Source: an uncultured Rubripirellula sp.
GTDB taxonomy: Bacteria; Planctomycetota; Planctomycetia; Pirellulales; Pirellulaceae
Assembly: GCA_938075415.1 (NCBI GenBank)
Contig: CALJHC010000003.1
Location: 62,001-126,000, forward strand
Length of the DNA: 64,000 nucleotides
Direction of reading: 5' to 3'
Both the position numbers and the translations under genes were made by a program. Below the pieces are notes generated by a model. The model saw only the letters and a list, made by a program, of their open reading frames with translations, searched no databases and had not been told where the DNA came from. Below are positions 1 to 64,000 of this stretch, piece after piece. How positions within the stretch are numbered: the stretch's first letter is position 1; each line of letters opens with the position of its first letter.

Positions 1-1
1 A

Positions 2-2188
2 CCGGAAAGCATCTTCACCGTTCCAACCGGTGGCGAACACCGAAGTCACGCGATTCGAAAAGGAAAGCAGGGCAATTGGTTTTTGATCACGGGCAACGAC
101 TGCGACTCATTGTTCGCTCATCAAAACTCAACCAAAACAATGATCCCCTCGCCGCGAGCTGGAGCGATTTGGAAAATCTCCGATGACTGGACTCAGTTTG
201 AAGTCTGGGCTCATGGATTCCGCAATGCCTATGACTTTGATTTTGCAGCTGACGGAAAAATCATCACATTCGACAGCGATGGCGAGCGTGATGTTTCCTT
301 ACCTTGGTACCGACCAACTCGTGTGTTTGAGGTCCAGCAGGGACAAGACGCTGGCTGGGTTAGCCGCAGTTGGAAACGCAGCAACATCGATCCATTGATG
401 CCTGAAGTCCTTGCCGAATTTGGCCGCGGTTCGCCCACTGGAGTCAAACGTTCACCCAATGGCCGAATGCCTCTAGCACTTCATAACGGGACATTCGTGC
501 TTGATTGGACCTTCGGGAAAGTACTCTTTGTGTCCGACCAAGGAGACACTCACTGCATCGTGAAACCAATGGGCACACAAGGGTTTCCCGTCACCGACAT
601 TGAAGTTTTTGACAATGACCAGATTATTGTCAGCACTGGCGGCAGAGGCAGCGAAGGAGCCCTTTACCTGATTAGCTCAGTCGAACCAGGCAAAACCCTT
701 CGCTCACCCAACAGTCTTACCGAGGGTGGACAACGTCCCGAATCTGATGAGTCCAAACTGACCCCTCTCCTTCGAAAAGTCAGAGACCAAACGAGCCTGG
801 TAATTCACCCCGAACTGGCTCGAACCGCCGTTGATGCGATGCAGCGGATCGGAATCAGACGCGATCAATTCATCGACGCCCTATCGCTATTGATTGAAAG
901 CCTCGGTGGCCTCGGCCCCGGCAATCCGAAGGACGCGAGAGGAAAGACACAGGTCGCCGCCGTTTTTGATGGCTACCGAGGACGAATACGCCCCCGCATC
1001 TCCGAGGAACTCGCTGCAGAGGCAAGTTCGTTTCTGCTTGATTCAATCGGCAAGCACCAACTCGACCAAGAACTTTTGGACCAAATCATTCGAACGTTGG
1101 CAGTCTTGGAACCCGAGAGCCAACGCGCGCTCAACGTCTTAATCGACGAAATTGACAAGGTAGAATCCCCAACCGCCAAACTGCATCGATTAATTGCGGT
1201 CGCAAGAATACCTGCCAAGAGAAACGACTTACAGACCGAACGGATCGCAGCTGCGATGCTGCAAATCCCAAGGTTAATCCGAGAACAGGGGATGCGAGTG
1301 GATCGGCACTGGCCCATCAGACTGGCCGAACTCTTCGAAGCCCTTCAATACCGGGACTCTCTGCTACCAAGTCGACTGGTAGCCTCCCTGGATTTTGGAA
1401 ATCCTGCAGATCTCGTGTGGATGGAACGTATGGACCCGGAGAACCTCGAGCGTGCGAGGCAAAAACTGCTCTCCCGGCCGGAGATTCGAAACAACTCAGA
1501 AATAGCGATGTTCATCGCCCTCGGTCACGATGTCGTCCCTCGACCCGTGATTCGCCAATGGATGGAAACAGAGACGACCCGACCGGCAGCAATCATTGCG
1601 ATCACCAACGATGCCCGACCATCAGACCTGCCTACTCTTCAACAGGCAGCTTGGTCCACCGATCCACTGATTAGAAAACGTTCCAGAGACGCACTTAAAC
1701 GTCTTGATGCGATGGTTCCTCCACGACCCGGATCTGATCATTTGATCATCGACTGGGAAGTACGCTCTCAAACAATCCTTGAATTAGCAGGCGACTCCAA
1801 TTTAGGATTAAGAACCTTCAAGGATCTCAAATGCGATGTTTGCCATGATGGGCAAAAAGCAACAGGTCCCAACCTAAGTGGGATTGGAAAACGATTCGGA
1901 CCCAAGGATCTGCTCAGATCAATTTATGACCCCAGTGACTCGATACCTGATCGCTACCAGCAAAAACAAATTGCTATTTCCGACGGTCGCATCCTTAGTG
2001 GCATCCCCATCTACAATAGCGTCGATGGGATAACGCTGGTCAACCTGGAAGGCGAAACGATACGCATCAACCATGATCAAATCATGAATTCTAAAAATTC
2101 ACCCACATCTTTCATGCCCGAAGGTCTGCTGGACACCTTAAATAATCAACAGATCGCTGACCTCATCTCCTACCTTCAAACAAGATAA
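2..2188 (+). CDS. PVC-type haem-binding propeller protein, 5' partial
   Basis: The frame is open to the left edge of the window, so the true start lies outside; 728 residues are visible. The first third resembles the C-terminal blades of a soluble-glucose-dehydrogenase-like propeller, with the family signature RNAYD...DSDGE...WYRPT and GRGSPTG. A helical HEAT-like region follows. The last ~120 residues form a cytochrome-c-like domain with a CDVCH haem-attachment site (first Cys near visible residue 611) and the family sequence GPNLSGIGKRF. Family knowledge: such planctomycete/Verrucomicrobia proteins are exported and are presumed to take part in sugar oxidation, but the substrate is unknown. 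It shares architecture with the 1267-residue protein at 44370-48173. The downstream sulfatase is 318 nt away on the same strand. The domain call is firm; the function is inferred. Confidence 0.85.
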   Translation, partial: PESIFTVPTGGEHRSHAIRKGKQGNWFLITGNDCDSLFAHQNSTKTMIPSPRAGAIWKISDDWTQFEVWAHGFRNAYDFDFAADGKIITFDSDGERDVSLPWYRPTRVFEVQQGQDAGWVSRSWKRSNIDPLMPEVLAEFGRGSPTGVKRSPNGRMPLALHNGTFVLDWTFGKVLFVSDQGDTHCIVKPMGTQGFPVTDIEVFDNDQIIVSTGGRGSEGALYLISSVEPGKTLRSPNSLTEGGQRPESDESKLTPLLRKVRDQTSLVIHPELARTAVDAMQRIGIRRDQFIDALSLLIESLGGLGPGNPKDARGKTQVAAVFDGYRGRIRPRISEELAAEASSFLLDSIGKHQLDQELLDQIIRTLAVLEPESQRALNVLIDEIDKVESPTAKLHRLIAVARIPAKRNDLQTERIAAAMLQIPRLIREQGMRVDRHWPIRLAELFEALQYRDSLLPSRLVASLDFGNPADLVWMERMDPENLERARQKLLSRPEIRNNSEIAMFIALGHDVVPRPVIRQWMETETTRPAAIIAITNDARPSDLPTLQQAAWSTDPLIRKRSRDALKRLDAMVPPRPGSDHLIIDWEVRSQTILELAGDSNLGLRTFKDLKCDVCHDGQKATGPNLSGIGKRFGPKDLLRSIYDPSDSIPDRYQQKQIAISDGRILSGIPIYNSVDGITLVNLEGETIRINHDQIMNSKNSPTSFMPEGLLDTLNNQQIADLISYLQTR

Positions 2189-2506
2189 TCCACAAAAATC
2201 CAATCGATAAAAAACAAACAGAGCTGTCAGGATCTCAAAGGTGTGACGACCACTTCTTCATTACCTGTCTTTTCAGATGACGAAAAAAAGCCGGAATACA
2301 TGGGCAGAGGCCAATCTTTCACTTGCACCACTTCCCAATGATCTGTTTCTCAGAAATCCGCCGACGATGCTTTCACTATTCAGGCACGACCAACAAGTAA
2401 GCATTTTAATTGTTGGAGACATCGAAAAAGACCCTAACTCCTACCGCCTACAATCAACCGACAGAACCACCCACTGACATTATCGAAGACCGCGAAAGAC
2501 ATTTCC
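2189..2506. other. intergenic gap, no gene seen
   Basis: The 318 nt between the haem-binding protein and the sulfatase contain short open frames of 64-66 codons without a ribosome-binding site or recognisable sequence. I see no terminator hairpin with a T-run. It presumably holds the sulfatase promoter. Confidence 0.4.
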
Positions 2507-3940
2507 ATGAAGACCTGCCTACTCAGTCTGATCGTCACCCTCGCTTTGCTTGGCCAAGTCGGCGCATCCGAAACGCCGCCCAATATCATCGTCTTGCTTT
2601 GTGATGACCTCGGTTACGGCGATCTGGAATGCTATGGCCACCCGACGATCAAAACGCCAAATCTTAACCGTTTGGCGGCGGAGGGCATTCGCTTTAGTGA
2701 TTGCTACTCAGCAGCTCCGGTCTGCTCACCATCCCGGGTCGGACTGCTCACCGGAAGAAGTCCCAATCGAGCAGGGGTTTATGATTGGATCCCCGAGGCA
2801 GGAAAACCAACGGCGAACCTTCGACATCTTGTTCATATGCGCCAACAGGAACAAACCATTGCCCAGTTCCTGCGACCGGCAGGTTACAAAACTTGTCAGG
2901 TCGGCAAATGGCACTGTAACTCAAGGTTTAATCAGCCCACTCAACCACAACCCGGCGACTTTGGATTTGATCACTGGCTTGCGACGCAAAACAACGCTGC
3001 CCCATCCCATGAAAACCCAACCAACTTCGTCAGAAATGGGACGCGAATCGGGCCGATCAAAGGATACAGCTGTCAGCTAATCGTTGACGAGGCTATCGAC
3101 TGGCTATCGAAAGACAAAAACTCTTCTCCCTTCTTCCTATTTGTCGCATTCCACGAGCCACACGAACCAGTCGCCTCACCCGAATCGATGGTCCAGCACT
3201 ACCTTTCGTCGGCGAAAACCAAAGACCAAGCTCAATACTTCGCCAACGTCGCAAACATCGATGATGCCGTTGGCCGACTGATTCACCAACTCGATGAAAT
3301 GCAACTTCGGGAAAACACGATCATCATTTTCACCTCGGACAACGGCCCTGAAACGCTCAATCGTTATCGATCAGCCAATCGGTCATACGGACAGTCGGGT
3401 CCACTCAAAGGAATGAAACTTCACACAACCGAAGCTGGGTTTCGAGTCGCCGGAATCCTTAACTGGAAGAATCATTTGCCTAAGGCTTTAATTGGTTCCG
3501 TCAATGAGACTCCCATAACAGCACTCGACTTCCTACCAACTTTTTGCGAATTGGCGAATGCATCAATACCTGCTGACCATCACCTTGATGGAACCTCAAT
3601 CACTCCAATTCTCAGGAACGATCAATTCGAGAGAAAAAAACCACTGATCTGGGCCTATTACAATGCGATTAACGACGCCCGGATTGCAATGCGTGACGGT
3701 CAATGGAAAGTTCTTGCCAAACTCAATGGTGGAAAGACCCGAAAACTGACAAACCTCACGCGGGATACTTTACCGCTGGTTCGAGATGCAGAACTGACCG
3801 ATTTCGAGATTTACAATCTGCAAACAGATATTCAAGAGCAAAATAACCTTGCGTCATCGAATCCGGAATTAACCAAGCGGCTTTCTAAAAAACTGCTCGA
3901 TGAATATCGAACGCTCGTTAACGAATCACATGTGTGGTAG
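2507..3940 (+). CDS. secreted sulfatase (arylsulfatase family)
   Basis: A type I sulfatase of 477 residues, expected to hydrolyse sulfate esters, probably on sulfated polysaccharides, outside the cytoplasm. Residues 1-20 form a signal peptide ending near GASE. The catalytic signature C73-S-P-S-R77, followed by LLTGR, is the site where Cys is oxidised to formylglycine. The N-terminal metal-binding DD pair is seen in LCDDLGYGD, and FTSDNGPE supplies the later Asp/Asn metal ligands. The GKWH motif and an HEPHEP segment complete the usual active-site set. Length is normal for the family. The native substrate cannot be read from the sequence. No anaerobic or formylglycine-generating maturase lies nearby. 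The gene converges on mutS, which ends 121 nt away on the other strand. Confidence 0.93.
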   Translation: MKTCLLSLIVTLALLGQVGASETPPNIIVLLCDDLGYGDLECYGHPTIKTPNLNRLAAEGIRFSDCYSAAPVCSPSRVGLLTGRSPNRAGVYDWIPEAGKPTANLRHLVHMRQQEQTIAQFLRPAGYKTCQVGKWHCNSRFNQPTQPQPGDFGFDHWLATQNNAAPSHENPTNFVRNGTRIGPIKGYSCQLIVDEAIDWLSKDKNSSPFFLFVAFHEPHEPVASPESMVQHYLSSAKTKDQAQYFANVANIDDAVGRLIHQLDEMQLRENTIIIFTSDNGPETLNRYRSANRSYGQSGPLKGMKLHTTEAGFRVAGILNWKNHLPKALIGSVNETPITALDFLPTFCELANASIPADHHLDGTSITPILRNDQFERKKPLIWAYYNAINDARIAMRDGQWKVLAKLNGGKTRKLTNLTRDTLPLVRDAELTDFEIYNLQTDIQEQNNLASSNPELTKRLSKKLLDEYRTLVNESHVW

Positions 3941-3963
3941 ATAAAAAACTCGGGCAACGATCA

Positions 3964-3992
3964 GGGTGATCCTTCGCGATCACGCGTCACCC
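3964..3992. terminator. hairpin between convergent genes
   Basis: Two nested inverted repeats lie between the sulfatase stop and the mutS stop: GGGTGA/TCACCC (3964-3969 with 3987-3992) and, alternatively, GTGATC/GATCAC (3966-3971 with 3978-3983). There is no immediate T-run on either strand, so this is only a terminator-like structure. Confidence 0.35.
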
Positions 3993-4060
3993 CTACCATT
4001 AAAATTTGCCGAACCAGAGAAGTCGTCGAGGTCAGCGAGCGACTATCTTGAGAATGCATC

Positions 4061-6682
4061 CTAGGACGGGGATTTTGTTTGCAAATCCGCACGCGCCTGT
4101 TGCAGGAATTGCATTGCCTCAAGCGGTGTCATGGCATCAATTTCGAGTTTCTGAATTTGCTCGAGAAGCGGATGATCAGCTAATCCAAACAGTGTTAGCT
4201 GAAACTGGCCACTGGACTCTGAAGCACCCGGAGTCCGGATGGTCGGCCGGTCCAAAGCATCTCGGTGATCCGCCTCTAATTGAGCCAAAACATCTTTTGC
4301 ACGCTCGTTGACGGCACTGGGAATCCCCGCAAGCCTCGCAACATGAATGCCATAACTTTTGTCCGCGCCACCTCGGATAATACGATGCAGAAAAACCACC
4401 TCATCATTCCATTCCTTCACCGCAACATTCAAGTTGCAAACCCTCGGCAGAGATTCTTCAAGTTGCGTCAATTCATGGTAATGGGTGGCGAAAAGTGTTC
4501 GGCAACCAATTTGCTCATGTAGATGCTCGGTGATCGCCCAAGCGAGTGAGAGACCATCATAAGTACTTGTACCTCGGCCAATCTCGTCAAGTATCACCAG
4601 ACTACGGGATGTCGCTGTATTCAAAATCCGAGCTGTCTCTACCATCTCGACCATAAAGGTACTTTGGCCGCGGCTCAACTCATCGCTTGCACCCACCCTC
4701 GCGAAGATACGATCGGCAATCCCGATTTCAGCCGATTCAGCCGGCACATTGGAACCTGCCTGAGCAAGTAACGTGATCAGTGCTATTTGTCGGATATACG
4801 TGCTCTTGCCGGCCATGTTGGGTCCGGTGATCAGCAAAATCATGCCCTCCTCAGGCGACTGCGTGCAGTCGTTGGGAACAAATTCTCCCTGCGGTAAGGT
4901 GACGTCGAGAACAGGATGCCGTCCCGAATCAATTTTCAAAATAGAATCTTCGTTGAGGGATGGTCGAACCCAACGCCGCTGTGAGGCAAGTTCAGCAAGC
5001 GAAGCATAAACATCAACCTCCGCGACAGCAGCGGCGACCTCCTGCAGCACAGGCAAATGCTGATGAGTCGCTTCTCGTAATTGCTGAAACAACAATTGCT
5101 CTCGCGCCGTCGCTTTCTCATCGGCCGCGAGAACGGTCTCTTCGTACTCTTTCAATTCAGGAGTGATGAAGCGTTCGCAATTTTTCAAAGTTTGCTTGCG
5201 AATGAAATGCGGTGGAACATGATCCCGATGGGCATTGGTGACCTCGAGATAGTACCCAAAGACTTTGTTGTAACCAACCTTCAGATTCTGGATTCCAGTC
5301 TCATCCATCTGCTTTCTTTGATAAGCAGCAATCCATTCTTTGCCCCCGCGAGCCAACTCTCGAAGGTGATCTAGATCAACGTCGTAACCCGAACGGATAA
5401 AGTTCCCGTCGGATGCAAAAACGGGACACTCATCTGCGAGTGCCTTCTCAAGCATTTCACAAAGATCAGGACATAGATGGAGATGCGACTCCACCCAAAG
5501 CAAACGGGCAGGATCTCTTCCTGAAAGTTTTGACTTCAGTTCGGGAAGTCCTTTAAGTGTGCTGGCCACCTGCTGTAAATCGCGGGGACCTGTTCGGCCG
5601 GTCGCAATTCGTGCGAGCAGTCGTGTCAAATCGTATGTCTCTTTGAGAAGCTCGCGAACCTCTCCTCGAAGCGAGGCTTCGTCGACTAATTCTTCGACTG
5701 CATCTTGACGAGCAATGATTGCCAAACGATCAATCAACGGTGCCGCGATCCAATCCGCGAGTAAACGCGAACCCATTGAAGTGCAGGTACGATCCATGAC
5801 GCCCAGCAATGAACCCTCTCGGGAGCCACTACGCAACGTGCGGGTCACCTCGAGACTGCGACGTGTCGCTGCATCAATCTGGAGGAATCCACTTCGATGG
5901 TGCGCCGAGATTGACCTAAAGTGATCCAACCCACCTCGCTGTGTTTCCTCAAGGTACGCCAATGCTGCACCTGCAGCTCGAACCGCGATTGAGTCAGAGG
6001 ATTCGAAACCAAACCCTTCAAGGTTGTGAACCGAAAATTGCTTCTGTAGTATCTCGATTGATGCATCTTCAGCAAAAGACCAGGCAGGACGCGCTGTCCA
6101 TGACCAAGGCGCGGTGCTGTCCGGTGAGAATCTTGGATCATCTTCACGGTACAAAACTTCGGCTGGGCCGATGCGAGCCAACTCATCCTCCACTCTGGAT
6201 GCTGGAAAAACACCGGCCTCAAAACGACCACTGGAGAGTTCAGCCCAAGCAATACCCACCGTTTCCGCTTCACGCCCTTTTTTCTTTGAGGACGACAAGC
6301 AAACAGCAGCAAGGTAATTGGTCTCTCGAGGATCTAGTAAACCGTCGTCAGTCAACGTTCCCGCACTGACAACCCGAGTGATCTCTCGCTTGACGAGTCC
6401 TTTCGCAAGCTTCGGGTCTTCAACTTGCTCACAAACCGCTGCGCGGTAACCTGCACGAATCAGTTTTTGAAGATAAGGGTCTAGCTGGTGATGCGGGAAA
6501 CCCGCCATCGCCGTGGGATTCTCGCTGTCCTTGTCGCGACTTGTCAGGGTCAAGCCAAGTACCTTGGCCCCGATTTTCGCGTCCTCCAGAAACAGTTCGT
6601 AAAAATCACCCATGCGGAAAAACAGCAGTGCGTCTCCGCAAGCTGTCTTCGCTTCGTGGTATTGTCTCATCATCGGTGTCAT
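4061..6682 (-). CDS. mutS: DNA mismatch repair protein MutS
   Basis: The mismatch-recognition ATPase MutS, about 873 residues, close to the bacterial norm. The N-terminal mismatch-binding domain carries the F-x-E motif (RMGDFYELF), in which Phe stacks on the mispaired base. The core, lever and clamp domains follow. The ATPase has the Walker A GPNMAGKST at about residue 618, the Walker B LVILDEIGRGTSTYDG near 695, and the TLFATHYHEL switch segment. I chose the ATG at 6682 (MTPMMRQY) because TAGGA lies about nine bases upstream and the alignment of MutS proteins starts here; an upstream start at 6727 would add 15 unusual residues. No mutL is nearby, which is common. The downstream neighbour is convergent, so mutS is probably transcribed alone. 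Confidence 0.97.
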   Translation of the reverse strand: MTPMMRQYHEAKTACGDALLFFRMGDFYELFLEDAKIGAKVLGLTLTSRDKDSENPTAMAGFPHHQLDPYLQKLIRAGYRAAVCEQVEDPKLAKGLVKREITRVVSAGTLTDDGLLDPRETNYLAAVCLSSSKKKGREAETVGIAWAELSSGRFEAGVFPASRVEDELARIGPAEVLYREDDPRFSPDSTAPWSWTARPAWSFAEDASIEILQKQFSVHNLEGFGFESSDSIAVRAAGAALAYLEETQRGGLDHFRSISAHHRSGFLQIDAATRRSLEVTRTLRSGSREGSLLGVMDRTCTSMGSRLLADWIAAPLIDRLAIIARQDAVEELVDEASLRGEVRELLKETYDLTRLLARIATGRTGPRDLQQVASTLKGLPELKSKLSGRDPARLLWVESHLHLCPDLCEMLEKALADECPVFASDGNFIRSGYDVDLDHLRELARGGKEWIAAYQRKQMDETGIQNLKVGYNKVFGYYLEVTNAHRDHVPPHFIRKQTLKNCERFITPELKEYEETVLAADEKATAREQLLFQQLREATHQHLPVLQEVAAAVAEVDVYASLAELASQRRWVRPSLNEDSILKIDSGRHPVLDVTLPQGEFVPNDCTQSPEEGMILLITGPNMAGKSTYIRQIALITLLAQAGSNVPAESAEIGIADRIFARVGASDELSRGQSTFMVEMVETARILNTATSRSLVILDEIGRGTSTYDGLSLAWAITEHLHEQIGCRTLFATHYHELTQLEESLPRVCNLNVAVKEWNDEVVFLHRIIRGGADKSYGIHVARLAGIPSAVNERAKDVLAQLEADHRDALDRPTIRTPGASESSGQFQLTLFGLADHPLLEQIQKLEIDAMTPLEAMQFLQQARADLQTKSPS

Positions 6683-6975
6683 AGGCAGAATCCTACCGAT
6701 TTCAATGACCAACGCCCAGTCGCCCAAGCCTTCGAACGGGCCCGTAAAACAAATTGAACAGGTCGAGGCCTGAAATCAGCCGAGCCTCGACCTAGTGGTG
6801 CAACAAGGATTCGACGATCATTCGACATAAGTCCGCCCCGAAGTCAAAAGATACCGACTGGGTAAAACCGGCAAAAAAGAGTCTTCACTTCGGCCGCCAG
6901 AGTTCAGGGAATGAGCCAATATCAATCTGCCCAACATGGGTTTACCTGGTGAACCCTCATCGGAATCCGTTTTCC

Positions 6976-7752
6976 TTACATCTTTGAGTAGGACTTGGGC
7001 GATAACACATACTTGTAAATTTTGCTGACCGTTCCCTTGTACTTCTGCACCTCTTTCAGTACCTGCCAGTCCGGGTGAACACGAAAATCTTGCCAAGCTT
7101 GATTTCTAGCTTCTTCGTTTGGGTACAGGGTCAAATAGCTCAAACTAGGTGTGAAGGGCCCCACGAGAGCCTGCCCGATGAAAATTGGCTGAATTCCACA
7201 GTCCAAAAAAATCGGTACCTCACCTGCATTGAACATTTCAACTTTGAGGTTTCCCAGACGCTCATTTGCACTCTCGTAAATCCTCAACTCATAAACGCGT
7301 TCGTCGCTACTGAGGCTATCTTTTTGCACCTTCAAGATCGGCATGCAATCCATCGAAATCAACAATTCGCTTTCGATCCTTTCAAACGGTGCATCTCGGG
7401 GCCCTCGATCAAGATATGACTTACCATCAGATAGATGCTTTTCATCAGATTGCAACGCCGACTGAACCTCCGCGATCTGATCGGCACTGTTGTAAGGAAT
7501 CACAACGACGATGCGTTCGCTTCCAGTCGTATCAGCAGAGGAATTGCTGAACACTCCGACGGGTCCAATCCCCTGACGATTCAACGCAGGAACCAAGGCC
7601 GATTCCAAGTAGTCGTCAATCGCGGCACCGTCGCCTTTTTCCCCCAGAACATAGCTGCGGATTTCATAATACTGGTGCGAGTCGGCACCACTTGTTTTGG
7701 TATTCATCAGTACACACAACGAAATCGACAGAAATGCGAATAAGCGGTTCAT
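6976..7752 (-). CDS. exported NIPSNAP-family protein
   Basis: A 258-residue protein with a signal peptide (MNRLFAFLSISLCVLM..., cleavage near TSGA) followed by two tandem NIPSNAP-like ferredoxin-fold domains. The first starts at YYEIRSYVLGEKG and the second at VYELRIYESANERLG. The repeated pattern Y-E-[IL]-R-x-Y and the late Trp/Pro cluster are typical of planctomycete NIPSNAP proteins. Biochemical function is unknown; the fold often binds small hydrophobic ligands or acts as a dimeric barrel. The start at 7752 is preceded by AAGAGAG, a good ribosome-binding site, and places the signal peptide at the N-terminus, unlike the longer alternative at 7788. It is divergent from the TerC gene. Confidence 0.8.
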   Translation of the reverse strand: MNRLFAFLSISLCVLMNTKTSGADSHQYYEIRSYVLGEKGDGAAIDDYLESALVPALNRQGIGPVGVFSNSSADTTGSERIVVVIPYNSADQIAEVQSALQSDEKHLSDGKSYLDRGPRDAPFERIESELLISMDCMPILKVQKDSLSSDERVYELRIYESANERLGNLKVEMFNAGEVPIFLDCGIQPIFIGQALVGPFTPSLSYLTLYPNEEARNQAWQDFRVHPDWQVLKEVQKYKGTVSKIYKYVLSPKSYSKM

Positions 7753-8043
7753 GTTGCTCTCTTGGAAAATCGCTTTGAGTGGTGGCATTGAACGGATCTG
7801 CTCATCATAATCGTTTGCGGTGCATTGTGCTTGATGGGTGAACTATCACCTTCGACGTTACGCTCGGCCCAAGCCGAACTCACCTTGCCCCAACAACTCA
7901 ATCAATTTAAATGATGAAGTAGCGGTAATCCAAATTCACTGGATTGACCGGTGAACGACTGACCCCGTGAACGATTGCCCGTAATCAGATCAGCCACTGA
8001 AACCGCTGATTGCGTCACTCCATTCAGAAACACTGATATTCCA

Positions 8044-8946
8044 ATGCTAGAACTCTCTGAAATCCTATTGAATGTGACCAATGCAATACCATTGGCTGAA
8101 GCGGTCACAGACGGCGCAGCGGACGCAACCCAAGTGGTGGGGGAAAAACTTTTCTCACTCAACAGTGTCTTCACCCTGGGAATGCTGATCGTTCTACAAG
8201 CCGTCTTAGGATTCGATAATCTGCTCTACATATCGATCGAGAGCAAACGTGTTCCTGAGGAACAACAGTCAATGGTTCGCAAAGCTGGAATCAGCCTGGC
8301 GATTATTTTCCGGATTGGCTTACTTTTCGTCCTGGTCAACCTCGTGGAAAAGCTCCAAGGAACTTTTTTTACCATGGACACCAAACCGCTCTCGTTCTCA
8401 CTTTCAGGCCACAGCCTCATTGTGATTGGGGGTGGTGCTTTCATCCTTTGGACAGCCGTCAAAGAGATTTACCACTTACTGGCCGTACATAACCTTGAGA
8501 CAGATCCAAGCAAAACCAAGAGAAGCACGCTCGCAAAATCTGTCACCATGATCGTGATCATGAATATCGTCTTTTCGTTTGACTCCATCCTCAGTGCAAT
8601 GGCTTTAACCAAACTATTCATCATCATGGCGACAGCGATCATCATCAGTGGCTTACTGATGATATGGCTGGCAGATCACGTTGCCGTTTTCTTGCAAAAG
8701 AATCGCATGTACGAGGTGCTTGGACTATTCATCCTATTCATTGTGGGCATCATGCTCGTCAGCGAAGGCGGACACCTTGCAGAAATTGAATTATTCGGCA
8801 CGCACGTCAATGCAATGTCAAAGAGCACTTTCTACTTTGTTCTCAGTGTTCTAATCCTTGTAGATGTTGTTCAATCTCGATACCAAAAAAAGCTTCTGGC
8901 TGAGCAAGAAAGACAAGCACAGGCAGCTAGCCCAGTCAGTTCGTGA
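8044..8946 (+). CDS. TerC-family integral membrane protein
   Basis: A 300-residue polytopic protein of the TerC/Alx family, with about seven to eight membrane segments. Two acidic intramembrane motifs characteristic of the family are visible: GFDNLLYISI in the early helix and FSFDSILSAMA in the middle. Family knowledge: members include the tellurite-resistance protein TerC and Mn(II) exporters or exoenzyme metallation helpers of the Alx/YoaE type. Metal-ion efflux, probably Mn, is therefore the best guess rather than tellurite resistance, as no other ter genes are here. The C-terminus is a charged cytosolic tail. The ATG at 8044 is preferred over an upstream TTG at 7975, although neither has a strong ribosome-binding site. 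Confidence 0.88.
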   Translation: MLELSEILLNVTNAIPLAEAVTDGAADATQVVGEKLFSLNSVFTLGMLIVLQAVLGFDNLLYISIESKRVPEEQQSMVRKAGISLAIIFRIGLLFVLVNLVEKLQGTFFTMDTKPLSFSLSGHSLIVIGGGAFILWTAVKEIYHLLAVHNLETDPSKTKRSTLAKSVTMIVIMNIVFSFDSILSAMALTKLFIIMATAIIISGLLMIWLADHVAVFLQKNRMYEVLGLFILFIVGIMLVSEGGHLAEIELFGTHVNAMSKSTFYFVLSVLILVDVVQSRYQKKLLAEQERQAQAASPVSS

Positions 8947-9412
8947 CATTGAAAGCTTGCACTGAAACGAATGAGCCGAACTACATGAATGGCCGTTCTT
9001 GATCGGCAAGTCTGCTGACTAGCAACGATGCACACCGATCCGACCACTCATCTGAAATCGCCGTTTGATTCGCTAATGCCACGTCTTGGCACCAAGACGA
9101 TTCAGCCATTTCGAAAACGGCCGTTCACAATGCCGCGTGAAAAGCCCAACTTGTTAACGTGCACATCATGTGATTGAAACCATCACCGGTTATGCGCATC
9201 GGAACTCAAAAGGCGATCCTGACCTACATTGAACTGCTCTCAGCAGTGAACGGTCTACCTACCGACAGGGCCAACCTAAGTTGAGAAATCTGCAACTTAG
9301 CTTCACGATTTCAGCGACACCTATCTCGGCAACGATTCCGAAAACGCGGATCGACTTAGCCGCAAAAGCGACAAACCTTCGATCAATTCGGCCGGATACC
9401 ACCTACGTCTGC
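8947..9412. other. intergenic gap between convergent genes
   Basis: The 466 nt between the convergent TerC and dockerin-like genes contain no convincing ORF. The only structure I see is a compact inverted repeat at 9082-9099 (listed separately). Confidence 0.4.
9082..9099. repeat. 8-bp inverted repeat, 2-nt spacer
   Basis: CGTCTTGG and CCAAGACG are perfect inverted copies separated by CA. The spacing is too tight for a normal RNA hairpin, so a dimeric protein-binding site is possible. It lies between convergent genes, where an operator is not expected, so it may be chance. Confidence 0.3.
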
Positions 9413-12400
9413 CTAAGATCCGCCCTCAATGGAGGCGTCACCTGAAAGCAAATCAAGCGTATCGTCCAAGGTGGAATTAACCCCATCGCCCTCAATTTCA
9501 ATCGACAACTGCTCATCGACGACTTGCCCAATCGACAGGTCAGCTTGCTGCTCCAAATCGCTTTGGCCAATCCCAGAAATGGAGACATCCGAAGTGACCG
9601 TGGGGCTCGGCACTGGCAGCTCCTGTGGCGACCCGTTTTCTGAATTTGATTCAGGATCCTTGGCAGGCAATCCATCGCTATTAACCTCCACTTGCTCACC
9701 GCTACCGACTGCATCGCCATTGGACTGCTGACGATTGAGTTCGTTAAGCACCAATAGCACGTCAAGCGATGTTACCAACTGATCGGCATTCACGTCGTAC
9801 GCGTAGTCATCGTCAGTCCGATGGATGGGACCAGGACCATAAACGTTGAGATAGTTAATAATCGCCAAAGCGTCCAATGCGGTTACTACTCCGCTGCGAT
9901 CAACATCAAACGGGTCATCAACGTTGTGGTGCGGATTCGAATTTTCGGCAACGCTGATCACGAACTTTTCTGAGATTGCGTGAAAGACACCTTCAAGATC
10001 ATCAACCCACAATGTCAATTCAATCTCGTTTTGACTTGCACGCTCAACAATTTGATTGTCGAGCAACTTCAAAATACCATCAGAGACCTCGAACCTTGAA
10101 TCATCAACTGAAACCTGAAATCTTGATTTGGTAAATCCACCATCAATCGTCACGATTCCAACCGCAGAACCTTGCACTTTCTCCAAGACGGTATAACTGC
10201 TTAGGTCGATGACTAACGGCTGCTCCGGAACATCAGTGACGTCAATCAGCAATGTCTCCTTAACAGAGACAGAGGTATCGTTCTCACGAGACGCCATCAC
10301 CACCAAAGCAATCACGGGTTCCGTTTCATGATCCACGGTGACGCCTGGTTGCAGATACAGTTGATCTCCTACGATCGAGAAACGTTCATCATCTACCGAA
10401 AAAAGATGTGCACCCGAATAATAAGGATCATGAACGGTAAGGGTCGTTAACAGCATGTCCTCCGTATTCTCATCAATCCGAATTGAATCGGGGAAGATGC
10501 TAAGACTAGGACCATTGGGGTCTTGGACCTTGAATTTCAAAACTGAATCCACTGATGCATCCGCCTCAGCATCCAGCACACTCAAAGTCACTTCGATCTC
10601 AGGTTCGAGTGCGAAGTCGACGGAGCCATCCACAAAAACAATCTGCTGTTCTGATCCGTTGAGTCGACCATCAGCTATCCCAAAACGGGGATCAGAAAAC
10701 ACAAACTCATAACGCCCCTTTGAATCAGGATCGGTCACCGAGAATGTCCCGAGAACCGAGCCAGCCAAGATCGTCTGGCTAATGTCTGCCACCGATGATT
10801 CAATGGAAGAGGGGGCATCGGCGACCGCCTTAACCTCTATTTGCAAATCCACTTCTTCAGAGAAATTTCGGCCATCGTAGAAACGCAGTTTTATCCATTC
10901 ATTCCCGAAAAAATCATTGTTCGGCTGGTACTGGAAAGACCCATCAAATCCGACAGTGATGACACCATGCAGCGCCTCAGTCTGCTGCAGCACAATGATC
11001 TGATCTCCATCAGCGTCCAACGCATCGACAAGCAAAGCGCCAGCCGATCCGGTCAAGACTTTATCCTCATCCATCGAAAAGGTTATCAATTCGGGACCTT
11101 GGGGAGCCAAATTTGCAGAAATTTCCCGCAAGCCAAATCGTGGCCGGTCACTTACGATTCCACCGGCGATCACGACTGAACGTTCAGCAGGTTGATGCAA
11201 ACCAATCTCAGCGAGCCCCTGATCGCCTAGCACCACGACCGACATTTCATCTCGCCAAGTGAGCTGAAGCGGATTGCCAACGGCAGAAAGGTCAACGGGA
11301 AACACTTCCAATAGCACACCGTTGACGGAATCATGCAACTTGAGTTGGTTGAGATTGTCCGAAAGGGATGCGATGCGATTTGTCCCCGCGCTAAAAGCGA
11401 TCGGGCCGACGAGATCATCGAACTGCTGTAAATCAGCATAATTCTGATCAACGTCATGAACATGCACCCGTCCAGTCAAATCTCGAACGATCACCAAGCC
11501 CGAATCATCGTCAAATGCAATCGCCTCGCTGCGACTCGCAAGTCGCCCCGCGCCACCCTCAATCGGCTCATTTAACGAACGACTCCAAAGTGAGGTTACG
11601 AGATCATTGCCGTCCTGCCATGCGAGAAGCGTTCGTTGACCAGTCGCCGAGGAGAGGAGACTGGTTTGATCGTTGGCCACGTAACCTGTTGAACTCAGCT
11701 GCAACCCATCCAGCGATGAGTATTCAATGGCAAGAAGGTTTGTCGATTCGGTCGATGCGGGAAGGATTAGCCCACGACCTTCAGAATCTATTACCAACTC
11801 AACCCAATTCTCCGATTGGTATTCGACCGGAATCTCTATCGCTTCGGTTGATTTTGTTTCAGGATCAACGATCCAAGAAGCCGCAAGCCCTGCCTGCGCG
11901 CCGACAACAAGCAGCTTGCCGTCGGGCAATAACTCAAAATCATTTAAAGCTCCATCAATGTTGATGGAAACTGAACCCGACTGATCCAATTGGCCAACGG
12001 TTAATTCTCCCGTTCCAAGTGCAAACCATTTCTCACCGCTGACCAGCAGTGAAGACGAACCCGAGATGGCCCAAGAGTGGTTGGTTACTTCAGACTGGAC
12101 CGGCACGGTTTGCAACTGACCAGCGTTTGTGTCGAGCAAACGAAGCGAGTACTCCCCATCCTCTAATCCGGATATCTGAAATTGGCCGTCGGAACTGGTT
12201 AGAGAAATCGGCTCTGAGGGATCCAACTTGTGATTGAGATTGAGATCGACAAAGACCAGACGTTCAGCGGCTCCCACCTCGGCTTGATCCCAAATCATCG
12301 AGTGGTTGAGATCCTCAAACACGTCACCCGTGATTGCAGCAAGAACTCGACGATCCGCCAAGCGTTCAATCAGCAATCGCCGCTTGAGCAGAATTCGTCG

Positions 12401-12430
12401 CCGTTTCGTTCGACCAAACGATCTTGCCAT
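9413..12430 (-). CDS. large surface/secreted protein with cadherin-like and dockerin-like domains
   Basis: A 1005-residue extracellular protein. The N-terminus is very Arg/Lys-rich and carries the planctomycetal motif ERLADRRVLAA, common at the start of their giant secreted proteins and probably an export or sorting signal. Next come an SdrD-B/prealbumin-like domain (about 32-105), a region resembling a beta-propeller (about 110-445), an Ig-like tandem domain beginning at MDEDKVLTGS, and several cadherin-like repeats each containing a D-x-RF-x-[IV] strand (about 545-835). A dockerin-type pair of calcium loops (DVDRSGVVTALDAL and DVNADQLVTSLDVL, about 838-900) is followed by an acidic Ser/Gly/Gln tail. 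Role inferred: cell-surface adhesion or matrix. No cohesin partner is visible in the window. It is transcribed divergently from the glycine-rich protein gene. Confidence 0.85.
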   Translation of the reverse strand: MARSFGRTKRRRILLKRRLLIERLADRRVLAAITGDVFEDLNHSMIWDQAEVGAAERLVFVDLNLNHKLDPSEPISLTSSDGQFQISGLEDGEYSLRLLDTNAGQLQTVPVQSEVTNHSWAISGSSSLLVSGEKWFALGTGELTVGQLDQSGSVSINIDGALNDFELLPDGKLLVVGAQAGLAASWIVDPETKSTEAIEIPVEYQSENWVELVIDSEGRGLILPASTESTNLLAIEYSSLDGLQLSSTGYVANDQTSLLSSATGQRTLLAWQDGNDLVTSLWSRSLNEPIEGGAGRLASRSEAIAFDDDSGLVIVRDLTGRVHVHDVDQNYADLQQFDDLVGPIAFSAGTNRIASLSDNLNQLKLHDSVNGVLLEVFPVDLSAVGNPLQLTWRDEMSVVVLGDQGLAEIGLHQPAERSVVIAGGIVSDRPRFGLREISANLAPQGPELITFSMDEDKVLTGSAGALLVDALDADGDQIIVLQQTEALHGVITVGFDGSFQYQPNNDFFGNEWIKLRFYDGRNFSEEVDLQIEVKAVADAPSSIESSVADISQTILAGSVLGTFSVTDPDSKGRYEFVFSDPRFGIADGRLNGSEQQIVFVDGSVDFALEPEIEVTLSVLDAEADASVDSVLKFKVQDPNGPSLSIFPDSIRIDENTEDMLLTTLTVHDPYYSGAHLFSVDDERFSIVGDQLYLQPGVTVDHETEPVIALVVMASRENDTSVSVKETLLIDVTDVPEQPLVIDLSSYTVLEKVQGSAVGIVTIDGGFTKSRFQVSVDDSRFEVSDGILKLLDNQIVERASQNEIELTLWVDDLEGVFHAISEKFVISVAENSNPHHNVDDPFDVDRSGVVTALDALAIINYLNVYGPGPIHRTDDDYAYDVNADQLVTSLDVLLVLNELNRQQSNGDAVGSGEQVEVNSDGLPAKDPESNSENGSPQELPVPSPTVTSDVSISGIGQSDLEQQADLSIGQVVDEQLSIEIEGDGVNSTLDDTLDLLSGDASIEGGS

Positions 12431-12724
12431 GGAAAACTGTTGAAAGAGGTGGAACGAGAGTGGGACGGTCTTTTGATCGTCTTGAGGCGGAAAAGTTCCG
12501 AAAAAGAGTTATTTTGTGGGCAAAGTCGTTCCCTCAGCACAAGTTTCCGGCAGATTCTTGTCCCACTATCCCGACCCTACCGTCTATCATACGCTCAGAG
12601 GTGGTAACAGTATCGCTAAATCACCGTAAATTTTGCTTCGCAAATAAGTTGCAAGGCGATCTACGCGACTTGTGTCACCTAAAGTTGTGCTACCGGAATT
12701 CACGCCATAATTCCCCGGTTGAAA

Positions 12725-12742
12725 TTCCATCTTTTGATGGAA
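12725..12742 (+). promoter_or_regulatory. 7-bp hairpin with TTTT loop
   Basis: TTCCATC and GATGGAA form a perfect stem closing a TTTT tetraloop. It lies about 175 nt upstream of the start of the glycine-rich secreted protein. It may be a leader-RNA hairpin or an operator. Confidence 0.35.
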
Positions 12743-12847
12743 GGTTGGCAATTTGACTGTTTCGTGCGACCGTGAAGGTTGGACCAGCTAATTGCTGATA
12801 CCCGTTGAATCAGGAAAAGATGCTTTGAATTCGGACTATTAGTGCCC

Positions 12848-12875
12848 CCAAGTGTCTCGCCAGAGAGACACTTGG
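12848..12875 (+). promoter_or_regulatory. 11-bp perfect hairpin in the leader of the glycine-rich protein gene
   Basis: CCAAGTGTCTC and GAGACACTTGG pair perfectly around the loop GCCAGA. The element ends 41 nt before the ATG at 12917, so it would be in the 5' untranslated RNA. No T-run follows, so it is not an intrinsic terminator on the plus strand. A role in mRNA stability, translation control or protein binding is inferred. Confidence 0.5.
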
Positions 12876-12916
12876 CAAGACTCCTCCAGAATCGTCATCC
12901 ATTCGGCAGTGTAATT

Positions 12917-14896
12917 ATGATCAAGCGTCTATCGGCAACCGTGTTGCCTGCGTGCCTGCTCATCGCTGGGCTATCGGCAAACACCCTTGTTGGACAAGGC
13001 CTTAGCGGTGTCCAGCAACGTCTAGACGAAACCATTCAGCAAAGCCGTTCCGGCGGCGACCCAAGTTCGCTTCCCGGCTACGGCGGCGGTTCAAATGCTC
13101 CGTCCGGTGAAGGTCAATCCGGCGAGGAGATGCGTCGTGGTGGAGGCGGGTCAAGCTCGGTTCCCGGTGCCAATGGTGGCTCAAGCTCGCCACCAGCGGG
13201 AGGGCAAGAAATGCGGGGCTATGGTGGTGGTTCGAGTTCGCCACCCGGACTCAGCCCAGGCGGTCCCGGTGGCATGTCACTAGGAAGTGCAGGGATACCT
13301 GGCGGTGGTGATCGAGAAATGGAAGATGATCCAGATTTCCAGATGCAAGGCTATGGCGGCAGCGGTGGACCTGGACAAGGCCAGACCGGTGGTGCCGGAA
13401 ACAACTCAAATGCTTACACCGCAGGCCTTGCTTCGGTCTTCGGTTCGATGAACCTCTCCGAGCTATTTTTCCCAAACAAAGAAATCAATGTCCAAAGCGG
13501 ACCCATTCTGAAAAATGAATCCGAGGAGGCTTTCAAAGCCGGGCATTATGCGATGGCGAGAGAACTCTTTTTTGCCTACCTGGCTACCGAATACGACAAA
13601 GCCACCTTCGACCTTCAGGATGTCAGGTACAGCTCCCTGCTGAAGCGTCCTACCTGGAATATTCGCTGGGGCGTCTCCATGTCGGTTCGAGGCGACGACG
13701 TCGAGAACGCCTCGCCGGTGAAGGAAGGTGCAAGACCCGCCGGGGGACTTGCCTCTGCTGGCGGGCGGGGACCGGGTGGCTTTGGCACTGGCGATGAAGG
13801 CTTTGATGAATCAATGTCCCGAGATGATTTCGCCGGTGGTGGTGCTGATATGGAAATGGAAATGCAGGATGAAATGGGCGGCTTCGGTGGACCTGGAGGA
13901 CCCGGTGGCTTCGGAGCACCCGGTGGCTTCGGAGCACCCGGTGGCTTCGGGGGTCCAGACGGCTTTGGACGTGGTGGCCAACCCGGTGGCGGAAACGTCC
14001 AAGACTTCAGTTCCAGCATCCCCGAAAGAAAGATGCTCTCCGATAAGGCCAAAGAAGAATTGAGTGGCTTCCTTGGACTCGTTGAGGTGGTGGTTGCTGA
14101 GGAATTCAAGAAACGCTTCCAGCAAGGACACTTCGGCCCCCTGCTGACCACCGTCAATGCACCGGTGATCCCCGAAGCAAAGCCGAATAACGGCGGCTTT
14201 AATGCTCAAACGAAGCCTCCCGTCGCTCCGCCGACCATGACCATGGAATTAAATGACGCCCTTTTGGAATCTGGTGATCCTCTCTATCCCATGTGGCTTC
14301 CCGGCATCTCTTACCTCGGCCAAGTTGATTCCAGCGAAACAGCGATCGCGATTGCTGAGGAACAAAAAATTGATCTCATTTTGCACTTCGATATAAGCCT
14401 GAAACTGATCCGTGGTGAACTTGTCCAGAATGTTTCGCGTTGTCGTCTACTGCACGTCTCTCCACCGGCTGACAGCCAGGGACGAAAGCGACATCAGTTG
14501 ATCACATCCAAAGGCATCGACAACCTCGAGTCGCAGCAACTCGCCGCTTCCGAAAGGATGACTGAACGGGAATACGTCAACGAACAACTCAGCGCCGTCT
14601 GGCTTTTGATTGACCGCGATATCAAAGTGATCGACCTGCCTGAATTAACGGCGGATGTCGCTAAACGTAGACTGGCGACTCTTCTTGCCGGAACCAACAG
14701 CAAGTCGCTACAGACACTCGCAGAGGCTCGCTATTATCAATCGATGAACCTGATCAACCAAGCCGATGCGGAAACTGTATTCCAAATCGCCGGTGAGGAA
14801 GATGGACTGATCTTGCTTCACGGGCCGCTGAAGCAACGAATCGAGGTCAGTCGCAAATGGGCAGTTGATGCAGCACGCCAAACCGACGACGGCTAG
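12917..14896 (+). CDS. glycine-rich secreted protein of unknown function
   Basis: A 659-residue protein with a signal peptide (MIKRLSATVLPACLLIAGLS..., cleavage near LVGQG). Two low-complexity segments rich in Gly, Pro and Ser follow. One, near the N-terminus, repeats GGGSS/SPP units around the motif EMRGYGGGS. The other, in the middle, contains GFGAPG tandem units (18-nt repeats at about 13909-13950). Between them is a short helical segment (EEAFKAGHYAMARELFFAYLA) that may be a TPR-like hairpin. The C-terminal ~270 residues look globular with no motif I recognise. An upstream GTG at 12842 would place the signal peptide internally and would span the leader hairpin, so I reject it. Export is well supported; function is unknown. 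Confidence 0.75.
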   Translation: MIKRLSATVLPACLLIAGLSANTLVGQGLSGVQQRLDETIQQSRSGGDPSSLPGYGGGSNAPSGEGQSGEEMRRGGGGSSSVPGANGGSSSPPAGGQEMRGYGGGSSSPPGLSPGGPGGMSLGSAGIPGGGDREMEDDPDFQMQGYGGSGGPGQGQTGGAGNNSNAYTAGLASVFGSMNLSELFFPNKEINVQSGPILKNESEEAFKAGHYAMARELFFAYLATEYDKATFDLQDVRYSSLLKRPTWNIRWGVSMSVRGDDVENASPVKEGARPAGGLASAGGRGPGGFGTGDEGFDESMSRDDFAGGGADMEMEMQDEMGGFGGPGGPGGFGAPGGFGAPGGFGGPDGFGRGGQPGGGNVQDFSSSIPERKMLSDKAKEELSGFLGLVEVVVAEEFKKRFQQGHFGPLLTTVNAPVIPEAKPNNGGFNAQTKPPVAPPTMTMELNDALLESGDPLYPMWLPGISYLGQVDSSETAIAIAEEQKIDLILHFDISLKLIRGELVQNVSRCRLLHVSPPADSQGRKRHQLITSKGIDNLESQQLAASERMTEREYVNEQLSAVWLLIDRDIKVIDLPELTADVAKRRLATLLAGTNSKSLQTLAEARYYQSMNLINQADAETVFQIAGEEDGLILLHGPLKQRIEVSRKWAVDAARQTDDG

Positions 14897-15721
14897 ACAT
14901 TACCTCGGCGAGTGGATCACCAACAATTGACGAAGCTTGCCCTCAGGCCATGTTGGACGGGGCAAGGATCATATACCTCGCTGGTTTTAAGGTAGTTCCA
15001 AACGCTGGAGAACTCTGTGGACACACGAAAAAACCTTCCGAGCGTTCAAACCTGCGAGACTCTTCATGATTCACTTCTATCTTGGCAGCACCTGTGGGAC
15101 AGGAAACGAAATCCGTGTCCGACTTCCTTGCTGACCACCCACATTCAGAACTCTTGACTGCCTTGGCCGCTGGCGTTTTCGTCACACGTCTCGCATTGGT
15201 TCGTCGCTGACTCATTCTCGGTAAACGTGGCTGGCACCTGGGCGCTGCAGGTGCCGCCTTGAGAACCCTGCAATTTGATTAGGCGCTCCGTGTGCTGCTC
15301 ATTCCCGACATGAAATCAGGGTATGTGCTTCGGCAATTGAGGGATTTCGTCGATCCTCACTTCGCTTGTAATACCGAAAAGGCATTCTGCGTCTGGCACT
15401 GGAGTGGCCGTCCCGGACAATGTCACTCAAGAATGAAAATATTGTTCATCGCCTGCCTCGTCGCCACCACGCCGCAAATGTTCGCCAAAGGGGTCTATCC
15501 TCACGCAAGCTTGTCGACTTCATGGCTTGAACGGTGGTAGACACCTTCACCTGATCCATGCCACATCGAAAAAGAATCTCCTGAGATCAAGACTTCTCAA
15601 AGACTAATGATTGCCGCGCCAAAAAGGACGCTGCCATAGATCCCTTTGGAAAACGTTCCTTCCAACCCGCAACCAAATCGGTCCAGCGACGGACATCATG
15701 ACTGCCGAATGATTGATTCGG
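14897..15721. other. 825-nt gap without a confident gene
   Basis: No ORF here is convincing. A 90-codon minus-strand frame (14943-15215) has a weak GAG just before its ATG and Arg/Ser-rich sequence without a recognisable motif. A plus-strand ATG at 15433 opens a 35-codon frame that begins like a signal peptide (MKILFIACLVATTPQMFAKG) but stops almost at once, so it could be a gene remnant. A GC-rich hairpin lies at 15233-15255. This is where a DUF58 gene would be expected after moxR in many relatives, but none is visible. Confidence 0.45.
15233..15255. repeat. GC-rich 8-bp hairpin
   Basis: GGCACCTG and CAGGTGCC are perfect inverted copies around a 7-nt loop. No T-run follows on either strand. 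Function unknown. Confidence 0.35.
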
Positions 15722-15722
15722 C
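15704..15722 (-). terminator. hairpin abutting the moxR stop codon
   Basis: GCCGAAT and ATTCGGC form a 7-bp stem with a 5-nt loop. It begins at the last base of the moxR stop codon on the minus strand. No T-run follows, so it may be a 3'-end stabilising hairpin or a weak terminator. Confidence 0.4.
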
Positions 15723-16795
15723 TAATTTCGCGGCACTTCGATGCTGCCAATCAGAGCAGAGATTTCCTCATCAACTAAACGCCCCTCAATTTCCGCCTCG
15801 GCGGTTAACTGGACACGATGCCGAAGGGTTGGCAGTGCAATGTCGACAACATCATCGGGAACAGCAAAGTCACGACCGCTAAATGCCGCGAGAGTCCGCG
15901 CACTTTGCATTAATGCGAGACCCGCCCGAGGTGATGCACCAAGATGAAAGGCAGGCCATTTCCGTGTCGTTCGAACAATCTGGTTGATGTAATTGACCAA
16001 TTGATCTTCGACTAATACTTGACTGCACAAACTCGTTACTTCCAGAATCTGCTCGGGCGAAGCTATCGTTTTAACTTCTGTTTCAAGTCGATGATTCAAG
16101 TCGAGTTGCTGACTGTGCAACTTCAAAATCTCCGCCTCTTGATCAACGGTCGGGTAGTCCACATGCAACTTGAACATGAATCGATCAAGTTGAGCCTCTG
16201 GAAGACTATAGGTACCTTCGCTCTCAAGTGGATTTTGCGTTGCGAGGACTAAGAAGGGCCTTGGAACTGAATGACTCGTCCCATCAACGGTGACTCGATA
16301 TTCCTGCATGATTTCCAGTAATGCGGCGTGCGTCTTAGCAGGCGAGCGATTGATTTCATCCGCAAGTAAAAACTGTGTGAACACAGGCCCAGGCCGGAAA
16401 TCGAAAGTTGATTTCTGCATGTCATAAACCGGCGCTCCGGTGATATCCGAGGGCATCAAGTCTGCAGTAAATTGAATGCGACCGCACTGACAACCAAGAA
16501 CACGGCCAAGTGTTCGTACGAACAGAGTCTTTCCCAGGCCGGGAACCGATTCAATTAAAACATGGCCACCAGAGAAAAGTGCCGTCAACGTCCCCTGAAC
16601 CAATTCATCTTGGCCGACATACAACTTGGACAACTCAGCGGTTATCTCTTCGTAAAGTTGTTTGACCCGATTAAGTGGTAAATCGGTCGAACTTCCTGCA
16701 ACATCGGTCTTTGGCAACGAAGAATCAGGCGATGTGGGATCCCGGTCGCCCTGACCAGCGTTAATCGATCCAGGATCTGATGGCAGATTATTCAA
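15722..16795 (-). CDS. MoxR-family AAA+ ATPase
   Basis: A 357-residue MoxR ATPase, a chaperone-like AAA+ protein thought to help assemble or activate membrane or metalloprotein complexes. Walker A is VPGLGKT (residues 84-90), Walker B LLADEIN (143-149) and the sensor region ATQNPLE (185-191), all typical of MoxR. Residues 1-40 are a polar tail before the conserved core. The start is a TTG with AGG eight bases upstream; no suitable ATG occurs before the ATPase core. It lies 361 nt downstream of a five-gene membrane-protein cluster on the same strand, the usual company of MoxR in planctomycetes. The usual DUF58 (von Willebrand-like) partner does not follow within this window. Confidence 0.9.
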   Translation of the reverse strand: MNNLPSDPGSINAGQGDRDPTSPDSSLPKTDVAGSSTDLPLNRVKQLYEEITAELSKLYVGQDELVQGTLTALFSGGHVLIESVPGLGKTLFVRTLGRVLGCQCGRIQFTADLMPSDITGAPVYDMQKSTFDFRPGPVFTQFLLADEINRSPAKTHAALLEIMQEYRVTVDGTSHSVPRPFLVLATQNPLESEGTYSLPEAQLDRFMFKLHVDYPTVDQEAEILKLHSQQLDLNHRLETEVKTIASPEQILEVTSLCSQVLVEDQLVNYINQIVRTTRKWPAFHLGASPRAGLALMQSARTLAAFSGRDFAVPDDVVDIALPTLRHRVQLTAEAEIEGRLVDEEISALIGSIEVPRN

Positions 16796-17156
16796 GTCTT
16801 TACCTAGGTTTCTGATTCAAAGTATGACAAAGTTCCGGAAGTATCATTTCACGGTACGCAGGGATTGCTTTCAAGACTGATGTAACACTTTAAGCTCTCT
16901 TCGCATCACAAACATTACGAATCTGCATGACCGGAAGCACTGTCACTGGAAGCACTGTCACTGGAATCCCTCGGAAACCTTCACGTGGTAGCATCCAAGT
17001 CTTAATGGCTCGCAAACCCTGAACTCTATCGACGACAGCCTTCGTGTGTCTTACATAAAAATACTACAGAGAATTCTCCATCAAGGTTATCCCTATCAAT
17101 ATTATCGTCTTCCTGCGTTTTAATCGTGTCTGAAAACCAATTGAAAACGAAATAGC
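16796..17156. other. gap between DUF4350 and moxR genes
   Basis: The 361 nt contain no ORF of note. A 15-nt perfect tandem duplication lies at 16933-16962. The gap suggests that moxR has its own promoter rather than being strictly co-translated with the upstream cluster. Confidence 0.45.
16933..16962. repeat. 15-nt tandem duplication
   Basis: GGAAGCACTGTCACT occurs twice head to tail, followed by a partial third copy (GGAA). It is intergenic, 138 nt upstream of the moxR start. Confidence 0.7.
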
Positions 17157-18500
17157 TCAATTAACATCCCGTCGCCCAACTGACTCTCCCTGAACCTTCT
17201 TGGCATACTCGTCAATGCGTTGCTTCGCATACGATTCACCCTTGGCTTTTCTCATCAACGCAGCAACCGCATCAAGGTGATGCGAGAAATCAGTTGGATC
17301 ATCCCGAATCACTTTTCTTGGACGCCCGAGAATCGGCAGCATGATCAAACACGCAATCCCCCCCAACAACACGCCATGCATGGTGATCAGATTCAACGGC
17401 CACTCAGTCAAAATCTCCATTCCCGTGACTTTTGGGATTTTCGTCTGTTCCTCGGAGACACGAATGGGGTCCCACCCAGATTTTAAGAAACCAACCACGG
17501 GACGAAGGGCCTTTGACCTCGAATCCGTTCTGATCACCTGCTCCGCTAACTGCTGATTCAGAGGTCGCGTGAATGCGAAATTGGTCAGCAACGACCCGCC
17601 AGCGAGCAGAATAATCCGGGAATCTTTCCATGGCTTTGCATGAATCTTGACCGCCAGTGGGTTTGAATCCTCGGAAGATAGAAGCGGAGTGAAATTGACC
17701 GATGTCGCGGTCGACTCCATTTCATAATTATTTTGTATTGCAAATCCCGAAGCAGTCTCGAAACCCGGACCTGTCGCTTTTGTAGAATCAGCACTTAACC
17801 GAGGCATCGAAGGTGGTATCGCGACCGAACGACTGTCAGTAGATGCAAGAAGATCGTACTCGACCCTAATTTTTCTATCAGGTTCGGCAAGCAAGTTATT
17901 CACTTGCTTTGGCTTGGAAAAACCTTGGTCTTCATCACGTGATTCAGCCTCTAATTCCGAACGCATCCTTTCCATCTTTTGGAACCAGGGTCCGCCGATG
18001 GGTTGAGACTCTCTACATTTTTTTAATGGCTCGAGATGAAACCACCCATTGCTCGGAACAGGATTTCGATTCAAACGCCATGCTATTTGTTGATTCACCT
18101 CTCGAGCGAGTCTGCGACGATATTCCATTCGTTGACTGGGAGGCGCGAGCATCATTGCGTCTTCCCAATAATCAGCCTCGCTTCCACTATCAGGGGGAAG
18201 ATAAACCAAGGTTTTTCCTCCCATACCAAACCACTTCTCAAACCACTTTGTCACTGAGGCATCAATTGGCTGAGCAACATTTGGGGTCCAGACAATCACA
18301 TCGGTAAGCATCACACGATCACTAAGTTGCGAAATATCGCGTGAGCGATACCCGGCGTTCTCGTAGGCGGTTCGCAACGCACCAAATCCATTAAGGCTGG
18401 TGCGACCTCGCACCCCCTTGGACTCGCCGTATTCAACGCTCAGCTCGCTGCAACCAGTAAGAGCAAGCAGCAAGCAGGACAGACAGAGAAATGCCCTCAT
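17157..18500 (-). CDS. DUF4350-type lipoprotein
   Basis: A 447-residue protein beginning with a lipoprotein signal peptide and the lipobox LTGC (Cys17), so it should be membrane-anchored outside the cytoplasm. The large exposed part contains the DUF4350-like fold beginning near TSLNGFGALRTAYENAGY. This resembles the GATase-like/ABC-accessory domains that accompany MoxR-DUF58 loci. A membrane helix near the C-terminus (about residues 375-396) is followed by a basic cytosolic tail. The start overlaps the stop of the DUF4129 gene by 4 nt (ATGA), showing translational coupling. No enzymatic motif is visible. The family call rests on context and sequence character. Confidence 0.78.
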   Translation of the reverse strand: MRAFLCLSCLLLALTGCSELSVEYGESKGVRGRTSLNGFGALRTAYENAGYRSRDISQLSDRVMLTDVIVWTPNVAQPIDASVTKWFEKWFGMGGKTLVYLPPDSGSEADYWEDAMMLAPPSQRMEYRRRLAREVNQQIAWRLNRNPVPSNGWFHLEPLKKCRESQPIGGPWFQKMERMRSELEAESRDEDQGFSKPKQVNNLLAEPDRKIRVEYDLLASTDSRSVAIPPSMPRLSADSTKATGPGFETASGFAIQNNYEMESTATSVNFTPLLSSEDSNPLAVKIHAKPWKDSRIILLAGGSLLTNFAFTRPLNQQLAEQVIRTDSRSKALRPVVGFLKSGWDPIRVSEEQTKIPKVTGMEILTEWPLNLITMHGVLLGGIACLIMLPILGRPRKVIRDDPTDFSHHLDAVAALMRKAKGESYAKQRIDEYAKKVQGESVGRRDVN

Positions 18501-19357
18501 TGGCCCGCCTCCTTTTGTCGCAACAACGCTGTCTCGAGTAATTCATTTTCGATCCAGCAACGCTTAAATTCGCCATCAGCAATCGGATGCCGTCCAAAAT
18601 AACTCTGTTCGAAAAGACCAACCACTCGTTTGAACCATCCGGCCGTCACCCGACTCATCGACTGCGTCTCACGTACGTACTGCCGATTGGTTTTACCACG
18701 ATTCAATCGCACGTATGCAGCTTGATCCAGAAGCAACAATTGATGGGCAAACAACAGAATGATGGCTTGATCATAGACCTTTCTCTTCATCAATCGCTCT
18801 GCTTCCAAACGATAATCAATATTTTCTCGACGCAATTCCTCAGGAAGATGCTTTATCCGTTCAAGAAGACGCCGATCTGCATTCTCCGAGCCAACCGCAT
18901 CACCACCAGTTACCAAGAATGACGATCCAAAATCGCTTCTCCCCAACAGCCAAGCTACCCAGCCAGCCACGACGACGACAATCAAAAGTAATATCGCCCA
19001 CGAAATAATGTTCATAAGCGTGAACTCAGACCCAAGTATCCCATTCAAAAAGGTTGGGCTATTTGCAGGGTTCGTCGAAGCGGAAGAACTCCTCGGTACC
19101 CTTTTCGCTGAGGGCAGCCATCGGCTTTGTCGATTGGCCGAGTCGTCCTCCCTGGATTGAACACGAATTGGTTGAATCGATCCCGTTTCAGCATCGTACC
19201 AATCGGTCGATTCTAATGCTTTTGCAGTGGGTGATGTCGAGATCTCTTGCCCCAAAGCAAACGATTCATCACAAGACAAGATCAACACGATCAAGACAAG
19301 AACAAGTATCCCCGGCCTTGATGATTCAGCTGACTTTCGCTCAGAAAATACGTTCAT
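18497..19357 (-). CDS. DUF4129-domain membrane protein
   Basis: A 286-residue protein with an N-terminal hydrophobic segment (about 16-36), an exported polar stretch, a second membrane helix (MNIISWAILLLIVVVVAGWV) and a C-terminal cytosolic DUF4129 domain. The hallmark is the helical pattern AERLMKRKVYDQAIILLFAHQLLLLD followed by NRGKTNRQYVRE. Family knowledge: DUF4129 domains occur next to MoxR, DUF58 and transglutaminase genes and have no proven activity. Start and stop overlap the adjacent genes by 4 nt each (ATGA), so it is part of a translationally coupled operon. Confidence 0.83.
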   Translation of the reverse strand: MNVFSERKSAESSRPGILVLVLIVLILSCDESFALGQEISTSPTAKALESTDWYDAETGSIQPIRVQSREDDSANRQSRWLPSAKRVPRSSSASTNPANSPTFLNGILGSEFTLMNIISWAILLLIVVVVAGWVAWLLGRSDFGSSFLVTGGDAVGSENADRRLLERIKHLPEELRRENIDYRLEAERLMKRKVYDQAIILLFAHQLLLLDQAAYVRLNRGKTNRQYVRETQSMSRVTAGWFKRVVGLFEQSYFGRHPIADGEFKRCWIENELLETALLRQKEAGQ

Positions 19358-20439
19358 GAGATCCCCTCGTTCTTATCAGGCACAGCCGTTGAAGGGATTG
19401 TCTCTGAGGATCCAGTGTGATCGCGGTTTTGCGATCCTCTCGCTGCAGACATCTTCTGCTCCGCCTTCAACACCCCTCGTTCGCTACCAACTCGTTCGCT
19501 ACCAACTGATCGCTTCGATATGGATCGCGGGCCGCCCTCTCCGAATTGCCGAAGATTTTCTGCTCGCACCGCCAAGTCAACATCCCAACCCTCAAGCCGA
19601 ATCCTTGTATCGAGGTAGAAAAGCATTTTCGCAATCACGGTGATTCCTGCAACTGCCCAAAGGCACGCCGGATACAAGACCAGGAGTACACCCAGGTCAA
19701 GGAAATCCCACCGCAATAGCAACACTCCCCTGACGGACATCGCCGTCATGAAAAAACAAAACAGAAGAACGGAATACACCGCACCAAGTATGACAAAACG
19801 ACCGGCGTGCTCACCAGAGCTGGGACGATGCAAGTACTTACTGCGCACTGACAAGGATAGATCGCGTTTTGACTTCGGACGCACCTCGCATTTTTCGAGC
19901 AGTAAAATTTCGGCTAGAAAAGGTTTCGTGCCTCGAATCAGAAAAAGAGTGACCAGAACCAGAAGCGGGAAAAAGCCATCAACCAAGTAGGAGAAGGGGT
20001 AATCCCAGCGAAAAAACAAAAAGAGTGCGACCGGCAGTACAAGTCCGCGAACAAGAAACACCGAAAACAGATCCCGCCAGTGCCCACCGGTCTCGCGAAT
20101 CACAGCGCCCCAGGTCAAGCGCTGCTCAAAGACGGCGCGTCCCAAGTAAAGAGTGGTAAAAACCCCTGCAATGGGCGTCTGCAATACCACCAATACAGTC
20201 ATCCAAGAGACATAACGAAACAGCTCCGCGCTGGCCTCCTCATCGGTCAAGCCGAGACCGTATTCACGAATGGGTATCCAACCAATTAACACCAGATTTA
20301 ATAACGCCCAGCCCATTGCTCCAACGGTAAAACCAATCAATATCGAGCGAGGGTAAATACGCAACATCGCCAGTGTCAGGTCGCCAATCTCTGAAACGGT
20401 TCGTGGACGCACCACGATGTGTGTCTTATCAAGCTGCAT
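19354..20439 (-). CDS. polytopic membrane protein of the RDD/SpoIIM/MoxR cluster
   Basis: A 361-residue protein with about six membrane segments between residues 30 and 285, then a hydrophilic C-terminal tail. The sequence DTRIRLEGWDVDLAVRAE just after the last helix is a conserved feature of proteins found in this gene neighbourhood in planctomycetes and actinobacteria. The tail includes a short tandem VGSER repeat encoded by an exact 15-nt duplication. The start overlaps the end of the SpoIIM-like gene by 11 nt, and the stop overlaps the DUF4129 start by 4 nt. Function unknown. Confidence 0.75.
   Translation of the reverse strand: MQLDKTHIVVRPRTVSEIGDLTLAMLRIYPRSILIGFTVGAMGWALLNLVLIGWIPIREYGLGLTDEEASAELFRYVSWMTVLVVLQTPIAGVFTTLYLGRAVFEQRLTWGAVIRETGGHWRDLFSVFLVRGLVLPVALFLFFRWDYPFSYLVDGFFPLLVLVTLFLIRGTKPFLAEILLLEKCEVRPKSKRDLSLSVRSKYLHRPSSGEHAGRFVILGAVYSVLLFCFFMTAMSVRGVLLLRWDFLDLGVLLVLYPACLWAVAGITVIAKMLFYLDTRIRLEGWDVDLAVRAENLRQFGEGGPRSISKRSVGSERVGSERGVLKAEQKMSAARGSQNRDHTGSSETIPSTAVPDKNEGIS
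19476..19505. repeat. 15-nt tandem duplication within a CDS
   Basis: CTCGTTCGCTACCAA occurs twice head to tail and encodes the repeated VGSER of the membrane protein's tail. It is in frame, so it does not break the gene. Confidence 0.75.
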
Positions 20440-21466
20440 CCCAGATCTCCTGCAGCTCGTCTTCTAAATTGTCAGACGGCTCCTGCTCGGGAAAACCAAG
20501 TATCACAAAATAAAAGCTGATCAAACCAGACGAAAGAATGGACCACAACGCCTTGAAAACATAGGGAACGGGCGAAGGTGACAAGAAACCTTCCGTGAAC
20601 GCCGCCATAACAAAGAGCATTGCGGACGCAGCCATGATCGGAACAGCTCGGGAGGCGTTCTCTCGCACCGAATCAACACGAGTCAAACCTTTGGTCCGAA
20701 ATAAGCCCACACCTAATCGCAAACCTGCCCCCGCAGCCAAAGCGATCGCCGTTAACTCAAATGGACCATGAGCGGTAACGAATTGAAAGAAGTTGTCTCC
20801 GGCGTTTGTCTCCGATCGTGCCATGTAACCAAATACCGCACCGAGCTGTATTGCATTGGATGCAAGCACATACAAACAAGGAACGATTAGCACACCCCAT
20901 GCAAAGCATCTCAGCCCAATCCCTGTGTTGTGCTGAATATAAAAACCAGACATCGTGACGTAGTGGCTGAAACTTGCGTTTAACGGCTGTTCAAAACTAG
21001 TCTCTGCTTGCTGCAACGCTTGCTCACCCGCCACGCTTTCGGCGTACATCGGAAAACTTTGCTCTTGAAAAGCCAAGTACATGGAAAGACTAAACAGTCC
21101 AAAAAACACCACAGCAGCGATCCGAACACATGGATCAGCAAAAATTCGTTTGGGCGCCTCGACAAAAATCAAATCCGTCCATCCATTCGGCTTCAAGCGA
21201 TTCGCTCGATATAGCTGATTGTGGGCACGAGCAACCAGTCGGTGAAGGTAGGAAACAGTGGCAGGTGGTAATTGATAAGCGTCCGCCAATGCCAAGTCAG
21301 CACAAGCTGATCGATACAAGGACGAGAAGCGAGCAATACCAGCAGCACCAACCAAGTCGCCTTTGGTCGCACGGTCAGTACGGCCTCGTAATTCCATGGC
21401 GTCACAAAATCGGCTGAGTTCTTCCCATTGAGGTTGTCGGCTTTGCAGTCGTTGCGCGATTTTCAC
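20429..21466 (-). CDS. SpoIIM-like (stage II sporulation protein M family) membrane protein
   Basis: A 345-residue protein with a soluble N-terminal helical part (about 1-110) followed by five to six membrane segments. The pattern of helices and the segment VTAHGPFELTAIALAAGAGLRLG match the SpoIIM/DUF95 family. In Bacillus SpoIIM works with SpoIID and SpoIIP in septal peptidoglycan thinning and engulfment. Planctomycetes do not sporulate, and here the family sits with MoxR-cluster genes, so a role in envelope or membrane remodelling is inferred only. The start is GTG, overlapping the RDD gene stop by 4 nt (GTGA). Confidence 0.85.
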   Translation of the reverse strand: MKIAQRLQSRQPQWEELSRFCDAMELRGRTDRATKGDLVGAAGIARFSSLYRSACADLALADAYQLPPATVSYLHRLVARAHNQLYRANRLKPNGWTDLIFVEAPKRIFADPCVRIAAVVFFGLFSLSMYLAFQEQSFPMYAESVAGEQALQQAETSFEQPLNASFSHYVTMSGFYIQHNTGIGLRCFAWGVLIVPCLYVLASNAIQLGAVFGYMARSETNAGDNFFQFVTAHGPFELTAIALAAGAGLRLGVGLFRTKGLTRVDSVRENASRAVPIMAASAMLFVMAAFTEGFLSPSPVPYVFKALWSILSSGLISFYFVILGFPEQEPSDNLEDELQEIWDAA

Positions 21467-22587
21467 TTGCCATCCTCCGCAGATTCATTTTGGATCCCTC
21501 TTGGTGCTGACTTCTTTGACGCCGCGAGATTATCGCTGATGCGAGGCGTGGGCGTTTTGCCATCCTCACTCTGCTCGTCCTCATCGGCCATCACCAAACC
21601 ACGACCTGACCGCTCTGTTTCCCGAGCGGCCACTGAGGAAAGATCGACTTCCCTCGATCTTATGCTTCCCCTACCAATTCCAGCTCCAACATCCAAATTA
21701 TCAGTTGGACGTAAAGCCTCCCCCATCAATGGACTGAATCCCCTTAATGGCTTGATATCAACCTCACCCGTATCCTGGTCTTTCAAAAAGGCGTGATAGT
21801 AGAGGGCATACATCATCAGATCCGGGTCAATCTCGGGACGAAAATTCAATCGCCTTAACAATGGATCTGTCAACTGGCGAGCAATCTCACGTCGTCGCGT
21901 CGAGGTCATCATGGTACGACGCTCCACATAGATGGCCAGAGTTCTTGACATGGTTCGAGAAACGCGGAAATCCGCGGGAAGATATGAGGCCAACGCTGGC
22001 ACTCTGGAATCACTCACTTTTTCCATTGGCAACTTCCATTTCTTCTCGTCAATGACAACCATCGTCCCTGCCGCAAGGTCACCTAATCGCTGCATTCGCC
22101 GTGTCATCATCATGGTCGTCAGCCCGACCAGTCCGGTTGGGATCATGTAAATGGGTGGCACCCCCTCAGAAACATTACTAATCGCATACATCGGTGCGAG
22201 ATCCGCGATGCGAAGCAGGTTACGCAGCAAAGCGCTACGCCCCGTGACAGGGCGACCGTCGACGTCAATCACACGGATTCCCGTCAGCCACTTTCCAATC
22301 GTTCTTCCATTAAAGAACGTCTCCATCAGCGTTCCATAGAACCAGCTGATCACAAAATAGATCAAGAAGGTGGCAGCAACGAGAAAGGGACCGACGACCC
22401 AAAAATTCAAGAAAAAACCTGAAAAATACAGTGGCACGATCGTGCAGAAGATCAAAATCCACCTTGCCGCCCAGTCAATCAGGTATGCGGGCAAACGACG
22501 AAAAGGACCCGCCAAATGATACTCGAATGCGATATTCTCCGGAGTCACTACTCCGATCGTCGTATCAAGTGCGGCGTTTGAAACCAT
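21463..22587 (-). CDS. RDD-family membrane protein
   Basis: A 374-residue protein whose N-terminal half is an RDD domain. FRRLPAYLIDWAARW contains the family Arg and Asp positions in the first helix, and a later conserved motif is GRTIGKWLTGIRVIDVDG. Three to four membrane helices are followed by a long hydrophilic cytosolic tail rich in Arg and Ser/Asp (about 220-374). RDD proteins are of unclear function; some are proposed transporters. It is the first gene of the coupled cluster running to the DUF4350 lipoprotein. I use the ATG at 22587; a TTG two codons upstream is also possible. Confidence 0.85.
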   Translation of the reverse strand: MVSNAALDTTIGVVTPENIAFEYHLAGPFRRLPAYLIDWAARWILIFCTIVPLYFSGFFLNFWVVGPFLVAATFLIYFVISWFYGTLMETFFNGRTIGKWLTGIRVIDVDGRPVTGRSALLRNLLRIADLAPMYAISNVSEGVPPIYMIPTGLVGLTTMMMTRRMQRLGDLAAGTMVVIDEKKWKLPMEKVSDSRVPALASYLPADFRVSRTMSRTLAIYVERRTMMTSTRRREIARQLTDPLLRRLNFRPEIDPDLMMYALYYHAFLKDQDTGEVDIKPLRGFSPLMGEALRPTDNLDVGAGIGRGSIRSREVDLSSVAARETERSGRGLVMADEDEQSEDGKTPTPRISDNLAASKKSAPRGIQNESAEDGK

Positions 22588-22737
22588 AACCAAGCGTCGT
22601 TTATTAACAGGAAATAATCTACAGCATTGCCAACGTGACGTTTCTGAACATTGCGACCCGTGGCGAATATCTCGCTGGTGTCACAAGTCGCCAACTACCA
22701 AAGTGAGTGACTGTATTTTAGCTGAACGCCCAAGTCC

Positions 22738-24564
22738 TTAAAAAAGTGTGGCGACTTTGTCAAAAAAAGCCCATCCACCCGCCAAGAATAAACCCCCGCT
22801 TGAAATCCACAAGCCAAGATCCCAACCCAAAGACGGCCTTAATCGATGATCCGATCGCTGATAGCGAAAATACAAGGCGGCAATCGCCAGCATCGGCAGC
22901 ATGATCGCCTGCATCAAACCACTCGCTAAAACAAGCTGCTTGGGCGCCCTGACAAAAGCATAAACAATCAGACAAATCAACGGTAACAGGGCACAATAAA
23001 TCACCAACCAAAACCGATGGGCTTGCGCGTTACCCTTCGAAAATCCGAAAACCCGCATCGCATCAGCACACACCCTCGCGTGGGAAGCATTGGCAACAAA
23101 AAACGTCGAATACAAAACCGCAAAGGCCCCGATCAAGAAAATAGCGTGCGCCGCTTTCCCAAACACGGGCACATACATCTCTGCCAAGGTGCGAACCATT
23201 TGCGCACCCGCTGGATTCAATCCGGCCCGCTTCAACACCGCAGCACCAAGCAGATAAAAAGCAACCGTGGCAAAGGTGTAAACAAACATCGATGCCCAGG
23301 CATCCCAACGCATCACCCGCAACCAACCACGAGCCCGGGCAGCCCAAGCATCTGAATCGTCCCGTGGACCAACCCAGCGTGCGTACCCCTTCTCCAGACA
23401 CCAGTACGGATACTGAATCAACTCAGTCGCACCAACGCCAATAATCCCAAAAGCCATCAAAGCAGTCGACAAACCTCCGGCGGTTTCCGGCAGCTGAAAA
23501 CTTACGCCATGAACCAAATCATCCCAACCGACCCGCCATTCAGGAAGCGTTTGTAAATGAACAAGATTACCAATGGTCACAAAGGTGAAACCCGCCACCA
23601 ACACAGTAGAGAAAATCTGAATCAGCTGGTAACGACCGAGAACCAAAATCACCATGCTGCTGAGTGTAATGATCGTGGCCCAGATAATTTCGTCGTTAGA
23701 TTCGGGTGGACCACGAAGCGACCTCTCCCTTGACTTTGCCTGGGAGTGCCTTGTATCCACTGCTTCTTTTACGTCCGCGGCCAAAACGGCATCTTGATTC
23801 CTTAATTCATCTCTGGCTTGTGTCGCGGAATCAAGCTCAGACCAAGCTGCTTGATACCGGGGAGTTGATTTGTATGGTAGCTCGACGGCTTTGATCTCCG
23901 CAGCTAACTCTACCAATCGCGTTTTCAACGCTGAAATCTTTTCTGCGCCTTGGCCCTCAAAATCCTTCTGCGCGCGAAGGATCAAGCTCTCGGTCACATC
24001 CTTTTCAATCAGCAAATCCTGATAACGATTATGCGCCGAACCACCATCGGTCAACGGTGCAGTAATCGTCACCGCCTGACCAACACCACCAACAATCCCG
24101 CCTAACTGAGCAAGTGAAACAAGAAACATCACCAACCAGTACCAAAGAATCCAGTTCACTCGAAATCGCGGTCCGGGTACCTCGTTAAGGCCATCCAGTG
24201 TCGTTCGGCCATGAACCAGCGTGTAGCGACCAAACTCTACCTGCGCGAAAACCTTAATCACACAGCCGACAATGATCAGCCACATCAACGTAAAACCTGC
24301 CTCGGCCCCAACCGCCGTGGTGGCTATCAATTCGCCCGATCCCACAATCGAACCAGCGATAATCAAGCCAGGACCGAGCTGCTTCAAAATACCCAAAATG
24401 CTCTGAGGTGGATCCTGAATACCACTTTCAGGCCGTGAATCATGATTATTAGCCACGCATTGTGGCGGTTTGGACTGCTGCAGGCTTGCCGGCTCTCTGG
24501 CCAATTCCGAATCATGGTTCATCGTTGAATTGCTTCGCCCAACATCGCTTTTTTTTTCGGTCAT
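22738..24564 (-). CDS. Nramp-related membrane transporter lacking canonical metal motifs
   Basis: A 608-residue member of the Nramp (SLC11) superfamily with about eleven membrane segments. The first helix reads PGLIIAGSIVGSGELIATTAVGAEAG, so the canonical DPGN metal-binding motif is replaced by VGSGE (74-78). In the TM6 equivalent (GVGATELIQYPYW) the MPH motif is absent. A hydrophilic, helical insertion of about 120 residues (170-290), rich in Glu, Lys and Ala, separates two early helices. Substrate is therefore uncertain: a divergent Nramp-like carrier rather than a proven Mn/Fe importer. The ATG at 24564 is preceded by GGGGAGGCGGAG, a strong ribosome-binding site; the upstream codon at 24582 is less likely. 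Monocistronic. Confidence 0.85.
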   Translation of the reverse strand: MTEKKSDVGRSNSTMNHDSELAREPASLQQSKPPQCVANNHDSRPESGIQDPPQSILGILKQLGPGLIIAGSIVGSGELIATTAVGAEAGFTLMWLIIVGCVIKVFAQVEFGRYTLVHGRTTLDGLNEVPGPRFRVNWILWYWLVMFLVSLAQLGGIVGGVGQAVTITAPLTDGGSAHNRYQDLLIEKDVTESLILRAQKDFEGQGAEKISALKTRLVELAAEIKAVELPYKSTPRYQAAWSELDSATQARDELRNQDAVLAADVKEAVDTRHSQAKSRERSLRGPPESNDEIIWATIITLSSMVILVLGRYQLIQIFSTVLVAGFTFVTIGNLVHLQTLPEWRVGWDDLVHGVSFQLPETAGGLSTALMAFGIIGVGATELIQYPYWCLEKGYARWVGPRDDSDAWAARARGWLRVMRWDAWASMFVYTFATVAFYLLGAAVLKRAGLNPAGAQMVRTLAEMYVPVFGKAAHAIFLIGAFAVLYSTFFVANASHARVCADAMRVFGFSKGNAQAHRFWLVIYCALLPLICLIVYAFVRAPKQLVLASGLMQAIMLPMLAIAALYFRYQRSDHRLRPSLGWDLGLWISSGGLFLAGGWAFFDKVATLF

Positions 24565-24814
24565 ACTTCTCCGCCTCCCCAAAAAACATCATAACGCATT
24601 GGGGCAGGGCGAAAGTGAAACAGCCGCCAGGTTTGCCATCTACGTTGCCCAATCAGAACACGAACGGATCACAAACAACAAATCCCTGTTGAGAGAGCTG
24701 ACATCGATCGACTAGCCTCCGAACCGGAGGGGCGAGTTCAAGCCCACCGCAACGCATCGGCGTCAGCAAGCATAACAACGTTTTTTCACAAAAAGCATGA
24801 ACAGGATTAAACCG

Positions 24815-25786
24815 ATGGTGCGATTTGGAGTCTTGGGAACTGGCCGAATCACTCGACGCTTAATTGCGGACCTGCAGTCGACAGACAAAGCACAAGTCAC
24901 CGCTATCGCGAGCCGCTCGAAAAGTCGCGCCCAATGGTGCGCTGACCAGTATGGCATCGTAAACCCGGTGGGAAGTTACGATGAACTTTTACGACGTGAT
25001 GACGTGGATGCGATCTATATCGCTCTTCCACCCTCGTTGCATTATCCCTATTCAATCGCCACAGCAGAACACTCCAAGGACCTACTCTGCGAAAAACCTT
25101 TAACAATCAAAGCAAAGGAAACAATAGAAATCAATCGCTTGTTTGGTGAACGTCAGAAACGTTGGCTTGACGCCACCGGCTGGCTCCACCACCCGCGCAC
25201 CTCTGCTTTTCATCGGTGGGTCACCGATGGAACCCTGGGGGAAATCGGACACCTCAGTGCAGCCCTCTCTTTCTATCAACCGTTCCAGTCCAATGATCAC
25301 CGCCTAGATCCTTCCTTGGGAGGAGGTTGCTTGCTAGATCTCGGCTGGTACGTCTGCGGCTTCACTCGCTTTTTCACCGGCAAGCTTCCCATTGCAATCT
25401 CAGCTGACGTGCTGCTTAAAAATGACGTCTCCCAACGATTCAACGCGATGCTTTGGTTTGACAATGATGTCACGGCAACTGTCTCATGTGGATACGATAC
25501 TGCGACCCGAAAATGGTTCGAAGTTGCCGGAAGCGCAGCATCCTTAATTTGTGATGACTTCACCCGCCCTTGGCATGATCGCCCAACGCGGTGCTGGATA
25601 CACGAATCCTCCGGAAAGGTTCACAGCCATACATTCGAAGGAAATCAGGAGCGTAAAATGATTCAGACCTTCATCGGAAATGAATCACTGGAAACATTTC
25701 AACAACAAGCAATTGACACGCAGAAAATCTTGGATGCGGCCTCCGAATCGATTGCCAGCGGCAAGGTTGTATCGATTCTATCCTGA
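24815..25786 (+). CDS. Gfo/Idh/MocA-family NAD(P)-dependent oxidoreductase
   Basis: A sugar or cyclitol dehydrogenase-like enzyme of about 323 residues. The Rossmann motif is GVLGTGRI at the very N-terminus; the family's catalytic EKP motif follows (CEKPL, about residue 93 from this start). The C-terminal alpha/beta domain contains GGGCLLDLGWY, which matches the conserved GG-x-L-x-D-x-G-x-H/Y segment near the active site. Substrate cannot be deduced; planctomycetes carry many paralogues used in carbohydrate breakdown. I chose the ATG at 24815 because AGGA lies eight bases upstream and the Rossmann strand then starts at residue 2; an ATG six codons earlier (24797) is possible. Stands alone on this strand. 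Confidence 0.9.
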   Translation: MVRFGVLGTGRITRRLIADLQSTDKAQVTAIASRSKSRAQWCADQYGIVNPVGSYDELLRRDDVDAIYIALPPSLHYPYSIATAEHSKDLLCEKPLTIKAKETIEINRLFGERQKRWLDATGWLHHPRTSAFHRWVTDGTLGEIGHLSAALSFYQPFQSNDHRLDPSLGGGCLLDLGWYVCGFTRFFTGKLPIAISADVLLKNDVSQRFNAMLWFDNDVTATVSCGYDTATRKWFEVAGSAASLICDDFTRPWHDRPTRCWIHESSGKVHSHTFEGNQERKMIQTFIGNESLETFQQQAIDTQKILDAASESIASGKVVSILS

Positions 25787-26200
25787 GGGATTTCACAAAA
25801 AAGGGAAATTGCATCGGGCTGAAAACACGAATCGTTTCTGATAATTAATCTTGGCTTATAAATGATCGAGCTTGCAGCCTTGAGACCAAACCAAATCCAG
25901 AGATCGATGAGATCCAGAGTACCCATACAACTCTCATGACTCGCCTCGGTTTGTGTCGATTAACATTGAGCGATTCCAACGAAACGAACAGCAGGAAATC
26001 GCTCTTCTGAAGAGGGGACCAAGGGAATCGAGAGAAAACCGGCAGGAAATTGTTCGAATTAGGATATTATCAACAGATCCAATTTCTGAATCCGCGATAC
26101 AATTCGTCGGATCATCCCCGCTGCCTTGGCCGGGATCTCCGGTCAGCGGTGAGAAGATTGCACTCGGCTTTCAAGACGCGATTTACCAGGTAACCCAACG
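25787..26200. other. intergenic gap, no gene seen
   Basis: The 414 nt between the oxidoreductase and the DUF1549 gene contain only a long frame that runs into and overlaps the DUF1549 gene in another frame. No repeat or hairpin stands out. Confidence 0.4.
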
Positions 26201-27943
26201 ATGCAGCGTCTGCAACAATTCGCAATCTCGATCGCACGCTGGACATGGTTCGGGATCTTATTACTTCTCGCTTTCGGCTATCTGGCCTCTGGATTGTCCA
26301 CCGGTTCGCGACCGTCTCTATCGCAATCCATCGATTCGTTTTTTGATAAATCGGTAACACAGACACCAATCAGGGTGGGCGCGGACCAACAAGCAACTGA
26401 TCCAAAAGACCAAGCAAACTCTGGCCAGACAAGCATTGAGCATGCTGTCGCTTCGGTCAACCAAGCTCGAAACAAACATCTCAATTCGCTTGACCTGCAA
26501 TCAGCAGAAACCGCAAATTGGCTAACCATTTGCCGTCGACTCTCCTTGTCGTTGGTTGGTAGTGGGCTATCGCTCGAAGAAATTAGAGATTTGGAACGAT
26601 ATCCAGAAGGCGAAAGAGAACGCCGTCACCTTCAAAACTTGCTGCATGACTCTCGGTATCACCAGTACTGGGCAGAACGATGGACGCGTTATCTGGTTGG
26701 AACCGATGGCGGGCAGTTCATCGCCTATCGGCGACGGCGTTTTCGGATTTGGTTAACAGAGCAACTTTCCGAGAACCGCCCTTATGATGAAATCATCACC
26801 GACCTCATCACTGCGGAGGGTTTGTGGACAGACCGTGCTGAGGTCAATTTCTATACGGCGACATTCGACAGCAATGATGGCAAGGCGGATCCAATTAGAC
26901 TTGCCGCCAAGACATCGCGAGTGTTCCTGGGGCTCAGGATTGACTGCCTGCAGTGCCATGATGATTTCCTCGGTAACGTCAATCTTGGAGACGCAAACGA
27001 AATTCGCGAGGGAAAGCAAACCGACTTTCACCAACTCGCTGCGTTCTTCACCGGTGCAAAAACCAATTTCCTGCAGGGAATCAAAAGTGGAACTGCCGAT
27101 TATCGGTATCAGTACCTAGACGAAGACAAAGAAACCGAAGTGGAGCCAAACGTTCCATTTCACACTGACCTAATACCCGAGCAGGGGGACCCGAGATCGC
27201 GGCTTGCCGCATGGATCACACACCCTGAAAATCAACAAACTGCCCGAGCAACTGTCAGCCACGTTTGGGCAATTATTTTTGGCAGACCCATCAGCGAAAG
27301 CGTCGACAACCTTCCACTGGATCAACCAAGTCATCCCATTCTGAATATCTTGGCAGAAGACCTGATTAAAAATGGATTTGATCTCCGCAGACTCATCACC
27401 ATCATCACTCGCTCTGACGCCTTTCGCATTTCCAGTCGTGCGGATTTCCCGATCACCAAAAAACATGAAGCTCATTTGGGCGTTTTCCCTCTGGTCAGGC
27501 TTCGTCCTGAGCAAGTTGCTGGATCGATCATCCAGTCTTCTCGCATCAAAAAAACTGATCGGGAATCATCACTCTTCCTGCAGTTTCAAAAGCTCACAGG
27601 TATTAATGAATTTGTGCAGCGATACGGCGATCAGGGAGAAGATGAGTTCGATCTCGAGAGCGTAACAATCACGCAACGCCTTCTCATGATGAATGGGAAG
27701 ATGATGCGAGAAAGCATCGAATCCAATCCTGTCTTGAACACCTCTGGCCATCTCGGAATGTTTGCAGAAGACGACCAGATGGTCATTGAGTCCGCCTACC
27801 TTTCAACAATCAATCGTTATCCCACACCCGACGAAGTGACACAGTTTTCGAACCGACTTTCCGAATCAACCAACCGCGGCGATGCGATTGAAGATTTAAT
27901 GTGGGTACTGACTAACAGCAGCGAAATGGCGTGGAACCACTAG
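26201..27943 (+). CDS. DUF1549/DUF1553 membrane-anchored protein with CxxCH
   Basis: A 580-residue protein with an N-terminal membrane anchor or signal (about 11-31). The DUF1549 domain starts near residue 105 and contains the hallmark ERWTRYLVG and C249-L-Q-C252-H253, which could bind haem or another metal. DUF1553 follows, with AAWITHPENQQTARATVSHVW and the RLRPEQVAGSI segment near residue 430. These proteins are a planctomycete signature and are usually encoded immediately before a DUF1501 gene, as here (79 nt apart). They have no proven biochemical activity. The N-terminal Planctomycete cytochrome domain found in longer members is missing, so this is a short form. Confidence 0.9.
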   Translation: MQRLQQFAISIARWTWFGILLLLAFGYLASGLSTGSRPSLSQSIDSFFDKSVTQTPIRVGADQQATDPKDQANSGQTSIEHAVASVNQARNKHLNSLDLQSAETANWLTICRRLSLSLVGSGLSLEEIRDLERYPEGERERRHLQNLLHDSRYHQYWAERWTRYLVGTDGGQFIAYRRRRFRIWLTEQLSENRPYDEIITDLITAEGLWTDRAEVNFYTATFDSNDGKADPIRLAAKTSRVFLGLRIDCLQCHDDFLGNVNLGDANEIREGKQTDFHQLAAFFTGAKTNFLQGIKSGTADYRYQYLDEDKETEVEPNVPFHTDLIPEQGDPRSRLAAWITHPENQQTARATVSHVWAIIFGRPISESVDNLPLDQPSHPILNILAEDLIKNGFDLRRLITIITRSDAFRISSRADFPITKKHEAHLGVFPLVRLRPEQVAGSIIQSSRIKKTDRESSLFLQFQKLTGINEFVQRYGDQGEDEFDLESVTITQRLLMMNGKMMRESIESNPVLNTSGHLGMFAEDDQMVIESAYLSTINRYPTPDEVTQFSNRLSESTNRGDAIEDLMWVLTNSSEMAWNH

Positions 27944-28022
27944 CAATTAATGGTGCGACGAACTGAATTTTTTATCAACCAAAATCAAATTAAAATCGCC
28001 GATCGTATCCAGAGCGCCAACT

Positions 28023-29366
28023 ATGTCAACGCAGACCACCCGATGGCCAAATCAACCCAACAAACCAAGACTTTGTGATGTCAGATCACATCTTCTTTCA
28101 AGACGAACGCTTCTTTCCGCGGGTACTTCGGGCTGGATGCTCTCCTCGATCGCACACGCATTGTCAACCAGTACCGAATCAACGCAAAGTGATCCAGCTA
28201 AACCCAAGAACGTCATCGTCCTTTGGCTTGAAGGCGGTCCCAGTCAACTAGAGACCTTTGATCCTCACCCGGGTGGTATTTACGGGGGTGATACAAAATC
28301 AATTGAGACCACTGTCTCAGGACTTCAAATCTCTGATCTGCTGCCGCAAACTGCAGAAATCATGCATCACGCCTCTCTGATCCGAAGCGTTACGTGCAAA
28401 GAAGGTGATCACGAGCGAGCCATCTACAACCTTAAGTCGGGCTACCGGCCAGACCCAACGCTCACTCACCCATCCATCGGCGCAATCCTCTGCCAAGCAG
28501 ATCAGAGCGGTGCAGATATACCGAGACACATCTCGATTGTGCCAAATAACACGCCAGGTCGAGGTGGATTTCTGGGCGCGAAACATGACGCTTTCAAGGT
28601 TAATGATCCAGCCAGTCCTGTGCCCGACATCAACCGACCCGTCTCAGAATCTCGTTACGAGCGAAGGATTCATGACCTCTATTCAATCGTTGAAACCGAG
28701 TTCAAGCGAGGTCGCCTACAGAAAATGGAAAGGGATAGAACACTTCATCAGTCGGCGACCGATGCCGCTTTGAAAATGATGTCCAGCGACCAACTTGACG
28801 CTTTCGATGTTACCAAAGAATCCATCCAATTACGTGAATCGTTTGGTGATTCGCCGTTTGGCAGAGGATGCCTCGCCGCCGTGCGTCTGATTGAATCGGG
28901 CGCTCGCTGCGTCGAAGTCACACTCGGTGGCTGGGATTCTCATATAACGAATCATCGGCTGCAGTCGGCAGGTTGCAAAACATTGGATCCCGCGCTCGCC
29001 TCGCTTGTGAATCTACTCAAAGAACGCGAACTATTTGAATCAACACTCTTGGTGTGTGGTGGCGAATTTGGTCGCACTCCCAATATCAATCCAGCGGAAG
29101 GTCGAGATCACTGGCCACATGGATTTTCACTCTTGCTCGCCGGTTGCGGGATACGCCAAGGTACTGTGCACGGTGCAACCGCGGCAAAGCCGAAACTGGA
29201 TCCAAACAAACCGATAGTCGACATCGAAAACCCGGTCACCATTGAGGATGTTCACGCCACCCTTTACACAGCTTTGGGGCTGGACCCTCATCACGAATAC
29301 CAAACCCCAATCGGTCGCCCAATCAAACGAAGCGAAGGGAAAGTGATCAAAGAGATCTTAAGCTGA
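28023..29366 (+). CDS. DUF1501 protein with Tat-like signal
   Basis: A 447-residue protein, partner of the preceding DUF1549 protein. A Tat-type signal is seen at residues 26-48 (LSRRTLLSAGTSGWM...). The DUF1501 fold belongs to the alkaline phosphatase/sulfatase superfamily. Typical motifs are LWLEGGPSQLETFDPHP near the start, the GGWDSHITN segment, and GGEFGRTPNINPAEGRDHWP near the C-terminus, which provide likely metal-binding Asp/His residues. No formylglycine CxPxR motif is present, so it is not a sulfatase. It follows the DUF1549 gene by 79 nt on the same strand and is probably co-transcribed. Substrate unknown. Confidence 0.92.
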   Translation: MSTQTTRWPNQPNKPRLCDVRSHLLSRRTLLSAGTSGWMLSSIAHALSTSTESTQSDPAKPKNVIVLWLEGGPSQLETFDPHPGGIYGGDTKSIETTVSGLQISDLLPQTAEIMHHASLIRSVTCKEGDHERAIYNLKSGYRPDPTLTHPSIGAILCQADQSGADIPRHISIVPNNTPGRGGFLGAKHDAFKVNDPASPVPDINRPVSESRYERRIHDLYSIVETEFKRGRLQKMERDRTLHQSATDAALKMMSSDQLDAFDVTKESIQLRESFGDSPFGRGCLAAVRLIESGARCVEVTLGGWDSHITNHRLQSAGCKTLDPALASLVNLLKERELFESTLLVCGGEFGRTPNINPAEGRDHWPHGFSLLLAGCGIRQGTVHGATAAKPKLDPNKPIVDIENPVTIEDVHATLYTALGLDPHHEYQTPIGRPIKRSEGKVIKEILS

Positions 29367-29803
29367 TTCGATATCATCCTGAATGCGGGTCCTTTCGTTT
29401 CCCGTTGACGGCTCGCGACCGCCTTTAAACTGGTAACGGGTGAAGTTGCAATCGCACCCGGATGCAGAAAAATCTTTCTAATCGACCAATCACGAAGATC
29501 GCCAATCCAAGAGCCAACTGTCCGCAGTCTCTCAGGCGTTACTTCCGACGCGACCCGTGATAAACAGACGGAATGGCGTTGAGGCAGAAAATGATCGCAA
29601 ACTCACCTTCTGACGATCGATTCGTAATCAACCCGTTATCGGCCCCTAACCGATGGATCACAATGAAAATGCTCATAATCTCAGCGATCTGATTTCCCTC
29701 GCTGCTCGCAAACTCATTGACGGTGCGCCATCATGCTGTGGGGTGGGTCAGCACCGCAACAATCAACCAAGACAACGCCAACAACCAACCACTTGATCTC
29801 TCT
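29367..29803. other. intergenic gap, no gene seen
   Basis: The 437 nt between the DUF1501 gene and the SRPBCC-epimerase gene include an in-frame extension of the latter back to 29717 that has poor coding character and no ribosome-binding site. I see no hairpin or RNA gene. Confidence 0.4.
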
Positions 29804-31231
29804 ATGGCGAAAACGAAACACTTTTCCGCATCCACTGCCCTGCCTGTCTCAGCATCCGATGCTTTCGCATATCACGAGAGGCCCGGTGCTTTGGAGAGAT
29901 TGGTGCCTCCGTGGGAATCAGTTTTAATTGAAAGCAGCGATCAATCACTCCTCCCGGGCAGTCGCGTCGTGTTAAAAGCAGGTGTTCTGGGCGTTCCCAT
30001 ACGATGGGTGGCAGAACATACCCAATATGAACCGCCACGATCCTTCAGCGACACACAACTCTCAGGCCCCTTTGCCGTTTGGAATCATCACCACTCGTTC
30101 GAAAACCTACCGGACCTATCATCGCATCCCTGCTGTCGCCTCACTGATCAGGTCGAGTACAAACTACCCTTGGGATTCTTGGGGGATCTGCTCGGTGGCA
30201 GAAAAGCAGAAAAAACGATTCAGCAAATGTTTACCTATCGGCATCGAGTGACGCGAAACGATCTCGAACTAAAAACAAACTATTCATCCTCGGCCATGAC
30301 GGTTGCAATTTCTGGCAGTAGCGGTTTAGTCGGGGGAACACTGGCCTCCATGCTGCAGTTGCTTGGACATGATGTCCGACGCATTGTTCGTAATCAGGCA
30401 AAGAACGAAGGCGAAATTGCAGCTTGGTCTGACGCCAACGAATCGTTTTCCGGAGTTGATGCAGTTGTTCACCTGGCCGGAAAGTCCATCGCCGATGGGC
30501 GGTGGAATCAATCCACCAAGCATGAAATTCGATCAAGCCGTGTGGATAAGACCAGGCAACTTTGTGAACGGCTTGCCAAGCAAACCGTTCCACCGAAGGT
30601 CCTCATTTGCGCTTCGGCAACAGGCATCTATGGCGACAGAGGCGACGAAATACTCGACGAGGATTCGGCCTCGGGAAAACGGTCAGACTCGGGTTCTGAA
30701 TTCTTGACCGATGTTGGATACGAATGGGAGGATGCTTGCAAACCTGCCACCGACGCGGGAATCCGCGTGGTGCATGCGAGGTTTGGAATCGTTCTTTCAC
30801 CCAAAGGCGGTGCGCTTCAGAAAATGTTGACGCCCGCCAAATTGATGGGTGGGGCGTTGGGATCCGGCAAACAATGGTGGAGTTGGATCGCACTGGACGA
30901 CGCGGTCGGAGCGATCTACCACTGCATTCAAACGCCGAACATCGCAGGGCCTGTCAATCTCGTTTCACCACATCCAATCCGAAATATCGACTTCGCTAAA
31001 CAATTAGGTCAAGTCATTGGACGTCCCGCCTTGTTTCCAGCCCCCTCGTTTGTGCTCCGTCTCGCACTCGGAGAGATGGCTGACGCGTTACTTCTGTCAA
31101 GCACTCGAGTGAAACCCAACCGACTAATCAAATCGGGTTATTCATTTCGATTCACACAAATTGAAGAAGCGATCCGGTATTCGCTTGGGCGAGAACGTTC
31201 GGGCTCTGAAACACCTCAAAAAAAACCATGA
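29804..31231 (+). CDS. SRPBCC-TIGR01777 epimerase fusion protein
   Basis: A two-domain protein of 475 residues. Residues ~1-155 form an SRPBCC (START-like, polyketide-cyclase) ligand-binding domain, with PVSASDAFAYHERPG as the first conserved segment and QMFTYRH near its end. Residues ~165-470 form an extended short-chain dehydrogenase of the TIGR01777/YfcH family, with the NAD-binding SGSSGLVGGTL, VVHLAGKSI, SATGIYGD and ARFGIVLSPKGGAL motifs. The fusion is known in several phyla. Substrate unknown; a hydrophobic cyclic compound would fit both domains. I use the ATG at 29804, which fits the domain start; the longer frame begins with unusual sequence. The stop overlaps the next gene by 4 nt (ATGA). 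Confidence 0.9.
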   Translation: MAKTKHFSASTALPVSASDAFAYHERPGALERLVPPWESVLIESSDQSLLPGSRVVLKAGVLGVPIRWVAEHTQYEPPRSFSDTQLSGPFAVWNHHHSFENLPDLSSHPCCRLTDQVEYKLPLGFLGDLLGGRKAEKTIQQMFTYRHRVTRNDLELKTNYSSSAMTVAISGSSGLVGGTLASMLQLLGHDVRRIVRNQAKNEGEIAAWSDANESFSGVDAVVHLAGKSIADGRWNQSTKHEIRSSRVDKTRQLCERLAKQTVPPKVLICASATGIYGDRGDEILDEDSASGKRSDSGSEFLTDVGYEWEDACKPATDAGIRVVHARFGIVLSPKGGALQKMLTPAKLMGGALGSGKQWWSWIALDDAVGAIYHCIQTPNIAGPVNLVSPHPIRNIDFAKQLGQVIGRPALFPAPSFVLRLALGEMADALLLSSTRVKPNRLIKSGYSFRFTQIEEAIRYSLGRERSGSETPQKKP

Positions 31232-31668
31232 ACCCGAACTTACTATTCCTTCTCAACTTGCTTTCCACTTGGTACATGGTTGGCCTCATTTGGATGGTCC
31301 AGATTGTTCATTACAATCTTTATGACCGTGTGGGCACCGATGCCTTCGCTCACTATGAAGCTGAGCACAATCGACTGATTACGCCGATTGTGGGTGTACC
31401 AATGCTGATTGAAATTATCACGGCGGCAGCCCTGCTCTGGGCCACTCCAGATTTCCTTCCCAAACCAGTTGTCTGGCTCGGACTCGGACTGATTCTCGTG
31501 ATCTGGCTATCCACCCTTGCACTGCAAATCCCCGCGCATCAAAAACTGCTCAGTGGTTTTGATCTGGCTAGCTACGAACGCTTGGTTAACAGCAACTGGA
31601 TCCGAACCGCCTCTTGGTCGGCTCGAGGTGCCTTGCTGGCTTACTATACAAGCACCGCCCTCAGATAG
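31228..31668 (+). CDS. small four-helix membrane protein
   Basis: A 146-residue protein with four predicted membrane helices (about 4-26, 52-72, 80-102 and 125-143). Charged motifs between helices include YEAEHNRLITPIVG and QIPAHQKLLSGFD, which suggest conserved His positions. Its start codon overlaps the stop of the SRPBCC-epimerase gene, so the two are translationally coupled and may work together, for instance in membrane-associated modification of a hydrophobic molecule (inference). I do not recognise a characterised family. Confidence 0.75.
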   Translation: MNPNLLFLLNLLSTWYMVGLIWMVQIVHYNLYDRVGTDAFAHYEAEHNRLITPIVGVPMLIEIITAAALLWATPDFLPKPVVWLGLGLILVIWLSTLALQIPAHQKLLSGFDLASYERLVNSNWIRTASWSARGALLAYYTSTALR

Positions 31669-31985
31669 CCCTTACCCCGCCGAACTCAACCACCTCAACA
31701 ACGGATTCAGTTCCCAATCACTTAAACCGGTGGATGCGAATTGTTCACCAAAACGGCACGAAGGCTGTAAGGTTTAGGTTTGTTGACCAAACCAGAGAAG
31801 GTAGTGCTTCGTGGGATTGAGATCAAAGACCTGTAAAGTCGTCAACCTTTCAGTCGTGGATCGAATCATCGGGCAGCACAGAGAGGACTTGTGATCGATC
31901 GGGTCAAGTAAATGAGGACACATTCCTCTAAACCAATCTTCAAGCTACCTAATTCATCATTGAAAGATCGATGAACCCAACTCGA
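31669..31985. other. gap between convergent genes
   Basis: The 317 nt between convergent genes contain no ORF of interest. A weak inverted repeat TTCATC/GATGAA lies at about 31951-31973, just past the sucD stop, and may be part of its 3' end. Confidence 0.35.
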
Positions 31986-32867
31986 CTAGCCATTGGCTTT
32001 TGCGATTGCCTTGACGACAGCATCACCCATATCAGCCGGGGTGGGTGCAACGATGATCCCCGCGTCTTCCAACGCCGCAACTTTCTCCTCGGCGGTTCCC
32101 TTTCCGCCGCTGATGATTGCTCCGGCATGCCCCATTCGTTTGCCGGGCGGTGCCGTTCGACCAGCAATGAAGGCAGCAACCGGCTTGGTGACATTTGCCT
32201 TGGCAAATGCAGCGGCCTCCTCTTCTGCAGAACCACCAATCTCACCGATCATCAAAATTGCTTCGGTTTGGTCATCCTCTTGGTACCGTTGCAACAAATC
32301 AATGAAACTGGTGCCAACAATTGGGTCTCCACCAAGGCCAACGCAAGTGCTCTGGCCAAGACCCAAGTTCGTCGTCTGCCAGACAGCTTCATAGGTCAAC
32401 GTTCCACTACGACTCATCACGCCCACCTTACCGGGCTGATGAATGTAGCCCGGCATGATGCCAATCTTGCAGGACCCTGGAGTGATCACACCTGGGCAAT
32501 TTGGACCAATCAGAACTGATTGACTCGCGCGAACCTTCTCGTAGACCCGCACCATATCCACAACCGGCACACCTTCGGTGATCGCACAAATGACTGCGAT
32601 TCCGGCGTCAACTGCCTCCAGAATCGCGTCAGCGGTGAAGGGGGGCGGCACGAAGATCATCGTCGCATCGGCTCCTGTTTCCCCAACGGCTTCCTCCACC
32701 GTGTCAAAAACAGGAATTCCCTCGACATTCTGCCCGCCTTTACCCGGCGTTACACCACCCACCATTTGGGTACCGTATTCACGACACCCCAGAGAGTGAA
32801 AGGTCCCCGCATTACCGGTGATACCTTGGCAAATGACTTTTGTGTTACCGTCAACCAGGATGCTCAT
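31986..32867 (-). CDS. sucD: succinyl-CoA synthetase alpha subunit
   Basis: The alpha subunit (293 residues, normal length) of the TCA-cycle enzyme that converts succinyl-CoA to succinate with substrate-level phosphorylation. The CoA-binding Rossmann-like domain begins with [17 protein letters not shown], and [11 protein letters not shown] is the signature loop. The phosphorylated active-site His lies in [17 protein letters not shown] (His at about residue 245). It follows sucC by 130 nt, an unusually wide spacing for this pair. Confidence 0.97.
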
Positions 32868-32997
32868 TTCTGACTTGCTAGTTGGATGTGGAATTCTGTG
32901 AAATGTGAATTTGTAACAATAATTTGACAGTGAAGATGCTGAAAGCTCTTTGCGCTGTTCAGCTGATCGGTGTCACCATCGACTGCAATGAATCTGA

Positions 32998-34182
32998 TTA
33001 AGAGACAGCTGCAACAATCTTCTTCGCGGCATCGGTGATATCGCTGGCACCAATGATGTCGACGTCGCTGTCGGCCAACAATTTCCGCCCCTGCTCCACC
33101 TCGGTGCCCTCAAGACGCACAACGAGCGGTACGTTGAAACCGACGACTTTACTGGCCTCGATCAAAGCCGATGCAATGGTGGTGCATCGAGCGATCCCAC
33201 CAAAAATATTCACCAAAACACCCTTGCAATTCGGATCGGACAGCAGAATCCGAAATGCCTCGGTGACCTGCTCTGTATTTGCTCCACCACCCACATCAAG
33301 AAAGTTTGCTGGCTGGCCGCCGTGGTACTTGATGATATCCATCGTTGACATTGCCAGACCTGCTCCGTTAACGAGGCAACCGATGTTACCCTCCAACTTC
33401 ACATAGCTCAGTCCTGACTCACTTGCCTTGACCTCACTCGGCTCTTCCTCAGAAAGGTCCCGCAGTTCCAATAAATCACGATGACGGAACATGGCATTGC
33501 TATCGAAGGTCACCTTCGCGTCCAAGGCGATCATTTGGTCGTCGCCAGTGATCACCAATGGATTGATTTCAGCGAGCGAACAATCGTAATCAACAAAGAA
33601 GCGGCAAACCGCTGGCATGAACTTCGAGGCAGCCTTCGCTGCGGCACCTGAAATCCCAAGTTTCTTACAAAGTTTGCGAACTTGATAAGCCTCCAATCCA
33701 ACAGCCGGATCAAAATGTTCTTTGTGAATCAGTTCAGGTGTTTCCTCGGCAACTGTCTCAATCTCGACACCACCCTCGGTGCTGGCCATGAGAACAGGCT
33801 TTGCAGCGGCACGATCCAGAACAATTCCCAGATAAAGCTCTCGAGCAATATCACAGCCAGCCTCAACAAAGATCTGATTGACTGTTTTCCCCTCAGGTCC
33901 GGTTTGTATGGTGACCAAGGTCTTCCCCAGAAGCCCCTCCGCCGCATCACGAACCTCATCTACCGACTTGCATACTACGACCCCACGCTGCCCGGGATTT
34001 CCCTCAACCGTACCTTTTCCTCGGCCACCAGCGTGAATCTGGCTTTTGACCACGGCGATTTGACCACCGAGTTGCTCGTACGCGGCAACCGCCTCTTCCG
34101 ATGTTTTGGCAACAATTCCGTTTAGCACTGGCACGCCAGTTTGGCGAAACAGTTCTTTCGCCTGATATTCGTGAATCTTCAT
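32998..34182 (-). CDS. sucC: succinyl-CoA synthetase beta subunit
   Basis: The ADP/GDP-forming beta subunit of about 394 residues. It starts with [19 protein letters not shown], the typical ATP-grasp N-terminus with the K-E-L-F motif. [13 protein letters not shown] contributes nucleotide binding, and NIFGGIARC the conserved C-terminal catalytic loop. I choose the ATG at 34182 because family members begin precisely at MKIHEYQ; a TTG at 34218 would add 12 non-conserved residues. The gene lies upstream of sucD on the same strand and is divergent from the UxaA-type gene. Confidence 0.97.
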
Positions 34183-34669
34183 CGATGCAGTGAATTCGCT
34201 GTGAGTTCGCGGAGACAATGGGTTTTAGAGACTTTGAAGCCTCGCCATCGGACAAACTGCACCCCCTTCACGTCAAACAGACATCAAAATGGGTTGCAGC
34301 AGAAAGGAAATATAAGCCGCTTTGGGTTAATCAGGAACCACGGCAAGCACAAGTTCGCACGACAAAATGTCAACGAGTGCCATCAGTAAGCCATGATGCT
34401 AATTCCTGGGCACGTTGACCTCGACGCTAATTGAATTTCGGCCGAATTTCATGCTGGGTAGGCAACGCATGCGAATCCCTCGCGATCAGCCCTGATCTTT
34501 GCCACCCGGAAACGCGGCAGTGCAAGATTCGAAGAAACTCATCAAGCAGGAGTGAGATTCCGAGAGGAAAAACCGGTAGATTGACCCCCCTCAGACTTCC
34601 GACTCAGTTCGATAATCGGCCCGTGTTGGAAGCAGGTGTTGCAAAAAGGACAGGAAGAAGGAAACCAGC
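34183..34669. other. divergent promoter region sucC / uxaA-like
   Basis: The 487 nt between the two divergent starts hold no credible ORF. Promoters for both directions must be here, but I cannot pinpoint them. Confidence 0.4.
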
Positions 34670-36232
34670 ATGCCCAAGGAAACGCAGTTGAACAACCTCG
34701 TTTTGCTTGCCAGCGAAGACAATGTAGCCGTGGTCACCGGATCAATATCCAGAGGGACGACCATCGAACTGGAAGGCTTTAGCCTTCAACCAACCACTGA
34801 CATCCCACCGGGACACAAGATTGCCATCCGCCCCATCGAATCAGGCCAACCGGTGGTCAAGTATGGTCAGCCAATTGGCTTGGCACATCAAGATATTTCC
34901 GCCGGGATGCACGTACATACTCAAAATCTTTCAGATCACCACGTCGTCTCCGATGACATGTCTGCCTTGCAACCGCCAGAAAAACCGGCACCCTTGGATC
35001 GACAATTCATGGGCTATCAGAGACCGGATGGGCGAGTTGGCACCCGAAACTACGTTGCTGTGATCTCGACGGTGAATTGCAGCGCTTCAGTCTGCCATCA
35101 GGTGATCAAGCGTTTTGATGATGAAAAGATGAAACGTTGGCCGAATGTTGACGGAGTCTTTGCTGCAACACACAGTTCCGGCTGTGCATTGGAATACCAC
35201 GGAATCAAACATCAAATGCTGGGTCGTGTTCTCGCAGGTTATGCAACGCATCCAAATGTTGGTGGAACGCTCGTCGTTGGACTCGGATGTGAGCAGACGA
35301 CCTCGGGATACCTAACGCAACATCATGGACTTGTCTCCCTGCACGCCCCAGATGGCGAGAAACTGACTCGCGACGATGGGATCCCCATGGTGACCATGCA
35401 AACCGAAGGAGGAACGCGAGCGACCATTGAGAAAGCTGAAAAACTGCTGGAGCAAGTCCTCGATCGAGCCAATCGGTTTCAAAGAGAACCCGCCAATGCA
35501 AAGCATCTCATGCTCGGAGTAGAATGCGGCGGCAGCGACGGCTACTCAGGCCTGACCGCTAATCCCGCGGTCGGCGTTGTCTCCGATCGCATTGTCGCAT
35601 GTGGAGGCACATCGATCATCTCCGAAACCACTGAACTTTACGGTGCCGAGCACCTACTGGTTCAACGAAGTCGCTCACCTGAAGTTGCTCAGAAATTGCT
35701 CGATCGCATCCAGTGGTGGAAAGATTACGTCGCGATGTATGGTGGCCAAATTGATAACAACCCTTCCGTTGGCAATAAAGCCGGCGGCCTGACAACCATC
35801 ACCGAAAAATCACTCGGAGCTGTTTCCAAAAGTGGGTCCACAGCCCTCGAGGAAGTCTATCAGTACGCGGAAAAAGTAAGCACTCCCGGACTGGTTGTCA
35901 TGGACTCCCCCGGTTTTGACCCAGCAAGTGTCACCGGTAAAGTTGCCGGAGGTGCAAACCTGATCATGTTTACCACCGGTCGTGGCAGTTGTTTTGGTTG
36001 CAAACCAACTCCGGTTATCAAAATCGCATCCAACACTCAACTGTTTCAGACGCTTTCAGAAGACATGGACCTCAACGCAGGGACAGTCTTGGAAGGTGAA
36101 GAATTACAAAACATCGGCGATCGCTTTTTTGAATATGCTCTCAATGTCGCGAGTGGCGAAAAAACAAGCAGCGAGTGCTTGGGCATTGGAGATCACGAAT
36201 TCATCCCTTGGATGGTCGGACCCACCGTCTAA
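34670..36232 (+). CDS. UxaA-family altronate/galactarate dehydratase-like enzyme
   Basis: A 520-residue dehydratase of the UxaA/GarD family, acting on sugar acids. Residues ~12-100 form the SAF-like N-terminal domain (e.g. GHKIAIRPI, GQPIGLAHQDI). The large C-terminal domain carries the family segments GYQRPDGRVGTRNYV, THSSGCAL, GLGCEQT, VECGGSDGYSGLTANPA and GRGSCFGCKPTPVIKIASN; the Cys residues may bind iron. Fused SAF plus UxaA domains in one chain are the normal state for altronate dehydratase. The exact sugar acid cannot be assigned. AAGGAAA precedes the ATG at a suitable distance. The next gene (2-hydroxyacid dehydrogenase) starts 86 nt after the stop, so the two may form a sugar-acid operon. 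Confidence 0.92.
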   Translation: MPKETQLNNLVLLASEDNVAVVTGSISRGTTIELEGFSLQPTTDIPPGHKIAIRPIESGQPVVKYGQPIGLAHQDISAGMHVHTQNLSDHHVVSDDMSALQPPEKPAPLDRQFMGYQRPDGRVGTRNYVAVISTVNCSASVCHQVIKRFDDEKMKRWPNVDGVFAATHSSGCALEYHGIKHQMLGRVLAGYATHPNVGGTLVVGLGCEQTTSGYLTQHHGLVSLHAPDGEKLTRDDGIPMVTMQTEGGTRATIEKAEKLLEQVLDRANRFQREPANAKHLMLGVECGGSDGYSGLTANPAVGVVSDRIVACGGTSIISETTELYGAEHLLVQRSRSPEVAQKLLDRIQWWKDYVAMYGGQIDNNPSVGNKAGGLTTITEKSLGAVSKSGSTALEEVYQYAEKVSTPGLVVMDSPGFDPASVTGKVAGGANLIMFTTGRGSCFGCKPTPVIKIASNTQLFQTLSEDMDLNAGTVLEGEELQNIGDRFFEYALNVASGEKTSSECLGIGDHEFIPWMVGPTV

Positions 36233-36318
36233 AATGAGGCGTCCTCCAACTCAACCTGAACGTTTCAAATCATCGATCAACGACCTAACATCCATCCCTG
36301 CCAGATCACCAAGACCCC

Positions 36319-37317
36319 ATGAATGCATCACTTCCCAAAGTTGTCATCACTGATTTCATTAATGACTCACTGGCAATTGAAAAAAAAGTCCTTGATGGAA
36401 TCGCCACGGTGGAAGCATTTGATGCCTTCAACGAGCAATCACTGCATGGACAGATTGAATCAGCCCGAGCGGTCATGCTCTACCACAACCTCTCGCTGTC
36501 CGAGGCGACGATTAGCCGACTCACCAACTGTGATTTGATTGTTCGGTGCGGCGTAGGATTCGATAACGTCGATCACCGTTACGCTCGCCAACGCGGCATC
36601 CCCGTTGCCAACGTACCGGATTACGGCACCGAGGAAGTTGCTGATTCCGCAATCGGCATGGCGTTATCACTGACTCGCGGCATTCACTTCTACAACCAAC
36701 GCATGCGTTCACAACCTGACCCGTGGATGTACAACGTTTCTCAACCGCTTTACCGCCATCGAGGTCGCGTCTTCGGAATCGTGGGGCTCGGAAGGATTGG
36801 CACCGCCACCGCGAGAAGAGCCCTCGCAATGGGTATGAAAGTCCGTTTCTATGACCCACTTAAACCAGACGGGTACGACAAAGCCAATGGAGTCGAGCGA
36901 GTCGAATCGCTGCAAGAGTTGATGAAAGAGTCATTCATTCTCAGCATGCACTGCCCACTCAATGAAGACTCTCAACATCTCATCAATTCCGAAACCTTAA
37001 AATGGCTTCCACGTGGCAGTTACCTCGTGAACACAGCCCGTGGCGATGTCGTGGACACCACTGCGATCCCGGAGGCCTTGGCGAGCGGACAACTTGCTGG
37101 TGCAGCGATCGATGTACTCGCCGAAGAACCGCCGAGGGAAAACCACCCATTACTCGCCGCGTGGAGAGACCCAGAACATCCGGCTTTTGAGCGTCTCATC
37201 ATCAATCCCCATTCCGCTTTTTACTGTGAAGAAGGTCTCCAAGACATGCGACGAAAGGGAGCCGAGGCCTGCCGACGCGCACTGACCGGCGAGCGACTGC
37301 GAAATGTCATCAACTGA
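36319..37317 (+). CDS. D-2-hydroxyacid dehydrogenase, CtBP-like
   Basis: An NAD-dependent D-isomer-specific 2-hydroxyacid dehydrogenase of 332 residues, of the subgroup often labelled C-terminal-binding protein. The Rossmann motif is GLGRIGTATARRA near residue 155. The catalytic triad is visible as Arg in NTARGDVVD (~240), Glu in DVLAEEPP (~268) and His in NPHSAFY (~298). Located 86 nt downstream of the UxaA-type dehydratase on the same strand, it may reduce the keto acid formed by that pathway, or oxidise a hydroxy acid; this is inference. The substrate is unknown. Confidence 0.92.
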   Translation: MNASLPKVVITDFINDSLAIEKKVLDGIATVEAFDAFNEQSLHGQIESARAVMLYHNLSLSEATISRLTNCDLIVRCGVGFDNVDHRYARQRGIPVANVPDYGTEEVADSAIGMALSLTRGIHFYNQRMRSQPDPWMYNVSQPLYRHRGRVFGIVGLGRIGTATARRALAMGMKVRFYDPLKPDGYDKANGVERVESLQELMKESFILSMHCPLNEDSQHLINSETLKWLPRGSYLVNTARGDVVDTTAIPEALASGQLAGAAIDVLAEEPPRENHPLLAAWRDPEHPAFERLIINPHSAFYCEEGLQDMRRKGAEACRRALTGERLRNVIN

Positions 37318-37440
37318 CACCGAGGCATGCCGATTTGACAAGACGAGTTTACAGACTGGGTTGGCCAAGCCAATAAGCTTCTCTCAAACACCGATTGACA
37401 ACAATCGTTGAAATCAAACTGACACAGCACAAATCAATGA

Positions 37441-37478
37441 TCGAGGCCCGGTTGAATCGAGGCCCGGTTGAATCGAGG
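37441..37478. repeat. 16-nt tandem repeat, 2.4 copies
   Basis: TCGAGGCCCGGTTGAA occurs twice exactly, followed by a partial third copy TCGAGG. It is between convergent genes. The GGCTAAAAAAGCC sequence that follows (37477-37489) could form a very short stem but is not a convincing terminator. Confidence 0.75.
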
Positions 37479-37520
37479 CTAAAAAAGCCCCAGCGGCCAC
37501 AATGGTAAACGAAGCACCCG

Positions 37521-40046
37521 CTAGTGTGACGCGATCGTATCCTCTCGATCACTTCCACGTGATTCATCGCTAGTATGCTCAGCGGAGGGCAACCCAAAAC
37601 GTCGCACAACAAACCATAGGCTAAGTGTAACCAAGAGAACTGAGACCACGGCAAACGCTCCCTCCCACAGCAATGCTGAACGCATCCCAGAGACAGGGGA
37701 AATCACTTTCTGCAACCTGTACTGAACCAAAACTAACAAATCGGTGGTGTCGGCTTTATTGGAGTCAGAATCAAAAGGCGAAGAATCTGAGCTCGCCACT
37801 TTCCCGCCTGATTGAATCGAGGGTGTGCCAGGAGCGATTCTCTGAAAGCTCAATTCTTCCGGTAGTGACACCGGCTGCATCGCCGCAATCCACTCGCCGG
37901 AATAGGGCAAACCACCTTCAGCATCGGCCAAGGGATCGAGGTAATCAACATCGCGGCCCGCGAAAAGTCGTCCCATGAGTGACGAGGGAATTTGATAACG
38001 TTCGCCTGACATGTCGGCGCCCTGGCTGCGGCGATCTTCGATCATCGGATGCTGTAAAATGGTACCTTGCGTCGGACCGGGGCGAGCCTCTACCAGAACA
38101 GCCACCTGATTATTTCCGTACTGGCTTTGCAGAAGATCAAAGTCACCAAGGTTCACCGTGACGACAAACATCGCATCGGGTTCTGCTTGACTTGCATCAA
38201 GAAAAATTGGCGTGCTAATCGCCACCTTCCACAAGCGGGTTGCAGTGCTGGGGAACGCCGCAGACATCCTCGTCGCCTTTAACGGTTTTGTCGAGCCAAT
38301 CAGTGTCGTCTCCTTGGGAAGATCTCTTCGCCCTCCATGGAAATAGGTTCGGTAACCATAATTCCGGCCAACACTATTCTGCTCGGCAGTAACAGGCGAA
38401 TCATACGCAACTGAAATGATCGTTCCCTTGTTGTCGGTGACAAACATCGATGCGAGGCGCCGGCTACTTTCGGCATCATAAAGTGAAAGACGATCCTGAA
38501 GATAGGCTTCAAATTGCCGCTGCGCCTCAACCTTCAGCATCCTCTCTCGAGCTGGATTAGTTACATGAGTCTGGGCAGATGTCCCCATGGCATTGATTTG
38601 GTTCAGGGACTCTTCGATTTCTTCATCCTGCAGTGACTCACGAAGTCTGGCAAGAAACGCCTCATCAGAGGCCTCATCTTCGGTGAGTCGATAATAGCGA
38701 TCAATTTCGCCTTCAAGCGTCTTTGCAGCAAAAGCTGCGGCCAGTTCGTTACTGCCAAAGGCCTCTTGCCTCAGCGCGGTAACCGTTCGCTGACTTGCCT
38801 GACGTATCGTCCGCGCGGCATAGACACATGTGGCGACCAAAATGAGAATCGGCCCGACGATCCCCAGCAACATCAATGGTCTTCTTGCACGCACCGATTC
38901 ACGTCTGGCGAGATCCTGCAGGATCTGCTGAACATTGGCATAACGCTCCTCTGGTTTCGGCGACAAACAACGCGAGACGATACGCGCCAAGGGTCGATCC
39001 ACCTCATCTCGCTCCGATAGCAATGGAGGTGCGCCGCGACTAACGATCATTTTCCGGTAACGATTCAGACGCTTCTCCAGAGAAGCCGCAGTATCAAGCT
39101 GTTCAATCACATCACTCGCGCGGTGCGGCGGGTGTCCGGTTAAGAGGCGATAAAAAATCGCGCCGACCGCGTAAACATCCCAGCTCGCATCAGGCGAGGC
39201 CTTGAGGTCAGCTTGCTCGGGAGCCATGTAAAAAAGAGTCCCCAGAGCCGGGGTCTGATCATCCGACAAACGACTTTGCCCAAAGTCAGCCAGGCGTGGC
39301 TCGTTCTCTTCACCCAACAACAAATTGGCCGGCTTCAAGTCGCAATGCAGAACCCCCTTGGCATGACATCGATTCAAGCCAAAACAAATTTTACGAAATA
39401 GCTCGACTGCCTCATCAACGGGTAACCGGTGACGAACCTGCAACAAGTCTTCAAGTGAACCGCCCGAAATCAACTCCATGACGTAGTACGGTGGTTCTGC
39501 ATCCCAACCAACCTCCAAGACTTGAACCACGTAACGATCCGCTGACAATTGCACGAGGTTCTTGACCTCTCGGCTCAACAACGACCAATTCACTCCGCCA
39601 CGATGCAAATAAAATTTGACGGCGACATCACGGCCGGTGTTCAGGTCACAACCAACCCACACCTGTCCGAAAGCACCCGCCCCAAGAAATCTCGTCAGTC
39701 GGTAACCGGGAACATTTGCTGGCGGCGTTGTCGCCTGAAGCGACATCTGCTGGCTAGCCGACATGGCACCCTGGGTCTGAGACTCAGTCAGCGCAGACTC
39801 GCGGCCATCAGGGGACAGGTGATCAAACGAACAATCAGAAACTGGCTCGGGCAGTGAGTGGCTCGAATTTTCAAATGCTTCGGAACCTTCGGACTGAACG
39901 GATCCCGAGCCCTCCTGCGCGGGATTGAACTGATCCGATTCAGGCGAATTATCTTGGGGTTCAATGGTCACCAGTGCCGATTTCCCGATTCCGTTCCCGC
40001 GTGGGTATTGGCAAGCGATCGATTCGCTTAGCCACACTCCCCACAA
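37521..40046 (-). CDS. membrane Ser/Thr protein kinase with extracytoplasmic Cache-like sensor
   Basis: A signalling kinase of up to 841 residues. The cytoplasmic Hanks-type kinase (about 115-380) has GAGAFG (122-127), the ATP-binding Lys144 in VAVK, HCDLKPANLLL (His234-Cys235-Asp236), DFG (254-256) and MAPEQ. A membrane helix (391-410) leads to an extracytoplasmic region of about 380 residues resembling a double Cache domain (e.g. MFVTDNKGTIISVAYDSP, VGRNYGYRTYF). A second helix near 798-822 is followed by a short cytosolic tail. Catalytic-loop Arg is replaced by Cys, making it a non-RD kinase. The start is uncertain: the longest frame begins with TTG at 40046; a GTG at 39971 (VTIEPQDN) is equally plausible. 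The regulated partner is not evident. Confidence 0.88.
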   Translation of the reverse strand: MWGVWLSESIACQYPRGNGIGKSALVTIEPQDNSPESDQFNPAQEGSGSVQSEGSEAFENSSHSLPEPVSDCSFDHLSPDGRESALTESQTQGAMSASQQMSLQATTPPANVPGYRLTRFLGAGAFGQVWVGCDLNTGRDVAVKFYLHRGGVNWSLLSREVKNLVQLSADRYVVQVLEVGWDAEPPYYVMELISGGSLEDLLQVRHRLPVDEAVELFRKICFGLNRCHAKGVLHCDLKPANLLLGEENEPRLADFGQSRLSDDQTPALGTLFYMAPEQADLKASPDASWDVYAVGAIFYRLLTGHPPHRASDVIEQLDTAASLEKRLNRYRKMIVSRGAPPLLSERDEVDRPLARIVSRCLSPKPEERYANVQQILQDLARRESVRARRPLMLLGIVGPILILVATCVYAARTIRQASQRTVTALRQEAFGSNELAAAFAAKTLEGEIDRYYRLTEDEASDEAFLARLRESLQDEEIEESLNQINAMGTSAQTHVTNPARERMLKVEAQRQFEAYLQDRLSLYDAESSRRLASMFVTDNKGTIISVAYDSPVTAEQNSVGRNYGYRTYFHGGRRDLPKETTLIGSTKPLKATRMSAAFPSTATRLWKVAISTPIFLDASQAEPDAMFVVTVNLGDFDLLQSQYGNNQVAVLVEARPGPTQGTILQHPMIEDRRSQGADMSGERYQIPSSLMGRLFAGRDVDYLDPLADAEGGLPYSGEWIAAMQPVSLPEELSFQRIAPGTPSIQSGGKVASSDSSPFDSDSNKADTTDLLVLVQYRLQKVISPVSGMRSALLWEGAFAVVSVLLVTLSLWFVVRRFGLPSAEHTSDESRGSDREDTIASH

Positions 40047-40201
40047 GTCTAGCGTCTGTTACCATCCTGAAGGGGCCCGCCTCAGGATTCTTTCTACAAC
40101 TGATCCTTTACCATTGGACAACGACGCATCTGACTGAATAACTTGCTTCAGTCATTCAAGCGTGGGCAAAGTCGCTTCTCCACTTCACGATCTGATCTTC
40201 C

Positions 40202-41605
40202 ATGCAATCAATACTAACTCTGCTCAGTTTGCGCAAAAACCACGTTGTCAAAGATTTTCATCACAACCTTAGGGCTGGCCTTGCAATTTTGGGATTGAGC
40301 TTTCTTTCTTTGCAATCCGTCACTTGGTCCCAATCGTCAGGGACCGGCACACCTGCAAAGCAATCGAAGCCAATCCTTCCAACAGGTGAATCCGTCGACA
40401 CACAAGTATCAAAGACGGCCACCTCTCCAAAAACCATCGACCAAACTCCCAGGACTGAAAAACTTGATGGCAAAGAGGGTCGCGAATTATCAGTGCGACA
40501 CTTTCACCCCAAAAGCCAATTAAAAGTAAGTAAGTCTTTAAAGACGCACGCTAAATATCATGTGGTGGACGCCCATACCCATTTCCGGCACAAACTCCGA
40601 CAAAGCGAGCAAGCGCTGTCAGATTTTGTAACGGTAATGGATCGAAATCATATTGCAATTTGCTGCTCGCTCGATGGTCGTCTGGATAGTGAACTGGACG
40701 AGCACATGCAATTTCTCTGGTCGAACTATCCAAACCGTTTTGTCATCTTCGCTAATATCGATTGGCGGGGAATGGGTGATCCCGATGAACCGGCGACCTG
40801 GGCCTGCAATCAGAGCGGCTTCGCGAAGCGTACAGTGAAGCAACTTGAGGATGCAGTCGCCAAGGGAGCCAGTGGGCTAAAAATCTTCAAGCAGTTTGGA
40901 CTCGGCTACCGCAATGCAAATGGGACACTCATCGAGATTGATGACCCGAGATTCAATCCCATCTGGAATGCTTGTGGCCAACTTGGGATTCCCGTCATTA
41001 TTCACACTTCTGACCCGGCAGCTTTTTTTGAACCAATCAATGAAACCAATGAACGATGGGAAGAACTCAGTCGACATCCCGACTGGAGCTTTCATGGTGA
41101 AAACTTCCCTTCCCGGCAAGCACTGCACGCCGCGAGAAATCGCATCATCGAAAGGCACCCCGACACGAATTTCATCGGCGCTCACGTTGCTAACCAAGCG
41201 GAAGATCTGGCAGAGGTCAGTCGTTGGCTGGATCGCTACCCAAACCTCTGGATCGAAACGGCCTCCCGAATCGCAGAACTTGGTCGCCAGCCATACACCG
41301 CAAGAGATTTTCTGATGAAATACTCCGATCGAATTCTTTTCGGCACAGATGGACCGTGGCCAGAACTTCGACTGCAGATCAATTGGCGATTTTTCGAAAC
41401 TCGCGATGAATCCTTTCACTACAGCGAAAAACAGCCTCCGCCACAAGGACTCTGGAAAATCCACGCGATTGACCTTCCCGATCCTGTCCTCAAAAAGCTC
41501 TACCATGAAAATGCGGCAAAACTAATCCCCGGGATTGCTCAGCGACTGCAACAGTTGCAATCGACCAGTGAAACATCACCCGCTGAAAAATCCAAAACTG
41601 AATAA
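40202..41605 (+). CDS. exported amidohydrolase-family (TIM-barrel) protein
   Basis: A 467-residue metal-dependent hydrolase of the amidohydrolase_2 type. A hydrophobic segment at 24-43 is a signal peptide or anchor, followed by a polar linker (~45-115). The metal-binding H-x-H is in DAHTHF (~122-127), a later His in VIIHTSDPAAFF (~267), another in FIGAHVAN, and the terminal Asp in LFGTDGPW (~379). Related enzymes decarboxylate or hydrolyse aromatic or lactone substrates; the present substrate is unknown. The ATG at 40202 has no strong ribosome-binding site, and a downstream start would remove the signal sequence. Confidence 0.88.
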   Translation: MQSILTLLSLRKNHVVKDFHHNLRAGLAILGLSFLSLQSVTWSQSSGTGTPAKQSKPILPTGESVDTQVSKTATSPKTIDQTPRTEKLDGKEGRELSVRHFHPKSQLKVSKSLKTHAKYHVVDAHTHFRHKLRQSEQALSDFVTVMDRNHIAICCSLDGRLDSELDEHMQFLWSNYPNRFVIFANIDWRGMGDPDEPATWACNQSGFAKRTVKQLEDAVAKGASGLKIFKQFGLGYRNANGTLIEIDDPRFNPIWNACGQLGIPVIIHTSDPAAFFEPINETNERWEELSRHPDWSFHGENFPSRQALHAARNRIIERHPDTNFIGAHVANQAEDLAEVSRWLDRYPNLWIETASRIAELGRQPYTARDFLMKYSDRILFGTDGPWPELRLQINWRFFETRDESFHYSEKQPPPQGLWKIHAIDLPDPVLKKLYHENAAKLIPGIAQRLQQLQSTSETSPAEKSKTE

Positions 41606-42161
41606 ACCACATCAACCAAAAGTGGAGGAAGAAAGCAAACAAAGAAAAATCAGCGGTGAAAAAAAGCGGTGGAAAAACATGCAGAAGCAGAATTCAACCC
41701 TCGCATTCCTACAACCCCATTTCGCAGAGGCGATGCTTATCGGGACAGAGAAGCTCAGGCCATGCAAAAAACTGCTTTCAATAACGCCGCTCGCAATTCC
41801 GCTCGCAATGCCGTTCGCATTGGCATGGCTGTCACCGGTCCAAATTCAAATCAAGCAATCGCACGGAGCATTCAATCGAACTCATTGTCAACTAATCACG
41901 AAACGTTCAGTGACTTTGAGTTCAGGTGACTTCACTTCGGACTGGGATTCGTGCATCATGAATGGCAGCGATCAAGGTAAACGAACGCTCACTTGGCAAA
42001 TTTGCCGGGAATGTCAAATACCGATTGCCGAGAGGGTGATGATCAATGGCTCGATCTTCCAAACTGATCTGATCACAGCAAAATCGTCTCGATTGGTTCA
42101 AGCAACAAGTGATCGGAGCTCGGATAGCAACGCCGTCCGGAGTTAGAAAAAGCAAGAGAGC
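41606..42161. other. gap with a possible small gene
   Basis: The 556 nt gap holds a GTG-initiated 86-codon frame on the plus strand (41669-41929; see separate entry) and an overlapping 203-codon frame beginning inside the amidohydrolase gene, which I regard as spurious. Otherwise nothing is seen. Confidence 0.4.
41669..41929 (+). CDS. possible small hypothetical protein
   Basis: An 86-codon frame with gene-like codon positions (G-rich first, C/T-rich third) but only a GTG start and no clear ribosome-binding site. The protein is polar and contains an Asn/Ala/Arg repeat-like stretch (NNAARNSARNAVR). I do not recognise it. It could be a real small gene or chance. Confidence 0.25.
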   Translation: MEKHAEAEFNPRIPTTPFRRGDAYRDREAQAMQKTAFNNAARNSARNAVRIGMAVTGPNSNQAIARSIQSNSLSTNHETFSDFEFR

Positions 42162-43235
42162 ATGGAAAGCAGCAAGGACCCTAATTTGAGCCATCCCACC
42201 TTTGCAATGATCACCTGCGCCGTTGGGGCCGAGTCGGCAGTCAAAGAATCTGCAACCTCCGATGGATGGAGACTTGCTTTTTCTCGCCCAGGTTTCGTGA
42301 CCATGAAACATGAGCAGTCCACCGAACCGCCCCAAGGTGTCTTCGTTCGAACAGCCTCTCGGTCCATTGGCTCCGTTCGGGGTGAGAATTCCAAGACACT
42401 CACCGGAAAACTGATCGAGCAACTCGAGGAGAGCCTTCCTGCCAAACGCCCCTTCCAGCAGTTACATGTCTGGCCCAAAGATCGCGGCCCCATCGGTCGC
42501 TTTGATTTTGAGCCCGGTCCCGACGAAGTCTCGCAAGCCGTCAGCGAAGAGATTTTCCCGATACTAAAAGATGACTGGCTTACTTGTGATCACCCTAATC
42601 GGATCGCAGAAAGTGGTGATCGAGTGCTCGATCTCGTCCTCCTTGAACCGTCACACTGGTTTTTAGGCTGGCATGTGGCAAGTGATTGGCATTCAAGATG
42701 GCCGGGAGGAATTCAACCAATCACTCCAATCGAAGAACCTGTCTCGCGAGCCTATTACAAGGCAGCAGAGTCAATCACATGGAGTGGTTTCGCAATGCGC
42801 CCCGGCGATACGGCGATTGAAATTGGAAGTGCGCCGGGTGGGGCGTGCGGACGTTTGCTGGAACTGGGAATGCGGGTCATTGGCATTGATCCTGCCGAAA
42901 TGGATCCGCGCATCAGTGAAAACCCAAAATTCAAGCACATTCGAGCGAGAGCTGGGGACCTGCCGCGAAAAATTTTCCGTGATGCCAAATGGTTGCTGGT
43001 GGACTCCAATGTCATCCCCGACAAAACATTGACCACCATCGAGAATATCGTCACGCATCGAGGCTGCATGCTTGAAGGATTGCTCGTGACTCTGAAAATC
43101 GGCAACTACGATGCCGTCCAGAAAATCGAGCAATGGCACCAGCGGATCAATAACTGGAATCCTTCCCGTGTTCGAGTTCGACAGCTTTCTCGCAACAAGG
43201 TGGAAGTCTGTTTTGCCATCCACTTTCAGAGGTAA
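42162..43235 (+). CDS. RlmM-like FtsJ-family rRNA 2'-O-methyltransferase
   Basis: A 357-residue SAM-dependent methyltransferase resembling RlmM, which methylates the 2'-OH of C2498 in 23S rRNA in E. coli. The N-terminal part (about 15-190) is THUMP-like. The Rossmann domain has IEIGSAPGGACG at about residue 218 (motif I, SAM binding). The K-D-K-E tetrad of ribose methyltransferases is visible as AYYKAAE (~198), LVDSN (~280), TLKIGN (~311) and KVEVCF (~347). AAGAGAGC directly before the ATG gives a good ribosome-binding site. Family members of this form exist in Planctomycetes; target site is inferred by homology only. Confidence 0.85.
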   Translation: MESSKDPNLSHPTFAMITCAVGAESAVKESATSDGWRLAFSRPGFVTMKHEQSTEPPQGVFVRTASRSIGSVRGENSKTLTGKLIEQLEESLPAKRPFQQLHVWPKDRGPIGRFDFEPGPDEVSQAVSEEIFPILKDDWLTCDHPNRIAESGDRVLDLVLLEPSHWFLGWHVASDWHSRWPGGIQPITPIEEPVSRAYYKAAESITWSGFAMRPGDTAIEIGSAPGGACGRLLELGMRVIGIDPAEMDPRISENPKFKHIRARAGDLPRKIFRDAKWLLVDSNVIPDKTLTTIENIVTHRGCMLEGLLVTLKIGNYDAVQKIEQWHQRINNWNPSRVRVRQLSRNKVEVCFAIHFQR

Positions 43236-44369
43236 CCCACGGGGGTAACCGACCGAGTTGAAACACGGGGATCCCGTCAATCCCTGACTCCAACACTTCT
43301 GGAAAAACAAAATCTTGACGGAGTCTAAAGTCAACAAGCGGAAGTCGAGGCATCACTCTCGTGTACCTCGGACTGTTCAATCATCGCTGGTTGATCAAAG
43401 AATCCATCAGCCCTGCTGGACGATCATTCGCATTACCCCGAATATCAAAGAACTTTTTGGAGCGTAGATCGAATGACTACTCAGGATCTTAACAAGCATG
43501 GATTGATAGGCTTCCTTTTGCAGAACGCTCATCCGAAGGACGGATTTGGCCAGCGGGTCAAATGCCCATGCAACGTCAGGGAGCTCCGATTTTAATTTAA
43601 TGAACGCCGAAGCTCGGTTCGCTTCAAGTGCAATACGGGTGACTTAGATGGGCATCTCTAAGCAAAAATCCTGCGAATAAGTAGGTCCACAACGTAACGA
43701 CGATTGAGCAAGAGGCGACTTCGCCAACTCGTCAATCTCCGCATCGCCCATCCATGCTGTTCAGGGCTGGAGCAAGCGATATCGGGATAGCTAGCATCTA
43801 AATTGGCCACCAATCGGTCACTCGGATTCAGAAGGCAACCGTAGGCATGGGCGTTCTCATCGGCCGCACCGAATCCACCGTTCGGAAAAAAAACCAAGAC
43901 AATCAAATCGATCACCAAGGCCAACGCAAAAAAAGCATCACCTTGCTGTCATTTCAACATGCATGCCCCCATCACAATTCTCTGGGCCGGCATAAAACGA
44001 ACCAAGGCAAAGAAGTATTAATGGATGGCCTAAGGCAACCTCGGGGGAGAAAACCACCTGGGGACCGCGGAGGAATCCAAAAGCAAACTGTGCATCTGCA
44101 GGGTTCAGGCCGATTGCTTCGACAAGATTCCGATCTGGCTCCTGAAAAATGGATTCTGAAAACTGAAAAAACGACTTGAGGGTCAGAGAAACCAATCCCT
44201 GATACGTCTGAAACCTGCATCTTTTAAGGGTCCTCATCTGATCGCGGCAGAGGAACCTCCCAGAACGCCCAAGCTACCAAACTAACCTTGCGTTGACCTA
44301 CGGGATCTTTTTAACCTGCCAACGCTGAATTGCAACCGATGCGAAAACTCCCCAACGTTTGGATCTGCC
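43236..44369. other. 1.1-kb gap without a confident gene
   Basis: This is the longest gap in the window. The best candidate frames are on the minus strand: 43658-43924 (88 codons, hydrophobic start then AHAYGCLLNPSDRLV) and 43938-44237 (99 codons). They lie end to end in different frames, so together they could be relics of one decayed gene. Neither has a good ribosome-binding site and neither matches a family I know. Plus-strand frames look like shadows. The promoter of the 1267-residue protein must be in the right part. Confidence 0.4.
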
Positions 44370-47300
44370 ATGGAAGGCTTACGTCGAACTCTCTTGTCAA
44401 CTCAAGTCAAGTTTTTGTTCACCGTTTTCATTTTTCTCCCGGTGCTTGGAAGTTCCGTGCACGCGGAGGAGGCCCAATGGATCTGGAACCACGGGACGGA
44501 TCTCCAAACGCCAATCCCGGAAGGGCAATCCTGCTTTTTCCGCAAACCCATCAACCTGAAAGTTCGTTCAGTCGGGCGAATCGAAATCGCTGCCGATGAT
44601 GAGTACGAACTTTATGTTAACGGCAACCTGATTGGCGAAGGAAAATCGTCTCGGGAATTGCAGCAGTACGACATCTCAGAATTCCTAGAGATCGGTCGGA
44701 ATGTGATTGCGGCGAAAGTCGTTAATACGCACGGTGACACAGCAGCCTTGGCGGCAAGAGTGTCGGTCAAACCGGAAAAGCAGCCCAAGTGGTTCACTTT
44801 CAGCACCGGACCTTCATGGCGAGTGAGCACTCAAGAAAGCTCAATCTGGCAAACGGTACTATTCAATGACCGCCTGTGGGGTACCGCTAGTTCTTTTGGT
44901 GAATTAGGCGACACCGTTCCATGGGACCGCGCGGTGGACGTTGCGGTTGAAACTCAAAGCGAACAACAGGAACGCTTCCAGATTCAAAAGGGTTTTGGAG
45001 TACAACGAGTGCTCGACGACCAAGCAGTTGGATCAATCATCGCCATGACTTTCAATGAATTTGGCCACATCATTGCTTCGCAAGAAAATGGTCCGCTTTT
45101 ATTGATCTCTGACAAGAACGGCGATGGGATTCCTGAGCACGTTTCTGAATACTGTGACCAAATCAAAAATTGCCATGGCATCCTCGCACTCAATGGTGAA
45201 GTTTTCGCTACCGGCGACGGGCCGGAAGGAACCGCGCTGTATCGATTACGGGATGAGGATCGAAACGGAACCCTCGAGCAGCTTGATGCAATGGTCAAGT
45301 TCAAAAAGAGCGGTGGCGAGCATGGGCCTCATGGAATTCGCCTTGGTCCCGACGGCATGATCTACATCGCAGTGGGAAGTCATACCGAAGCGATTGGTGA
45401 GGTGGGAGACGGCGAGACACTACGAATCAGCTACGAGGGCGACCTCCTGCCACGCTACGAGGATCCGGCTGGACATGGCATGGGTATCAAAGCCCCCGGA
45501 GGAACCATCATCCGAACCGACACTTCCGGAAACGTGGTGGAGACGGTCGCCGGCGGTATACGTAACGCCTATGACCTAGCCTTCCATCCAGAGGGTTCGT
45601 TATTCGTTCATGATTCAGATATGGAAGCGGACTTGCAAACTTCATGGTATCGCCCAACTGCATTGTTCGACGTGCCAGAGGGTGGCGAACTTGGATGGCG
45701 AACCGGCTGGTCAAAGTGGCCCGAGTATTACCTTGATCGATTACCAAACTTGCTCGACACCGGACGGGGAAGCCCAACCGGCGCAACCTGCTACGAGCAC
45801 CACACGTTTCCAGCGAGGTATCACCAGTCACTCTTTCTGGCCGACTGGTCAGAGGGACGAATCCTGAACGTGCGACTGAAACCACGGGGTGCAGGCTATG
45901 TCGCCGAAAGTGAAGTATTCCTTCAAGGACAACCCCTCAATGTTTCTGACCTCGAGGTCGGACCCGATGGGGCAATTTACTTCTGCACCGGAGGCCGTGG
46001 AACCTCGGGTGGAATCTATCGTGTGATTTACAAAGGCGACGTTCCCGAACGCATCAGACAACTGGGGACGGGTATTTCCGCCGCCATTCGTCAGCCTCAA
46101 ATCGAAGCGGCTTGGGCGAGACAGGCCGTAGCATCCGTTCGCCAAGAACTTGATGACCGATGGCCGCAATTGGTCGCAGGTGTCGCGTTGAGCGATGACA
46201 ATCCCGCCCACTATCGAACACGGGCGATCGACCTGATGCAGCTCTTTGGCCCAGTTCCAAATGAAAAGCTACTCATGGAGCTGAGCGAAGCTCCCAATGA
46301 ATCGGTGCGTGCCAAGGCCGCTTGGATGATGGGCTTGCACCCTGGTGAGCTGAGCAGGGATCGATTAACCGAACTGCTATCGGACTCAAATCCGCGCGTT
46401 CAACGAGCCGCCTGTGAAGCGATGATGCGAAGTGGACAGGTTCCGGATAACGCGGAAAAAGTTCTACCACTCCTGAAGTCCGAAGACCGAAACCTTGCCT
46501 TCGTTGCGAGGCGTCTGCTTGAACGCATTCCTGCGGATCAATGGCAAGAGATCGTCATGGAGAGTGATGACGCGAGGATTGCAATCCTCGGCATGCTGGC
46601 GCTGATCAATTCTGACTCCAGTGAAGCGACATGCCTTCAAGTCTTGGGTAAATCCAGTCAACTGATGTCAGAATTCATGAGCGATGCCGACTTCCTTGAT
46701 ACCTTGAGGCTTTGCCAACTTGCCCTGCATCGTGGTGAGATCAAACCCGAATTGGCAACGACCCTTCGAGATCAAATTGCCGAGGAGTTCCCCGCCGGTG
46801 ACAACCGAATGAATCATGAACTGATTCGCCTGGCGGCCTATCTCAAAGCTGGCTCCGTTTCCGATCGAGCCTTAACCTATCTGTACAGCGACCATGACGA
46901 AATGGACCGTACCCTGGTCGCCATGTACCTGCAATTCCTCTCCCATGACTGGACAGCGGAACAAAGGTTCAAGCTTTTAAAGTATTACGAGAACGTGAGC
47001 AGCAAGACAACTTCCTCATCGCTTGCCTTGTACGTCCAGAATGTCACGAAGGATTTTACCAAATCACTTTCCAATGACGATGTCCTCGCCATTCTCGAGC
47101 AGGGAAAATCGTGGCGCAACGCTGCCCTGGCGGCTCTCTATAAACTGCCTCGGCCGATCGACGAAACCAACGCAGCCATCCTGCGTGAATTGGATCAGGA
47201 CTTGGTGGAAAACCCCAACCATGGGGAAATCGAGCGCCGACTTCGAACGGGAATCATTGCGTTGTTGGCAACCGCGAGCGACGAAACCTCTGCAACGTAT

Positions 47301-48173
47301 CTTCGTAACCTCTGGCGAACAGAACCTGAACGTCGCCCACTGGTTGCGATGGCCCTGGCTCAAAGCCCGGGTGGTGACAACTGGGACTATCTCGTTCGCA
47401 GCCTCAATGTGCTTGAGGGCCAAACCGCCAGCGAAGTGGTCGAAGCCCTGCTCTCCGTAGCGATCGCTACCGATGACCCGATGGCGTTGCGACAACTGAT
47501 TCTTTTAGGCGTCAGGGCGGAACAGAATGATCAGGAATTTGAGAACGTTGAAGCCCTTCTTGAACACTGGACCGGAATGCAGCGTCCCGAAGATGCCGCC
47601 ACCTCGATGCAACCTTGGCAAAAGTGGTACGCGAAGACCTATCCCGATCGCCCGATCGCCGAACTCCCCAATGAGGAGGAGTCTCGGTGGGACTTCGACC
47701 AACTGGTTGAATACCTCAACAGCGAGGAAGGCAACTATGGTGATCCAAACCAAGGTCGGCTCGTTTTCACCAAGGCCAAATGCATTCAATGTCATCGAGT
47801 TGGCGACGAAGGTGAGTCAGTTGGGCCGACACTTACGGGTATCGTGAAACGATTCTCAAAGCGAGAAATTCTCGAATCCGTTCTATTCCCCTCCCACGTC
47901 ATCAGCGATCAATACGCAAGCAAGAAAGTCCTGACACTCGATGGCCAATCGTTTACCGGTATGCTGACTGAACGAAATGACCAGTCGCTTCAAGTGCGAG
48001 ATTCGAGTAATCAGATCCTGATTATCGAAGAAGCCAATGTGGATCAAATCCTTCCAAGCAGCAGCAGCATCATGCCGAGCAGGCTCTTGGATGATTCATC
48101 ACTGAGAGAAATCAGCGATTTGATGTCCTACCTCGGGGTCGTTCCGAAAATCGAAATCGCCACCCGTCCCTAA
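44370..48173 (+). CDS. 1267-residue PVC-type haem-binding propeller/HEAT protein
   Basis: A very large exported protein. A signal peptide lies at ~12-32 (ends SVHAEE). Residues ~33-165 form a beta-sandwich resembling the N-terminal domain of rhamnosidases (IWNHG, ADDEYELYVNGNLIGEG). A soluble-dehydrogenase-type beta-propeller follows, ~205-565, with the signature RNAYDLAFHPEG, DSDMEADLQTSWYRPT and GRGSPTGA. HEAT-like helical repeats occupy ~570-1110 (e.g. KAAWMMGLHPG, PRVQRAACEAMMRSG). The last domain is a cytochrome-c-like module with C1138-I-Q-C1141-H1142 and GPTLTGIVKRF, ending in a beta domain. Likely secreted oxidation or electron-transfer protein acting on carbohydrate; this is inferred. 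Related to the partial protein at the left window edge. Confidence 0.9.
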   Translation: MEGLRRTLLSTQVKFLFTVFIFLPVLGSSVHAEEAQWIWNHGTDLQTPIPEGQSCFFRKPINLKVRSVGRIEIAADDEYELYVNGNLIGEGKSSRELQQYDISEFLEIGRNVIAAKVVNTHGDTAALAARVSVKPEKQPKWFTFSTGPSWRVSTQESSIWQTVLFNDRLWGTASSFGELGDTVPWDRAVDVAVETQSEQQERFQIQKGFGVQRVLDDQAVGSIIAMTFNEFGHIIASQENGPLLLISDKNGDGIPEHVSEYCDQIKNCHGILALNGEVFATGDGPEGTALYRLRDEDRNGTLEQLDAMVKFKKSGGEHGPHGIRLGPDGMIYIAVGSHTEAIGEVGDGETLRISYEGDLLPRYEDPAGHGMGIKAPGGTIIRTDTSGNVVETVAGGIRNAYDLAFHPEGSLFVHDSDMEADLQTSWYRPTALFDVPEGGELGWRTGWSKWPEYYLDRLPNLLDTGRGSPTGATCYEHHTFPARYHQSLFLADWSEGRILNVRLKPRGAGYVAESEVFLQGQPLNVSDLEVGPDGAIYFCTGGRGTSGGIYRVIYKGDVPERIRQLGTGISAAIRQPQIEAAWARQAVASVRQELDDRWPQLVAGVALSDDNPAHYRTRAIDLMQLFGPVPNEKLLMELSEAPNESVRAKAAWMMGLHPGELSRDRLTELLSDSNPRVQRAACEAMMRSGQVPDNAEKVLPLLKSEDRNLAFVARRLLERIPADQWQEIVMESDDARIAILGMLALINSDSSEATCLQVLGKSSQLMSEFMSDADFLDTLRLCQLALHRGEIKPELATTLRDQIAEEFPAGDNRMNHELIRLAAYLKAGSVSDRALTYLYSDHDEMDRTLVAMYLQFLSHDWTAEQRFKLLKYYENVSSKTTSSSLALYVQNVTKDFTKSLSNDDVLAILEQGKSWRNAALAALYKLPRPIDETNAAILRELDQDLVENPNHGEIERRLRTGIIALLATASDETSATYLRNLWRTEPERRPLVAMALAQSPGGDNWDYLVRSLNVLEGQTASEVVEALLSVAIATDDPMALRQLILLGVRAEQNDQEFENVEALLEHWTGMQRPEDAATSMQPWQKWYAKTYPDRPIAELPNEEESRWDFDQLVEYLNSEEGNYGDPNQGRLVFTKAKCIQCHRVGDEGESVGPTLTGIVKRFSKREILESVLFPSHVISDQYASKKVLTLDGQSFTGMLTERNDQSLQVRDSSNQILIIEEANVDQILPSSSSIMPSRLLDDSSLREISDLMSYLGVVPKIEIATRP

Positions 48174-48420
48174 AAAAGCCACGATTGGCAAGGCATCTCA
48201 CGGGAATTCCCCCCCGACCATGAGCAAGATCTGGGCGAGAGCAGGTCGGAGCGCAACCCACATCCATGGGCTACGGCTTCCACTGGCTCTCGCTTATTTT
48301 CGTTGACTTCAATCAACCGAAAATCAACTCTCTTCCCAAGAACGGCCTCGCCGGCAAGAATATCGGCCTCACCGTTTAATAATCCACCCAATTTCTTGAC
48401 GCCTTTTTCCGGGATCCATC

Positions 48421-50823
48421 GTGGAACGCCGTCTGCTCACGTTTATCGTCGCCTCGACCGCGTTCTTCATGTTTTACCTGTGGATGCGAATGCTGTTTGT
48501 GCCACCACAGCCACCCGAGGTTGCTGAGAACGTGGCTGCCGAGGTCTTACTAGAAGAAGATCTCGTCGCAAACGATGCAATCACCGAATCCATCGATCAA
48601 GCTGCTGACACACTCGACGAGGCAACCACGTCGGACGAGGATGGCGTTGATGAAGATAATCCGGTTCGTCCAGTTCAACCCGAGTGGATCTCTTTGGGGT
48701 CAATGGCGGCAGAAGATGGCTACCACCTTCTAGTCACCCTGAACTCCCTTGGTGGTGGTATCGAGCGTCTGGAAATGACTGAGCGCAATGAATCAGGTGA
48801 ATTCCGATACCGCCGAGTTGATGTGAGGCACGGGTACCTTGGCTACCTCGCGGCAGCCCCTGCCGCAACAACCGATGGAGTGGTTGTCAACATCGTTGGT
48901 AAAGGTACCCCGGCCAAAGCAGCAGGTATCGAAATTGGTGACGTCATCACCTCAATCGATGGACAGACGATTACCGATCGCCCTCAGATTGATCAAGCCT
49001 TGCTGGATACAAAACCGGGTGACCAAGTTGAGATCTCATTACTTCGCGGGGAAACGGGCCAGTCGCTAAGCATCATCGCGACACTGTCTGAGCATCCCTT
49101 GGACCTTATTCGACTTGCCAAAGATGGCGGTGAAGATCAGATCGTCGGCAACCTGTCTCGCTCGTCATGCCTGATGACACTGAGTCAGGTGAATCGTAAA
49201 AGTATTGAACCCAGCCAGCGGGGCATCAATGGATTAATTGATCCATTTCAACTCAATTGGGACGTCAAGGTCGCAGAGCAAAGCGTTCTTTCCTCCGCAG
49301 AATTATCGCTTGAATTGTCTGCCTCTGAGATGGAGAAAATTGGAGGAAAACCGGTACGGCTTGTCCGAAGCTACGAGTTATCGCCTGCATCTTATGACAT
49401 TAAAATGGTTGTCCAAATTGACAACCTTGCTGAGGAATCGCAGGACCTGGCTTATCGTTTAGAAGGCGCCAACGGAATCACGCTTGAAGGTTGGTGGTAC
49501 AGCAACAAAATCAGTCCTCACTGGCAAGGTGGTGCCGCTGCGAGAGATATCGTCTGCCAAACTGAAGCAGGTGGGCATCGATTGCTGAGTGGTTTTAACC
49601 TTCTCAATCGTGCCAAAAAAGAGAAGAGTGATGCCAACGAGACCATCTTTGCCAGTGACAGCAGTGCCTCCGAACGAAATCTGCGGTATATCGGTGTTGA
49701 TGCCCAATATTTTGCCGTGGCTTACATTCCCTCTGAGGGCAAGAGCGTCTTCAAAACGCTTCGCAGAGCATCCGCTGGCATTACCGCTGATGCCGAAGCA
49801 ATCCCCCGCCATCAAGAACGAGCGGTCAACACGACTTTCTATCTGGATAGCGTCGTTGCGGAGGTGCCCTCGGGTAGCTCACTGAAACAGGAACTACGAA
49901 TGTTCGCGGGACCGAAGCAGCCCGAGATCCTCGCGGAATACGGATTGGGTGACTGCATCTACTACGGTTGGTTTGCAAGATTCGCAAAGATACTCTCCGG
50001 CCTGCTGCACACCCTGGCCAATGTCGGTAACTATGCCGTCGCGATCATCTTGTTGACTGTGATTGTTCGTGGCGGAATGTTCCCGCTAAGTCGCAAAGCC
50101 GCGATCAATGCGCAGAAGATGCAAGAACTCGCTCCAGAGATGAAAAAAATCAATGAGCGTTACAAGGATGACTTGGAGGGCAAAATGCGTGCCCAACGGG
50201 AACTACAACAACGTGTTGGGTTCAACCCACTCGCTGGTTGCCTGCCAATGTTCATCCAGTTTCCGATTTTCATCGGCCTCTACCGGGCCTTATCCGTTGA
50301 TATTGAACTGCGCCAAGCTGCTGTCTCCGAAGCAACGGACTGGGCGTCCAACCTCGCCGCTCCAGACATGCTTTTGTTCTGGGGTGACTGGCTTTGGGAC
50401 TATCTCTCAGGCCGTGGAACCGGGTGGCTCGGACCCTATTTCAATATTTTGCCCGTCCTGGTTGTCGTTCTTTTCTTGACGCAACAAAAGATGTTCATGC
50501 CACCCGCAACGGATGACCAGACGGCAATGACCCAGAAGATGATGAACATCATGACTCTGATGATGGGTTTGTTCTTCTTCCGTGTTCCCGCTGGTCTCTG
50601 TGTCTACTTCATCACCAGTAGCCTTTGGGGAATTTGTGAGCGAATTTTTGTCAAGAAAACTCTTCCCCCCACCAAGCATTTTGACTCGACGGCCTTGGCA
50701 GGGTCAGCAGCTAAGCCGGAAAAATCACAAACGTTGGTCGATCGATTGAAAAGTCAGGTTGCAAAGCCTGAAATGCCCATAGCGCGTCCCAATCAACGAA
50801 AGCGACCACCTAAGAAAAAGTAA
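48421..50823 (+). CDS. yidC: YidC/Oxa1 membrane insertase with embedded PDZ domain
   Basis: A membrane-protein insertase of 800 residues, longer than the ~550 of E. coli YidC. The first helix is at 5-25. The periplasmic P1 domain (about 85-500) contains a PDZ-like insertion at ~138-222, recognisable as [21 protein letters not shown] plus LLRGE. The conserved insertase core begins near 510, with the catalytic-groove Arg in [15 protein letters not shown], a cytosolic coiled segment and helices up to ~760. The C-terminal tail is Lys/Arg-rich (RKRPPKKK), typical of forms that contact ribosomes. The start codon is GTG. No rnpA or rpmH neighbour is present. The acidic linker at 30-85 is also unusual. 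Confidence 0.93.
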
Positions 50824-51212
50824 TTCTCTCTCACGCCGGGGCCAGTGTATCCATTGGTGATCGTGCTGGTGAAAGAGGCTTATTTTAGGGGTCAATCGAA
50901 TCGGAAGACTGCAGGCCAAGTAACGCAGCGGTCATGCTCGTCAGGCTGGATGAATCCATCAATGTTTTTGATGCGTTCGCTGGAAGTCGTCTGGTCGAAG
51001 GAGAAGTTCGTGGCTTTTGGTTCGATAAACCGACTCAGAGACGTGACACTGAGTCTCTGCCATGCGACTCACCACAGTGACCCATTGAGCATCCAAGATT
51101 AGTCGCCCAAGAAAATGCTGTGATGCCTTCCACTTTTTCTCAAACAGCATTCCTGATTTTCTACCGCCAGCCGGCTTTAGATTGCAGCGTTGACCACCCC
51201 GGCATCACCTGC
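50824..51212. other. gap with overlapping hairpins
   Basis: The 389 nt between yidC and the Rrf2 gene (convergent) hold no credible ORF. The only clear structure is a pair of mutually exclusive hairpins at 51032-51059. Confidence 0.4.
51032..51059. terminator. two mutually exclusive 7-bp hairpins between convergent genes
   Basis: GACTCAG (51032-51038) can pair with CTGAGTC (51049-51055), and CAGAGAC (51036-51042) can pair with GTCTCTG (51053-51059). Both have 10-nt loops and cannot form together. No T-run follows. It may be a 3'-end structure for yidC or for the Rrf2 gene. Confidence 0.3.
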
Positions 51213-51638
51213 CTAAATGTAGAACATTGACTCTTCACCGCCGCGACATCTTTGAGCAAGCTCGCTAAGTCGAACGTTCGCCAGAACGGCACGCGACGCA
51301 TCGGTGGCTTCATCCCACAATTGCTGCAGCATCACCTCCGCAGGACTCAACTTTCCCGTCTTGCGATGGCTCGCTTCCTGGCAACCCATGACCTCAGCGA
51401 TGTCAAGAAGACGGATCTGATCGGGATCCACCAATAATCGATAACCACCTTGGTTTCCCCTGACACTCTGCACCCAGCCGGCGCTCCGAAGGCTTCGGAA
51501 AATCTGCACCAGAAACGGACCTGGAACTCCATGTCGATCCGAGATTTCGCGAAGTGCGACCGGTGAATCCTCAGACTGACGCGCTGCCAGCTCCAGCATC
51601 GCTAAACAGGCGTAGTGAACTCTCGCGGAGATCAGCAT
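51213..51638 (-). CDS. Rrf2-family transcriptional regulator
   Basis: A 141-residue Rrf2-type repressor. The winged helix spans ~1-75 with the typical start MLISARVHYACLAMLELA, the recognition helix VPGPFLVQIFRSLRSAGWV and the wing SVRGNQGGYRLL. Cys occur at 11, 86 and 131 only, so the three closely spaced Cys used by IscR/NsrR to bind an iron-sulfur cluster are missing. This resembles the cysteine-metabolism regulators CymR/CysR, which fits the adjacent APS reductase gene 22 nt upstream on the same strand. GAGGGA lies just before the ATG. It probably controls the cysH-type promoter (inference). Confidence 0.88.
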   Translation of the reverse strand: MLISARVHYACLAMLELAARQSEDSPVALREISDRHGVPGPFLVQIFRSLRSAGWVQSVRGNQGGYRLLVDPDQIRLLDIAEVMGCQEASHRKTGKLSPAEVMLQQLWDEATDASRAVLANVRLSELAQRCRGGEESMFYI

Positions 51639-51660
51639 GGTCCCTCATCCAAATATTGAA

Positions 51661-52500
51661 TCACGATGAATGCAGACCGCATTCTGTCTTCTTAAAGGAA
51701 CTCCAACGACCAGCACGTTCATCTTCACCCGGAAGCACAGCCCGCGTGCATGGCTTGCAACCCACACTCGGAAAACCTTGGTCGTGCAACGGGTTGTAAG
51801 GAATGTCATTGTCGGTAATCAGTGACCAAACCTCTTTCTTCGTCCAGTTTGCCAGCGGGCTTACCTTAATCAGCTGAAACTTTCGATCCCAACCGACAAT
51901 GGGGGCCTTGGCTCGGTCAGAGCTTTGATCACGCCGAATTGCGCTGGCCCAAGCATGTTGTCCCCGAGCCGCCTCATGTAAAAGACTGAGTTTGCGATCA
52001 AAACAACAGCGATTGGGATCACTGGCGTAAACCGGTCCGCCGTTGGCTTGCTCGTATTCATCAACACTCATCAACGGCTTCTTCAGCTCCACAGCAATCC
52101 CGTATCGAGTTTTCACACGCTCCCTCAATTCAAGTGTTTCATCAAATTGATAGCCCGTGTCCAAATTAAAAACTGGAGTTTCCGGAGCAATTTCTGAAAG
52201 CATGTGGATGATCGTCATCCCTTCCGGACCAAACGCGGTGGCCATCGTGAATCGGGGGGCAAAGCGGTCAACCGCCCACTGGAGAATCTGCTGAGGACTC
52301 GCTGACTCCAATCGCTCACTCACTTCTTGGATCTCTTCAAGGAACGCATCGGTCGGTTCCAAAGGAGGGTCCGCAGCCAGCGCACCTCGAGGCTCACCTG
52401 AATCAATCGAGACCAATTGCAGCGGCGAAGAATTTTTTTCGACGGATGACTCACCGTCATCAGCTTCAGATTTATTCATATTCGGCTGAAAAGCATTCAT
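51661..52500 (-). CDS. cysH: adenylyl-sulfate (APS) reductase, thioredoxin-dependent
   Basis: A 279-residue assimilatory reductase that converts APS (or PAPS) to sulfite. The nucleotide-binding ATAFGPEGM loop and FNLDTGYQFDET are typical. Cys165-Cys166 (NRCCFDRK) and Cys248-x-x-Cys251 (GCKPC) are the four ligands of a [4Fe-4S] cluster, the hallmark of APS-preferring enzymes. The catalytic Cys274 is in ECGLH at the C-terminus. I chose the ATG at 52500 with AGGA directly upstream; a GTG at 52539 would overlap the putative promoter, and the first ~45 residues are poorly conserved anyway. The Rrf2 gene follows 22 nt downstream, so the two form a sulfur-assimilation operon. Confidence 0.93.
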   Translation of the reverse strand: MNAFQPNMNKSEADDGESSVEKNSSPLQLVSIDSGEPRGALAADPPLEPTDAFLEEIQEVSERLESASPQQILQWAVDRFAPRFTMATAFGPEGMTIIHMLSEIAPETPVFNLDTGYQFDETLELRERVKTRYGIAVELKKPLMSVDEYEQANGGPVYASDPNRCCFDRKLSLLHEAARGQHAWASAIRRDQSSDRAKAPIVGWDRKFQLIKVSPLANWTKKEVWSLITDNDIPYNPLHDQGFPSVGCKPCTRAVLPGEDERAGRWSSFKKTECGLHSS

Positions 52501-53017
52501 TCCTGATCGCCCCAGTTTGCGGGCGAAACGCCCATACACTACTAACTTGATCTAATTAGTCAAGTATGTCATCGGGTCGCAGGGGTTCAGAACTCAAATG
52601 GTTTTGGGCTGAAGGGAAAAAACAAGCGAACGCAATTTGGATTTCAAAGCCTAAAACGTTGCAAAAACAGCCAATCAGCAGCCACACCGCAGGTTCATAA
52701 CGCAATGATGTCACGGACAAAACGCCAGTGGAAAGCTAGCCAAAATAGTGCCAGCGGCCAGATATCGGGCCCCACCAAAAGACAACAACTCGGGGGGGTG
52801 ATTCATTTTCACACACCTCCGATCAGTCATTCTCATTCGAGAAATCTTCGGATAGAAAACGAATTTTCTGCAGTGCGTGCCGGAACGCGGTTCGCGGCAG
52901 GTGCGTTAAGCAAGTAAAATTGAGTCCTCTGCAAGCTAGACTTCAGCAAAGTCGCCTGAATTTCGATGAAACGAATAAGAGACCGGTCACACCCTTTGCT
53001 CCACAAGGCAGTCAGCC
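52501..53017. other. divergent promoter region
   Basis: The 517 nt between the divergent cysH-type and TPR/HEAT-type genes hold a putative promoter/operator for cysH (52535-52564) and no credible ORF. Confidence 0.45.
52535..52564 (-). promoter_or_regulatory. putative cysH promoter with overlapping palindromic operator
   Basis: On the minus strand TTGACT (52558-52563) is followed after 17 bases by AGTGTA, a fair -35 and poor -10. The -35 lies within an imperfect palindrome, CTTGA...TCAAG (52546-52564), whose centre is the perfect 8-bp palindrome CTAATTAG. Such an arrangement fits repression by the Rrf2 regulator encoded in the same operon. Inferred from position and symmetry. Confidence 0.45.
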
Positions 53018-54271
53018 ATGTCGCATCAACTCGCAAACGTGTTGACTAAGAAAACATTTAACCAATGGGCTGCTTGCTGCTTCATTGGATTGATTTTCAC
53101 CAGCGACCCCACCAACGCGGTCCTCGCCGATACGGTGGAGATTTCAGGTGGTGGCCACTTAACTGGTGAGATCAATCGTCAAGACGACTTTGTCGTGATC
53201 AAGGTGGATGACGACATTCAGATCGCGATACCCGCCAGTCGTGTCCAGCGAGTTGTTAATTCGGATCAGCTTGCAGTCTATCGCAAAGCGGCTGAAACAG
53301 CGGGTAATGACGCCGAGCTTCATTATCAACTGGCGCTTTGGTGCGTCAGGTCTGATCAGGTCGAGGGCGAGATCCAGAAGTACAAGAATTATCACATGGA
53401 ACGAGCCGTTGCGCTCGACCCGGATCACTCAAAAGCCCGAGCAGCATTGGGATTCACTCAGGAGAACGGTCGTTGGGTCAAGACAGATCAATTAATGCTT
53501 GAGCGAGGCATGATTCCCAGCACGGGCGGCTGGGATTTACCTGAGGCATCAGCGATTGCAGACTTCCAAGACGCACTCAACGTTGACGCAAGAAAGTGGA
53601 CACGCGAGGTAAAGCGACTGGTGGCGGTTGTGCTGCGTGGTTCATCCAAAGCACCGGAAGCTCTCGCAAGCCTTCGAGCGATTGAGGACCCGCTTGCCGC
53701 CGGGGCCATAGCTCAGGAGCTACTGGAATCAAGGGAGAAAGGAACGCAAAGTCGACAACTGCGGTCGCTATGGGTCGGGCTCCTTGGCAAGTTTCGAAAC
53801 ATGACATCAGTTGAGGCACTCGTTCGAGCTGGGCTGGAAGAATCCGACGATGTAATTCGCGAAGCAGCACTCACTGAACTTGTCGAATACGGATCTGACT
53901 CGGCGATCGCAACCTACGTTCAGTACCTGACCAGCAATGACAACAAAACCGTCAATCGAGCGGCGCGTTGCCTGACTTGGTTTCCAGAAACCGAACGTGC
54001 GATCACTTACATCAAATCGTTGGTGACAACTCATCAACAAGAAGTCGGCCCGACACCCGGAATGCAAGTTGGGTTTGGAGAAAGCGGCGGTGGATTGCAG
54101 ATGGGCGGCAAACAAACACCCCGCGTTGAGCGACGCACCAACCCGTCGGTTCTGACCTTGGTGCAATCGGTGATCCCTGAGGTTGACTTTGGATACGATG
54201 AAAAAGCCTGGCTCAACTACATCGCCAGTCAGCGATCCAACTATAGCGGTGACCTCAGGCGAGATCCTTAG
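53018..54271 (+). CDS. exported TPR/HEAT-like protein of unknown function
   Basis: A 417-residue protein with an N-terminal hydrophobic export segment (about 15-37, ending VLADT). A small beta domain follows (EISGGGHLTGEINRQDDFVVIKVDDD), of the type often seen in planctomycete proteins that sense or bind RNA or membrane surfaces. Next is a TPR-like pair (about 85-145: AELHYQLALWCVRSD, MERAVALDPDHSKARAALG). A HEAT-like region covers ~195-340. Near the C-terminus is a Gly-rich loop (GFGESGGGLQMGG). I recognise no catalytic motif. The stop codon sits inside the loop of a strong hairpin (54261-54281). Confidence 0.75.
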   Translation: MSHQLANVLTKKTFNQWAACCFIGLIFTSDPTNAVLADTVEISGGGHLTGEINRQDDFVVIKVDDDIQIAIPASRVQRVVNSDQLAVYRKAAETAGNDAELHYQLALWCVRSDQVEGEIQKYKNYHMERAVALDPDHSKARAALGFTQENGRWVKTDQLMLERGMIPSTGGWDLPEASAIADFQDALNVDARKWTREVKRLVAVVLRGSSKAPEALASLRAIEDPLAAGAIAQELLESREKGTQSRQLRSLWVGLLGKFRNMTSVEALVRAGLEESDDVIREAALTELVEYGSDSAIATYVQYLTSNDNKTVNRAARCLTWFPETERAITYIKSLVTTHQQEVGPTPGMQVGFGESGGGLQMGGKQTPRVERRTNPSVLTLVQSVIPEVDFGYDEKAWLNYIASQRSNYSGDLRRDP

Positions 54272-54281
54272 GAAGGATCTC
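54261..54281 (+). terminator. 9-bp hairpin spanning the stop codon
   Basis: GAGATCCTT and AAGGATCTC pair perfectly around the 3-nt loop AGG; the TAG stop codon (54269-54271) lies at the loop. No T-run follows, so it could be a 3'-end stabiliser or a translation-termination-coupled structure as much as a terminator. Confidence 0.5.
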
Positions 54282-54310
54282 GAAATGGAGAAGCGCAACG
54301 AAGTCATTGT

Positions 54311-54346
54311 TTTCTAACTGGCGCCGGATTTCTAACTGGCGCCGGA
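54311..54346. repeat. 18-nt tandem duplication
   Basis: TTTCTAACTGGCGCCGGA occurs twice, exactly, head to tail, followed by a partial third copy (TTTCT). Each copy contains the palindrome GGCGCC. Intergenic. Confidence 0.8.
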
Positions 54347-54808
54347 TTTCTCTCAGCTACCAACGTCTCGCTCACAATGGCAACCTTCTCGGGGCAAGGC
54401 TCAGCAGATTCATGCTGATGGGACAGATCGACATCCATCAACCGTATCGCCCCGCTACGAGCGATCAAGCTCCACTTCCGCTAGCCTGCCGTGCCACATC
54501 TGATGGATCTTCCCAGGTCCGTTTCTGACACGCACCGGTTCCATGACAGCCTCGAGGATGAATCGAATTGATTTCACGACAAGGTAATTAAAAGCCCACA
54601 TTCGAACTGCAATCCTCGGATGGATCGGAATTCATACTTAGAGTCCAAAAACGGGGTTAAAGAAGGGCACAAGTTAAACCCGCTCAAGAACGACCATGAA
54701 TTCACCCTATCAAGGTCAATCTTGCAAGGCTCAGGGTGCAACGCGAGAGCACTCCCGTTTCTAATACTAAAGACTGATCCCCAAAGCAGGTCTCACGCAT
54801 GGACTAAC

Positions 54809-54842
54809 GTCTGTTCACAAAGATCAGTGAGTCAGAACAGAC
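54809..54842 (-). terminator. 8-bp inverted repeat downstream of aroB
   Basis: GTCTGTTC and GAACAGAC are perfect inverted copies separated by 18 nt, ending seven nt past the aroB stop on the minus strand. Without a T-run this is a weak terminator candidate. Confidence 0.35.
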
Positions 54843-54849
54843 AACTGAG

Positions 54850-55980
54850 TCACCGCGTTGCAATGATCGCATCCCGAACCGCCTGCTCCTTCACATCTCC
54901 AACCAATTCAACCGAACCGATGGACTTCGGAAGAATAAATCTAAGCTTGCCGTGAGCCACTTTTTTGTCACGCATCATCACCGGCAACATCTCATCTGGA
55001 TCAGCCTGAGGAAGAGTCAACGGTAGCTCGCAATCTGCAAGTAGTTGAGTCTGCCGATCCAGCAAATCTTGGTTGGACATTCCAAGTGAAATCGCCAAAC
55101 GGGCAGCCATCTGCATACCAATTGAAACGGCTTCACCGTGCAATAACGTTCCGTAGCCACAAGTCGCCTCAATAGCGTGAGCGAAGGTATGACCGTAGTT
55201 GAGAATTGCCCGACGACCACTGGTCTCCCGCTCGTCCTCACCAACGACCCTTGCCTTACTCTCACAACTCTTTTCGATCGCGTACCGAACGGCAGCAGCT
55301 TGACGCTCAACCAACCGACTTGCATTTTCGGTTAGCCATTGAAAGAAATCCGCGTCATCAATCACTCCGTACTTCACCACCTCTGCCAGGCCGCTGAGAT
55401 AGCTGCGTTTTGGCAAGGTCGCTAGGACACCGGTATCAATGAGCACGAGGGAGGGCTGCCAAAATGCACCGACCATATTTTTGGCGTTGGGTAAATTAAT
55501 GCCCGTTTTACCACCCACACTGCTATCAACCATCGCCAGTAGGGTTGTAGGAACCTGCACAAATCGGACTCCACGAGCAAACGAAGCGGCGACAAATCCG
55601 GCCAGATCACCGATCACTCCCCCACCAACCGCGACGACCACACTCTTGCGATCACCACCCTCTGCGAGCACCCACTGCAAGAGTCGATCGTACTCGGCTA
55701 TCGACTTGCTGACCTCGCCAGAGGCAACCGAGGTCTGGCTCAAACGGAGGTCCGGTGCATTTGCTCGCAGCGACTCCACTAATTGATCAGCCCAAGACTC
55801 CTCCACCGACTCGTCGCTGATCACCAACGCATGACTCAAGTCAGCGATTGAATGGTGGATGCGTTGAGAAAATCCTTGAATCGCGTCACTGCTAATTTCA
55901 ATAGCGTAACTTCGTTCACCAAGTTGCACGCGAACTTGCGAAGCTTTCGATGAAACAGGCAAAGATGGATCAGTGGACAT
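54850..55980 (-). CDS. aroB: 3-dehydroquinate synthase
   Basis: The second enzyme of the shikimate pathway, converting DAHP to 3-dehydroquinate with NAD and a divalent metal. About 376 residues from the chosen start, normal for AroB. Visible motifs: the NAD-binding GGGVIGDLAGFVAA, PTTLLAMVDSSVGGKTGIN, EVVKYG with the catalytic Lys, the metal ligands Glu/His in NYGHTFAHAIE and LHGEAVSIGM. I use the ATG at 55980 (MSTDPSLP); the longer frame to 56058 adds 26 non-conserved residues. Other aro genes are not in the window. Confidence 0.96.
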   Translation of the reverse strand: MSTDPSLPVSSKASQVRVQLGERSYAIEISSDAIQGFSQRIHHSIADLSHALVISDESVEESWADQLVESLRANAPDLRLSQTSVASGEVSKSIAEYDRLLQWVLAEGGDRKSVVVAVGGGVIGDLAGFVAASFARGVRFVQVPTTLLAMVDSSVGGKTGINLPNAKNMVGAFWQPSLVLIDTGVLATLPKRSYLSGLAEVVKYGVIDDADFFQWLTENASRLVERQAAAVRYAIEKSCESKARVVGEDERETSGRRAILNYGHTFAHAIEATCGYGTLLHGEAVSIGMQMAARLAISLGMSNQDLLDRQTQLLADCELPLTLPQADPDEMLPVMMRDKKVAHGKLRFILPKSIGSVELVGDVKEQAVRDAIIATR

Positions 55981-56528
55981 GGCGAGATAATGAAGTGCCA
56001 GAGGATGGGGAAGCCAAGCGTTAAAGGTTACGAGGTTGCCCCGGGGTGCGTCCATCACCCACGACCTTTAGAATCCCAAAAAGTAGGGTTCTGACTCAAA
56101 TTCGTGCTAATTCGCCTCACACCCCTGCAAACATTTCCTAATTCAGCACCCAATCGGCAGGTTAACAGTGTGTCATCATTCAAATTGCCTTGACGCTCGA
56201 TGACACCTGCTGTTTGGGTGAACAAATCTATTTGAACAAATCCGGGTGCCCATCCTCAAACACTTCGCGTCTCTTTCCCGCAACTTAACATTCAGTACAA
56301 ACACACCTCCAACATCTCGGACCTTGGATCTCGTATCAAGCTGACACGCCTTTCCCAAAGTTGGTTCAAACAACGACCATGGATCGCTTGCTTTGCAGCG
56401 ATCAGGAGCCGAAACCAGGAACGCATCCCGATAACACCACTGACAGCGACCAACCAACAACTGCGGCCAGTCGCCACCTCACTCCAAAACAGCTCTCGGT
56501 CAACAGTCTCAATCCCTCATCACTCATC
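55981..56528. other. divergent region, no gene seen
   Basis: About 550 nt between the aroB start and the chosen start of the anchored protein. An in-frame extension of the latter back to 56361 exists but has no ribosome-binding site and looks non-coding. Promoters for both divergent genes are expected here. Confidence 0.4.
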
Positions 56529-57131
56529 ATGACCCATTCACAAGAAACCCAAACCGACCCAAATCCTCACACGGACAAATACAACGATCCTCGTGTAACG
56601 ATCACACGCAGAGGAGTATTCATTGCGATTGGCGTCAGTATTTTCGCAATCCTCGGCGCCGCAGCGAGCATCATTGGAAGGCGAACCCAACTTGAGAAAA
56701 CTCGTCAATTCTGGGGCGAGACCACGATCATCGCGTTACAACTCGGCGAGCGAGTTGAATTGCGCCCGCGCGGAAACGAATCATTTGAAACCGTGGAGCT
56801 CTCTGGCACGCCAGGCCTTGGTCACCTGAGGCGATTGCTGCTTGACGAACGAAATTACGATTGGACTACCGTTAGTGATCAACCTGCACTCGGAGATTGT
56901 GGTGAGCCAATCCCCAGGAAACCTCGATGCGTCCAACTCAGGCTAACCGACCCAACAGCAAATCGATTCGAGATCGTTGAAATTGATCTCGACTTGCAAA
57001 CCGGTTGGGTCGGTGCCAGTAATGGAACCAAGCGAATAAAAGTGCTTGAGCGGACGCAACCCAAGCTGCAAAAGTATTTTGAAACCACCATCACCGTTGA
57101 GCAACTGCGTTCCGATTTCCGCAACGACTGA
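56529..57131 (+). CDS. small membrane-anchored protein of unknown function
   Basis: About 200 residues from the ATG at 56529 (MTHSQETQTDPN). A polar N-terminus with basic TRRGV precedes one membrane helix (VFIAIGVSIFAILGAAASIIG). The rest is a soluble extracytoplasmic domain with QLGERVELRPRGNES and an LVIE-like strand pattern, without a recognised motif. The start is uncertain: in-frame ATG or TTG codons upstream (from 56361) give up to 256 residues. It follows aroB divergently. Function unknown. Confidence 0.6.
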   Translation: MTHSQETQTDPNPHTDKYNDPRVTITRRGVFIAIGVSIFAILGAAASIIGRRTQLEKTRQFWGETTIIALQLGERVELRPRGNESFETVELSGTPGLGHLRRLLLDERNYDWTTVSDQPALGDCGEPIPRKPRCVQLRLTDPTANRFEIVEIDLDLQTGWVGASNGTKRIKVLERTQPKLQKYFETTITVEQLRSDFRND

Positions 57132-57728
57132 TCCTTGGTCGATCATTGCCGTGAGAGAAATGGCAAGTTGTGTTGAAATCTCGCTGGATTGGTGCTGGGG
57201 AAATCTTCATCGGCGGTAAATCCTCGAGATGATCAGAGCAACGAATTGGGCGGACCTAGTCTTCCGAGTCCGGCTAATCGAGTGGTGCACCGGCTAATCG
57301 AGCGGTGCACCGGCTCAGTCCCCCAAAACCCAGTTGCTCAATTTCCTTACATCGTTTTGGTGGTGTCCAGTCCGTGAGAATCTGGGAATTGAAGGGGTCA
57401 GTGACCCCGACTCGGTAGCCAAGGTCTCAGCAAGCCGGTCCACCCCAAGGCGACAGTCAATCATCATTTCGTGATCTGGTACATCTCGACGGATCCGAAT
57501 ACCCCCGAAACAGTGGTGCCTCGACCGTCAAAATCAATCAAATAGTCCCAAATGTCGAGAATGAGAGAAACAGTTTCCCACCTAAATTAAGCTTCGCCCC
57601 CTCGATATCGGCTATACTTAGCAGAAGGCGGGAACATTAGATTCCGAGCGTCGCACCCCCTTTTTCAACGCCTGCTCCGCCTGCTCTCACTTTGGTGTCC
57701 CAAAGTCTCCACAGGGAAAAAGTCATCC
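57132..57728. other. 597-nt gap with tandem duplication
   Basis: No credible ORF is found. A 20-nt tandem duplication (57271-57310) is the notable element. TATACT at 57613-57618 could be a -10 box for the toroid protein but a matching -35 is not evident. Confidence 0.4.
57271..57310. repeat. 20-nt tandem duplication
   Basis: CGGCTAATCGAGTGGTGCAC is followed by the same unit with one change (T to C at 57303), then CGGCT. Each unit junction creates the palindrome GGTGCACC. Intergenic. Confidence 0.75.
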
Positions 57729-59309
57729 ATGCCTGATCCAGCACTTCCAGAATCTGACTTACCGATCTCGCAACTCGCGGACGATGAACCTTCCTCCGAG
57801 GAGGCTGAGGCCTACGCTGAAGCGGATCCAGCTAGACGATTCCTGTGGTTTCAGGCTGCGCCGGCTTGGATGGTCAGCATGGTTGTTCATGTTTTGATCC
57901 TGCTGGTTCTCGGGCTAGTGACCATTGGTGACCCCATCAAAATCGTGAATGTCCTCTCGGCCAACTACGCCGGTGAAGAGGGACCGGAGGTGGAAGAATT
58001 CACCATTGAGGAGATGGACCCGGGTGACATCAGTGAACTTGAGGAAGAGGTTGTTGAACCGGTTGATGTTGCGGAAGCAATGGAAATGGTTGAACCCACA
58101 CCGATGGATCCGATGGAGATCGCAACCGTTGACTTTGACGTCAGTGATCTAGCTTCAGAAATGGCACCTGCAGCGATGTCATTGCAAACGGTTTCAGCAC
58201 TGAACGTGCAGCCGATGAGCAGCCGAAGTGCCGACATGAAAAAGAAGTTACTCCGTGATTATGGCGGCAGCGACTCCAGTGAAGCAGCGGTAACGGAAGC
58301 TTTGAAATGGCTCTCTCGACATCAAATGCCCAACGGGGCTTGGACTTTTCAGCACGATCGTGTTTGCAACGGTCGTTGCGGAAACCCGGGTGAACCGAAC
58401 CGTGCCAATGCATTCAATGCTGCCACCGCGATGGGGCTGTTGCCATTCATGGGTGCGGGACAAACACACATCCAGGGCGAGTTCCGCCAAGTGGTCTTCC
58501 GGGGATTACGCTTTCTGATTCAAAACGGAAAACCGGGTATGCAGGGTGGCTTACCGGTCTTGGACCTTAGCGAAGGAGCCGGCAATTTGTACTCACACGG
58601 ATTGGCGGCAATTGCACTGTGTGAAGCCTATGCAATGACAGAAGATCCGGAACTTCTTAATCCCGCTCAAGCTGCGATCAACTTCATTGTTTATGCTCAA
58701 TGTCGAGATGGCGGTTGGCGTTACCGACCCCAACAACCTGATGGTGGTGACACATCGGTCACAGGCTGGCAAGTCATGGCTTTGAAAAGCGGTTACATGG
58801 GCCACCTCATGATCCCACCAAAAACAATTCAAGGAACCATCCTGTTTCTTGACAAGGTTCAATCCAACAATGGTGCCATCTATGGCTACGCAGGCCCCAG
58901 CACCACCAGAAGACCCTCGACCACTGCCATTGGGTTACTCTGCAGAATGTACACCGGATGGGACAAAAAACATCCGGGAATTGTGGCGGGCGTGGAGGGA
59001 CTTGCCAAAATTGGAGTTTTGAAAAACGATATCTACTACGACTACTACGCCGCTCAAGTTCTTCGCCATTACGGTGGTGAGAAGTGGGATAAGTTCAACG
59101 TCGAACTGCGTGATTGGTTGGTATCCTCGCAATCTCAGGATGTGGGTTCGAAGGGTAGCTGGCATTTCCCCAATAGCTCGTCCCACCGTGGCCCTAAAGA
59201 AGGTGGACGCCTAGCGAGCACCTCTTTTGCAACGATGATCCTTGAGGTTTACTACCGTCACATGCCGCTCTATGCAGATGCTGCTGCGGAAGACGAATTC
59301 CCTCTCTAG
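57729..59309 (+). CDS. membrane-anchored alpha/alpha-toroid (squalene-cyclase-like) protein
   Basis: A 526-residue protein. A cytosolic acidic head (1-44) precedes one membrane helix (45-66, PAWMVSMVVHVLILLVLGLVTI). A very acidic linker (~84-135) recalls the proline/acid-rich linkers of TonB-like or secretion energy transducers. Residues ~185-510 are an alpha/alpha6 toroid of the prenyltransferase/squalene-cyclase class, with repeated motifs ALKWLSRHQMPNGAW, GLRFLIQNG, YAQCRDGGWRYRPQ and GGDTSVTGWQVMAL. The catalytic DxDD of squalene-hopene cyclase is absent, so it is probably not a cyclase. Such proteins are abundant in planctomycetes and have no known function. The stop is followed by a DASS carrier on the opposite strand. 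Confidence 0.85.
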   Translation: MPDPALPESDLPISQLADDEPSSEEAEAYAEADPARRFLWFQAAPAWMVSMVVHVLILLVLGLVTIGDPIKIVNVLSANYAGEEGPEVEEFTIEEMDPGDISELEEEVVEPVDVAEAMEMVEPTPMDPMEIATVDFDVSDLASEMAPAAMSLQTVSALNVQPMSSRSADMKKKLLRDYGGSDSSEAAVTEALKWLSRHQMPNGAWTFQHDRVCNGRCGNPGEPNRANAFNAATAMGLLPFMGAGQTHIQGEFRQVVFRGLRFLIQNGKPGMQGGLPVLDLSEGAGNLYSHGLAAIALCEAYAMTEDPELLNPAQAAINFIVYAQCRDGGWRYRPQQPDGGDTSVTGWQVMALKSGYMGHLMIPPKTIQGTILFLDKVQSNNGAIYGYAGPSTTRRPSTTAIGLLCRMYTGWDKKHPGIVAGVEGLAKIGVLKNDIYYDYYAAQVLRHYGGEKWDKFNVELRDWLVSSQSQDVGSKGSWHFPNSSSHRGPKEGGRLASTSFATMILEVYYRHMPLYADAAAEDEFPL

Positions 59310-59580
59310 CTCTAAGTGGATGGTCTGATCCTCGATCGGAATCGTCTCCATCATCTTATCTTGCTGTCACAAAACCCCCCAATGAGTCACTGAGGGCAGG
59401 GCCGGCTTCGCATGATCGACCGACGTTCGCTCAGCTGAATCCGCCCATCAAATCGAGCACTGAGCCAATCGTGCGAGCGTTAGGGTAACGGTGATCATGC
59501 TCAAGTCGCAGGCAACACGGTCAACCGAGTTGAATTCACGTCATGCATCGGTGAAACCGATGTGAAAATCTCCACTTTGC

Positions 59581-60957
59581 TCAGGTTGAGAACGTCAACC
59601 AACAAATAATGCTCACCACAACCACACCTATCAGATTCAGGGCAAAGCCCTCCCGCGCCATCTGACCAATGCTGAGCTGATTGCTTCCAAAGACGATCGC
59701 ATTAGGTGGCGTCGCAACCGGCAACATGAATGCAAAACTGGCGCTGATTGCCGCTGGCACCATTACCAATCTCGCGTCAATTCCCGCGACAACGGCCGTG
59801 GTTGCCAGAATCGGAAGAATCAAATTCGCCGTGGCGGTATTGCTTGTGACCTCAGTCAAGAAGGTGATGGCAAGACAGATGGCGACGATCATGACTAAGA
59901 CGGGGACTGCGGATAATCCCGTCAGCGATGACGCGATCAGAAGGTCCAACCCTGACTCTTTGAAAGCTGCCGCGATGGCGATTCCACCACCAAAAAGGAT
60001 CAAAACACCCCACGGTATTTTTTTTGCCTCGTCCCAAGTCAATAGTTTTCCACCTTTGCGATTGGGGATGAGGTGCATCGCTACCACCGCCAACAAGGCA
60101 ACACTTGCATCGGAAGCACCGCCCAAACCCAATTGTGCTGACCACCCACCAAAGGGTCCTTTCCGCGTGATCCATAACAAAGCGGTGATCACGAAAACAA
60201 GCAGCGTCGCGACTTCCTCAAATCTCCATTTCCCAACCTCTGGAAGATCAAGCCCCTCCGAACTGCCAAGTTTTCGGGTGAGCCAAAACGCCATCAGCGG
60301 TAGCATCACCAGAACGATTGGCATGGCCCATGACATCCAGGTGAAAAAGGTCGGTTCGGTGCCATTGGCGATATCGGTGTAGAGCCTCATGAAAACAAGG
60401 TTCGGTGGTGTACCGATCGGCGTGCCAATGCCTCCTACGCTAGCCGCATAGGCAACACCCAGTAGCAGGCATCGTTTCAAAGCATCGTCGGATGACCTGG
60501 CGGTCACCGCTAGAACGATGGGCAGCAACATCAGCACAGTTGCAGCATTGGAAATCCACATACTTAAAAATGCAGAAGCCGCCATGAACCCGAAAACAAG
60601 ACGGCGACCTCCATGCTCGCCACCCAAACGACGAACCATCATCACAGCAATGCGTTGATGAGTTCCGCTTTTCTCCATTGCGGTTGATAACATGAACCCA
60701 CCCATCATCAAAAGAACGAGCGAATCACCATAGGCAGAGCCAACCTGTTTTGCATCCAGCACTCCGACCAAGGGCAAGATCGCCAAAGGCAACAAGGACG
60801 TCACAGGAATAGGTACAGGCTCAAAGATCCACCAAATAGCGCACCAGAGGACAACTGCTGCGGTCCAACAGATTTCACTTTCATAGCCCGATTGAAAAAG
60901 TGCCAACCAGGCAGTGAAAGCTGCCAATGGCCCAAACAGCATCATGAATTGCTTCAT
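59581..60957 (-). CDS. DASS/SLC13-family anion symporter
   Basis: A divalent-anion:sodium symporter-like protein of about 458 residues and 11 or so membrane segments. The two SNT-type motifs of the DASS family are visible, ISNAATVLMLLP in the first half and TSNTATANLILP in the second, which bind sodium and the carboxylate substrate. Likely substrates are dicarboxylates, citrate or sulfate; the sequence alone does not decide. The ATG at 60957 has GGGG upstream; a GTG one codon earlier is possible. No companion sensor kinase is near. Confidence 0.92.
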   Translation of the reverse strand: MKQFMMLFGPLAAFTAWLALFQSGYESEICWTAAVVLWCAIWWIFEPVPIPVTSLLPLAILPLVGVLDAKQVGSAYGDSLVLLMMGGFMLSTAMEKSGTHQRIAVMMVRRLGGEHGGRRLVFGFMAASAFLSMWISNAATVLMLLPIVLAVTARSSDDALKRCLLLGVAYAASVGGIGTPIGTPPNLVFMRLYTDIANGTEPTFFTWMSWAMPIVLVMLPLMAFWLTRKLGSSEGLDLPEVGKWRFEEVATLLVFVITALLWITRKGPFGGWSAQLGLGGASDASVALLAVVAMHLIPNRKGGKLLTWDEAKKIPWGVLILFGGGIAIAAAFKESGLDLLIASSLTGLSAVPVLVMIVAICLAITFLTEVTSNTATANLILPILATTAVVAGIDARLVMVPAAISASFAFMLPVATPPNAIVFGSNQLSIGQMAREGFALNLIGVVVVSIICWLTFST

Positions 60958-61368
60958 CACAACCCCATTGATCTCGATTCAACTGGAACAAGACCGCCCC
61001 GTGACGTCTTGGTGACAACCCAAATGCCGCGTCTCGGCATATCGGGCCTGTGAGATTACTTGCCTGCGTTCAATCTAACAAATTAAAAGTGACAGCGAGA
61101 AAAACATCACCTTGATTCCACCTTGAACGATTCGGGCACCGCATCAAAAAGACAGGGGGACGAGCAAGAAGGCTTGGTAAGTTCGTCTCCTCAATAAAAA
61201 CATCGCAAACGCGGCTGACCCTAGCTCTTACAAACCCTCACGCGAGAGACCGGGGGAATGCGAGAGGCCTTGGACGCTGGCAGATTCACCTGCAAACCAC
61301 CTTTTCGACCAGACTGTAATCGCTCGACCAACTCAGTGGGGGAACTCATGCCTGGTCCCCAACCGCGC
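60958..61368. other. intergenic gap, no gene seen
   Basis: About 410 nt between the thiG stop and the DASS start, both on the minus strand. No ORF, repeat or clear terminator is seen; a loose GGGG...CCCC inverted repeat near 61340 is too weak to call. Confidence 0.4.
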
Positions 61369-62271
61369 CTACCCCTCACCGCTTTGCGAATTGCCCTGGT
61401 CTCCCTTACCTAGGGTGCCATAAGGTCGACTACTGATGACACCCTCTGAGGGGCTGCTAGCAGCTCCGTAAAGTCGTCTTGGAATCCTTCCGGCCAGGAA
61501 CGCATCACGACCAGCCATCGCCGCGTATTGCATTGCCCGCGACATTCGAATCGGATCTCGGGCATGGGCGATTGCGGTGTTAAGCAGGACTCCATCAGCG
61601 CCAAGCTCAAAGGCAGCACTGACATCGCTGGCCGTTCCAACTCCCGCATCCACAATCACGGGATATTCAGGATCATCCTCCTTGAGGTACTCCAAGATAA
61701 TTCGAAGGTTGTTGGGGTTCAGCAAACCCTGACCACTTCCGATGGGACTGCCCGCCGGCATCACGCTCGCAGCTCCGACCGCTTTCAGACGCTGAGCGGT
61801 CACCGGACAGTCGCTGGTGTAACAAAGTACGCCAAATCCCTCGGCAACCAACTCCTCACATGCCACGACGGTCTCGGTGGGATCAGGCAGCAGCGTGCGG
61901 CTATCACCAAGCACCTCCAGTTTGACCCAATCGGCACCTGGATTCCCAAGAGTTCGCAAGATTTCGCGACCCAACTTGGCAGCCCTGATCGCATCCTTTG
62001 CGTTGTAGCAACCCGCCGTATTGGGCAGCAACGTGTAGCGATCAAGGTCGATAAAGTCCAAAATATTTTGGCCATTTCGATCGTAGAGCCTTTCCCGACG
62101 CACGGCGACCGTTACGCAATCGCTGCCCGATTGCTCAAGTGAAGCACGCATTTGCTCCATCGTGTCATACCGCCCCGTTCCCACAATAAGCCGACTGCTG
62201 AGGCGATGGTTACCGACCACCAATGGCGAGTCGGACAACTTTGGTTGGAAAGATTGGTTTTCGGCCGTCAC
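61369..62271 (-). CDS. thiG: thiazole synthase
   Basis: The 300-residue enzyme that builds the thiazole ring of thiamine from deoxyxylulose phosphate, dehydroglycine and sulfur from ThiS thiocarboxylate. The Schiff-base Lys117 is in DWVKLEV. The phosphate-binding [13 protein letters not shown] and [10 protein letters not shown] segments, and [17 protein letters not shown], are typical. Residues 270-300 are a Ser/Gly-rich tail beyond the normal end, and the protein is ~40 residues longer than average. The start is GTG with AAGAAG upstream. It follows thiS by 119 nt on the same strand. Confidence 0.95.
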
Positions 62272-62390
62272 GATGAACTTCTTGACTCTAAGCGTATGCG
62301 GAATGGGTTAGATCGGCTGGAAAACTCAGGTCACTTCGCAACCTGTAAATTCGGGCGTTCGTTGGCCTTCACCTCATCAATCTAGTCAGC

Positions 62391-62594
62391 TCAACCACCA
62401 CCCACCAGTGTGACAACCTCCAGTTCATCACCGTTACCGATTGAATGCGACGAATGTTCCTCCCGAGGAATCACCTCGGCGTTGACTTCCACCGCCAAAT
62501 AATTGGGCGGAACATCAACTCTCTTGAGAACTTCCTCGAGGGTCATTGGTCTTGGCAGATTCACCGCTTGACCGTTTACCGTAATTTCAACCAC
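62391..62594 (-). CDS. thiS: sulfur carrier protein ThiS
   Basis: A 67-residue ubiquitin-fold protein with the beta-grasp pattern [13 protein letters not shown] and the required C-terminal Gly-Gly (ends VTLVGGG). The terminal Gly is adenylated and thiocarboxylated, then hands sulfur to ThiG. The start is GTG with GGGAT a few bases upstream. No ThiF, ThiO or ThiH is encoded in the window. Confidence 0.92.
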
Positions 62595-62803
62595 CAGTTA
62601 TCCCTTGTTTTCCATTCAACTAGACCCCGAAAGGAATCCATTCGAAATGGGTCGACCATCGGAAGAAATTCCCGAAACGTTTCCGACTACATGATTGCTA
62701 TTGTTGTGATTTCCTGAAACCCGGAGCGTTTTCTTTTGGCTCGCTGAGCGATTGTGAACCTTCTCGTTGCCCCCCCGAATGTTACCGAGCGATGTCACCC
62801 AAT

Positions 62804-62836
62804 GAAAAACTCACTACATCAGGTGACGCAGTGAGT
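62804..62836 (-). terminator. intrinsic terminator after the isomerase-like gene
   Basis: On the minus strand ACTCACT (62836-62830) pairs with AGTGAGT (62815-62809). Internal pairing (including two G-U pairs) extends the stem to about 12 bp with a 4-nt loop, and a TTTTT tract follows at once. It lies about 60 nt beyond the stop of the sugar isomerase-like gene. It is the clearest intrinsic terminator in the window and separates that gene from thiS. Confidence 0.75.
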
Positions 62837-62893
62837 TCGAGTGTTGGGTAGCAAGGGACCCCTTCAGGCAATGTTTGCAAACAGACCAAACCT

Positions 62894-63895
62894 TTAGTTC
62901 GCTTCGTCAAAGGCAGAATCAAAGGCTCGATTGCTCGGTGAGAAATCCAGTTTCTTGGTGAATTCACAGGCTTCTCTTGCCCCAAAGGTTCGTTCCATGC
63001 CACTGTCCTCCCATTCGATCGACAAGGGTCCTTGGTAATCAATGTCGTTCAGGGCGCGAATGATTTCCTCAAAGTTAACGCCTCCGCGACCGGGACTTCG
63101 GAAATCCCAACCGCGACGATGATCGCCAAAGTTAAGGTGGCTGGCAAGAATTCCACTGCGACCGTCTAATTTGACAATCGCGTCCTTGACGTGCACATGG
63201 TAGATGCGATCAGGGAACGCTCGAATGAATTCAACTGGATCCACGCCCTGCCAGATTAGGTGACTTGGATCAAAGTTGAAACCAAACTCGGGTCGATGAT
63301 CCAGAGCTTCTAACGCCCGTTGGGCAGTGTGAATATCAAAAGCGATTTCGGTTGGATGCACCTCAAGAGCAAAGCGGACTCCACATTCACCAAAAACATC
63401 CAGGATTGGATTGAACCGCTCAGCAAGCAAATCAAAACCAGCATCAATCATGCTCGGTGGAACGGGAGGAAAAGAGTAGAGAAGGTGCCAGATGCTGCTT
63501 CCGGTAAAACCATTGACCACCTCCACGCCGAACTTTTGTGCCGCACGGGCTGTGTTCATTAGCTCGTCTGAGGCCCGCTGGTTCACTCCCGCAGGATCAC
63601 CGTCACCCCAAACGTACGGCGGCAAAATTGCTTCATGCCGCTCATCGATCAGGTCCAAGACCGCTTGCCCAGCCAAGTGAGCGCTGATGGCGTGGCATTG
63701 CAATCCCGCATCATCAAGTTGTTTGCGTTTGTTGTCGCAATAATCGTCCTCAGCAATGGCCCGATCCACTTCAAAGTGGTCACCCCAGCATGCTAATTCA
63801 ATTCCGTCATAGCCGAAATCGGCAGTCATTCGAGCCATTTCTTCGATCGGAAGATCTGCCCACTGGCCAGTAAAAAGGGTAACGGGGCGTGCCAT
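62894..63895 (-). CDS. sugar phosphate isomerase/epimerase-like TIM-barrel protein
   Basis: A 333-residue AP-endonuclease-2-like TIM barrel (xylose isomerase-like family). Conserved positions include [10 protein letters not shown] near the start, metal-ligand Glu in [13 protein letters not shown], the [12 protein letters not shown] segment (Asp and His ligands), YHVHVKDA and SIEWED near the end. Members isomerise or epimerise sugars, inositols or keto acids; the substrate is unknown. GGAG lies eight bases before the ATG at 63895, which I prefer over a codon at 63943. An intrinsic terminator follows the stop, so it is monocistronic at its 3' end. Confidence 0.9.
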
Positions 63896-64000
63896 GAAGG
63901 TCTCCAAGGGGAACGAGCCAAGACGAAAAGCGAATACGATCAAGTCATATTTTGCGCTTCCTTCGGCTCATACTGCAACATCCCGCAATCATCGCCCCTG

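Follow-up and report, generated by a model that had tools for sequence, protein, structure and literature searches.

The window analysed here is a stretch of 64,000 nt of DNA from an uncultured Rubripirellula sp. (assembly GCA_938075415.1, contig CALJHC010000003.1, positions 62,001 – 126,000 of the forward strand), and all positions given below are those of the window. Judged by its sequence, the product of the ORF at nt 48421 – 50823 is the housekeeping YidC insertase of a planctomycete of the order Pirellulales, and insertion is its predicted activity. The features of the gene and its product are collected in Table 1.

The conserved core matches the 60KD_IMP model of Pfam (residues 538 – 746, E 1.2e-46) and the YidC model TIGR03592 of NCBIfam (E 4.8e-54), and in a search of PDB sequences it retrieved the YidC proteins of E. 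coli and B. halodurans. The structure of the latter (3wo6) superimposes on the core at 2.0 Å over 190 residues. Residue R550 is invariant among the alignment rows (14/14 and 51/51), and in a profile alignment it lies opposite the arginine of E. coli FIVRGIMYPL; we take this position to be that of the YidC groove arginine, the role of which comes from the literature. The window genome has a single YidC match, and four further matches to the protein cover the PDZ domain alone.

Between TM1 and TM2 lies a periplasmic beta-sandwich (P1), as in YidC of the Gram-negative type. Pfam recognises it in part only, with YidC_periplas matching residues 404 – 525 (E 1.4e-12; profile positions 173 – 280 of 283), and the VIA-align matches of the predicted structure to E. 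coli P1 structures start at residue 85. The N-terminal helix presumably spans the membrane, as follows from YidC topology.

Table 1. Features of the yidC gene and of its product, in window positions
Feature	Positions	Strand	Basis
yidC ORF	48421..50823	+	GTG start, 800 aa; Pfam 60KD_IMP, NCBIfam TIGR03592
N-terminal transmembrane helix, residues 2-26	48424..48498	+	helix 2-26 in AlphaFold2 model
Acidic linker, residues 27-84, low confidence, probably flexible	48499..48672	+	pLDDT <50 over 31-76
P1 domain, first part, residues 86-136	48676..48828	+	model strands 89-93, 103-108, 113-119
Inserted HtrA-type PDZ domain, residues ~137-222	48829..49086	+	Pfam, AlphaFold2, fold searches, profile alignment
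GYLG carboxylate-binding loop, residues 138-141	48832..48843	+	column conservation; form of the motif as in the available text of PMC11642142
PDZ helix alpha-B, residues 188-195	48982..49005	+	helix 188-194 in AlphaFold2 model
P1 beta-sandwich remainder, residues 226-500	49096..49920	+	YidC_periplas 404-525; 3bs6 Z 21.0, 3blc Z 21.1
Conserved five-helix insertase core, residues 538-746	50032..50658	+	Pfam 60KD_IMP; 3wo6 Z 18.5
R550	50068..50070	+	aligned with YidC groove arginine
Basic C-terminal tail, residues 747-800	50659..50820	+	sequence

A PDZ domain inserted in P1

The preliminary description of this ORF had placed a PDZ-like segment within P1, at about residues 138 – 222. This was accurate, the profile alignment described below giving limits of about 137 – 222. 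The PDZ_2 model matches residues 148 – 218 (E 8.4e-16), two further Pfam models, PDZ_6 (E 1.6e-10) and PDZ (E 6.4e-8), agree on the same segment, and the Do/HtrA protease model TIGR02037 of NCBIfam matches there as well (E 1.3e-11). In the search of PDB sequences, residues 146 – 240 matched HtrA, DegP, DegQ and DegS, and a few eukaryotic PDZ proteins ranked lower. Neither Trypsin nor Trypsin_2 of Pfam matched the window YidC up to E 1.

The full-length AlphaFold2 model (51 rows) has a mean pLDDT of 86.0 and a pTM of 0.79, and the ten-residue blocks between residues 131 and 230 reach pLDDT values of 90 – 97; modelled alone (99 residues), the PDZ domain has a mean pLDDT of 92.1. With the full-length model, Foldseek placed E. 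coli YidC first (6al2, 3wvf) and HtrA/DegS lower. VIA-align superimposed it on E. coli YidC 3wvf with Z 22.1 (431 residues at 4.2 Å, model residues 86 – 741), the beta-sandwich of P1 and the five-helix core being common to both, and on 6al2 with Z 21.9; structures of E. coli P1 alone also match (3bs6, 248 residues at 3.0 Å, and 3blc; Z scores in Table 1). Residues 136 – 225 align with the HtrA protein Rv0983 (1y8t; Z 15.5, 1.3 Å over 88 residues), and the PDZ domain with DegS bound to a YQF peptide (3gdv; Z 14.9, 1.5 Å over 90). For the isolated domain, the best 50 matches listed by VIA-align and by Foldseek are mainly HtrA/Deg-type proteases, with CtpA/CtpB in a few of those of Foldseek.

The occurrence of a PDZ domain in this YidC is far beyond chance, and that the protein is built as a YidC with a PDZ domain inserted in P1 is, in our view, virtually certain. 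Because the structure comparisons match both the E. coli P1 and the HtrA PDZ, P1 itself is ordinary and present, and the PDZ is an addition to it; the predicted structure has a PDZ fold within P1, not an ordinary P1 lacking one. The inserted domain shares its fold and its X-hydrophobic-Gly loop with the PDZ domains of the HtrA family (DegS, DegP/DegQ, Rv0983, AlgW). Unlike the members of that family, the window YidC has no protease domain, and its PDZ is set inside a membrane insertase. Some of the VIA-align and Foldseek matches of P1 are galactose mutarotases, a likeness of the YidC beta-sandwich that has no bearing on the PDZ.

The site of insertion was mapped by local profile-profile alignment of 47 YidCs of the order (Pirellulales) against 25 from the same class. 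Relative to the PDZ-less planctomycete proteins there is a single contiguous gap at window residues ~137 – 222, and both flanks align. The insertion follows the opening strand pair of P1 and precedes the segment PLDLI. Its counterpart in E. coli is the loop PKELNSTQ, at about residues 89 – 95, a place reached via the PDZ-less planctomycete profile, since the PDZ-bearing profile aligned with E. coli only from ~313 (hhalign). The PDZ is a clean insertion in a P1 loop, with all of the P1 strands kept. Its absence from the E. coli fold had also been proposed in the preliminary description, and both the fold search and the alignment bear this out, with only that short loop present in E. coli.

Distribution, conservation and probable origin of the domain

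The survey of relatives covered the Planctomycetota. HMMs for the PDZ and for the core were built from one YidC alignment and run on the ORFs of fetched loci, and identical core segments were removed. All 138 distinct full-length YidCs examined from the Pirellulales carry the PDZ (E 3.3e-33 to 4.5e-11). Within these 138 are two overlapping sets, namely the proteins for which the order is stated in the search output (89/89 with PDZ) and those of the named loci (72/72). The named loci were put in the Pirellulales by name and similarity, several records having only a phylum- or family-level name; Rubripirellula and Blastopirellula belong to this order (NCBI taxonomy). Outside the order the HMM search found the PDZ in none of 86 distinct YidCs, 26 from the same class and 60 from other classes, one of the 86 (L218) being truncated and too short to tell. 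These YidCs, from Planctomycetales and other planctomycetes, otherwise share TM1, P1, core and basic tail with the window protein. A check with Pfam agrees (PDZ in 6/6 proteins of the order and in 0/4 outsiders). Comparison with other Planctomycetes, which the preliminary description had suggested, therefore sets the Pirellulales apart from all others examined, and within the planctomycetes sampled the PDZ in YidC is clearly a shared derived character of that order.

A YidC-like match was present in 30/30 relatives, in 364 of 392 genomes of the phylum and in 286 of 296 genomes of the order, the other ten of the order having none at the cut-off. For the phylum, the loci analysed comprised the top 30, another 40 located by their coordinates and 30 selected ones; for the order, they were the best 30 and 30 chosen by hand. 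Both the named loci and those ranked highest were picked by likeness to the query, which biases the sample. This is countered by the 30 genomes of the order chosen mostly for weak scores or for matches missing the PDZ: every full-length YidC among these 30 keeps the domain, and no loss inside the order was found. Seven more distinct YidCs of the order, all partial, were set aside and are not among the 138. Four of them lack the PDZ, three beginning at a contig end (L096, L100, L105) and one with an ORF interrupted upstream of the core (L102), and three have all or part of it (L097, L164, L175). A YidC fragment with no core match (L198, in G558) was not counted.

Among the PDZ-bearing proteins is YidC of Rhodopirellula baltica (strain BR-MGV, L084; PDZ_2 at residues 145 – 219, E 1.8e-9), which is from another species and ~54% identical to the window protein. 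Seitl et al. 2014 are said to have described ribosome binding by the C-terminal tail of R. baltica YidC. In one family of the order, f10, three proteins (L170, L171, L174) have two PDZ stretches each, as found both by our own HMM and by Pfam. A fourth (L034) has a similar extra segment, which neither recognised as another PDZ. In this family the additional stretch lies at about residues 270 – 273 of the window protein, a different P1 site from that of the first PDZ, and its sequence lacks GYLG.

The carboxylate-binding loop is nearly invariant among the 138 PDZs of the order. Counting the sequences that have the column, G138 is found in 135/136, Y139 in 133/136 and G141 in 136/137, and L140 in 110/136, the rest being mostly I, M, F or V. 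The loop form X-hydrophobic-Gly-hydrophobic occurs in the window YidC as Y-L-G-Y. Outside the loop, D174 (137/138) and R209 (134/134) are similarly constant, and position 194, in helix alpha-B, is L, M, I or V in 133/138; from HtrA structures this helix is presumably the far wall of the peptide groove. Two positions beside the loop are less strict. Of the 118 sequences with a residue at 136, a position that differs by one from the textbook spacing, 78 have R or K there, and residue 142, which follows LG, is hydrophobic only partly (among 137 sequences, Y in 71, H in 23 and Q in 18).

For the PDZ, dN/dS lies between 0 and 0.29 (25 of the 27 pairs computed, related proteins); in most pairs it is higher than for the remainder of P1, and in nearly all it is higher than for the core. 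With a near-invariant GYLG and a low dN/dS, the PDZ is therefore retained for a function. It also has the top score (63.1 bits) of the 24 PDZ_2 matches in the window genome, 21 of which are above the curated cut-off. The idea of a degenerate PDZ was rejected on the loop conservation, the dN/dS and this score. The PDZ is an elaboration of YidC conserved throughout the order, more widespread than the preliminary description knew, and its proposed function is a well-founded inference.

Ten of the other 23 PDZ_2 sites, chosen by score, were compared with the YidC domain, and its nearest relatives among them are in trypsin-like HtrA-type proteins. As these are the nearest of the PDZs compared, an HtrA donor is likely on sequence grounds. 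A PDZ of this type would have been inserted once, in an ancestor of the Pirellulales, into the P1 loop. Six of the seven PDZ_2 site proteins scanned in the window genome are trypsin-like and HtrA-type; the seventh (L361) has a PDZ and no Pfam protease domain.

Possible ligands and roles

What the domain may do can be approached from its position. The PDZ would look into the periplasm where proteins leave YidC and the SecYEG-SecDF-YidC holotranslocon, and its groove may weakly bind hydrophobic C-termini that lie exposed, or extended beta-strands. The clients could be proteins that have just undergone translocation or insertion, or else a chaperone or protease to which these pass, and they would be kept beside P1 until folding or hand-over, much as by the PDZs of HtrA proteases, minus a protease domain of its own. 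We give about an even chance to this reading, in which the PDZ serves the insertase or holotranslocon as a periplasmic receptor that takes C-termini or extended peptides. It is favoured by the HtrA-type fold, the insertion that spares the P1 strands, the retention in 138/138 proteins, the near-invariant loop, the low dN/dS and the top PDZ_2 score, and by three reports, each as given in the available text of the source: P1 of E. coli contacts emerging chains and SecF (PMC7618853), SurA sits beside SecDF and possibly beside the periplasmic domains of YidC (PMC9987972), and the PDZ domains of HtrA bind peptides via the same X-hydrophobic-Gly loop (PMC11642142). On the other side, P1 of E. coli is described as largely dispensable (available text of PMC7618853), dN/dS is higher in the PDZ than elsewhere in P1 in most pairs and than in the core in nearly all, positions 136 and 142 are only partly conserved, and SecG, BamA and Band_7 proteins give no support. 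Binding of C-termini is nonetheless plausible, and is predicted from the HtrA-type fold, the near-invariant loop and purifying selection. According to the preliminary description, the domain could let YidC bind client or quality-control proteins by their C-termini; an embedded PDZ foreign to the E. coli fold stands, such binding is plausible, and three candidate partners found no support.

SecG and BamA were compared inside and outside the order. The C-terminus of SecG, which we take to be periplasmic, was rejected as a general ligand: in 15 genomes of the order and 14 of other orders, neither group has a shared hydrophobic C-terminus. The SecG proteins of these 29 genomes (L269 – L297) have, in both orders, a long, low-complexity and often acidic C-terminal extension, the last residue of which is mostly charged, polar or a proline. 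HflK/HflC (Band_7) were rejected as a general ligand on account of variable copy number, a single Band_7 protein being found in G196, a member of the order assembled as a single contig and 99% complete. BamA (Omp85), taken as an example of outer-membrane proteins, has C-terminal ends that do not differ between the two groups, and it gave no support. An arginine directly after the beta-signal ends 26 of the 29 Omp85 proteins (L329 – L357; 13/15 in the order, 13/14 outside), in place of the classical aromatic C-terminus.

A narrower role is also possible, though we consider it rather unlikely: the PDZ may dock one dedicated partner, such as SecDF, a PPIase, an HtrA protease or a protein of the FtsH-HflKC type, in an order-specific translocon, instead of serving many clients. 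The strict retention of the domain in all full-length YidCs examined from the order and the strong conservation of its loop fit a fixed partner, and contacts of YidC with SecDF, SurA and FtsH are known in E. coli (available text of PMC7618853 and PMC9987972). Against such a partner, no gene is conserved beside yidC, the SecG tails show no motif, and the single Band_7 protein of G196 means that an HflK-HflC pair is not general.

Should the domain bind no free C-terminus at all, it could be a structural spacer, or a surface turned toward P1, lipid or a second YidC copy. Its faster evolution relative to P1, the partial conservation of the basic residue at the loop and the second PDZ-like segment of f10 without GYLG all agree with this, but a spacer has no need of a near-invariant GYLG loop, and we hold the proposal to be improbable. 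That the PDZ is a neutral, passively inherited insertion is very improbable, for although inheritance alone could give the observed distribution of a domain that dates back to the base of one lineage, a dN/dS well below 1, the lack of any loss in 138/138 proteins and the best PDZ_2 score of the genome count against it.

Returning to the reading as a periplasmic receptor, a more far-reaching form of it can be put forward on analogy with DegS, and we regard this form as speculative and unlikely. Much as DegS does with unfolded outer-membrane proteins, the PDZ would read the C-termini, or strands left exposed, of proteins just translocated or inserted, and so gate their release, their hand-over to periplasmic chaperones or an envelope-stress response. 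If true, such a checking insertase would fuse insertion and periplasmic quality control in one essential protein, to which one family adds a second PDZ. The connection between insertion and quality control for YidC and FtsH is called poorly understood in the available text of PMC7618853. YidC is an ancient insertase, the P1 domain of which is still without a clear role, and the grafting of a PDZ, a peptide-binding module that is well understood, onto P1 at a precise site throughout an order, with a second site in one family, is in effect a natural experiment. A PDZ module of the kind found in quality-control proteases suggests that YidC may grip or check proteins beyond the membrane, and its ligand would reveal what passes or docks at P1, linking membrane insertion to envelope quality control.

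No earlier mention of a PDZ in YidC was found in the open-licence literature searched; one may exist in other papers or as an architecture record in a database. In its available main text, PMC6411480, which surveyed PDZ domains across 1,474 microbial genomes and left 7% of the proteins unclassified, does not use the words YidC, insertase, Oxa1 or 60KD. The word PDZ is likewise absent from the available text of those papers citing the work on the R. baltica YidC tail that were examined and from the Tuwongella proteome paper, and PMC10490939 has it in a reference only.

Clustering of the ORFs around yidC gave no conserved operon partner in most of the 80 named loci. The commonest neighbour cluster, found upstream in 18/80, is homologous to window nt 44370 – 48173, and an MnmE-like gene lies downstream in 10/80. 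In the window, the gene at nt 44370 – 48173 immediately precedes yidC in the same orientation and encodes a large protein with CIQCH, by eye an apparent haem-binding motif, near its C-terminus. Downstream of yidC are a Rrf2-like regulator and a phosphoadenylylsulfate-reductase-like gene (nt 51213 – 51638 and nt 51661 – 52539, minus strand; both named by eye), and the corresponding clusters are each found downstream in 12/80 of the named loci.
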